NCBI RefSeq assembly: GCF_001939115.1
Contig: NZ_MQTZ01000022.1
Location: 1-35,636 of the forward strand
Source: Leptolyngbya sp. 'hensonii'
GTDB taxonomy: Bacteria > Cyanobacteriota > Cyanobacteriia > GCF-001939115
Direction of reading: 5' to 3'
Length of the DNA stretch: 35,636 bases
Shown here one piece after another: positions 1 through 35,636 of the stretch (the first letter of the stretch is position 1; every line of letters begins with the position of its first letter). The notes beneath the pieces were generated by a model that saw only the letters and a list, made by a program, of their open reading frames with translations, searched no databases and was not told the origin of the DNA. The translations under genes and the position numbers were made by a program.

Positions 1-213
1 CGCTATCCGACTAATCCCTCGTAAACTGGTGCCCTCACTGTGAGCTTGCAGGACTTGTTGAATTTGCTCTGGACTGACGTGACGGTAGTAGTAGAGGGTG
101 TCAAAACTCTCTGAGAAGGTTTGTTGGCACCCCAGGCAAAAGTAGCGTTGATGCCCATTCGGCATCTTGCCATGCTTGTGAGTCTTAGAATGACCGCAGA
201 GCTTACATTCCAT
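1..213 (-). CDS. IS1-type transposase, N-terminal zinc-ribbon part (InsA-like), cut by window edge
   Basis: The minus strand is open from ATG at 213 to the window edge, giving 71 residues. Near the N-terminus are two CxxC pairs (C3/C6 and C26/C29) with the spacing of the zinc ribbon found in IS1-family InsA proteins, followed by a segment ending in RGISRIA that resembles the start of the helix-turn-helix. InsA binds the element's ends and is normally followed by, or frameshifted to, the catalytic InsB part, which would lie outside the window. The gene starts only about 50 bp from a truncated, oppositely oriented transposase, so the end of this element probably lies within about 214-270. Family assignment is from motif recognition only; the catalytic part is not visible. 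Confidence 0.8.
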   Translation of the reverse strand, partial: MECKLCGHSKTHKHGKMPNGHQRYFCLGCQQTFSESFDTLYYYRHVSPEQIQQVLQAHSEGTSLRGISRIA

Positions 214-228
214 AGCTTGAGTAGGTGA

Positions 229-870
229 ATCGTTGATTCCTTACTCTACCAGACCCACATCAGTTTGACGCACTACCGTTTATTTCAACCACATGTGCGT
301 CCCATTGTGCGAGGCAAAGCGGGAACACCGGTTGAGTTTGGTGCTAAAATCTCTCTCAGTTGTGTGGATGGAATTGTCTTTCTGGACCATCTCAGTTGGA
401 ATAACTTTAACGAGTCTGTCGACTTACCGCAACAGATTGAGCAGTTTAAGCAGCGCTTTGGGCATTATCCTGCTGCTGTGGTGGCAGACCAGATTTACCG
501 AACTCGTGCCAATCGGCAGTACTGTCAACAACGGGGGATTCGTCTGAGTGGTAAACCGCTGGGTAGACCTGTGGTAGCGGAGCAAGCTACTGTTCGCCAA
601 CAAGCTCAAGCAGATGCCAGAATTCGCAATCAGATTGAAGGCAAGTTTGGGCAGTCCAAACGCCGCTTTACATTGGCACGGGTGATGGCAAAATTAGCAT
701 CCACTGCGGAAACGACGATCGCCATCACCTGTCTAGTGATGAATCTGGAGCGGCTGCTCCAAGCCCTTCTTTTTGTCCTTTTTCCGCTGTTGCTCAGTCT
801 GTATCAGTTCTTCACTGAAGGTAGACATAGACAATCCAACCAGGTGAGCAGAGTTTGGAAGCCTGCGTGA
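229..870 (+). pseudogene. DDE transposase (IS5-like superfamily), truncated at the N-terminus
   Basis: An open frame entered from a stop just before 229. Family-like sequence begins near 270 with PHVRPIVRGKAG and continues through a conserved block around GIRLSGKPLGRP to NQIEGKFGQSKRR, which carries the usual glutamate of the DDE catalytic triad, and a C-terminal MNLERLL helix. The N-terminal half with the first catalytic Asp is missing, and no good start codon or ribosome site exists (the first TTG is at 265). After the stop at 868-870, the next frame has an open run from ATG 870 to TAA 935 ending in FFSKP. This may be the original C-terminus displaced by a frameshift. The likely reading is an insertion sequence interrupted by the IS1-type element to its left. 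The exact IS family is uncertain. Confidence 0.75.
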
Positions 871-988
871 TGTCGGCGACCAAGGAGGGTGCCCTACTAC
901 CCATGGAGGTCTCAAACTTTTTCAGCAAGCCCTAAATATCTTGCTGGCTTCAGCCGTCGGAATACCCAGTCTTGCAAGGATTTTGAGG

Positions 989-1582
989 ATGCAACTTTCT
1001 TCTTCTCGAGATAGTGCGATCGCCCTCCGTCGTTTCTCTGTCCAGGAGTATCACCAGATGGCGGCCTTTGGAATTTTGCGACCGGATGAACGGGTGGAGT
1101 TACTGGACGGACAAATTATTAAAATGGCAGCGAAGGGCACAGCGCATCGAGCGGCAATTAGCCGAATTGACTACTTGATCAGGGAGCGACTGGGCGATCG
1201 GGTCCTGGTCTGTCTTCAGGACCCAGTCAGGCTTGACGACTATTCTGAACCTGAACCCGATGTTGCCCTTTTACACCCTAACCCAACCTATTACGAAGAT
1301 CACCATCCCAGCCCCTCAGAAGTTTTTCTCATCATTGAGGTGTCAGACACCACCTTAAAGTTTGATTGCGAGACCAAAGCCCTTGCCTATGCCCGCTCTG
1401 GCATTGTTGAGTATTGGGTGTTGGATGTGAATGGGCGGGAACTGCATCTATATCGGCAACCCAGTGCGGCGGGCTATCAGAGCCACACAATTCTGGCAGA
1501 AACGTTGACGGTTGCGCCTCTGGCGTTTCCCGATTGTGTGATGGCAGTTCAGGAGCTGTTGCGATCGCGCCCCAATCCTTGA
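989..1582 (+). CDS. Uma2 family endonuclease-fold protein (DUF820)
   Basis: A 197-residue protein of the Uma2/DUF820 family, a restriction-endonuclease-like (PD-(D/E)xK) fold that is hugely expanded in cyanobacteria; its biological role is not established. Visible hallmarks are the N-terminal LRRFSVQEYHQM segment, a PERVELLDGQII-like strand, EPEPDVALL with the likely metal-binding Asp91, LIIEVSD with Glu117, Lys130 and the terminal EYWVLD block. The start is taken at ATG 989 rather than TTG 941, because the family usually begins shortly before the FSVQEY motif; a weak AAGGA lies at about 976-980. It stands alone on the plus strand, directly after insertion-sequence remnants. A second paralogue lies at 2433. 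Sequence divergence between the two shows they are not a recent duplication. Confidence 0.85.
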   Translation: MQLSSSRDSAIALRRFSVQEYHQMAAFGILRPDERVELLDGQIIKMAAKGTAHRAAISRIDYLIRERLGDRVLVCLQDPVRLDDYSEPEPDVALLHPNPTYYEDHHPSPSEVFLIIEVSDTTLKFDCETKALAYARSGIVEYWVLDVNGRELHLYRQPSAAGYQSHTILAETLTVAPLAFPDCVMAVQELLRSRPNP

Positions 1583-1607
1583 GCGGCGGCGCGATCGCCC
1601 AACTCCA

Positions 1608-2003
1608 TTAAGCCGTTTGAGGGGTGTTGTCAGGCAGATCTTCAGCCCCTGCTTTCAGGCGACTGGTGGTACTGCGGCGAATCCGCTCACTTTTGCGGAC
1701 TCCTCCGGCCATTTGGTACTCCCGACTGTCGTTGCCGTATCTGAAAGCCACCCCGATCAACATTTGGTCAGACAGGTCACCCAGGCTTTTCTCCAGGGTT
1801 TGGATTTCCGTTTTAGAGGAGTCGAGAATCGAGAGGGCGGTGTTATAAGCCTCGATCCGGCTCCGAAGCTGCCCAATCTGTTGGGTCATATTATCGATAT
1901 TGCGAATATCGCCAAAGTCCATCTTGGCATCAATGGCTTTCAATCCGGCGGCGCGAAGTTCAGCTTTTTCGAGAATCCGGGAAGTACGTTTCTTACGAGT
2001 CAT
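1608..2003 (-). CDS. Small conserved-looking coiled-coil protein, function unknown
   Basis: A 131-residue protein on the minus strand, starting at ATG 2003 (MTRKKRTSR). An upstream in-frame ATG at 2060 would add 19 residues but has no better ribosome site. The N-terminus is basic. Residues of roughly 25-75 (ending near LEKSLGDLSDQM) are rich in Leu/Ile, Gln, Glu and Lys and are predicted by eye to form a coiled coil. The C-terminus is again basic, with several Arg and Ser/Thr, then acidic. No catalytic motif, signal peptide or membrane segment is visible. It is convergent with the first Uma2 gene (26-bp gap). I do not recognise a family. The long open frame and composition suggest a real gene, but a plus-strand open frame of similar length (1617-2159) covers the same DNA. 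Confidence 0.5.
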   Translation of the reverse strand: MTRKKRTSRILEKAELRAAGLKAIDAKMDFGDIRNIDNMTQQIGQLRSRIEAYNTALSILDSSKTEIQTLEKSLGDLSDQMLIGVAFRYGNDSREYQMAGGVRKSERIRRSTTSRLKAGAEDLPDNTPQTA

Positions 2004-2114
2004 AGGGATAAACCTGAGACTAAAGTGGTTGGAATTAGCATCACTGATCGAGAGAGCCATTCGGTTCAGCCAACCTGCGTAAGAATCTACGCCCGATCGG
2101 AAAGCTTTTTACCG

Positions 2115-2366
2115 TCAGCCAGATTCATGATGATCGCAGGTCGGCACAAGCTGAGGTGACGATCGGTTTTGCGATTTCAGCAAAACTGAAGTGGAGGTCA
2201 CGACAACTGAAGTGGAGGTCACGACAACTGAAGTGGAGGTCACGACAACTTGTCCATTCTTAACGACAGCTTGAGTGGGAGTCAGGACCGCTTGTCCATT
2301 TCTGATGACAGCTTGAGCTGAGTCATACCTGTTGGTGCGATCGAGTCCCCATGAGTTTGAATACAC
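2115..2366 (-). CDS. Possible short ORF encoding a heptad-repeat peptide
   Basis: A low-confidence 83-codon open frame from ATG 2366. Its centre is built of 7-residue units that end in two or three Val/Ile/Leu: RNGQAVL, TPTQAVV, KNGQVVV, then three copies of TSTSVVV (the last ending VLL). The periodicity comes directly from a 21-bp DNA repeat (see the repeat at 2185-2331). An alternating Thr/Ser and Val pattern would favour beta strands. No ribosome site is obvious. It may be only the translation of a non-coding tandem repeat lying between two genes. Confidence 0.25.
   Translation of the reverse strand: MYSNSWGLDRTNRYDSAQAVIRNGQAVLTPTQAVVKNGQVVVTSTSVVVTSTSVVVTSTSVLLKSQNRSSPQLVPTCDHHESG
2185..2331. 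repeat. 21-bp-period tandem repeat, three perfect plus four diverged units
   Basis: Three identical 21-bp units lie at 2185-2205, 2206-2226 and 2227-2247 (each reads ACTGAAGTGG at its start and ends CACGACA). Four further 21-bp units at 2248-2268, 2269-2289, 2290-2310 and 2311-2331 keep the register but diverge. Units four and six share CTTGTCCATT exactly 42 bp apart. The period is a multiple of three, so an open frame runs through it on the minus strand. Confidence 0.85.
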
Positions 2367-2432
2367 TGAGATTATTGAAGGGGAAGGGTAATCAGGAAAC
2401 CGAGGGAGTCGAGGTGAACAGGAGGACAGAAG

Positions 2433-3083
2433 ATGGTTAACATCTCACCGATGCCGCTCAATTTAGTCACGGATACCTGGGTGAAAGCCAGTTGGGAGGA
2501 GTTTTTAGCGCTGGGTGAGAGTCCAGATCTAGAAAAAGCCCGGTTTTACTATGACAATGACTTGATGAGGATTGAGACGATGCCGATCGGATCAGGGCAC
2601 AGTCAAGATAATACAATCCTTTCTCAAACGGTCAGTCTCTATGGCACCGTCAAAAATATCCGACTCAAAGGTTTTACCAATGGCAGTTTTCGTAAGCCGG
2701 GGGTGCGAGAATGCCAACCCGATCTGGCTTATTACATTGGAGCCGCGTTTCGCATTCCACCCAAAACCTCAAAACCGATTGATGTGGATGAGTTTGGTGC
2801 GCCTGATCTGGTGATTGAAATTGCGTCTACCACCCTGAGTGATGATATTGGCCGGAAACGGCTACTCTACGAACGTCTGGGTATTCAGGAATACTGGGTG
2901 GTGGATGTTGAGCGCGGCGAAGTCGTCGCCTTTGCGGTGGCAGATGGGGGCAGTAAGCAAATTCGGGAGTCGCAGGTGCTGCCGGGATTGGACATTGCAC
3001 TGATCGAAGAAGCCCTGAAGCGCAGCCAAACTCAGGAAGATGGCGAGATTAACCGCTGGCTATTGCAAGTGTTTAATGACTGA
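2433..3083 (+). CDS. Uma2 family endonuclease-fold protein (DUF820), second copy
   Basis: A 216-residue Uma2/DUF820 protein. It starts at ATG 2433 with a strong AGGAGG ribosome site at 2420-2425. The nuclease-fold residues are all in place: QPDLAY (Asp97), PDLVIEI (Glu129), Lys142 in GRKRLLYERLG, and EYWVVD. The family has the PD-(D/E)xK fold but no defined cellular function, and copies are scattered through cyanobacterial genomes. The 349-bp upstream region contains the 21-bp tandem repeat. No partner gene follows: downstream is a 563-bp non-coding spacer filled with inverted repeats. Compared with the copy at 989 it is longer at the N-terminus and in the central PPKTSKPIDVDE loop. Confidence 0.88.
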   Translation: MVNISPMPLNLVTDTWVKASWEEFLALGESPDLEKARFYYDNDLMRIETMPIGSGHSQDNTILSQTVSLYGTVKNIRLKGFTNGSFRKPGVRECQPDLAYYIGAAFRIPPKTSKPIDVDEFGAPDLVIEIASTTLSDDIGRKRLLYERLGIQEYWVVDVERGEVVAFAVADGGSKQIRESQVLPGLDIALIEEALKRSQTQEDGEINRWLLQVFND

Positions 3084-3646
3084 ACCGGAATGCGATTCTC
3101 CAGTGGAGACGCTACCCGATCGCTGCCGACCTTAATCAATCAATTAGTAGTGTTGGTGAGCAAGACTCAGTGGCGGGGTGAGGTACCGGAAGAAATGGCG
3201 CTCCCAGGAGCGGATTATGGATACACAGTAGCCCAGAACGGGAGAGGGGCCGGGGGTGAGGGCAGTTTTGGTGCATGAAGTATATTAATGCCATCCCTTC
3301 TCCTCAATCAGGCGATCAGGAGAGCCTGATTGAAGTCCTTTTCCCCCTCGGAGAGGGATTTAGGGTGAGGGCAGCTATGGCTACGACCGTAGCCAATGAC
3401 CCACTTAGTACATCTCACCGTAAGTAGGGGTCGGAATTCGATCAGTAGATGCCAAAGGCTCCGTAAATACTGGGATTTAAATTCCAACCCCCATCAATGA
3501 CGAGATGTACTTAGTGCTGACTCTGGAGCCTCCCTGTCAGCATGCCATCTGATTGCTCCCTGCGGTGTTGCTCAGAAGGGCGGAGGTCAGTGAAACCCAA
3601 CATTGGTCAGACTGGGGGCTGGTTCCGCTCAATTAAGGTCCTCTGC
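3084..3646. other. Non-coding spacer with fold-back repeats
   Basis: No credible gene is present; a plus-strand open frame reaching into 3542-4282 is the antisense of lepB. The spacer holds two GC-rich dispersed repeat fragments (3232-3263 and 3343-3374), a 10-bp stem hairpin (3304-3333, arms around CAATCAGGC), a small hairpin GGCTAC-GACC-GTAGCC near 3379-3394, and a larger inverted repeat at 3403-3515. It looks like a landing site for small non-autonomous elements. Confidence 0.7.
3403..3515. repeat. Fold-back (MITE-like) element, 113 bp
   Basis: The left end AGTACATCTC (3407-3416) is exactly inverted as GAGATGTACT (3502-3511). Extending outward gives 14 bp with one mismatch. Further in, GGGGTCGGAATT on the left matches the inverse of AATTCCAACCCC on the right with one mismatch. 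The whole stretch can therefore fold on itself. It could be a miniature transposable element or a structured RNA; no transposase is nearby with matching ends that I can see. Confidence 0.6.
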
Positions 3647-4258
3647 TCAGTTAGGCTGGTAGAGGGGGGTTTTGTCGAGTTCACCCATGCGATCGGGGGG
3701 CCAGAACCGCACGATCGCTCGCCCGATGATGTGATCCCGCGGGACAAACCCCCAATAATGGCTGTCGTAACTGTTATTCCGATTGTCGCCCAGGACCAGA
3801 TAAGAATCCGGAGGAACAATTTGTGGACCCCACTGGTAATTGGGAGTTTCGAAGATATATTGTTCCCGCAGGGGTCGATCGTTAATATACACACGCCCCC
3901 CCTTGACCTCGACTTTCTCGTTGGGCAGACCAATCACACGCTTAATAAACGCATCCTTAAACTTCTGCTCCCTCAGCTTGTCTGTCGGTGCGAATACCAC
4001 AATATCTCCCCGCTCAGGCTTGTGCAGGCGATAGGTGATCTTATCAACAATCAGTCGGTCATCCACCTGCAGCGTTGGCTCCATGGAGCCAGAAGGAATC
4101 CAGCGCGCCTCGGCAACAAAGGTGCGAATTCCCAAAGCCAGCACGATGCTGAGTGTAACAGTCTTCAACCCCTCAACCCAGGGGTTTTCGTTACTTTGTT
4201 GGGGTTGGGTATGCTTTTGAGGATTATCGTCAGACACTTGATTTGGCAAGGGAGTCAT
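3647..4258 (-). CDS. lepB: Signal peptidase I
   Basis: A 203-residue type I signal peptidase, a membrane serine protease that removes signal peptides from proteins exported across the plasma or thylakoid membrane. After a polar N-terminus of about 25 residues comes one membrane segment (about residues 31-48). Box IPSGSMEPT carries the nucleophile Ser58. The general-base Lys106 lies in FIKRVIGLP, and the [14 protein letters not shown] box (157-170) closes the catalytic domain. The length fits the short single-pass cyanobacterial/Gram-positive type. It starts at ATG 4258 and is divergent from pyrC; the 226-bp shared promoter region has a 15-bp tandem repeat. Many cyanobacteria have two lepB copies, and I cannot tell which one this is. 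Confidence 0.95.
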
Positions 4259-4331
4259 GGAACTAAATTACCCGATCGCTAGGGATATCAACAGAGGTGC
4301 TAATAAGGTAGAGGTTAAACCACCTTGTAAC

Positions 4332-4391
4332 TTCAGATCTTAATTACTCAGATCTTAATTACTTAGATCTTAATTACTCAGATTCTTCACT
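4332..4391. repeat. 15-bp tandem repeat in the lepB-pyrC divergent promoter region
   Basis: Three nearly identical AT-rich 15-bp units at 4332-4346, 4347-4361 and 4362-4376, each containing CAGATCTTAATTA or the one-base variant TAGATCTTAATTA. A decayed fourth unit starts at 4377. Each unit has the palindrome AGATCT. The array lies 74 bp upstream of lepB and about 94 bp upstream of pyrC, so it could serve as a repeated binding site for either promoter. Confidence 0.85.
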
Positions 4392-4484
4392 ACAGTGTTT
4401 GATTCGAGAGAGTTAGTGGAAGTTTAACAAAAAACTTTAAAATCTCCCCTGAACTGATGGCCTCTTTATTTATCTCATCCTGCC

Positions 4485-5819
4485 ATGCCTAACCTAATCA
4501 TTCGTCAAGCTCGTATTCTCCTGCCAGAAGGTAACCTTGCGTCAGGAGATGTGTGGATTCAAGCTGGCAAAATTGCGGAGATTGCCTTGACAGACTCGGC
4601 CTCCCCGAGAGAGTCCTCCTTCGAAGTGATAGACGCAGAAGGGTTGACTTTGTTGCCAGGGGTGATTGACCCCCAGGTGCATTTCCGGGAACCGGGTTTG
4701 GAACATAAAGAAGATCTCTTCACGGCCAGTTGTGCCTGCGCTCAGGGAGGGGTGACCTCCTTTCTGGAAATGCCCAATACCCGTCCTCTAACAACGACAC
4801 AAGCAGCACTGGATGACAAATTGCAGCGAGCTGCCCAGAAATGCCTGGTCAATTATGGGTTTTTCATCGGTGCTACGGCTGAAAATCTGCCGGATCTATT
4901 GGAAGCCCATCCCACACCAGGGATTAAGATTTTTATGGGCTCCATGCATGGTCCCCTCTTGGTTGATCAAGAAGCAGCACTGACAGCTCTCTTTGCCAAA
5001 GGCGATCGACTGATTGCCGTCCATGCTGAAGATCAGGCCCGCATCCTGGAACGACGCCAGCAGTTTGCCGGGATCACCGATCCGGCGATCCATTCCCAGA
5101 TTCAGGACCATCAGGCTGCCCTGAATGCCACCCAACTGGCTCTGAAGTTGTCCAAACAGTATCAGCGACGGCTGCACATCCTGCACCTTTCGACCGCTGA
5201 AGAAGCTGAACTTTTGCGCCGGGATAAACCCGCCTGGGTCACGGCAGAAGTGACTCCGCAGCATCTCCTGCTCAACACATCTGCTTATGAGCAGATTGGG
5301 ACGCTGGCCCAAATGAACCCACCCCTGCGATCGCCCCATGATAATGAAGTCCTCTGGCAGGCCCTGCGAGATGGAGTGCTGGATTTCATCGCCACGGACC
5401 ATGCCCCCCATACCCTGGAGGAGAAAGCCCGCCCCTATCCTGACAGCCCTTCCGGTATGCCGGGGGTGGAAACCTCCCTACCCCTGATGTTGACTCAGGC
5501 CATGCAGGGCCGGTGTACGATCGCCCAGGTCTCCCACTGGATGTCTACTGCCGTTGCGAAAGCCTATGGGATCAGGCATAAGGGAGTGATCGCTCCGGGA
5601 TATGATGCGGACTTGGTGCTGGTAGACCTGAACCACTCTCGACCAGTCCGGCGGGAAGACTTGCGAACGAAATGTGGTTGGAGTCCCTTTGAGGGCTGGA
5701 ATCTGACGGGTTGGCCGGTGATCACCCTGGTGGGTGGGCAGGTGGTCTACGATCGCGGACATCTGAATACTCAGGTTCGAGGACGGGCCTTATCGTTTCA
5801 GGGTCAAGAGGAGGGATAA
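4485..5819 (+). CDS. pyrC: Dihydroorotase
   Basis: A 444-residue cyclic amidohydrolase that converts carbamoyl-aspartate to dihydroorotate in de novo pyrimidine synthesis. The metal-site signature reads IDPQVHFREPG (residues 61-71). His66 and the substrate-binding Arg68 are present, but the usual first His of HxH is Gln64. The likely carboxylated Lys148 sits in GIKIFMGS, with His180 (VHAED), His234 (HILHLST) and Asp305 (ATDHAPH) following. The C-terminal KCGWSPFEGW block is typical of the family. The Gln variant is, from memory, also found in other bacterial dihydroorotases with DxQVHFREPG, so activity is likely. It starts at ATG 4485, is divergent from lepB and convergent with the pentapeptide-repeat gene (35-bp gap). 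A degenerate paralogue lies at 7737. Confidence 0.93.
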   Translation: MPNLIIRQARILLPEGNLASGDVWIQAGKIAEIALTDSASPRESSFEVIDAEGLTLLPGVIDPQVHFREPGLEHKEDLFTASCACAQGGVTSFLEMPNTRPLTTTQAALDDKLQRAAQKCLVNYGFFIGATAENLPDLLEAHPTPGIKIFMGSMHGPLLVDQEAALTALFAKGDRLIAVHAEDQARILERRQQFAGITDPAIHSQIQDHQAALNATQLALKLSKQYQRRLHILHLSTAEEAELLRRDKPAWVTAEVTPQHLLLNTSAYEQIGTLAQMNPPLRSPHDNEVLWQALRDGVLDFIATDHAPHTLEEKARPYPDSPSGMPGVETSLPLMLTQAMQGRCTIAQVSHWMSTAVAKAYGIRHKGVIAPGYDADLVLVDLNHSRPVRREDLRTKCGWSPFEGWNLTGWPVITLVGGQVVYDRGHLNTQVRGRALSFQGQEEG

Positions 5820-5854
5820 AGGGATCTTCGCTGCGGTAGAGGTGGGCGATCGCG

Positions 5855-6634
5855 TCAGAGCGCATCAAAAATTGCCCCTGTGACGATCGCCCCTTCCAAA
5901 TTGGTCTCCAGGAGATTGGCCCCCTGCAGATTCGCGTTGCTCAAGTTGGCCCCACTCAAGTTGGCTCGGAACAGATTGGCCTCGCTTAAATCAGCCCCTT
6001 CCAACACCGAGCCGCTAAAGTTCGTAGCACTGAGATTGGCCTTGACCAGGGTGGCTGTAGCCAGATTAGCCCCACTGAGATTGGTCTCAAACAGATTAGC
6101 TCCAGTCAAATTCGCATTGGACAAATTTGCCCCGCTCAGGTTGGCCTGGGCCAGGGTGGCATCGATCAGGCTGGTGCTGATCAGCAACGCACCACTTAAA
6201 TCAGCCCCACTGAGATTGGCTTCATAGAGGGTTGCTCCGCTCAAAATGGCTCCGGCCAGGGCTGCCTTATTGAGATAGGCCCGAATCAGGGTTGTAGCAA
6301 TCAAATTTGCACCAATCAGGGTAGCATCAACCAGAACTGCATCAACCAGGGTGGCTTTGAAAAGGACCGATCGAGTCAGGTTGGCCTTGCTCAAAATCGC
6401 TTCAATACAGGTTGCTGCACTGAGATTGGCCTGGCTCAGATTCGCGCCAATCAAAGTTGTCCGATTTAAATTGCTTTCGCTTAGATCAGCCGCCTGTAAA
6501 AGTGCCCGTGATAAATTCATCCCACTGAGGTCTGCGCCCTGGAGATCCAGTTGAACATCTAGATTGCGTCTTCTCCAGGCATTCCAGATATTGATTTTTC
6601 GTTTCAGGAACGTCAGTTGTTCTTGATTGGCCAT
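5855..6634 (-). CDS. Pentapeptide-repeat protein
   Basis: A 259-residue protein made almost entirely of A(D/N)LxX pentapeptides from about residue 30 to the end, which fold as a right-handed four-sided beta-helix. The first 28 residues form a basic amphipathic stretch (LKRKINIWNAWRRR), a short capping or anchoring segment. No membrane segment or signal peptide is present. About 45 repeats would give roughly 11 coils. The start ATG 6634 is preceded by GGGGAAG. Upstream at 6653-6673 is an inverted repeat, ATTCTGA-N7-TCAGAAT. The role of such solo cyanobacterial pentapeptide proteins is unknown; some relatives elsewhere mimic DNA (MfpA/Qnr), but nothing here proves that. The repeat structure also creates long antisense open frames, which are shadows. 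Confidence 0.92.
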   Translation of the reverse strand: MANQEQLTFLKRKINIWNAWRRRNLDVQLDLQGADLSGMNLSRALLQAADLSESNLNRTTLIGANLSQANLSAATCIEAILSKANLTRSVLFKATLVDAVLVDATLIGANLIATTLIRAYLNKAALAGAILSGATLYEANLSGADLSGALLISTSLIDATLAQANLSGANLSNANLTGANLFETNLSGANLATATLVKANLSATNFSGSVLEGADLSEANLFRANLSGANLSNANLQGANLLETNLEGAIVTGAIFDAL

Positions 6635-6652
6635 AATCCACTTCCCCGATTA

Positions 6653-6673
6653 ATTCTGAATTCAGGTCAGAAT
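6653..6673. promoter_or_regulatory. Inverted repeat upstream of a pentapeptide-repeat gene
   Basis: ATTCTGA and TCAGAAT flank a 7-bp centre, and a shorter palindrome CTGAATTCAG overlaps the left arm. It lies 18 bp upstream of the start codon at 6634, a position suited to an operator or a 5' UTR hairpin. No known regulator motif is recognised. Confidence 0.35.
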
Positions 6674-6891
6674 CGATCGGTCAGGATGACGACTGCCCCC
6701 TAAAGGAGTTGGGTATGTTGTCAGGTATCGTCACAGTAAATCCTCTCAGTAAATTTCCTGACTGAGCTCTCGACTTTCGGTATGGGGAGAATAGAACACT
6801 TGCATGAAAGAGTCATGTGAGGTCAAATTGATCCATACTCCTCCTACCCGAACTCTTATCTCAGGGAGAGTAATGCCTGAGTCACTTGCTT

Positions 6892-7740
6892 ATGTTCAAC
6901 GCGACCCAACTATTGATTGATCACTTTGTAGACAGATTGAGAGCCGGTTATCGCCGTACCTATGGCAGGTGGAAGTCTGAGTATGAGGAGATCATCGGCT
7001 GGGTAGGAGCCATGGCTTTGGAGAACATTGCGAACAGTGATGCACTCTATCACAATGTTGAACACACCATTCTGGTTAGTCTGGTCGGCCAGGAAGTCTT
7101 GCGAGGGAAACATATTCGCGATGGAGGGGTTTCCTGTGAGGACTGGCTGCATTTCATGATCTCCCTGATCTGCCATGATATTGGCTACGTCAGGGGTGTC
7201 TGTCGGCAGGATGAGGCAGGAGTTTGTGCCACAGGAATTGATGGGATGACCATCACCCTATTTCCTGGAGCCAGCGATGCCAGCATGACCCCTTACCATG
7301 TGGATCGGGGGAAGTTGTTCATAGAAGAACGCTTTGGCGGCCATCGCCTGATCGATGCGGAGCAGGTGAAGCGAAACATTGAACTAACCCGCTTTCCAGT
7401 CCCGATCGCAGAAGATCATCAAGACACAGTAGATTACCCTGGCCTGGTCAGGGCTTCTGATTTGATTGGTCAGCTCGGTGATCCGCGTTATCTTCAGAAG
7501 ATCACGGCCCTATTCTACGAATTTGAGGAGACAGCGACCAACAAGGTCCTGGGCTACAAAAATCCTGGTGATTTAAGAGATAACTATCCCAAGTTTTACT
7601 GGAATGTGGTCTATCGCTACATCAAAGAAGGCTTAAACTGCCTATCCCTGACCCAGGATGGGAAACAAATCATTGCCCACCTGTACGCCAATGTCTTCAT
7701 CGTCGAACACGAAAAATTACAGGAAGCCTTATCTTCCTAA
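6892..7740 (+). CDS. HD-domain metal-dependent phosphohydrolase
   Basis: A 282-residue all-helical protein with an HD-type metal site: ALYHNVEHTI (His54, His58), ICHDIGY (His95-Asp96) and probably Asp185 or nearby in the DLIGQLGD segment. The YHNxxH spacing resembles that of class I cyclic-nucleotide phosphodiesterases, so hydrolysis of a phosphoester or nucleotide is likely, but the substrate is unknown. ATG 6892 is chosen over TTG 6886; neither has a ribosome site. The only good one (GGGAGAG, 6864-6870) serves an out-of-frame ATG at 6873 that opens a 15-codon reading frame ending at 6920, inside this gene. It ends 4 bp into the convergent dihydroorotase-like gene. Probably soluble, since no signal or membrane segments are seen. 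Confidence 0.8.
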   Translation: MFNATQLLIDHFVDRLRAGYRRTYGRWKSEYEEIIGWVGAMALENIANSDALYHNVEHTILVSLVGQEVLRGKHIRDGGVSCEDWLHFMISLICHDIGYVRGVCRQDEAGVCATGIDGMTITLFPGASDASMTPYHVDRGKLFIEERFGGHRLIDAEQVKRNIELTRFPVPIAEDHQDTVDYPGLVRASDLIGQLGDPRYLQKITALFYEFEETATNKVLGYKNPGDLRDNYPKFYWNVVYRYIKEGLNCLSLTQDGKQIIAHLYANVFIVEHEKLQEALSS

Positions 7741-9005
7741 GGGCACCAGACCTGGAGAACTCGTCCCGTCAAAGTTTGGCCTAGGAGAGGGGTGTTATGA
7801 GATCGAGACCTGAGTTTTTTTTGCTCCAGGAGCCAGGTTTGCTGGGGGTCAAACAGAACTAATTCTGCGGGTTGGCCAGGAACAATCGCCGGAGCCAATT
7901 GGCCTAAACAGCGAGCAGGACCCGTACTTAGAGCAGCCCAGAGTTCCAGGGCAGTCCAGGTACCCGTTTCGACCAAAGCTTGCCACAGTTGAGGCAGGGC
8001 CAGTTCTAACCCGATCGCGCCTGGAGGAGCCTCTGCAAAGGCGACGGTTTTCTCCTCATAGGTGTAGGGGGTATGGTCGATCGCAATCCCATCCAGAATG
8101 CCCTGACGCAATCCCTGCTGTAACGCCTTTTGATCAGCAGGGGAACCCAAGGGCGGTTCCAGTCGCAAATTAGGATTGTAGGACTCGATCGCCTGGGTAT
8201 TGTAGAGGAGATGCATCCAGGTGGTGCTGGCCGTAACCGGCAGCCCAGATGACCTGGCTGCCTGAATCAGGGCTACACTGCGGGCAGTAGAAATCCGCAT
8301 GATATGAACGGCTGTTCCCGTTTCTGCTACTGCTTCCAGGAGGGCCGCCAAGGCGGAAGTTTCAGCCAGAGCAGGGTTCCCAGGCAAGCCAAATCGAATC
8401 GAGTCGGGGCCTTCTCGCATCACCCCATTCCCAGCCAGTTCCAACCCACAGGGCCAGAGGGCGATCGGTTTTTGCAAGGGCTGCAGGTATTCCAGTAGCC
8501 GACGCAGCAGCACCAGGCTGGACCATGGGCGACCATCTGTAAAGCCAACAATGCCTGCTGCGGCCAGTTCTGTGAGTTCAGTCATCTGCTTACCCTCCAG
8601 GCCCAGGGTCAGGGCTCCCCAATAGTGGAGATGTGGTTCAGGCCCAGAATCAGGTTTTTGTGTCTGATGTTGCAGAGATAGGATTGCCCCAGGCTGATCG
8701 ATCGGGGGGGTGGTATCAGGCAGAATCGCAACCCGGGTGAATCCCCCAGCAATAGCTGCCTGTTTGAGAGAGGAGAGGGTTTCCCGCGACTCAAAGCCTG
8801 GTTCGCCAGAGTGACTATAGAGGTCAACCAGACCCGGCCCTAAGATCAGCCCCTGGCAATCCCGCACTTGAATGGTGTCGGCTAAGGGAGACCGGGTTGT
8901 TTCGATTGCTTCAATCCGGTTGTCCTTGATCAGGACATCAGCAATGCGGTCAGTTTCAGACACAGGGTCTAATAAACGGACCTGCTGGAGTAATTCACTG
9001 ACCAT
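7737..9005 (-). CDS. Dihydroorotase-like protein lacking most metal ligands (probable pseudoenzyme)
   Basis: A 422-residue homologue of dihydroorotase with the amidohydrolase fold. The metal-binding HxHxR box is replaced by DLYSHSGEPG: the first His is Tyr63, His65 remains, and the substrate Arg is Gly. The bridging Lys is lost (GIVGFTDG where GIK is expected), VHAED is replaced by a segment around ALWPCGLEL, and HxLHLST becomes HIMRIST. Only the Asp of AIDHTPY remains. Such inactive homologues are known as structural partners of aspartate transcarbamoylase (PyrC' in Pseudomonas), a plausible but unproven role here. ATG 9005 is preferred to the upstream start at 9035, because the family sequence begins ELLQQVRLLDP. 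It overlaps the convergent HD-domain gene by 4 bp. Confidence 0.85.
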   Translation of the reverse strand: MVSELLQQVRLLDPVSETDRIADVLIKDNRIEAIETTRSPLADTIQVRDCQGLILGPGLVDLYSHSGEPGFESRETLSSLKQAAIAGGFTRVAILPDTTPPIDQPGAILSLQHQTQKPDSGPEPHLHYWGALTLGLEGKQMTELTELAAAGIVGFTDGRPWSSLVLLRRLLEYLQPLQKPIALWPCGLELAGNGVMREGPDSIRFGLPGNPALAETSALAALLEAVAETGTAVHIMRISTARSVALIQAARSSGLPVTASTTWMHLLYNTQAIESYNPNLRLEPPLGSPADQKALQQGLRQGILDGIAIDHTPYTYEEKTVAFAEAPPGAIGLELALPQLWQALVETGTWTALELWAALSTGPARCLGQLAPAIVPGQPAELVLFDPQQTWLLEQKKLRSRSHNTPLLGQTLTGRVLQVWCP

Positions 9006-9325
9006 AGGAAACTTGCCTACCCAAAATCCTGACAATCGACCTCAATTTTATCTGGGGATGCACCATTTATAGCGGCTTATACCTAAGAGAATCGGCCTCC
9101 ATTGCCCTCAATCTCCGTAATCACCCGGAAGGGTAAGTCATCTGTATGAGGTAAGGTTCAGGCCTCACTCTTTAGGATTAAGAGGAAGGACAGGTGAAAT
9201 GGATGAAGATCCCTATTCCCCCATGATCCCTGTCACACCGGGCTTTCCACCAGGAAAGCAGAATCTTTAAATAGAGAGAGCAAGAGACCTTATTCCAGGT
9301 TAGGGATGTCGGTAAGGAGAAAACT

Positions 9326-9496
9326 ATGCTAGAGAAAATGATTCTGGCGATCGCTGCCACAATGGCTTTTTACCTGACGTTCCGCCCCGCTCTGCCCATC
9401 AGGATTGGACCTGTTGCGCTGGGGGCAAACGTGCTGCATCCGGCGGCACAGCCGACACTCGTGCTGATTCCCGGTCATAGCCCAAAGGGTCTATAA
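9326..9496 (+). CDS. 56-residue hydrophobic peptide, unknown function
   Basis: A short gene with a very good ribosome site (AAGGAGA, 9313-9319) before ATG 9326. The peptide starts MLEKMILAIAATMAFYL, a single hydrophobic helix or uncleaved signal anchor, then has a Pro-, Arg- and Ala-rich stretch and ends HSPKGL. A strong intrinsic terminator follows 35 bp after the stop, so this looks like a complete one-gene transcription unit. I do not recognise the family. Three HIP1-like GATC-centred bases and the GC content match the neighbours, so nothing suggests transfer. Confidence 0.6.
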   Translation: MLEKMILAIAATMAFYLTFRPALPIRIGPVALGANVLHPAAQPTLVLIPGHSPKGL

Positions 9497-9530
9497 TGAC
9501 CAATCCAAAATTCCCTGGTTCATTGCATTA

Positions 9531-9562
9531 GAAGACGCCTCCAGGGGCGTCTTCCGTTTTTT
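9531..9562 (+). terminator. Rho-independent terminator after the 56-codon gene
   Basis: A perfect 9-bp stem GAAGACGCC / GGCGTCTTC with a 6-nt loop, followed by CG and six T (9557-9562). It is oriented to end transcription of the small gene at 9326-9496 and insulates it from the nuclease gene downstream. Confidence 0.9.
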
Positions 9563-9636
9563 CGAAAGGGCCATATCCCCAAAAACTGGTCACTCACAGA
9601 GGTTTCATTCTTATTAGCCCAGGGATTTGCAAACGA

Positions 9637-9663
9637 GTGCATTTGTATTTGATACAATTGCAC
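9637..9663. promoter_or_regulatory. 27-bp near-perfect palindrome upstream of the SbcD-like gene
   Basis: GTGCATTTGTAT and ATACAATTGCAC are inverted copies with one mismatch around a 3-bp centre. The core TTGTAT-N3-ATACAA is exact. It lies 73 bp upstream of ATG 9737, where a promoter would be expected, so it is a candidate operator for a dimeric regulator. It does not match the known cyanobacterial LexA or NtcA consensus. No T-run follows, which argues against a terminator. Confidence 0.55.
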
Positions 9664-9736
9664 TATTCGTTGTGTCATCCTCCCCTTAACCTGTCTCCTC
9701 GATCGTGGCGGCAGCTTTTTCCCTTGAGCCCTTCCC

Positions 9737-11041
9737 ATGATTAAAATTCTCCACCTTTCTGACATCCACATGGGGAGTGGTTTCTCCCATGGTCGTATCA
9801 ATCCCCAGACAGGCCTGAATACTCGCCTGGAGGATTTTATCGCGACATTGGGACGCTGCATGGACCGGGCGATCGCAGAGCCTGTGGATCTGGTGCTGTT
9901 TGGTGGGGATGCCTTCCCCGACGCCACCCCACCCCCGATCGTTCAGGAAGCCTTTGCCAGACAGTTTCGGCGGCTGGTGGATGCTAACATTCCCACGGTG
10001 CTGCTGGTGGGCAACCACGATCAATACTCCCACGGGCAGGGGGGAGCGAGCCTCTGCATCTACCGCACCTTAGGAGTACCGGGGTTTGTCGTTGGTGATC
10101 GGCTGGAAACCCATCGGATTCAGACGGGCCACGGTCCCGTGCAGGTGATCACCCTACCCTGGCTGACCCGTTCCACCTTACTGACTCGCCCAGAAACCGA
10201 GGGACTGTCTTTATCGGAGGTGAACCACCTTCTGATCGATCGCCTGCGGGTGGCCCTGGAAGGAGAAATCCGGCGACTGGACCCGGCGGTGCCCACCGTC
10301 TTGCTAGCCCACCTGATGGCAGATGGAGCCCGCTACGGTGCCGAACGCTTTCTGGCCGTGAGTAAAGGGTTTACCATCCCCCTCTCCCTGCTAGCCCGCC
10401 CCTGTTTCGACTATGTGGCCCTGGGGCATGTGCATCGTCATCAGGTGCTCTGTCAGGACCCTTTGATTGTCTATCCCGGCAGTATTGAGCGGGTCGATTT
10501 CAGTGAAGAAAAGGAGGACAAGGGGTTTGTGCTCTTGGAGTTAGACCGGGGGGCGGTACAGATGGAGTTTTGCCCCCTGCCGGTACGATCGTTCCGCACC
10601 CTGGAAATCGATATCTCTGGAGCAGAGACGCCGCAGGCAGCCCTACTGGCGGTCATGACCCCGGATCAAGTCCGAGATGCGGTCGTGCGCCTCAACTATC
10701 GCCTCCGCCCCGATCAACTGGACCAGATCGATAATCGAGTGTTGCATGCAGCACTCAGTTCCGCCCACAGTTACACCATCCAGCCGGAACTGGTCAGCCA
10801 GTTGGCCCGGCCCCGGCTGCCCGAATTAGGGGTGGGAAACAATCTGGACCCGATCGAGGCCCTGAAAGCTTACCTGGTGAATCGAGCCGATCTGAAGGAC
10901 ATTGAGACGGATTTGCTGACAGCCGCTCAGAATCTCCTTTCTCTGGAAGCCGATCGAGTTCTGCTCCGGCGTGGGGGTGCCCCTGCTGGTGGAGCTGATC
11001 GGGAAGACCCGGATCGGGGACAGCAACTTCGCTTACTGTAA
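9737..11041 (+). CDS. sbcD: SbcD-like DNA repair exonuclease (calcineurin-type metallophosphoesterase)
   Basis: A 434-residue protein with the full Mre11/SbcD phosphoesterase motif set: LHLSDIHMG (residues 5-13), FGGDAFPD, GNHDQYSH, LLAHLMADG and GHVHRHQV near residues 231-238, and PGSIERVDF. SbcD is the nuclease subunit that, with the ATPase SbcC, opens hairpins and processes DNA ends. No sbcC gene is adjacent here. The C-terminus is Gly/Arg/Asp-rich and ends QLRLL, like some other SbcD proteins. It starts at ATG 9737, and its last 9 bp overlap the convergent cobA-hemD gene. The upstream region has a 27-bp palindrome. A role in end processing is inferred from the family; the protein could also act without SbcC. 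Confidence 0.88.
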   Translation: MIKILHLSDIHMGSGFSHGRINPQTGLNTRLEDFIATLGRCMDRAIAEPVDLVLFGGDAFPDATPPPIVQEAFARQFRRLVDANIPTVLLVGNHDQYSHGQGGASLCIYRTLGVPGFVVGDRLETHRIQTGHGPVQVITLPWLTRSTLLTRPETEGLSLSEVNHLLIDRLRVALEGEIRRLDPAVPTVLLAHLMADGARYGAERFLAVSKGFTIPLSLLARPCFDYVALGHVHRHQVLCQDPLIVYPGSIERVDFSEEKEDKGFVLLELDRGAVQMEFCPLPVRSFRTLEIDISGAETPQAALLAVMTPDQVRDAVVRLNYRLRPDQLDQIDNRVLHAALSSAHSYTIQPELVSQLARPRLPELGVGNNLDPIEALKAYLVNRADLKDIETDLLTAAQNLLSLEADRVLLRRGGAPAGGADREDPDRGQQLRLL

Positions 11042-12625
11042 GTGCTCCATAATCGCCTGGGCCAATCCCTCCAGGGTATAGACTTTGGCTTCCACATCGA
11101 CCCGTCCCAGGAGTTTGCGGCAACTTTCAGAGGTCTGGGGACCGATCGATGCCACACATACCCCCTCCAGCCAGGTTTGCCAGTTGGGTTCAGCCTGTTC
11201 CAGCAGTTGACGGAAGTAACGCACGGTTTTAGAACTGGCGAAGGTGACCACATCCACCCTGCCCTGTTGCAGAGCCGCCTGGGCTGCGGGCGAGATCGTC
11301 GTTGGGCAGCCAGACTCATAGGCAGGCACTTCCACCACAGTCGCCCCCTGGGCACTTAACTCTGCCACCAGCACCTCCCGTCCTCCACTTTCCACTCTGG
11401 GGAATAAAATGTGCTGCCCCTGGAGAGACTGCTGCATCCCCAGGTGAGCAGCCAGGTGAGTTGCCAGGGAATCGGCAATAAAGTTAGGCGGGATGAAATC
11501 GGCCTTTAGCCCGTGCTGTTTCAGACTGAGGGCCGTTTTTTCCCCCACCACTGCAATCTTGACTCCCGCCAGAGCCCGGGCATCTTTGCCCAGAGCCGCC
11601 AGTCGTTGAAAGAAATACTCCACCCCATTGGTTGAAGTTAGGATCAGCCAGTCAAATTGTTGCAGGGTCGCGATCGCATCATCCAGGGCAGCCCAATCGG
11701 AAGGGGGACCAATCACCAGGGCAGGCATTTCGATCACCTGGGCTCCGGCCTGCGAGAGCAGGTCCATAAACTGGCCCGATTGACCGGCGGAACGGGTAAC
11801 CAGGATAGTTTTCTCGGAGAGGGGGGCAATAGCAGCAGTCACGATCACAGGCAAATTAGAGGACTGTTCATACTCTACCGTTCCGGGGTGACAGTCTAAC
11901 CTGGTCAGGGCTGTCTGGAGGCTGACAACGGCTCCGATGACCATGACGCAGGGAGCCAGGGAACAGCCAGCCGTTTGGGTGACGATCGTGGCCAGAGTCC
12001 CCACCCAGGTCTGTTGATCGGGCCGACCTGCCCAGCGAATGATGGCGATCGGCGTAGCTGGAGTGCGTCCTGAGCGAATCAGTTGCGCCACGATCTCAGC
12101 CAGATTTTGCCCCCCCATGAGCACCACCAGCGTCTCAATCTGGGCCAGGGCAGTCCAGGGCAACGTTGTCGGATCGTGGGCGGTCAGCACCGCGAAGCAC
12201 CGGCTGAGCATGGGATCGGTCAGGGGAATACCAGCCAGCAGGGGCGCAGCCAGAGCGGAGGAAATCCCCGGTACCACCTCAAACGGACAACCCGCAGCCT
12301 GGAGAGCTTGAATTTCAGAGGTACAGCGACCGAAGATAAACGGGTCGCCGCTCTTGAGGCGCACCACCTGTTGACCCGATCGCCCCTGTTCTACCAGAAG
12401 GCGATCGATCTCTGACTGGGCCATACTGGGCTGTCCACCTCGCTTGCCCACGTACCAGCACTGGCAGTGGGCAGGCACCAGGCGCAATAGCTCGGCATCC
12501 ACCAGGGCATCGTAAATCACCAGGTCAGCCAGAGCCAGCAGTTCTTGCGCCCGGAGGGTCAAATAAGCTGGACTCCCCAGCCCAGCTCCCACCAGATAGA
12601 CTTTGCCGGATTGGTTATTGGTCAT
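11033..12625 (-). CDS. cobA-hemD: Uroporphyrinogen-III C-methyltransferase / uroporphyrinogen-III synthase fusion
   Basis: A 530-residue two-domain protein of tetrapyrrole synthesis. Residues of about 8-245 form the S-adenosylmethionine-dependent methyltransferase (CobA/SUMT): VYLVGAGLGSPAYLTLRA, YDALV, VGKRGG, RLKSGDPFIFGR and PGISSALAAPLLAGIPLTD are all recognisable. Residues of about 270-530 are HemD: TILVTRSAGQ, LILTSTNGVEYFF, VVGEKTA, VDVVTFASSKTVRYF and SIGPQTSESC. HemD closes hydroxymethylbilane to uroporphyrinogen III, and the methyltransferase then diverts it to precorrin-2 for sirohaem and cobalamin. Fusion lets one protein hold the branch point. Start ATG 12625. It overlaps the convergent SbcD-like gene by 9 bp. 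No riboswitch is visible in the 330-bp upstream spacer. Confidence 0.95.
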   Translation of the reverse strand: MTNNQSGKVYLVGAGLGSPAYLTLRAQELLALADLVIYDALVDAELLRLVPAHCQCWYVGKRGGQPSMAQSEIDRLLVEQGRSGQQVVRLKSGDPFIFGRCTSEIQALQAAGCPFEVVPGISSALAAPLLAGIPLTDPMLSRCFAVLTAHDPTTLPWTALAQIETLVVLMGGQNLAEIVAQLIRSGRTPATPIAIIRWAGRPDQQTWVGTLATIVTQTAGCSLAPCVMVIGAVVSLQTALTRLDCHPGTVEYEQSSNLPVIVTAAIAPLSEKTILVTRSAGQSGQFMDLLSQAGAQVIEMPALVIGPPSDWAALDDAIATLQQFDWLILTSTNGVEYFFQRLAALGKDARALAGVKIAVVGEKTALSLKQHGLKADFIPPNFIADSLATHLAAHLGMQQSLQGQHILFPRVESGGREVLVAELSAQGATVVEVPAYESGCPTTISPAAQAALQQGRVDVVTFASSKTVRYFRQLLEQAEPNWQTWLEGVCVASIGPQTSESCRKLLGRVDVEAKVYTLEGLAQAIMEHLQ

Positions 12626-12955
12626 TGATTGCCCAGAGATACAGCCATGGTTCTAATGGGAAGCTCTAGTTCTTGCAATTCTCTCCCAGAAGGTACCCTG
12701 TCTACAAATCTCAAGGCTTCTGTTCAGCCCGGCGTTGCTGAAGGAAGGAAGGAATCAGGAGCGTGAGCAAGATGCTCAGGGAGCATGTCACTTTTGCAGT
12801 GATGCTTTCTAGCCCTCATCCCCCAGCCCCTTCTCCCAAAAAGGGCGAAGGGGAGCCGAATCATTTCAAAGTCCCTCTCCCAAATTGGGAGAGGGATTTA
12901 GGGTGAGGGCAAAGGTGACATGTACCCCAGGGGATTCCATTAACAGAGGACAAGA
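12626..12955. other. Non-coding spacer dominated by a fold-back repeat
   Basis: No gene is visible. Most of the spacer is the 139-bp inverted-repeat element at 12784-12922. The part next to cobA-hemD should hold its promoter, but no convincing -10/-35 pair or riboswitch is recognised. Confidence 0.6.
12784..12922. repeat. 139-bp MITE-like inverted-repeat element of a dispersed family
   Basis: The ends CATGTCACTTTTGC (12784-12797) and GCAAAGGTGACATG (12909-12922) are inverted copies with one mismatch. Inside, a block like CCCTCATCCC pairs with GGGTGAGGG, and CTCTCCC-AAATT-GGGAGAG forms a perfect inner hairpin. Parts of the same GC-rich sequence recur at 3232-3263, 3343-3374, 13474-13503 and 23343-23377, so this is a dispersed family. 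No ORF. Confidence 0.7.
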
Positions 12956-13195
12956 TTAACGTTTAACAACAGCCGTGATGATAACCGTCAGCGTTGCTGA
13001 AGCAATGAGGGTAAACGCCAGTTGAACAACCCACTGAATGCCTTGTTGATAGGCATTGAAACGAATACTTTGCTCTTTAGCGTCCTCTGTTAATCGGTCA
13101 ACTTTTTCACCGAGATCATGAATGAAGTGTCCTTGCTGAGCTGTTGCCTCGGCTAGCTTATCCAACATTTCATCAGTCCAGCGTTGGGTCGTCAT
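12956..13195 (-). CDS. Small coiled-coil protein with C-terminal membrane helix
   Basis: A 79-residue protein. The start is set at ATG 13195 by a well-placed GGGAGAGGG about 7 bp upstream; an in-frame GTG at 13213 would place that ribosome site inside the gene. Residues of about 5-45 are charged with regular hydrophobic positions (coiled coil); residues of about 52-76 form one membrane helix ending in VVKR. The layout resembles small haemolysin XhlA-like or phage-type membrane-anchored coiled coils, but no family is firmly recognised. It is isolated: repeat-rich spacers lie on both sides. Confidence 0.65.
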   Translation of the reverse strand: MTTQRWTDEMLDKLAEATAQQGHFIHDLGEKVDRLTEDAKEQSIRFNAYQQGIQWVVQLAFTLIASATLTVIITAVVKR

Positions 13196-13544
13196 CGGAT
13201 TTCCCTCTCCCACATATTCAGTGTAGAGGATTCATCCAGGGGAATCAAAGGATCGCCATGCTTCACCCTTTCAACGATCGGGTTCAGGTCTATACATTCC
13301 GGAAATATCCCTTGATTACCCTGGTCCGTTGTTCAGTTGAGATGCAGAAATTCGGCATAGCTCAGATTGCCACGAGTCGAACAGGGGGCACGATGACCAT
13401 AGAGTGCCAGAGGGATGGCATCCATCAGCCTTTTGCAAATTTGCCTACCCCAGGGGAAGCCGCTCTGCGTCTACATCCCCCAACCCCTTCTCCCGTTCTG
13501 GGCTACCTTGTACACACAAGTAGGGTTTGTGCCAGGTTTAACCC

Positions 13545-13580
13545 GATCGTAGGGCCAGCCCGGATCGTAGGGCCAGCCCG
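13545..13580. repeat. 18-bp perfect tandem duplication
   Basis: GATCGTAGGGCCAGCCCG occurs twice in direct tandem (13545-13562 and 13563-13580) in the spacer upstream of the pentapeptide-repeat/endonuclease V pair. A CC before the first copy and CGGG after the second extend the similarity by a few bases. Confidence 0.9.
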
Positions 13581-13641
13581 GGTCCCCAAATTTACAATCC
13601 TTAAAAAAGAGTTAAACAAACGGTATATCAGGTCACAAGAA

Positions 13642-13669
13642 TTTACATTTAAAGGGGCGTGAGTATAAA
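13642..13669 (+). promoter_or_regulatory. Sigma-70-type promoter for the pentapeptide/endonuclease V pair
   Basis: TTTACA (13642-13647) and TATAAA (13664-13669) are separated by 16 bp, close to the consensus for a housekeeping promoter. The start codon at 13729 is 59 bp further on, which allows a short 5' untranslated region. No other promoter candidate this good is seen in the spacer. Confidence 0.55.
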
Positions 13670-13728
13670 TACACATTAAGGCCGCTTCTGCATTAATCGC
13701 AGGGGGCGGTAGGTAGGTGTGAATTGAT

Positions 13729-14286
13729 ATGCAAAAGTTAAGTGCGGAAGAACTTTTAGCCCAATATGCTGCCGGTAGGCGTAACTTCCAGGATATTGAC
13801 CTCAGTGACATACAACTTTTTGAAGCGGATTTACGAGGGATTGATCTCAGGGGGAGTAACCTGAAAAAAGCTTATTTACCCTATGCCAGTTTGACCGAGG
13901 CAGACTTGCAGGAGGCTCAACTGCAAGCCGCCGAAATCAGTGATGCCCGACTATGTCAGGCTAATCTAATCAGAGCTGGGCTGCAGGGAGCTAGCCTCTG
14001 CCGAACCAACCTCCGAAATGCCAATCTTCAGGGCGCTGACCTGACTGGAGCCAATTTACAGGGGGCTGACCTCTACAATGCGGATTTAACCGCCGCTAAT
14101 TTACAATCTGCCGATTTAAGTCGAGCTAATTTAGAAAATACCATTTTGATGCAGGCTCAATTGGGAGGGTGTAACCTGAACCGGGCACAGCAGGTCAATT
14201 TGGCCGGTGCCTATACCGATGATTTGACCACATTACCAGATGGCTATCCGGGAGGAGAGATGAGTGAAAATCCCCCCGCTCCATGA
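13729..14286 (+). CDS. Pentapeptide-repeat protein
   Basis: A 185-residue protein. It begins with a non-repeat cap, MQKLSAEELLAQYAAGRRNF, of the type common in cyanobacterial pentapeptide proteins. It then has about 25 A(D/N)LxX repeats (residues of about 20-160) and a short Pro-rich tail around YPGGEMSENPPAP. The repeats should form a right-handed quadrilateral beta-helix. No signal peptide or membrane segment. It is read from a good promoter at 13642-13669. Its 3' end overlaps the endonuclease V gene by 23 bp in another frame, so the two are almost certainly one transcript with coupled translation. Function is unknown; a DNA-mimic role next to a DNA repair enzyme is possible but unproven. 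Confidence 0.92.
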   Translation: MQKLSAEELLAQYAAGRRNFQDIDLSDIQLFEADLRGIDLRGSNLKKAYLPYASLTEADLQEAQLQAAEISDARLCQANLIRAGLQGASLCRTNLRNANLQGADLTGANLQGADLYNADLTAANLQSADLSRANLENTILMQAQLGGCNLNRAQQVNLAGAYTDDLTTLPDGYPGGEMSENPPAP

Positions 14287-14932
14287 CTGGCCGGAAACCG
14301 CTGAAGCCGCGATCGAGCTGCAGCAGACCCTGCGGGATAGGGTAATCACGGACGATCGGTATGGACCGATTCATACTGTTGCGGGTGTTGATGCCGCTTT
14401 TGAAGCAGAGGGCACCATGACTCGGGCAGCGGTGGTTGTGCTCAGCTTTCCAGACCTCCAGGTCCAGGAGCAGGCGATCGCCCGTCGTCCGACCAGGTTT
14501 CCCTATATTCCGGGGTTTCTCTCCTTTCGAGAGGTACCAGCCATTCTGGATGCCTTAGCGCAGCTTTCTATTACGCCTGATCTCCTCCTCTGTGATGGCC
14601 AGGGTATTGCCCATCCGCGCCGATTTGGAATTGCCTGCCATCTGGGCCTCCTGACGGATCTGCCCGCGATCGGGGTGGCCAAGTCTCGCCTGGTCGGTAC
14701 CCATGGGGCCGTTCCAGATGAACGGGGGGGGTGGGTTCCCCTGGAGTATCGTCAGGAGGTGGTGGGTGCTGTTCTCCGCAGTCGGGTTGGAACAAAACCC
14801 CTGTATATCTCCCCCGGTCACCGGATCAGTTTGCCTGGGGCGATCGAGCAAGTGATGGCCTGTACCACCCGCTATCGGCTCCCGGAAACGACCCGTCTTT
14901 CCGATCGGTTGTCAAAATCCAGAGCTGTTTGA
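14264..14932 (+). CDS. nfi: Endonuclease V (deoxyinosine-specific)
   Basis: A 222-residue endonuclease V, which nicks DNA (or RNA) one nucleotide 3' of deaminated adenine (inosine). All main motifs are visible: AGVDAAF with catalytic Asp43, PYIPGFLSFRE with Tyr81 and Glu90, CDGQGIAHPRRFG with Asp111 and His117, GVAKSRL with Lys140, and the C-terminal GHRISLPGAI. The start is GTG 14264, fixed by GGGAGGAG at about 14250-14257. A nearby ATG at 14260 is out of frame. It overlaps the upstream pentapeptide-repeat gene by 23 bp and is convergent with the RDD/pentapeptide gene (25-bp gap). Confidence 0.93.
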   Translation: MKIPPLHDWPETAEAAIELQQTLRDRVITDDRYGPIHTVAGVDAAFEAEGTMTRAAVVVLSFPDLQVQEQAIARRPTRFPYIPGFLSFREVPAILDALAQLSITPDLLLCDGQGIAHPRRFGIACHLGLLTDLPAIGVAKSRLVGTHGAVPDERGGWVPLEYRQEVVGAVLRSRVGTKPLYISPGHRISLPGAIEQVMACTTRYRLPETTRLSDRLSKSRAV

Positions 14933-14957
14933 AGAGAGCTGGCCGTGGCCATCCGGA

Positions 14958-17150
14958 TTAATTTTCTGACACCTTCATCACGGGGCACCTGGGATGTTGC
15001 CCACCCTGGGCACAGATGTAGCTCAATTGCTCCGGGCTCAGATTTTTAGCTCTGGAAAAATTGACGCCTCTAAATGCACCCGATGGGTTAGGCACGGGGG
15101 CCAGCTTAATAAACTGATCCGGGGAGGTCGCTGTGAGCAAAATGAAGGTGGCTCCCTGAAAATCTGCCCCATCCAGATTGGCCCCCCGCAGATCGACCAT
15201 GCTCAGGTCAGCCCTGCGAAAATTGACATTCTGCAACTGGGCAAAACTCAGGTTAGCCCCTGACAGTTGGGCCTCACTCAGATTCGCATCCCGGAGATTG
15301 GCTCCACTCAAATCGGCACCGGATAGATCCGCCTTTCTCCAATCTGATTCAGTCAGGTTGGCATCCCGCAACGTTGCTCCCAGGGCATTAGTCTGGCCAA
15401 GACGAGCCCGCTGCAAATTAGCCTGCACCAGATTGGCCTCTCCCAGATCAGCCCCGGTGAAGCTGGCATCGCTGAGCTGGGCCTGTTGTAGATTGGTACG
15501 AATCAGTCGGGCACTGCTTAAATTCACCCGATTCATCCGAGCTTTGGACAAATTGGCCTGATTGAGGGTCGCCTGCAATAAATTAGCCCGTTCCAGGGGC
15601 ACCTTGCTCAGAAAGGCACCCGTCAGGTCCACTCCCTTCAGATTTGCATCACTCAGATCCGCAATCCAGTCATCGAAGGTGCCCCAGTACCCATCAGCCC
15701 CAGGACCGTAGAAACGGGCTCTTTGCAGGCTGGCCCGACTCATATCTGCTCCCCTGAGTTGGATGCCGGAGAGGTCTATTCGGTCCAGGACCAGGGTGAA
15801 TTGGGTAGACCCAGAACCCGTTTGGCCGAGGTCAATCCGATTGAGATCACTCCCATGGACCTGGCCACTATAAATAGTCAGAATCTTCGCGATCGCCCGC
15901 TGGGTTGCCCGTTGTCGCAGCGCCGCCAGGGTGCGTTCCTGACGATCTCCGCCTCGCTTTAAGGATTCCAGATCGGTCTTAAGTGCCAAGTTCAGTTTGT
16001 GGAGCGGTGGAAGCGCTTCCGCTCCCTTACTGACCAGGGATTGCTGAATGGCATCAATCATGAGCGGGGTCTCTGCCTGACTCAGCAGGTCAGCCAGGAA
16101 AGGGAGTGCCCGGGGATCATTCAACTTCCCCAGGGCCAGCACCGCACTCTGACGATCGTCGGGAGTTTCGGGTTTTGCGGCCAGTCGGTTGACCAGGGTG
16201 AGAAATACCTCATTATCTTGTTGCTTAAACTCGCGCTGATTGGTCTGACTTTGAATGTAGACTTGCGTACCCACAAAAGTTCCCAGAATCATGCCCATGC
16301 CCGACAGGAACAGAGTCAGGAGGGTCAGCCCAGGGTGCTGACGCATCCAGACCCAAATGCCTGGCCGTCCCCACTTGGGCTCAGGGGTAAGCACGATCGC
16401 GGCAATTGCTTCATCTTCATTGCTCCACTCCCCAACTGGCTGCCAGGTTGCAGCATCGGCACCCCGCTCAAAGAAGCGGAAATGACGGAAATCATTGGAA
16501 TAGGGGGTTACCGTATCAATCACGAAGGTACCAGACAGACGATCGTGCAAGGCCCGTCGTCGTCCATCTAGGCGCGCCAGCAAATGCTCTCCAGCCAGCA
16601 AGAACGAGGCCAGACCAGCCAAAATGGCCAGATCGGGAAAAGCTCCCATATAGCGCCAGATCAGATAAGCGATTCCCAGGGGCAGCCCCCAGCGACCCAC
16701 CCCTTCCCGAAATAAAACCTGAGCCAGACCAGGCGGGGCTCCAGAGGGCGTTACCACCCGCACCCCAAATAAACGCTTCAGAGGAGTTTTACCGGTCCGG
16801 GTCAAAAGATAGAGATGAACCCCAGACAGGACCAGCGGTGCAGCTAAGGCCCCCGTCCACAGTAGATTGGTCAGGGGAGTAACCGCTCGTTCCATATCCT
16901 GTTTGGGAATGCCTAAGGCCCGGGCTGTGGTTTCTTCTACCGTTGCCAGAATTGGATTGAGGGGAACCGTTGCGCCTGGGAAGGAATGGTTAATCTGCCC
17001 CCCAATGCTGAAAGGCAGGATGGCTGTAGCCGTTACCAGAGAAACTTCAAGGGTCCAGGCAGCCCAGCGCCGAACCAGGAAAGGCAGTTGCAAATGGATA
17101 GGAAGTGATTCGCGAAACGGATGACTGCCTCTCATATTTGGACCGGCCAT
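14958..17150 (-). CDS. RDD-domain membrane protein with HEAT-like and pentapeptide-repeat regions
   Basis: A 730-residue multidomain protein. Residues of about 24-215 form an RDD-type membrane domain, with the Arg-rich first helix (VRRWAAWTLEV), GKTPLKRLFGVRVV and the closing LHDRLSGTFVI. A further membrane helix lies at about 272-298. A short HEAT-like pair follows (about 332-385, LALGKLNDPRALPFLADLL), then a charged linker and a pentapeptide-repeat beta-helix from about 455 to 670, interrupted at 480-497 by a Gly/Trp/Asp-rich insert. The C-terminus (about 690-728) has two Cys flanking a GGQHP loop. The beta-helix would face one side of the membrane as a scaffold. Function is unknown; the domain order suggests a membrane-anchored sensor or organiser. 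Start ATG 17150; an alternative is ATG 17135. Confidence 0.85.
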   Translation of the reverse strand: MAGPNMRGSHPFRESLPIHLQLPFLVRRWAAWTLEVSLVTATAILPFSIGGQINHSFPGATVPLNPILATVEETTARALGIPKQDMERAVTPLTNLLWTGALAAPLVLSGVHLYLLTRTGKTPLKRLFGVRVVTPSGAPPGLAQVLFREGVGRWGLPLGIAYLIWRYMGAFPDLAILAGLASFLLAGEHLLARLDGRRRALHDRLSGTFVIDTVTPYSNDFRHFRFFERGADAATWQPVGEWSNEDEAIAAIVLTPEPKWGRPGIWVWMRQHPGLTLLTLFLSGMGMILGTFVGTQVYIQSQTNQREFKQQDNEVFLTLVNRLAAKPETPDDRQSAVLALGKLNDPRALPFLADLLSQAETPLMIDAIQQSLVSKGAEALPPLHKLNLALKTDLESLKRGGDRQERTLAALRQRATQRAIAKILTIYSGQVHGSDLNRIDLGQTGSGSTQFTLVLDRIDLSGIQLRGADMSRASLQRARFYGPGADGYWGTFDDWIADLSDANLKGVDLTGAFLSKVPLERANLLQATLNQANLSKARMNRVNLSSARLIRTNLQQAQLSDASFTGADLGEANLVQANLQRARLGQTNALGATLRDANLTESDWRKADLSGADLSGANLRDANLSEAQLSGANLSFAQLQNVNFRRADLSMVDLRGANLDGADFQGATFILLTATSPDQFIKLAPVPNPSGAFRGVNFSRAKNLSPEQLSYICAQGGQHPRCPVMKVSEN

Positions 17151-17373
17151 TAGATGAAACCCCTTCTGATAGCGACCTGAGAGCCATGGCTCCCTGGCCC
17201 AAAGTAGCGGAGCTGAGCAACCTTAGTGTGGGCATCTTGCCTACTTACACGATCAATGGTTGGACGCTTTAAGCCGCAGCCTGCCAGGGGACTGACTCAA
17301 CGAACTGTGCTTATGTCATAACACTGGAGTGGAAAATTTGATCTAGTTTTTCCAAAATTTCTCAATATCATCC

Positions 17374-17793
17374 TCATGCTCCAAACAGATTCAGAGGTAA
17401 ATGACCATAGGTCTCGTTCAGACCATCGGCAAAGGCCGACTGGCAAGACACCACGACCCCCCGATGCCTACCCTCATAGGGTTCGGCATAGCATGCCCCC
17501 GTTTTGCCATTGAATTTGATATAAGCTGGCCCCTCTACTGCAGTCTGGTCAAATGTGGATGGATATCCCATTGCCTCCAGGTAAGTCTGCAAAGCCCGGT
17601 AACCTGCCTGCGTCGTTTCGGCACACACCCCGAAAATCTGATAGTCACAGGCCCGGGTTACCGTCTGGAGTGCCTGCTTGACGACGACAGACTCTGGCAG
17701 GGTATCTGCCGATCGGGCGTCAGTACAATCAAATTGCTTCAAAATGCGATGAGCGTCTGGAAGGGTCAAATCAGAGGAAAGTTGCATAGCCAT
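17374..17793 (-). CDS. DUF1824 family protein, cyanobacteria-specific
   Basis: A 139-residue soluble protein that matches my memory of DUF1824, a family restricted to cyanobacteria and plastid-bearing relatives with no known function. Recognisable parts are the early SDYQ/CDYQIFGVCAETTQAGYRALQTYLEAMGY stretch (in pieces), GPAYIKFNGKTGACY and the C-terminal VVVSCQSAFADGLNETYGHLPLNLF. No catalytic motif, membrane segment or signal peptide. Start ATG 17793, with an in-frame ATG two codons on. It stands alone: 223 bp from the RDD gene and 113 bp from the transglutaminase-like gene, all on the minus strand. Confidence 0.8.
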   Translation of the reverse strand: MAMQLSSDLTLPDAHRILKQFDCTDARSADTLPESVVVKQALQTVTRACDYQIFGVCAETTQAGYRALQTYLEAMGYPSTFDQTAVEGPAYIKFNGKTGACYAEPYEGRHRGVVVSCQSAFADGLNETYGHLPLNLFGA

Positions 17794-17906
17794 TCAAAAT
17801 TCAAAAGTATGCTCTGTCCCATCATCGCCCTATCCCGTCACCCTTGGCCCCTGTCTTGAAGATAAATGTCCGTGACGCATGACTAAGCACGGATGACCCA
17901 ATCCCC

Positions 17907-20237
17907 TCAAGAATTTCTGGGACTTCTGCGCCGGAATCGGCTTGCGGCTGACGATCTCTGGCGCAAATTCAAGAACTGTTGTTGTAAATGTTGGGTATCT
18001 ACAGCTTGAGCCCCGTAGCGCCAGCGCACATACGCATCAGAAATCTCATCAATGATCGCGGAAGCCTCCGGGGGCTGTTGGGTCCGCACCTGTTGGGCAT
18101 ATTCAAAGGGGGTTTGGGTGGGCTGACGACGCAGCCCCCGATCGCCCAACCAGTCCAGCATCTGACGGTAAAGACTTTCCATTGCGGGAAGTCTGGCCAG
18201 CCAGAGCTGATATCGCCAGGCCCGCCAGGCATTCCAGGCCAACCAGAGCAGAAAGGCCAGTCCGACCCCAATGAGCAGGGCTGCGAAGAGGCCAAACCAG
18301 CCCTGGGTAATCAGACTAATGAACCAGGCCACAATCGCGACAATGGGCCCGAAAATAATGCTGAAGAAGCGATTCAGAAAGCTGGTGACAGGAGAGGGTA
18401 ACCAGCCAGCGACCCACTGCCAGAACTTCTGTAGAACGGTGAAAGTCTGACTTTCTTCTACCGAAGGGGGGTATAACTCATGGCCAGGGATGGGGTCAAA
18501 GGCAAACCAGCCCTGCTTTGGGAAGTACACTTCCGTCATCGCAAAAGCGTCTGTATTCTTGACAATGTAAAGCCCTGTGAAGGGGTTAAATTGTCCTGGC
18601 AAAAATCCTGTCGTCAGTCGAGCCGGAATCCCGACCGAACGCAACATCACCGTCAGAGCCGTGGAGAAGTGATCAGGATAGCCCCCCTTATACAGGAAAA
18701 GGAAGGATTCCACCATATCCTCGTTAAATCCCCAGAAAGGCAATTCCGGTAGAATCTGATAATTCTGCTTCAGATATTGGGCCAGGTACAGCGCCTTCTC
18801 ATAGGGATCTTTCAAGATATTGGGGGCTGTGGCCAGGATCTCCTCTGTGCGCTGTTGAACTCGGGGCGCAATAGTCGGTGGAAGTTGCAGATAATATTTG
18901 CGAATGTTAACTGGATAGACCTTGGGAGCTTTACCCAGTACTGTCCGATTCCGGAAAGGAACTTCCGAGATCACCGTATAGGTGGCTCCTTCCGTGACTG
19001 CCAGTGGAGATCGCAGCCCTCCTTCCGCATCAACCCCAATCTCGTCTGTAAAGAAATAGAGTTCCTTCGGCTGATACAAAGCTGGAATGATGTTGGGAAA
19101 CTCCTCAGACACGATCGTGTAGGTCTGGACCACTTCTCGCGTCCGGCCAGTCAAATTCATAATCGGCAGAAAGAACTGGTAGGTCCAACTCGGTCGCCGA
19201 ATGGGGGAAGATCGATCGCTGCGAGAGACCTCCCAACCCTGGCCCGTATAGCGATCGAAGGCCATGACCCGCCAGAACCCCTCTGCCTGGGAACGAACGC
19301 GCATCACCACCTTGGGTTTTAACTCTCCTCGGAGGTTCTGATTAATCTGGTTATTAAATCCATAGTAATGATCTGGGTTCAACGTCCCCTGGCCCGTTCC
19401 CTGACCTGCCTGGGGATCTCCCTGACCCTGACCCGTTCCGGGTTCATTGCCGCCTCGGGAGGGATAACCCGGATTGGTAATTCGGCTCAGATCGGTACGT
19501 TGTTGTTGCAGATTTGCGGGTGGACTGACGGGAAAAGTCCGCAGCTGATATCCCGGAAACCGGGGCATCAGGGTGAAGACGACCAGACCTAGGCCGACGA
19601 TCGCTACCCAAAATACCCCCAGCCTGCGGGGAGACAGATCTGCGGTGGGTATTTTCAGACCCCGCAACACCAGACCCAGACGGGACCGATAATCCAGCAC
19701 CAGCACGGGCAGGGCGATCGTAATAAACAGGAGTAGCATCGGTCCAAAAGCCAGGGTCTCACTCAGGGTCCCGGCGACGCCAATCAAAATCAGCCCGATG
19801 ACCATGGAGTACCCCAGATCTTTGCGTCGGGGCAAGTCGAAGCTATGTAGGACCTGGAGTTGAATCAGCAACTGGGCCAGTGCCAGCCGGGGATCATTGA
19901 GTTCACCAAACAGGCGACTGAAAAAAGCCGCCAGGGTAAGCAACATCCCGATCGCCAGCATGAATTTAGTTGCAATATTCCGCTTACGTCGCCGATACCA
20001 GCTCCAGCTTGCCCCCACAATACTGAAGGGGACTGACCAATAACTGGTAATCTGCCATCCCCCAATCCCGCCAGCGGCCACATCTGTAGCAATGATCCCT
20101 ACAATAACCAGAGCCTGCGTCAGCACCCGTAATAAAACTGAATCCTCTGGCTCCGGCAAAGGAAGATTTTCCCAAGGTCGCCACCCACGAAAACCTGTGT
20201 TACTGGGCTGTTGCTGTGTACCAGAAGCATTAGACAT
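17907..20237 (-). CDS. TgpA-type transglutaminase-like membrane protein lacking catalytic Cys and His
   Basis: A 776-residue protein with the DUF3488/transglutaminase-core/DUF4129 layout. Five to seven membrane helices lie within residues of about 35-225. A Gly/Gln-rich linker (about 255-285) precedes the soluble transglutaminase-like domain (about 300-600), then one or two membrane segments (about 625-670) and a basic cytoplasmic tail. In active members the core reads GYC(E/D)HF and DAHAW. Here it is GYPDHF (Pro521 at the Cys position) and DAFAM (Phe565 at the His position), while Asp581 in FDPIP remains. The whole protein contains no cysteine. It is therefore probably a non-catalytic envelope or cell-wall-associated protein. 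Start ATG 20237. It lies 226 bp downstream of patU, on the same strand. Confidence 0.9.
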   Translation of the reverse strand: MSNASGTQQQPSNTGFRGWRPWENLPLPEPEDSVLLRVLTQALVIVGIIATDVAAGGIGGWQITSYWSVPFSIVGASWSWYRRRKRNIATKFMLAIGMLLTLAAFFSRLFGELNDPRLALAQLLIQLQVLHSFDLPRRKDLGYSMVIGLILIGVAGTLSETLAFGPMLLLFITIALPVLVLDYRSRLGLVLRGLKIPTADLSPRRLGVFWVAIVGLGLVVFTLMPRFPGYQLRTFPVSPPANLQQQRTDLSRITNPGYPSRGGNEPGTGQGQGDPQAGQGTGQGTLNPDHYYGFNNQINQNLRGELKPKVVMRVRSQAEGFWRVMAFDRYTGQGWEVSRSDRSSPIRRPSWTYQFFLPIMNLTGRTREVVQTYTIVSEEFPNIIPALYQPKELYFFTDEIGVDAEGGLRSPLAVTEGATYTVISEVPFRNRTVLGKAPKVYPVNIRKYYLQLPPTIAPRVQQRTEEILATAPNILKDPYEKALYLAQYLKQNYQILPELPFWGFNEDMVESFLFLYKGGYPDHFSTALTVMLRSVGIPARLTTGFLPGQFNPFTGLYIVKNTDAFAMTEVYFPKQGWFAFDPIPGHELYPPSVEESQTFTVLQKFWQWVAGWLPSPVTSFLNRFFSIIFGPIVAIVAWFISLITQGWFGLFAALLIGVGLAFLLWLAWNAWRAWRYQLWLARLPAMESLYRQMLDWLGDRGLRRQPTQTPFEYAQQVRTQQPPEASAIIDEISDAYVRWRYGAQAVDTQHLQQQFLNLRQRSSAASRFRRRSPRNS

Positions 20238-20463
20238 AGGTTTTGATCTTTCCCAACCAGGTCTGAAACCCCAGTTCTATAAACTGCAGATCCTGGACCT
20301 ATCTTAGCTTCTGGACAGACCAGCAACCAACCCGGGGGAATCATCCTGCCGATCCCTACCCCATCCCTTTTTCCCCATGCCAACAAAACAATTGAGACAT
20401 CCTACCGGATGCCTGAAATACACCTCATCTCTCCGACACGGACCATTCTAGACGGTTCAAACC

Positions 20464-21540
20464 CTAACGTTCTGCAGGGGAGATCGCAAAGGTTAAGGGG
20501 GTTTGAACGGCGGTCTGCAGTTGAACTTCCAGAACAGCCGTCCAATCCAGGGGCAGATTCGAGACTTCCAAAATCAAGGAGCCCCCATTATCTCTGGAAG
20601 CAGATGCCTGCGCTGCCGACGTTTGGAGGGTTAGACGACCTCCACTGGGCAGATGGGCTTGAACTTGTAGTCGGGCTTCCGGTTGGACCTCATAGTGCAA
20701 CTGCAAGGTCAGAGGCCCAGCTTGGGTCAACCATTCCCGTTCCACGATCGGTTGGCTTGCCGATACGGTCAGGGTCAGGGAGCGCAGAATTTCCCTGGCC
20801 GCCAGCAATGAGAGGACCATCTGCTGGGTAGGATTGGCCGTTGCGTAATCATCAGGCATCGTTTCCCGGACTGGAGCCGGGGCTGCCGAACCCCGACTGG
20901 GGGACAGCAAAACTTGCCCAGCGAGATGATTCAACAACTGTGAATCCTCAGGAAAGAAAGACTCCACTGCCTGAACTAGCTTTGCTCCTTCTCTCAAGGG
21001 CGTTTGGACCAAATTCTGACAATGCTGCAGGAGCTGAGTCAGGATTTCTTGGGGCATCGGCACGGGCAGGTTGAGGCGGCGTAGTTGAGCCAGCCATAAT
21101 CCTGCAACCGGTTCTTCAACAACGGATACATCCGATTCATAATCCACCAGCTCCGTTTCCCAGGGAAATAGGGGAGGGTGAAGCTGGATCTCGGCTTCTA
21201 GCCGACGTTTAATGAGGGTATAAAATCGATCGTGCACAGTAGATATTTCTCCCAGTTTGAGTGTTCCATGCCCTGACTGCGGGGAGAAGTCTTGAAGCGC
21301 ATCGGCCAGTAGGTCGATCGCTTCACCATCAAATGACTCTAAGATAATCGACTCCAGTTCATCCAGTCCATCAACTGAGGAAGCATGAACTCCATTTGGA
21401 GTGAAAGGCTCTACAGCAGCCCCCCCACTGCAATCGATTGTACTACTGACCTCCCAAGGTGTATTAGTCGAAGCAGAGCCAGAACCCTGAAATAACCAGG
21501 TGATAAATTGTTCCGGTGAAAAAACAGGATCCTTCTCCAT
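20464..21540 (-). CDS. patU: PatU-like protein (heterocyst pattern cluster)
   Basis: A 358-residue soluble protein directly downstream of hetZ (11-bp gap, same strand). From known biology, hetZ is followed by patU in filamentous cyanobacteria. In Anabaena sp. PCC 7120 the gene is split into patU5 and patU3, while it is one gene elsewhere. PatU3 interacts with HetZ and restrains differentiation. This intact frame has an N-terminal segment (MEKDPVFSPEQFITWLFQG) resembling a short interaction motif. An acidic variable region follows (about 20-180), then a helical block with QEILTQLLQHCQNLV (about 165-180), and a Val/Leu/Thr-rich beta domain at 265-355. The assignment rests mostly on position and size. 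Start ATG 21540. Confidence 0.7.
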   Translation of the reverse strand: MEKDPVFSPEQFITWLFQGSGSASTNTPWEVSSTIDCSGGAAVEPFTPNGVHASSVDGLDELESIILESFDGEAIDLLADALQDFSPQSGHGTLKLGEISTVHDRFYTLIKRRLEAEIQLHPPLFPWETELVDYESDVSVVEEPVAGLWLAQLRRLNLPVPMPQEILTQLLQHCQNLVQTPLREGAKLVQAVESFFPEDSQLLNHLAGQVLLSPSRGSAAPAPVRETMPDDYATANPTQQMVLSLLAAREILRSLTLTVSASQPIVEREWLTQAGPLTLQLHYEVQPEARLQVQAHLPSGGRLTLQTSAAQASASRDNGGSLILEVSNLPLDWTAVLEVQLQTAVQTPLTFAISPAER

Positions 21541-21551
21541 CTTCTAGACTC

Positions 21552-22694
21552 CTATTCATCTGTAGAAATACCTGATCCGGACATTGCACCATTACGAATT
21601 TCCCAGGCTTGCTCCAGCAGTTTGGACCACTGCTTCTGGACCTGAGTCGTGGTGAAGCCCAAATCCTGCGCGATCGCAAGATCGGGCACGCCCTGCTGTT
21701 TCATCCGCAAGAGACTCAACTGCTGCTGGCTGATGCGAGCCTGGAACGTTTGCCACTGGTGAGAGGTCAGCCCCAGATTGTGATCCAGATCAGCCTCCAG
21801 CCACTGATGCACCAATTCCCATCGGTGGGACAGTGCAAAGCGCACTAGGTGATACTTGAATCGCTGTTGCAAATAATCCCGCTGGCGGGGAGTTAGGCCC
21901 AGTACCGCTTCAATCTCATTAGCAGACAAATCCTGCAAACGTAGCGCAAAATAATCTGCACAGTCATTTTGCTGCCGCTCTTCCAGATAAGCCATCAAAT
22001 CTGCCACGACATTATGGCGTAAAGAGTCCTCGGCTGGCTCCAGATCTTGGGCAACCATCTGTTCCCGCACCCGTTGCAAAGAAGCTGCATTCCAAATGTG
22101 ATCCGGTTCAGACCCCGATCCTTCAGCAGCCTGCTCAATATCCACAAAAATCTCTGCGGGTTGCTGTTGGGAAAATGTCTGTGCCCGAAGGATAATCAAC
22201 TGTTGATTACGACGTCCTGGCAGGGGGATACGACGTTTGGCATAACGTTCCGAGAAAGCCATATACTCCGCCAGATCCAGGAGAGTTTTAGGGGTATAGT
22301 CTGCCGTAAGTTGGGCTTCCCGGCGGAACGCATTCAGAGCCTCAATATAAAATCCTTGCAGGAAATCCTCAATCAGGGTTAAGCGGGCCTGATAGCTAGA
22401 CTGAACATGGGGCGGGGTAATGTAACGGTACACAACTGCACTCAGGGTACTGTGAAGCTCGACCCGTCCTCGACGGGAGCCCAATTTATAGTAAGTCAGA
22501 CATTGTTTGAGGCGATGACGTGCCAAAGTGACCGCCCAGGAATCGACCTGGCCAGAATCTTGGATCCGTTTACTTTCCGAACAAATCCGACTGACTTCAC
22601 TAGCCAAACGCTCTGCAACCATCCGGCAGCTTTTTTCAGTCGCTTTAGTGGATTGTTTAAGTTCGTTGAACAGCAGTTGAAAAATTGCCTCCAC
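21552..22694 (-). CDS. hetZ: HetZ-family regulatory protein
   Basis: A 380-residue protein matching HetZ, a regulator of early heterocyst differentiation that works with HetR and HetP. Homologues also occur in filamentous cyanobacteria without heterocysts. Recognisable segments are SCRMVAERLASEVSRIC, WAVTLARHRLKQCLTYYKLGSRRG near the N-terminus, LAEYMAFSERYAKRRIPLPG, LSANEIEAVLGLTPRQRDYL and, at the C-terminus, PDLAIAQDLGFTTTQVQKQW, which looks like a sigma-region-4-type helix-turn-helix. The start is GTG 22694, since a stop codon lies 27 bp upstream in frame and no ATG intervenes. A weak AGGGAG lies about 12 bp upstream. It is followed by patU and is divergent from a conserved 161-residue gene (97-bp shared promoter region). 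Confidence 0.85.
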   Translation of the reverse strand: MEAIFQLLFNELKQSTKATEKSCRMVAERLASEVSRICSESKRIQDSGQVDSWAVTLARHRLKQCLTYYKLGSRRGRVELHSTLSAVVYRYITPPHVQSSYQARLTLIEDFLQGFYIEALNAFRREAQLTADYTPKTLLDLAEYMAFSERYAKRRIPLPGRRNQQLIILRAQTFSQQQPAEIFVDIEQAAEGSGSEPDHIWNAASLQRVREQMVAQDLEPAEDSLRHNVVADLMAYLEERQQNDCADYFALRLQDLSANEIEAVLGLTPRQRDYLQQRFKYHLVRFALSHRWELVHQWLEADLDHNLGLTSHQWQTFQARISQQQLSLLRMKQQGVPDLAIAQDLGFTTTQVQKQWSKLLEQAWEIRNGAMSGSGISTDE

Positions 22695-22791
22695 GATCTG
22701 GCAGATCTCCCTAGATGTTTATCTGCTAACAAAAACCCTAACACACCCATAGAAAGTCTAGACTGGTATAGTTTTAACCCTCCCGTTCAAG

Positions 22792-23277
22792 ATGGACACA
22801 GGAATGGATTTGGACCAGCAGATTCAGGTGTTAATTGAGTATGCCCCCAAGGATGGGGTTACTCCTAAGGTGGTAGAGGCGATTGCACCCGCTCTTAAAA
22901 GGATTGCGCAGAAACTGCGCCATCCTCAGTACTACATTCTACAGACTCTAGAGCAAAGCTGGATTCTTACGACAATCAGCAATCGGGCAAATCCGGGTCT
23001 TGAGAAGAATGTGATCTATGCCTTTTCTACCCTTAAAGATGTTGCTGCAGGCTCTCAGCAATCTTTAAGGGATTCTCAGATTCTGGCACTTCCCGTTCCG
23101 GCAATTCACATTCTGTTTCAAATGATGGCCATGGAGACAGTAGACAGCGTTGTTTTCTTTGAAACGCCTGGTAATGTTGACACTGGAACAGAGATTAAGC
23201 GTACAGAGCTGCAAACCCTGATTCAATCTTATCTACAGGCTAATTTCTCCAGCAATATACCGCCGAATATTGCCTGA
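22792..23277 (+). CDS. Conserved cyanobacterial protein divergent from hetZ
   Basis: A 161-residue soluble protein starting at ATG 22792 (an alternative is ATG 22804). It is mostly helical at the N-terminus (LIEYAPKDG, VVEAIAPALKRIAQKL), with a mixed centre (YYILQTLEQSWILTTISNR) and a short conserved-looking core around DSVVFFETPGN. No catalytic or membrane features are visible. The divergent position to hetZ suggests a shared control region, but I cannot name the family. A hairpin repeat 76 bp after the stop may end its transcript. Confidence 0.65.
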   Translation: MDTGMDLDQQIQVLIEYAPKDGVTPKVVEAIAPALKRIAQKLRHPQYYILQTLEQSWILTTISNRANPGLEKNVIYAFSTLKDVAAGSQQSLRDSQILALPVPAIHILFQMMAMETVDSVVFFETPGNVDTGTEIKRTELQTLIQSYLQANFSSNIPPNIA

Positions 23278-23352
23278 TCGGCTGAATCTGGAAATTTATT
23301 CTTAGGATCTTGGATTCAATAACCTGGAGTTCTTCAACTTTCACCCCCAACC

Positions 23353-23376
23353 CCCTCACCCAAATTGGGGTGAGGG
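23353..23376. terminator. Bidirectional hairpin between two convergent genes
   Basis: CCCTCACCC (23353-23361) and GGGTGAGGG (23368-23376) form a perfect 9-bp stem with a 6-nt loop. It belongs to the dispersed GC-rich repeat family and lies between convergent genes ending at 23277 and 23414. There is no strong T-run, so a terminator role is likely but not proven. Confidence 0.5.
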
Positions 23377-23413
23377 TCCTCAGGAATGGGGCACTTTATT
23401 TCATTTCCGAGCC

Positions 23414-24397
23414 TTATAACGAATAAACCTGACCATCAATCAGAAGCCGGGTAATTCCTTTAGCTTGTAAATAGGAACTGACCTTCTGAAGCATTTTGCC
23501 ATCGGGTACCTTAATCACCCGCTGCGTTTTCCGGGAGAACCGGCGAGCCACGCGATGATTGTCAAAGATGGGCAGAATTCTCTCCTGAACTTCCCCGTCT
23601 GGAAACTGCCCCAGAACCGCAAAATCCTTCAAAGGACGGGTAATCAGCTCAGAGCCCCGATCGACCACCAGATAAAAAATCTTGGGCACAGAGGCCTCTG
23701 ATAGAGGTAATACCTGAACAAAGGATTTGGCCTGGAGGGGAGAAAAATCCACTGCTAGAAGATCATCCTCCAGGGGATCTCCATCCTCCAGGTCCTCATC
23801 GTCGTCCAGATCATCGTCCAGGTCCTCATCATCGTCCAGGTCCTCGTCCAGGTCCTCATCCAAATCTTCTAACTCCGGCTCCCGATCGAGCAGGTCTTCT
23901 CGAATAATCTCCTGTAACGCCTGAATTCCCTCGCTGTAAACATCGTCCATAGAACCTGCTGCATCAGTTGCCTCCACCTGATTCACTGAAGCCAGAATCA
24001 CAGGCTCCAGATGGGGAGTTGGTTCAGCTTCCACAGGGACTGCAGAACGACGGCGTTGCCGCCGCTGAGGGGAATTGGGTTCTGTCGTAGATAAAGATTC
24101 TGAAAAAGGCAAAGCAGGCTGCACAACTTCTGCAGCCCTATTCTCTGAGTCTGAACCATCCATCTGGTCTGCTATTTCCAGCATCGGTTGCGGCTGATCT
24201 CCCTGCAGTCGCAACCCCCGTTTCTGCTGAATTAAAGTTTCATACTCAAGATCTGGAATTCCATGCTTAAGGATGCGGCTAATCGTACTGGTGCTGACAT
24301 CATAGCGACTTGCCAGTGTTGCAGTCGTTTCCCCTGGCAACCGATAGAGCTTCAGAATATTCTCTTTATCAGACTCAGATAGCTTTTTGGCAGTCAT
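23414..24397 (-). CDS. Helix-turn-helix protein with a long acidic tract
   Basis: A 327-residue protein. Residues of about 1-45 form a helix-turn-helix of the transposase/resolvase-like type (LYRLPGETTATLASRYDVS, STISRILKHGIP). A long low-complexity linker follows, containing a basic patch (RRQRRRS) and then, at about 170-215, a tract that is almost only Asp, Glu and Leu (LDEDLDEDLDDDEDLDDDL). The C-terminal 110 residues are a compact, apparently structured domain ending RLLIDGQVYSL. No DDE nuclease domain is present, so it is not a working transposase. It may be a domesticated DNA-binding regulator whose acidic tract modulates binding. ATG 24397 is preferred to GTG 24403. It is convergent with the 161-residue gene. 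Confidence 0.8.
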   Translation of the reverse strand: MTAKKLSESDKENILKLYRLPGETTATLASRYDVSTSTISRILKHGIPDLEYETLIQQKRGLRLQGDQPQPMLEIADQMDGSDSENRAAEVVQPALPFSESLSTTEPNSPQRRQRRRSAVPVEAEPTPHLEPVILASVNQVEATDAAGSMDDVYSEGIQALQEIIREDLLDREPELEDLDEDLDEDLDDDEDLDDDLDDDEDLEDGDPLEDDLLAVDFSPLQAKSFVQVLPLSEASVPKIFYLVVDRGSELITRPLKDFAVLGQFPDGEVQERILPIFDNHRVARRFSRKTQRVIKVPDGKMLQKVSSYLQAKGITRLLIDGQVYSL

Positions 24398-24463
24398 GGG
24401 CACAAGGGTTCTAGTCAGCTCTATCCATTGTATTGCAGATGGCTCAAGACGCTCAGACTGGTC

Positions 24464-25594
24464 TCAAGTTCCTCTGGCACTTCGACGAGAACCTGCTCGC
24501 CGAGAACGAGTTGAAAGGTCATGCTCCAGAGCAGCCCCAATTCCAAACAGGACGCCACTAAAAATCCAGAATACCTCCGGCAGACTCCCACTTTGATAGC
24601 TCGGTTGGTTACTAGCGTACTTGAAGTAAATATCGGCAATGTAAAGACAAAAGGCGGCGGCTGCAATCATCCGCCAGGAAAGAGAAGACCGTCCGCCCCA
24701 ATAGGCTAACAGCAAGATGGAGGCCATAATCAGCAGAACAACATCACTAACCACGTAGAAGAGCTGAATTGGCCCTTCCAGCGGAGCGAGTTGCTTCTCC
24801 AGTTCCTGCGCCCATGTGGGCACTTCCTTGGCTGGTTTCCCAGACTGAGTTTCGGATGGACTGGGAGACACCACAGGAGAGGCGGGAGACTGCTGGGTTG
24901 TCGGAGCGGGAGAGGTGGGCTTGGCCACAGGAGGCTTGGCCACAGGAGGCTTGGCCCCTGGCGCAGGCTTAACCGCAGGAGCCTTGCTGGGCGATCGAAC
25001 GGGGGGTTGAGCTGGTTTTGCCTGTGTGGGAGCCGTTTGAGCCATCACCGCATCCGAGAAAAGGGCCTGAGGTTGTGCTGTATTTGAAGTTGAAACCCAG
25101 GTGGCCAGACCAATCCCTACAGCGGCGATGCCAGCTACAACGGCCCATTGCCAGATTTCCAGATTCAGCCGTCGGGTAAAAACAGCCGAGATCAATCCAT
25201 AGCCCAGACAGATGTAGGTCGGGATGTAGAAAAAGTCTCCTGGTGACACGGCGGGCTCAATCCCTAAAATGGTCTCCCAATAGAAGAATAGAATTCCACC
25301 CAGGAAATAAAATAGCATCCCTAGTCCGATCGCCAGCCAAACATTCCGCCCACTTACAATCTGAGGACTACGCCAGTTTATAAAGCAGAGGACGGATGCA
25401 AAAATATAGGCCACCAACTCAAAGATGGTAGTGCCAATTCCGTACCAGGTTCGATCTTCTCCGGGTGTTCCAGGAGTGCTGAAGAGAAGAAAGAACAGCA
25501 GGGCCAGAATTGACCAGATAAACCCGGCAAGCACAATATTTCGAACAGAAAGGAGAGCTTTGGAGCCGGGGGACTTTTCAGAAGAGCCGCTCAT
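24464..25594 (-). CDS. Membrane protein with a Pro/Ala-rich loop
   Basis: A 376-residue integral membrane protein with about eight hydrophobic segments. Five lie in the first 175 residues (around VLAGFIWSILALLFFLLF, FELVAYIFASVLCF and WLAIGLGMLFYFLGGILFF) and three after residue 265. Between them, residues of about 190-265 are a soluble loop rich in Pro, Ala, Lys and Ser, with tandem PPVAK repeats (from a 15-bp DNA repeat at 24918-24947). The C-terminus is very basic (RSRRAGSRRSARG). I do not recognise the family. The segment GDFFYIPTYICLGYG is distinctive. It starts at ATG 25594, with a stop only 66 bp upstream of the helix-turn-helix gene on the same strand, so the two may be co-transcribed. 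Confidence 0.75.
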   Translation of the reverse strand: MSGSSEKSPGSKALLSVRNIVLAGFIWSILALLFFLLFSTPGTPGEDRTWYGIGTTIFELVAYIFASVLCFINWRSPQIVSGRNVWLAIGLGMLFYFLGGILFFYWETILGIEPAVSPGDFFYIPTYICLGYGLISAVFTRRLNLEIWQWAVVAGIAAVGIGLATWVSTSNTAQPQALFSDAVMAQTAPTQAKPAQPPVRSPSKAPAVKPAPGAKPPVAKPPVAKPTSPAPTTQQSPASPVVSPSPSETQSGKPAKEVPTWAQELEKQLAPLEGPIQLFYVVSDVVLLIMASILLLAYWGGRSSLSWRMIAAAAFCLYIADIYFKYASNQPSYQSGSLPEVFWIFSGVLFGIGAALEHDLSTRSRRAGSRRSARGT

Positions 25595-25720
25595 GGGAAT
25601 TCACAAGATGACGATTTCGGTTAAGTATAGAGATAAATTAAACAAAAATTTCACGTTGGCGTCTCATAGCGTCGCATATGGAAAGAAGTTGGTTCTCGAT
25701 CGTAACCATTCTTAAGGCAG

Positions 25721-26386
25721 TCATCGCCAGAACTTACTGTTAGGAGATTGGCCCAACCAATCCATAAACTGCTTGCGCTCGGAAGCACCCATATCCTGGA
25801 GGGACTCCAGCACGCGCTCAGTAAAGCTGGCATTCCCAAAATAACGCTTGCCCAGCTTATGCAATTCTTGCAAGAGGGTATTGAGATGGTGCTCATCCCA
25901 GGCAGGCAGGCGGGGAGCATTTAAGGGGTCCATCGTCAGGAGATGGTTGACGCCATCGGGAGAATCAGCCTGGGGAAAGCGCCACTGTTTAAAGACATCA
26001 CTGATATCTTTCTGAAACAACCCGGCCTGCTTTGCTCCTAAATAATCTTCAATATCGACATAAACAGCTTGGAGGATGAGCAAGCTGGCCTGGGTCAGAG
26101 CCGGGGCTGTTCCATCTGTGCCTGCCTGAGCTTCGCTGGCTAGCTGATCTAAGCGGACTTTCCCCCAAACACTATAGCGTTCAGGCTCTTCTAACAGGAC
26201 ACAGGCTTTCCCCCGGTTATCGGTCAGATCTCGCCAGAAAGCCTTTGCATCATCCTCCTGACTGGAACTAAAAACGCTGATCAGGCGAAAGGTCTGCCCC
26301 TGGTACTGAAGGATAGGAATCTGCTGCTCCCGATTTGGGTGCTGCACACTGGTAATCTCAACATCCTGTCGCTTTAGAATAAACAT
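25721..26386 (-). CDS. Conserved cyanobacterial-type protein, unknown function
   Basis: A 221-residue soluble protein starting at ATG 26386. The N-terminal half (MFILKRQDVEITSVQ, then QYQGQTFRLISVF) is beta-rich, with an ACVLLEEPERYSVWGKV core. The C-terminal half is helical, with LPAWDEHHLNTLLQELHKLGKRYFG and a terminal LGQSPNSKFWR. No catalytic motif, signal peptide or membrane segment is visible. I believe similar proteins are widespread in cyanobacteria but cannot name one. A 17-bp tandem repeat (26444-26494) lies 58 bp upstream of the start, in the probable promoter. AGGAGTGAG about 14 bp before the start may serve as a ribosome site. Confidence 0.65.
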   Translation of the reverse strand: MFILKRQDVEITSVQHPNREQQIPILQYQGQTFRLISVFSSSQEDDAKAFWRDLTDNRGKACVLLEEPERYSVWGKVRLDQLASEAQAGTDGTAPALTQASLLILQAVYVDIEDYLGAKQAGLFQKDISDVFKQWRFPQADSPDGVNHLLTMDPLNAPRLPAWDEHHLNTLLQELHKLGKRYFGNASFTERVLESLQDMGASERKQFMDWLGQSPNSKFWR

Positions 26387-26443
26387 GACACTGTTAACTC
26401 ACTCCTGTCAGAGCCTGGGGTTCGCTCTCAATGGCTGTTTCCC

Positions 26444-26494
26444 AGCTATAGCTGCTTTATGACTATAGCTGTTTCATGACTATAGCTGTGTCAG
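26444..26494. repeat. 17-bp tandem repeat, three units
   Basis: Units at 26444-26460, 26461-26477 and 26478-26494 share (A/G)(G/A)CTATAGCTGNNTNA(T/G). Each contains CTATAGCT, itself part of an AGCTATAGCT-like palindrome. The spacing of 17 bp puts neighbouring units on roughly similar but not identical faces of the helix. The array lies just upstream of the gene starting at 26386 and about 125 bp before the tRNA gene. Confidence 0.85.
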
Positions 26495-26619
26495 CGCAAT
26501 TTTGATAACATAAGCTAGCAGATTCGAGAAAATTTAACTCGATCTCTTTACCCATTGTTTTCATTCATTTTATAGAGGCAGATCTGAATTATCACAATTC
26601 AATCCTAATCTTACTGTTT

Positions 26620-26692
26620 GCCCTCGTAGCGCAGTGGATAGCGCAAGGGATTTCTAATCCCTGGGTCGCAGGTTCGAATCCTGCCGAGGGCG
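26620..26692 (+). tRNA. trnR-UCU: tRNA-Arg (anticodon UCU)
   Basis: A 73-nt cloverleaf. The acceptor stem GCCCTCG / CGAGGGC has discriminator G. The D-stem is GCGC / GCGC, the anticodon stem AGGGA / TCCCT with loop TTTCTAA (anticodon TCT), and the T-stem GCAGG / CCTGC with loop TTCGAAT. The 3' CCA is not encoded. It reads AGA codons. Confidence 0.97.
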
Positions 26693-26926
26693 TCCAAAAA
26701 GGCTTCCAGAATCTTATTCCTAACTCGGACTCCAATTTTCTTTCCTTAACATGAAATCTCACCTAGAGAGATTTCGGCCCCTATTTCCTCTGCTGAACAG
26801 ATGCACGCCACACCTCTATATTGCATGCAACGCCTCTAGTGAAACACAGGATAACTATTCCAACAAGCCCAGATGTGGCCTTGTCGGGCATGATCAGCAG
26901 TGACTGCGAGATCGGGAATTGTCTCT

Positions 26927-26958
26927 AAAAACAAACAAGGGTGCTGTTAACAGCACCC
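26927..26958 (-). terminator. Palindromic terminator after the Crp/Fnr-family gene
   Basis: GGGTGCTGTT and AACAGCACCC make a perfect 20-bp palindrome (26939-26958). On the minus strand it is followed by a T-rich run (CTTGTTTGTTTTTAG). It lies 28 bp after the stop codon of the regulator gene that ends at 26987. Confidence 0.75.
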
Positions 26959-26986
26959 CGGGGAGAACGATAACTTGAATTTTGAA

Positions 26987-27634
26987 TTAGAAATTTGCAG
27001 TTTCAGAAATAATTAAGTGATGACTCCGATCGATACTGAGCCAGCCCTCTTCTTTAAGCTGACCGAGCAAACGAGTCACAGTTACGCGGGTCGTTCCGAT
27101 CGCATTCGCCAGATGCTGGTGGGTCAGCCGGACATTGAGCCGCATACCTTCCGCTGTGGGGTGGCCAATTTCTTGGGTCAGCAGGAGCAGCAGGTGACAG
27201 AGACGATCTCGGACCCGCCGATGCCCAATCAACGCCAGAAATGCCTCTGTCTGTCGCAGTCGGCGGCCTAAATGGCCGAACACATTTTGGGTCAGCACCG
27301 ATGAGGCTTCTAATTCTGCCAGGGCAACCCGCATCAAATCTACATCAGACAGGGCCGCTGCCTGGTAGGGATGAATCACTGTCAGCGGTAACCCAAAAGG
27401 CATGGAAGGGCCTGCCAGACCTAACAGCGCCTCGTCTCCGGTTGGGTAGAAGGTACTGAGTTGAACCACGCCACGGCTAACAATCAGAACTTCCTGCGCC
27501 GTCATGGGAATAGTTTGACCACAACTGTAGTGATGGAGACTGCGTCCCTGGTAAAGATCTTCTAGAAATTGACGAGGATCAGTAGATTGGGAGACGCTTT
27601 CTGGAGAGGGGGAGTGAAACAGACTGTAAGTCAT
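26987..27634 (-). CDS. Crp/Fnr-family transcriptional regulator
   Basis: A 215-residue regulator with a short cyclic-nucleotide-binding-like beta-barrel (about residues 30-110), a dimerisation helix (about 110-150) and a C-terminal winged helix. The recognition part LTHQHLANAIGTTRVTVTRLL (170-190, in pieces) is closely like that of NtcA, the cyanobacterial nitrogen regulator. The N-terminal sensor is shorter and differs from NtcA, and the phosphate-binding cassette of cAMP receptors is not visible. It is therefore probably an NtcA-like paralogue with an unknown signal. A 27-bp palindrome lies 7-33 bp before the start codon, suggesting self-regulation. A palindromic terminator follows. trpE lies upstream on the same strand (66-bp gap). 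Confidence 0.88.
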   Translation of the reverse strand: MTYSLFHSPSPESVSQSTDPRQFLEDLYQGRSLHHYSCGQTIPMTAQEVLIVSRGVVQLSTFYPTGDEALLGLAGPSMPFGLPLTVIHPYQAAALSDVDLMRVALAELEASSVLTQNVFGHLGRRLRQTEAFLALIGHRRVRDRLCHLLLLLTQEIGHPTAEGMRLNVRLTHQHLANAIGTTRVTVTRLLGQLKEEGWLSIDRSHHLIISETANF

Positions 27635-27640
27635 AGTACC

Positions 27641-27667
27641 TGACGCTGATTCTGCCTATCAGTGTCA
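27641..27667. promoter_or_regulatory. 27-bp palindrome just upstream of the Crp/Fnr-family gene
   Basis: TGACGCTGAT and ATCAGTGTCA are inverted copies with one mismatch around a 7-bp centre. The site is 7-33 bp upstream of the start codon at 27634, overlapping the ribosome-binding region, so a bound dimer would block expression. It is a candidate autorepressor site. It is not the NtcA consensus GTA-N8-TAC. Confidence 0.55.
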
Positions 27668-27700
27668 ACGGTCAAGCTAAAGAAAAGGTAATTCCCAGGT

Positions 27701-29254
27701 TCAGTCCAGGTTAAGATTTGCAGTCTGGATAACATTGAGACAGCGAATAGCCTCCAACATTCCCCTGGCTTTGTTCAGGGTTTCCTCATATTCCCGTTCC
27801 GGATCAGAATCTGCGACCAAACCAGCACCGGCCTGAACCATGACCTTATGTTTTCCCTGGAGATTGGCCTGCACCACCATGGTCCGAATAGCGATCGCCG
27901 TAATCAGTTGACCTTCAAAGTCATAGTAGCCATAGACCCCCGAGTAAACCCCCCGACGACAGGGTTCCAACTCATGAATAATCTCCATGGCCCGAATTTT
28001 GGGAGCCCCGCTGACTGTCCCGGCAGGGAAGGCAGCCTTGAGCAGATCCCAGGCTGTTTTGCCCGGAGCCAGTTGCCCAATAACATTGCTGACGATATGC
28101 ATAACGTGGGAGTACCGCTCAATCACCATGAGCTCATCCACCTGCACGGTGCCGCTGCTGCAAACACGCCCCAGATCATTCCGGCCCAGATCCACCAGCA
28201 TGACATGCTCAGCCCGTTCCTTCGGGTCCTGCAATAAGTCTTCCGCTAGGGCCGCATCTTCCGCCGCTGTTTTTCCCCGGGGCCGCGTGCCTGCGATCGG
28301 CCGCAGGGTCGCAATTCTGGGCGCATCCGGGTCAATGCCGTGTTCTGCCTTCACCATCACCTCCGGACTAGACCCAATGATTTGCCAATCTCGGAAATGG
28401 AAATAGGCCATGTAGGGAGACGGGTTAATCAACCGTAAAGAGCGATAGAGGGCAAACGGATCCCCCTCATATTCCGTTTCCAGTCGCTGGGAAATCACCA
28501 CCTGAAAAATATCCCCAGATCGGATGTACTCCCTGGCCGCCTCCACATTGACACAAAACTGTTCTTTGGAGGTGTTACTGGTATAGGTGAGCTCCTGTTG
28601 CCTGAGGCCGGGCGGCGTCCATTCCAGAATGGTTTTCTCTGCGGGTAAGGGCAACTGCAACTGACTGACCATCTGGGTAACCCGATCGCAGGCATTTTGA
28701 TAGGCTCGCTTTAAATCAGTTTCAGTCCGCAGATCGGCATAGGTAACGGCCCAAATTTTGCGCTTCACCTGATCAAAAATCAGCAGACTATCCACCTGCA
28801 TCCAGAGACCATCTGGCAGATTCCCCTCCTGGGCCGGATAGATCGGGACTCTCGGTTCAATCCAGCGGATCAGTTCGTAGCCCCAAAACCCAAATAACCC
28901 CCCAATGCCGGGCGGCAATTGGGGTAGCTTGACGGGCTTGTAGGGCTGCAAACATTCAGCCAGGGCCAGGAACGGATCCCCTTGAAATACGTTGACTGAG
29001 CCATCCCGATAGGTCTGAATCGTGCGATCGCCCCGCGCCTCCAGCACCCACAGCGGATCGCAACCCAGCAGACTGTAGCGGGCTAATTGCTCTCCCCCCT
29101 CTACCGACTCCAGCAAAAAACTGTAGGGTTGACCAGCGCAGACTTTATACCAGGCAGAAACTGGGGTGTCCAGATCGGCGACCCATTCCTGATAGACCGG
29201 CACGAAGTTACCCTGGCGGGCCAGGTGCTCAAATTGGGAAAAGTCGGGAAGCAT
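27701..29254 (-). CDS. trpE: Anthranilate synthase component I
   Basis: A 517-residue (from ATG 29254; ATG 29257 adds one) chorismate-using enzyme that makes anthranilate, the first step of tryptophan synthesis, using ammonia from the TrpG subunit, which is not nearby. The N-terminal LLESVEGGEQLARYSLLG box is the feedback Trp-binding motif. The catalytic domain shows GDIFQVVISQR, PSPYMAYFHF, GSSPEVMVK, RPIAGTRPRG, VDLGRNDLGRVC, SHVMHIVSNV, FPAGTVSGAPKIRAMEII and GVYGYYDF. No leader peptide with Trp codons is seen. Its neighbour upstream is psaD on the same strand, but a strong terminator hairpin (29318-29366) separates them. Confidence 0.95.
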   Translation of the reverse strand: MLPDFSQFEHLARQGNFVPVYQEWVADLDTPVSAWYKVCAGQPYSFLLESVEGGEQLARYSLLGCDPLWVLEARGDRTIQTYRDGSVNVFQGDPFLALAECLQPYKPVKLPQLPPGIGGLFGFWGYELIRWIEPRVPIYPAQEGNLPDGLWMQVDSLLIFDQVKRKIWAVTYADLRTETDLKRAYQNACDRVTQMVSQLQLPLPAEKTILEWTPPGLRQQELTYTSNTSKEQFCVNVEAAREYIRSGDIFQVVISQRLETEYEGDPFALYRSLRLINPSPYMAYFHFRDWQIIGSSPEVMVKAEHGIDPDAPRIATLRPIAGTRPRGKTAAEDAALAEDLLQDPKERAEHVMLVDLGRNDLGRVCSSGTVQVDELMVIERYSHVMHIVSNVIGQLAPGKTAWDLLKAAFPAGTVSGAPKIRAMEIIHELEPCRRGVYSGVYGYYDFEGQLITAIAIRTMVVQANLQGKHKVMVQAGAGLVADSDPEREYEETLNKARGMLEAIRCLNVIQTANLNLD

Positions 29255-29317
29255 CATAAGGCGAAATGTAACGGTGCGGCCATGCGCCCATACCAGAAAG
29301 GAACGATTCCATGACCC

Positions 29318-29366
29318 AAAAAAATAGGGCAGTAAGTTTGAGATGATACCATCTCTGCTTACTACC
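29318..29366 (-). terminator. Strong rho-independent terminator after psaD
   Basis: A long hairpin read on the minus strand. The outer stem is GGTAGTAAG / CTTACTGCC (9 bp, one G-U pair), the inner stem GAGATG / CATCTC with a 4-nt loop, and small internal bulges separate them. Seven T follow (A-run at 29318-29324 on the plus strand). It lies 67 bp after the psaD stop and uncouples the highly expressed psaD from trpE. Confidence 0.88.
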
Positions 29367-29433
29367 CACCATTGAAATCTTTGGCTGTCGATCGCCGAAA
29401 GCTTTTCGCAATCAGACTATTTCGTAATCAAAA

Positions 29434-29859
29434 TCAAACATCGTAAGGAGCATTACCGCTGAACTTGATGGTTACAGGCTCAGGATTGCTGCCAATATTG
29501 CGAGCTTTGCTACCAACTGCTTCCCGACCAGCGTTCACCTTTTCAGGGAAAACACCATCTTTGGGATGCAGATGCTGAACTTCCCCATTCGGGAAAACTC
29601 GGGAGATCTTGTAATCGGTAATCTTGAACTTGGTCCGTAGTTGAGCGCCCAAAGCGATACCATGCTCTTTACGAGCCAGGTAAAGCAGATTTTCGCCTTC
29701 ATGCATCACTGCCGCACCACCTGTAGGCATTTCGAAGACTTGCTCCTTTTTGCTGGTCCAGGTGATGGCATATTTTTCTTCAACGGAGGCTTTAGATAGT
29801 AAGGTGCTGCCGGTGCTGCCACCAAATAAAGGAGTTTGTCCAGTGAGGGTTTCTGACAT
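29434..29859 (-). CDS. psaD: Photosystem I reaction centre subunit II (PsaD)
   Basis: A 141-residue peripheral, stromal-side subunit of photosystem I that docks ferredoxin and stabilises PsaC on the PsaA/PsaB core. It begins [20 protein letters not shown], typical of cyanobacterial PsaD, and includes the [19 protein letters not shown] segment (in pieces), [19 protein letters not shown], and the basic ferredoxin-contacting [20 protein letters not shown] stretch. The start at ATG 29859 is chosen because homologues begin there, although an upstream frame is open to 29910; GAGAAG just before it can act as a ribosome site. It is followed by a strong terminator and then trpE. The kinase gene upstream ends 83 bp before. 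Confidence 0.97.
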
Positions 29860-29942
29860 AACTTCTCTGTAAATCGGTTTCCGGCATCCTATCACCGAGA
29901 CTGTACCCACTTATCAACTTCGTCAGGAACTGTTACAGTTCT

Positions 29943-31994
29943 TCAGGATTGCCGGATGGTCGAACGTCCTTTGCGAACCGGGGTTGAGTTGCCGTTTTGC
30001 CGCTGGGATGAAGCCCCAGCATCCTGTTGTGCAGATTGCTCCGGGTTATCCTCCACGATCGGGATTGTAAAGTGAAAGGCACTGCCCTGATCGCGTCCCG
30101 CCGATTCCGCCCAGATCTCCCCTCCCAAGGCATTGACAATCTGGCGACAGATCGCCAGCCCCAGACCCGTTCCCCCGGCACTTCGTCGCAGAGCGCCTTC
30201 TTCCTGATAGAAGCGATCGAACACGACTTCCAGCCGATTTGGCTCGATCCCCCGGCCTGTATCCGCCACCGTGACTTCCATCATCTGGTTATCGTTGCAG
30301 CGCCGCGCTTGAATCACCACCTGCCCTTCCGGTTGGGTAAACTTGCAGGCATTGTCCACCAACTTGGCCAGCACCTCGACCAGCCACTCCCCATCCGCTC
30401 GCACCAGGGGCAGCTTGGTCGGGACCTTCGTTTTAATTTGCGGTAGGGTCTTTTCGGTGACTCTTGTCCGGATGCTGCTGAGGGCCAGATCTACACACTC
30501 TCTTAAGGGCAAAGATTCCAGGTGCCACTCCACCCGCCCACTCTCTAGCCGAGACAGGGTGAGAAAATCCTGTACCAGTTTCCGCATTCGCTCCGCATCG
30601 GTCAGTGCCGTACTCAACATCACCTGTTGCAGTTCTCGGGGCATGTCCGGCTCACTGGATAGGCTTTCCAGGCAGATCTGAATCGTGGATAGGGGCGTCC
30701 GTAGCTCATGACCCGTAATGGCGACCAGATTGCTGCGGGTACGATCGAGGGCCTCCAGTTGCTGATTCAAATCTTCTAGATGGGAATAAGCCTCCGCCTG
30801 AATCAGGGCAACCCCGACCTGGATGGCGATCGCCTCCACCAGGGCCACGTCATCCCCTGTCCAGGGTGGGTCTGCTTCACAGGCACAATGATGCAGTTCC
30901 AGCATGCCCAACAGGCGATCCTGATAGAGCACCGGTACGAGCAGCCAGGTGCTGATCTGGCAACGCGCCACCAGAGCCTTGAGGGTATCCGAGCCCTGAA
31001 TCTGAGGATGTTGAGAAACTGCCTCAATGTAGACCAGTTCCCGATTAGTCACGATTTCCTGAAACAGGGGATTGGTTTGCAACGGCCAGGACTGATGGAG
31101 TAAGGAGGTAGCCTCATGCCCCAGGAACTCAAATTGAATCGTGGCCACCGAATCGCTGGCCTTACAGCGGTAGATCAGGCAACGGCAGGCATCCAGGGCT
31201 TGCCCCAGTTCCTGCACGGCCACACCCAAAATTTGATCAGGATCCAGCGATCGGCGGATCGCGGCAGTGATCGAGTTGACCAACCGCTCCTTGCGTTCCT
31301 GAGCCGCAATGGAGCGATAGGCTTTCATTAACTTGTACTGACCCGCCTGCAGATAGGTCACCAGCCGATCGGCAAAAGGCCCCGGATTGACCTTATTAAA
31401 GCCTTGGGGTTGCTCAACCAGAAATTCAGCCCTGGCCTCGGCAATTTTCTCCGCCAGCTCGGGACGATAACCCAAAATCCGATCCAGCAGGAGATCGGCA
31501 GCTTTGCTAGTGACTGCCCGATCGAAGGTCCAGATGCCTTCAAAGCGGCGGACTTGGTCCATGGGAAGCTGTTCAGACAGACGCATGAGTTTGGAATCAG
31601 GCTCCTGGTCAATGGTTTCCCGCTCATGACAAACCAGACAGGAGGCATATTGAGGACCCAGAACCACCAGATGCCATTCCTGACTGAGGGGTTCAGTCGG
31701 ATCAAAAGCGATGGTTTCGTAATGCTCCGATCGATGGGTAAAATCTGTTTCTGGAGCAGCCAGAACGTAAACCTGACCCGTACATTCGGCAATTCGCTGA
31801 TAACGACTGGCTTCCTGACGATAAAAGCGCTCCCGCTGAAAACTGGCAATTACCAGTGGCTGAGCCGCTCCTGCCAGGACCTGATCCTCCATTGCATGGG
31901 AAAGTGCCGTCAGGGAGGACTTGAAAAAGATCTGGGGGTGCAGGTCAGGGATAGCTTGCAACAGCTCTTCCAGAATGGAAGTGGGGACACTCAT
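29943..31994 (-). CDS. Sensor histidine kinase with DICT and GAF domains
   Basis: A 683-residue soluble two-component kinase (from ATG 31994; GTG 32000 adds two). Residues of about 15-185 match the DICT domain, a cyanobacterial sensory domain of the diguanylate cyclase/two-component class (FFKSSLTALSHAMED, ASFQRERFYRQEA). A GAF domain lies at about 238-400. The HisKA helix has GHELRTPLSTIQ (phospho-acceptor His429). The HATPase domain has LVDNACKF, VADTGRGIEP, VFDRFYQEE and GTGLGLAICRQIV. The Cys-rich spots (C119, C122; C267-C277 region) could take part in redox or metal sensing, which is speculation. No membrane segments or cognate regulator are adjacent. It lies immediately upstream of psaD on the same strand. 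Confidence 0.92.
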   Translation of the reverse strand: MSVPTSILEELLQAIPDLHPQIFFKSSLTALSHAMEDQVLAGAAQPLVIASFQRERFYRQEASRYQRIAECTGQVYVLAAPETDFTHRSEHYETIAFDPTEPLSQEWHLVVLGPQYASCLVCHERETIDQEPDSKLMRLSEQLPMDQVRRFEGIWTFDRAVTSKAADLLLDRILGYRPELAEKIAEARAEFLVEQPQGFNKVNPGPFADRLVTYLQAGQYKLMKAYRSIAAQERKERLVNSITAAIRRSLDPDQILGVAVQELGQALDACRCLIYRCKASDSVATIQFEFLGHEATSLLHQSWPLQTNPLFQEIVTNRELVYIEAVSQHPQIQGSDTLKALVARCQISTWLLVPVLYQDRLLGMLELHHCACEADPPWTGDDVALVEAIAIQVGVALIQAEAYSHLEDLNQQLEALDRTRSNLVAITGHELRTPLSTIQICLESLSSEPDMPRELQQVMLSTALTDAERMRKLVQDFLTLSRLESGRVEWHLESLPLRECVDLALSSIRTRVTEKTLPQIKTKVPTKLPLVRADGEWLVEVLAKLVDNACKFTQPEGQVVIQARRCNDNQMMEVTVADTGRGIEPNRLEVVFDRFYQEEGALRRSAGGTGLGLAICRQIVNALGGEIWAESAGRDQGSAFHFTIPIVEDNPEQSAQQDAGASSQRQNGNSTPVRKGRSTIRQS

Positions 31995-32059
31995 CAGCAC
32001 TTTCTTTGAATATGCTCCTATTGTGATCTAAAACCTGATGCAGAGAACAGCAGGTGAGC

Positions 32060-32458
32060 CTAGAATCTCAAGATTCGACCGATCGTGCTCCCCAGATACA
32101 CACAGCCCACCCCCAACACAGGGCTGGCCAATCCATAAAAAATTGCTGCGATCGGGGTGACCCGAAACACCATGACCGTATCCAGACCATAGGTAGAGAA
32201 GGTGGTGTACGCACCCAGAAAGCCAGTAGTAATCAGCAATTGTAGTTCCGGCGGAACTTGCAACGATCGCTCCAACACCAGGGTGACAAACAAGCCCATG
32301 CCAAAGCACCCACTCAGGTTAATGGCAAACGTGCCGGAGGGAAAGCCAGTCCCAAACTGCTGGGCAAACCAGAGGGTGAGATAGTAACGGGACAGAGCCC
32401 CAGCGATCGCCCCCAGACTGATGGCGATCGGGTAACGGATGGCAGGATCTTGGAACAT
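32060..32458 (-). CDS. crcB: Fluoride ion channel CrcB/Fluc
   Basis: A 132-residue four-helix membrane protein exporting fluoride as an antiparallel dimer. Hallmarks are GAIAGALSRYYL, FPSGTFAINLSGCFG (with the pore Asn47) and GFLGAYTTFSTYGLD (TTFST at residues 85-89). The start at ATG 32458 fits the family length; the frame extends to 32587 without added homology. It is divergent from the HtpX-like gene (180-bp gap) and ends 65 bp before the kinase gene on the same strand. A convincing fluoride riboswitch is not present. Confidence 0.93.
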   Translation of the reverse strand: MFQDPAIRYPIAISLGAIAGALSRYYLTLWFAQQFGTGFPSGTFAINLSGCFGMGLFVTLVLERSLQVPPELQLLITTGFLGAYTTFSTYGLDTVMVFRVTPIAAIFYGLASPVLGVGCVYLGSTIGRILRF

Positions 32459-32638
32459 GGGTGGTTCAGCAATTTTTCCATCACAGTATAGGCAGATCCG
32501 TACTCTCCTAAGCAGGGGAACCGACCCTGTCGGATCAAACGCCATCCCTAGAATGTAACTAAAGGTTAAGAAGCTGAATTTCCCCAAGTAGGAACATCAG
32601 CCATTAATCACCCAATATTGTTTTAAGGAGAACGGGCG

Positions 32639-33520
32639 ATGAATCAAATTAAGACAGTTGCCCTGCTAGGTTTACTGAGCGCCCTGCTGATTACGGTCAG
32701 CTACTGGATCATTGGGGGTACAGGCGGTATCGTCATCGGATTGGGTCTGGCTGCCCTCACCAATCTGGGGTCCTGGTATTACTCCGATAAGGTTGCCTTA
32801 GCTGTCTACGGAGCCCAACCTGTCAGTCTCCACCAGGCTCCTGGCCTCCACCGGATCGTCCAGCGTCTGAGCGATCGAGCGGGCCTGCCCATGCCAGCCG
32901 TTTATCTGGTTCCAGGCAATGCCGCCAACGCCTTTGCCACCGGACGCGATCCAGAACATGCTGCCGTCGCCGTTACCGAAGGGATCCTGCAAATTTTGCC
33001 AGAAGATGAACTGGAAGCCGTTCTGGCCCATGAGCTCAGCCACATCTACCACCGGGATACCCTGACCCAGGCTGTCGCCGCCACTGTCGCAGGGGCGATT
33101 TCTTTCCTGGCCCAGATTGCCAGCTACAGCCTGTGGTTTGGTGGGGGGCGTCAGGACGATCGCAACGCCAATCCATTCGGTATCCTACTCACCGTGATGC
33201 TGGCTCCCGTGGCCGCCACCATCCTGCAACTGGGCCTATCCCGCACCCGTGAATTTGCTGCTGATGCTGGAGCTGCCCGGCTGACCGGCAATCCCCGTGC
33301 CCTGGCCCGTGCCCTGCAGCGCATGGAAAACCAGAGTCGTCAACAACCGATCGCAGCTAATCCGGCCTTCGAACCCCTGTTGATCATCAACCCTTTTGCA
33401 GGTGAGGGACTGGCCCGCCTCTTTTCCACCCATCCTTCCACAGAGGCCCGTATCCAAAATCTGCTCAGGCTAGAGCGGGAGCAGGGGTATTCCTCCCTGC
33501 AAACCTCCCTGGAGTTCTAA
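32639..33520 (+). CDS. htpX: HtpX-like M48 zinc metalloprotease
   Basis: A 293-residue membrane protease of the HtpX type, which degrades damaged membrane proteins. Two membrane helices lie at about residues 6-25 and 28-46. The zinc motif HELSH is at 131-135 (His131, Glu132, His135), and the third ligand Glu205 is in SRTREFAADAG. Further hydrophobic helices lie at about 146-165 and 180-200. The start ATG 32639 has an AAGGAGAA ribosome site at about 32624-32631. Length and layout match E. coli HtpX. A hairpin terminator follows, then aspS. Confidence 0.92.
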   Translation: MNQIKTVALLGLLSALLITVSYWIIGGTGGIVIGLGLAALTNLGSWYYSDKVALAVYGAQPVSLHQAPGLHRIVQRLSDRAGLPMPAVYLVPGNAANAFATGRDPEHAAVAVTEGILQILPEDELEAVLAHELSHIYHRDTLTQAVAATVAGAISFLAQIASYSLWFGGGRQDDRNANPFGILLTVMLAPVAATILQLGLSRTREFAADAGAARLTGNPRALARALQRMENQSRQQPIAANPAFEPLLIINPFAGEGLARLFSTHPSTEARIQNLLRLEREQGYSSLQTSLEF

Positions 33521-33568
33521 CCGGAGAGCGAGGAATTTCCTCAGACACGAGTATCATCAAAGTTAGTG

Positions 33569-33600
33569 GGGTGGGCACGGCCCACCCTACAATTTTGTTT
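33569..33600 (+). terminator. Hairpin terminator between htpX and aspS
   Basis: GGGTGGGC (33569-33576) and GCCCACCC (33580-33587) form a perfect 8-bp stem with a 3-nt loop, followed by the T-rich AATTTTGTTT. The GTGGGC-hairpin is also a known type of dispersed cyanobacterial repeat, so it may have been recruited as terminator. Confidence 0.6.
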
Positions 33601-33634
33601 GGATCACTTTATCGTTTGAGTTACATTCCTTGCC

Positions 33635-35422
33635 ATGCGAACCCATTATTGCGGCCAGATCCGCCCCGAACATATCGGACAGACGGTTACCTTATGCGGC
33701 TGGGTGGACCGTCGCCGTGATCATGGAGGCGTGATTTTCCTGGATTTACGCGATCGGTCTGGCATTGTCCAGATTGTCAGTGACCCGGTTCGCACCCCCG
33801 ATTCCTACAGCATGGCCGAGAGCCTACGGAACGAGTACGTGGTCGCCATTACCGGACGAGTCACCCAGCGCCCAGAAGATTCTTTGAATCCTCGCCTGCC
33901 TACGGGTGAAGTCGAGGTCTATGCCGATCGGATCGAAATCCTGAACGCTGTTCGCAAGCAACTGCCTTTCCAGGTTTCCACCACCGAAACAGAAACCGTG
34001 CGGGAGGAACTGCGGCTCCGCTATCGCTACCTGGACATTCGCCGGGAGCGCATGAGCAGCAATCTGAAATTGCGCCATGAGCTGATTAAAACCATCCGGC
34101 GCTATCTGGAAGATGGGGAAGGGTTCATGGAGGTGGAAACCCCCATCCTGACCAAATCCACGCCGGAGGGGGCACGAGATTACCTGGTGCCTTCGCGGGT
34201 GAATCTGAGCGAATGGTATGCCCTGCCCCAATCTCCCCAGTTATTCAAACAGATCCTGATGATTGCCGGGGTCGATCGCTACTATCAGATTGCCCGCTGT
34301 TTCCGGGATGAAGACCTGCGGGCCGATCGGCAGCCAGAGTTTACCCAACTGGACATGGAAATGAGCTTCATGTCCCAGGATGAGATCATGGACTTGAACG
34401 AGCGCCTGTCCTGTCATATTCTCAAGACCCTGAAAGGGATTGACCTGCCCCGGCCCTTCCCCCGCCTCACCTATACCGAAGCCATGGACCGCTACGGCAG
34501 CGATAAACCCGACACCCGCTACGGTCTGGAACTGGTAGATGTCTCAGATGTGGTTCAGGGATGTGGCTTCAAAGTCTTCAACGACGCCGTCAGCCAGGGG
34601 GGGATTGTCAAAATCCTGCCCATTCCTGGCGGCAATGATCTGATCTCGAATGTGCGGATCAAACCGGGTGGGGATCTGTTCAAGGAAGCCGCCGAAGCCG
34701 GAGCCAAAGGACTGGCCTATATTCGGGTGCGGGACAATGGGGAAATTGACACCATTGGAGCCATTAAGGACAACCTGAGCGAAGCCCAAAAACAAACCAT
34801 TCTGGAGCGAACCCAGGCCCAGGCCGGTCATCTATTATTATTTGGGGCAGGCGATCGGGCTACGGTGAACAAAACCCTCGATCGGCTGCGGCAGTGCCTG
34901 GGTCGAGAACTGAACCTGATTGATGCGGACCAGATTAACTTGCTCTGGGTCACAGATTTCCCCCTGTTTGAGTGGAATGCGGACGAGAAGCGACTAGAAG
35001 CCGCCCACAACCCCTTCTCCGCCCCCCATCCCGATGATCTGAACGACCTGAAAACAGCCCGGTCCCAGGCTTATGACCTGGTGTTCAACGGCTTTGAAGC
35101 CGCCGGGGGCAGTGTGCGGATTCACCAACCGGAAATCCAGGCCAGAGTCTTCGAGCTGATCGGACTCTCCGACGAAGAAGCCCGCGATAAGTTTGGCTTC
35201 TTCCTGGAAGCCTTCGAGTACGGAGCCCCACCCCACGGCGGCATCGCCTACGGCATCGATCGCTGGGTCATGCTCCTGGCCGGAGAAGATTCGATTCGGG
35301 ATGCGATCGCCTTTCCCAAGACCCAGCAGGCCCGCTGTCTGCTGACCGATGCCCCTTCTGGGGTTGATCCCAAACAACTGAAGGAACTCCAAGTAGCTTC
35401 GACCTTCAAACCGAAAAAGTAA
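33635..35422 (+). CDS. aspS: Aspartyl-tRNA synthetase
   Basis: A 595-residue class IIb synthetase that charges tRNA-Asp (possibly also tRNA-Asn, if the cell uses the amidotransferase route). The N-terminal OB-fold anticodon domain has [23 protein letters not shown]. Motif 1 lies around [19 protein letters not shown]. Motif 2 is [19 protein letters not shown], and motif 3 is [15 protein letters not shown]. The bacterial-type GAD insertion lies at about residues 290-420. The length is normal for the bacterial enzyme. Start ATG 33635, with no strong ribosome site. The downstream end runs into dispersed repeats. Confidence 0.96.
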
Positions 35423-35472
35423 GGCATTCCTTCGCTCAGCAAATTCAGAGAGAGCAAAAGTGATCCCTGGTG

Positions 35473-35636
35473 TCCCTGGTTCCCAGACTCTGGCTCCCTG
35501 GTTCCCAGACTCTGGCTGGGAACCAAATGCTGCGACGCTGGTGCTGGATGACAGCAAGGGCACCCAGGCAGAGCCTGGGCGCTAGGAGAGAGGGCAGGGG
35601 GAGGGTCCCTGGTTCCCAGACTCTGGCTGGGAACCA
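35473..35636. repeat. Dispersed hairpin repeat cluster at the window end
   Basis: A 22-bp unit beginning TCCCTGGTTCCCAG occurs in tandem at 35473-35494 and 35495-35516, and again at 35606-35627. The second and third copies are extended by TGGGAACCA to make perfect fold-backs (TGGTTCCCAG / CTGGGAACCA, 7-nt loop) at 35499-35525 and 35610-35636. Between them lies another hairpin, CCCAGGC-AGA-GCCTGGG (35563-35579). No gene is visible from 35423 to the end. Confidence 0.85.

Follow-up and report, generated by a model that had tools for sequence, protein, structure and literature searches.

The class Cyanobacteriia retains a TgpA-type membrane protein, here termed pseudo-TgpA, whose transglutaminase core lacks the catalytic cysteine in all 162 orthologues that we tabulated and is held under purifying selection. 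Judged by sequence, pseudo-TgpA is almost certainly a pseudoenzyme. Why keep a transglutaminase fold after its catalytic residues are gone? We consider it quite probable, taking the explanation as a whole, that pseudo-TgpA is a true pseudoenzyme whose periplasmic domain has become a binding domain, and that it serves with a DUF58 protein as a scaffold or sensor of the cell envelope.

The protein is encoded in the window, the 35,636-nucleotide stretch of Leptolyngbya sp. 'hensonii' DNA analysed here (Table 1). A sequence-only reading had described a TgpA/DUF3488 layout in which the catalytic Cys and His are replaced by Pro521 and Phe565, the Asp is kept and no cysteine occurs anywhere in the chain, and had proposed a lineage-wide pseudoenzyme selected for a different role. 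The layout is borne out: TgpA_N, Transglut_core and DUF4129 all score above their Pfam cut-offs, stand in the order of the TgpA family, and were all matched in 19/19 diverse orthologues; the DUF4129 domain is probably cytoplasmic. The translated open reading frame contains no Cys. When pseudo-TgpA is aligned with the TgpA structures 6g49 and 6g4h and with triad-intact relatives, Pro521 falls on the catalytic Cys, Phe565 on the His and Asp581 on the Asp, as that reading had it; the motif GFC becomes GYP and DAH becomes DAF, and the Cys-His-Asp triad of the family reads Pro-Phe-Asp. Elsewhere in the window, an endonuclease V gene stands between the genes of two pentapeptide-repeat proteins, one of which has an RDD membrane domain (13729-17150), and a tetrapyrrole methylase domain is fused to the uroporphyrinogen-III synthase HemD (11033-12625).

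Table 1. Pseudo-TgpA, its domains and triad codons, and its hetZ-side neighbours in the window.
Feature	Position	Strand	Remarks
Pseudo-TgpA ORF	17907..20237	-	ATG start, 776 aa; inner-membrane protein with inactive transglutaminase core (judged from sequence)
TgpA_N (PF11992)	18957..20042	-	residues 66-427, 72 bits; N-terminal transmembrane helices and start of periplasmic domain
Transglut_core (PF01841)	18492..18815	-	residues 475-582, 73 bits; fold retained (predicted), triad gone
DUF4129 (PF13559)	17979..18173	-	residues 689-753, 68 bits; C-terminal
Pro521 codon (CCT)	18675..18677	-	replaces catalytic Cys
Phe565 codon	18543..18545	-	replaces catalytic His
Asp581 codon	18495..18497	-	third triad residue, retained
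PatU	20464..21540	-	upstream neighbour of pseudo-TgpA; named from its place just downstream of hetZ and from its conservation
HetZ	21552..22694	-	NCBIfam NF037963 equivalog model, 653.9 bits, cut-off 550
Conserved divergent gene beside hetZ	22792..23277	+	same neighbourhood in 69/80 named loci

The loss extends across the class. Of 386 genomes searched across the phylum, 116 from the class Cyanobacteriia gave a strong match to pseudo-TgpA, and the addition of 80 named loci (for example from Nostoc, Planktothrix, Trichodesmium, Leptolyngbya, Oculatella and Calothrix) brought the tabulated orthologues to 162. None has Cys at position 521, which is Pro in 145, Ala in 8, Gly in 3, Glu in 3, and Val, Ile and Arg in 1 each; position 565 is Tyr in 128, Phe in 16, His in 13 and Gln in 5, and position 581 is Asp in 146 and Asn in 16. 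By contrast, Cys-His-Asp is present in 17/17 of the nearest relatives in the phylum's other classes. At the DNA level, 301 genomes of the class were scanned for GY-x-DHF; among the matches listed, the former Cys site has mostly Pro codons and no Cys codon. The counts uphold the proposal of a lineage-wide pseudoenzyme and qualify it in two respects. Pro521 has a few exceptions across the class and Phe565 occurs in a minority of orthologues, Tyr being usual, although neither residue is unique to this strain; and total absence of Cys is not a trait of the family, most orthologues having 0 to 6, but none of these lies in the pocket. Cysteines recur only in columns 93 (a transmembrane helix) and 733 (DUF4129), and no Cys rebuilt elsewhere in the pocket was found among the 162 orthologues.

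A single origin is the simplest reading of this pattern. In a quick tree with long outgroup branches, of which we use the main split alone, 80 Cyanobacteriia sequences group in a single clade (SH-aLRT 100) adjoining a triad-intact clade from other classes (98). The minimum number of changes under parsimony is one at the Cys position, five at the Asp position and eight at the His position (scored as His or non-His). If the triad-intact classes serve as outgroup, a single loss of Cys would fall at or near the root of the Cyanobacteriia, the oxygen-making cyanobacteria, and the drift of His, usually to Tyr, would have followed. The deepest pseudo-TgpA branch (f27) carries Glu and Gln at positions 521 and 565. 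Sequence comparison indicates that pseudo-TgpA is the direct orthologue of TgpA.

The dead protein does not stand beside a second, active TgpA in the same genome, a possibility that we rejected on finding a single TgpA_N protein above the family cut-off in each of the genomes checked (44/44). The four other Transglut_core proteins of the source genome have other domain layouts. Several lineages without pseudo-TgpA (f10, f18, f26 and some members of f20, a family of small genomes) have a different TgpA with an intact triad, at loci L198-L209 in f20 and at L196, L197 and L206; in some genomes (G175, G294, G036) such an intact-triad TgpA adjoins a DUF58-like gene. The presence of an intact-triad TgpA in genomes without the dead protein looks like replacement by an active operon.

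Is the gene simply being lost, or misread in one strain? Broken copies do exist, in G121 and G385, but the same loss recurs in 162 orthologues whose frames are intact nearly throughout, and dN/dS is about 0.08-0.2 in 17 close pairs, indicating purifying selection. Because the orthologues agree and dN/dS is low, we exclude chance, decay and sequencing error, and the probability that we would give a strain-specific error or a gene on its way out is negligible. Selection also bears on the pocket itself, where dN is lower than for the whole protein in every pair. The pocket (residues 515-585) is the best-conserved stretch, with a mean conservation of 0.87 against 0.74 for the ectodomain (286-440), and at several of its positions the dead clade has one fixed residue and the live clade another (521, 522, 539, 545, 550, 568, 578, 583). 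Low dN/dS and the pocket's place as the most conserved region support the earlier proposal of selection for a different role.

The predicted structure is that of a TgpA. In the AlphaFold model, about seven N-terminal helices are followed by a periplasmic domain and then by C-terminal helices with DUF4129, and pLDDT in the core is mostly 85-94. The helix that bears the catalytic Cys in TgpA starts, in the model, at Pro521; proline suits the start of a helix. Structure comparison matches the periplasmic domain of TgpA (6g4h) with Z 24.1 and rmsd 3.0 over 259 residues, the next other protein after TgpA following at Z 10.7. Pseudo-TgpA thus combines the features of a pseudoenzyme, with the fold retained (as predicted), the catalytic residues gone and the gene kept by selection.

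That the pocket is the most conserved region would also suit an enzyme with non-thiol chemistry, relying for instance on the conserved Asp522, His523 and Asp563 or on a bound metal, and Asp522 and Asp563 are near-invariant outside the Glu/Gln lineage, His523 nearly so. We regard such an enzyme as very improbable. His523 and the acidic residue preceding it are also found in Cys-dependent relatives (CEH motif) and therefore do not constitute a new centre; moreover, the former Cys site varies among Pro, Ala, Gly, Val, Ile, Arg and Glu, and no conserved nucleophile takes the place of Cys. We infer that pseudo-TgpA, as a pseudoenzyme, lacks any activity.

Pseudo-TgpA is a TgpA by descent and is in principle akin to RloB and to erythrocyte protein 4.2, a membrane-skeleton scaffold. 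With TgpA of Pseudomonas aeruginosa (PA2873; PDB 6g49, 6g4h) it shares the order of TgpA_N and Transglut_core, membrane anchoring, the periplasmic fold (Z 24) and the triad Asp; it differs in lacking the Cys and His of the P. aeruginosa Cys-His-Asp triad and in sharing no operon with the DUF58 gene. P. aeruginosa TgpA is an essential protein and acts as a transglutaminase in vitro (PMC3507681). RloB is a periplasmic inactive transglutaminase carried on seven transmembrane helices, with a role in the envelope (PMC12239564), and the RloB-type system gives envelope phenotypes (PMC12239564, PMC12096838). The partners in that system are an ATP-grasp protein and an aspartic protease, whereas pseudo-TgpA matches TgpA_N and DUF4129, and the RloB-type family model with seven transmembrane helices was absent from the Pfam families matched at E up to 1 by pseudo-TgpA and 18 orthologues. 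Protein 4.2 (EPB42) likewise has a catalytically dead transglutaminase fold (PMC10318531) and gives a structural match at Z ~8; unlike pseudo-TgpA, it is eukaryotic and cytoplasmic, has another domain order and is not a TgpA. A literature search that lacked most subscription journals found no publication on a dead TgpA in cyanobacteria.

Two genomic links, both new relative to the sequence-only reading, connect pseudo-TgpA to other proteins: co-retention with DUF58, classically encoded in one operon with TgpA, and a hetZ-patU neighbourhood. DUF58 is present in 114 of the 116 genomes with pseudo-TgpA, a plain genome count that is not tree-aware, with orthology examined individually for some of the genomes; the type of about 380-470 aa occurs in 39/39 pseudo-TgpA genomes of a full listing. 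In the two exceptions, G121 (L214) and G385 (L213), pseudo-TgpA and the DUF58 orthologue are both broken. Most of the transglutaminase domain is missing in G121. Seven genomes that have lost pseudo-TgpA (G051, G233, G087, G070, G147, G183, G159) have no DUF58 orthologue, carrying distant paralogues or none, and G143, congeneric with G147 and G183, has both genes. Because some of the co-loss genomes are probably reduced or pseudogene-rich, pseudo-TgpA and DUF58 may have decayed together by chance.

In the Cyanobacteriia the two genes are unlinked. The DUF58 gene of the source genome lies on another contig (L212:4397-5563), so that pseudo-TgpA stands outside a TgpA-type operon with MoxR and DUF58, though co-retained with the latter. 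The DUF58 gene follows dnaK-dnaJ and directly precedes lptA, lptB and an LptF/LptG permease gene (lipopolysaccharide export). MoxR, DUF58 and TgpA genes stand in a row in one genome of another class of the phylum (L225). In P. aeruginosa, we take PA2875 and PA2874 to be the MoxR and DUF58 genes. Both are co-transcribed with tgpA (PMC3507681).

The second link is positional. The order hetZ-patU-pseudo-TgpA is found in 70/80 named loci, from filamentous lineages, several of the other 10 loci ending near the gene, and patU lies directly upstream of pseudo-TgpA on the same strand in 59 of the 75 sampled genomes that have both. No HMM names the product of 20464..21540 as PatU. The 226-bp gap between patU and pseudo-TgpA, which may or may not be co-transcribed, holds a terminator-like site; the scan gave 10 such sites against 5.5 expected, a difference that does not bear interpretation. 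A promoter scan was not above chance, and a search for a HetR-type site near hetZ gave nothing above chance. The product of the divergent gene beside hetZ resembles the cell-division protein ZapD only below threshold (20 bits, cut-off 27).

HetZ-PatU3 has been tied to heterocyst differentiation (PMC7377430), and PatU3, which binds ZipS, restricts the synthesis of septal peptidoglycan (PMC12288457). The limit set by PatU3 on septal synthesis, together with the gene order, would suit a pseudo-TgpA that is mainly a HetZ-PatU partner, carrying differentiation and division control into the membrane and periplasm. We think this unlikely: pseudo-TgpA occurs with no PatU match in 41 sampled genomes, including the divergent Glu/Gln lineage, so its core function cannot lie in the hetZ-patU link, and hetZ-patU is kept after the loss of pseudo-TgpA in G051, G087 and G233. 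Pseudo-TgpA reaches beyond the range of hetZ-patU, so the cluster is a feature of only some members of the class. For the envelope pseudoenzyme that we favour, wiring to hetZ-patU is a lead, to be held tentatively.

The course of events that we propose begins with the loss of Cys, once, near the base of the Cyanobacteriia, after which losses or changes of His would have recurred, with strong constraint still acting on the fold and on a remodelled pocket. Pseudo-TgpA would act as an inner-membrane anchor that presents an intact, non-catalytic transglutaminase domain in the periplasm, where the pocket may bind a peptide, a cell-wall ligand or a protein partner at the former substrate site. It would act with the DUF58 membrane protein, possibly in a physical partnership, and could serve as a scaffold or sensor in the maintenance of the envelope or septal wall. 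We think it likely that pseudo-TgpA has a non-catalytic envelope role with DUF58. Rather doubtful is the broader picture of a dead-transglutaminase and DUF58 envelope module that dates from one loss of catalysis when the oxygenic class originated, persisted in most lineages with larger genomes and was later connected, in filamentous lineages, to HetZ-PatU control of division and cell pattern.

TgpA is usually viewed as an enzyme, and the automatic annotation "transglutaminase" is misleading for these cyanobacterial proteins. To the hetZ-patU region, pseudo-TgpA adds a conserved third gene. That a whole class keeps TgpA and DUF58, apparently without catalysis, would mean that the module has a selected non-catalytic function, and the dead TgpA of the Cyanobacteriia offers a route to finding it in strains that are harmless and easy to work with.
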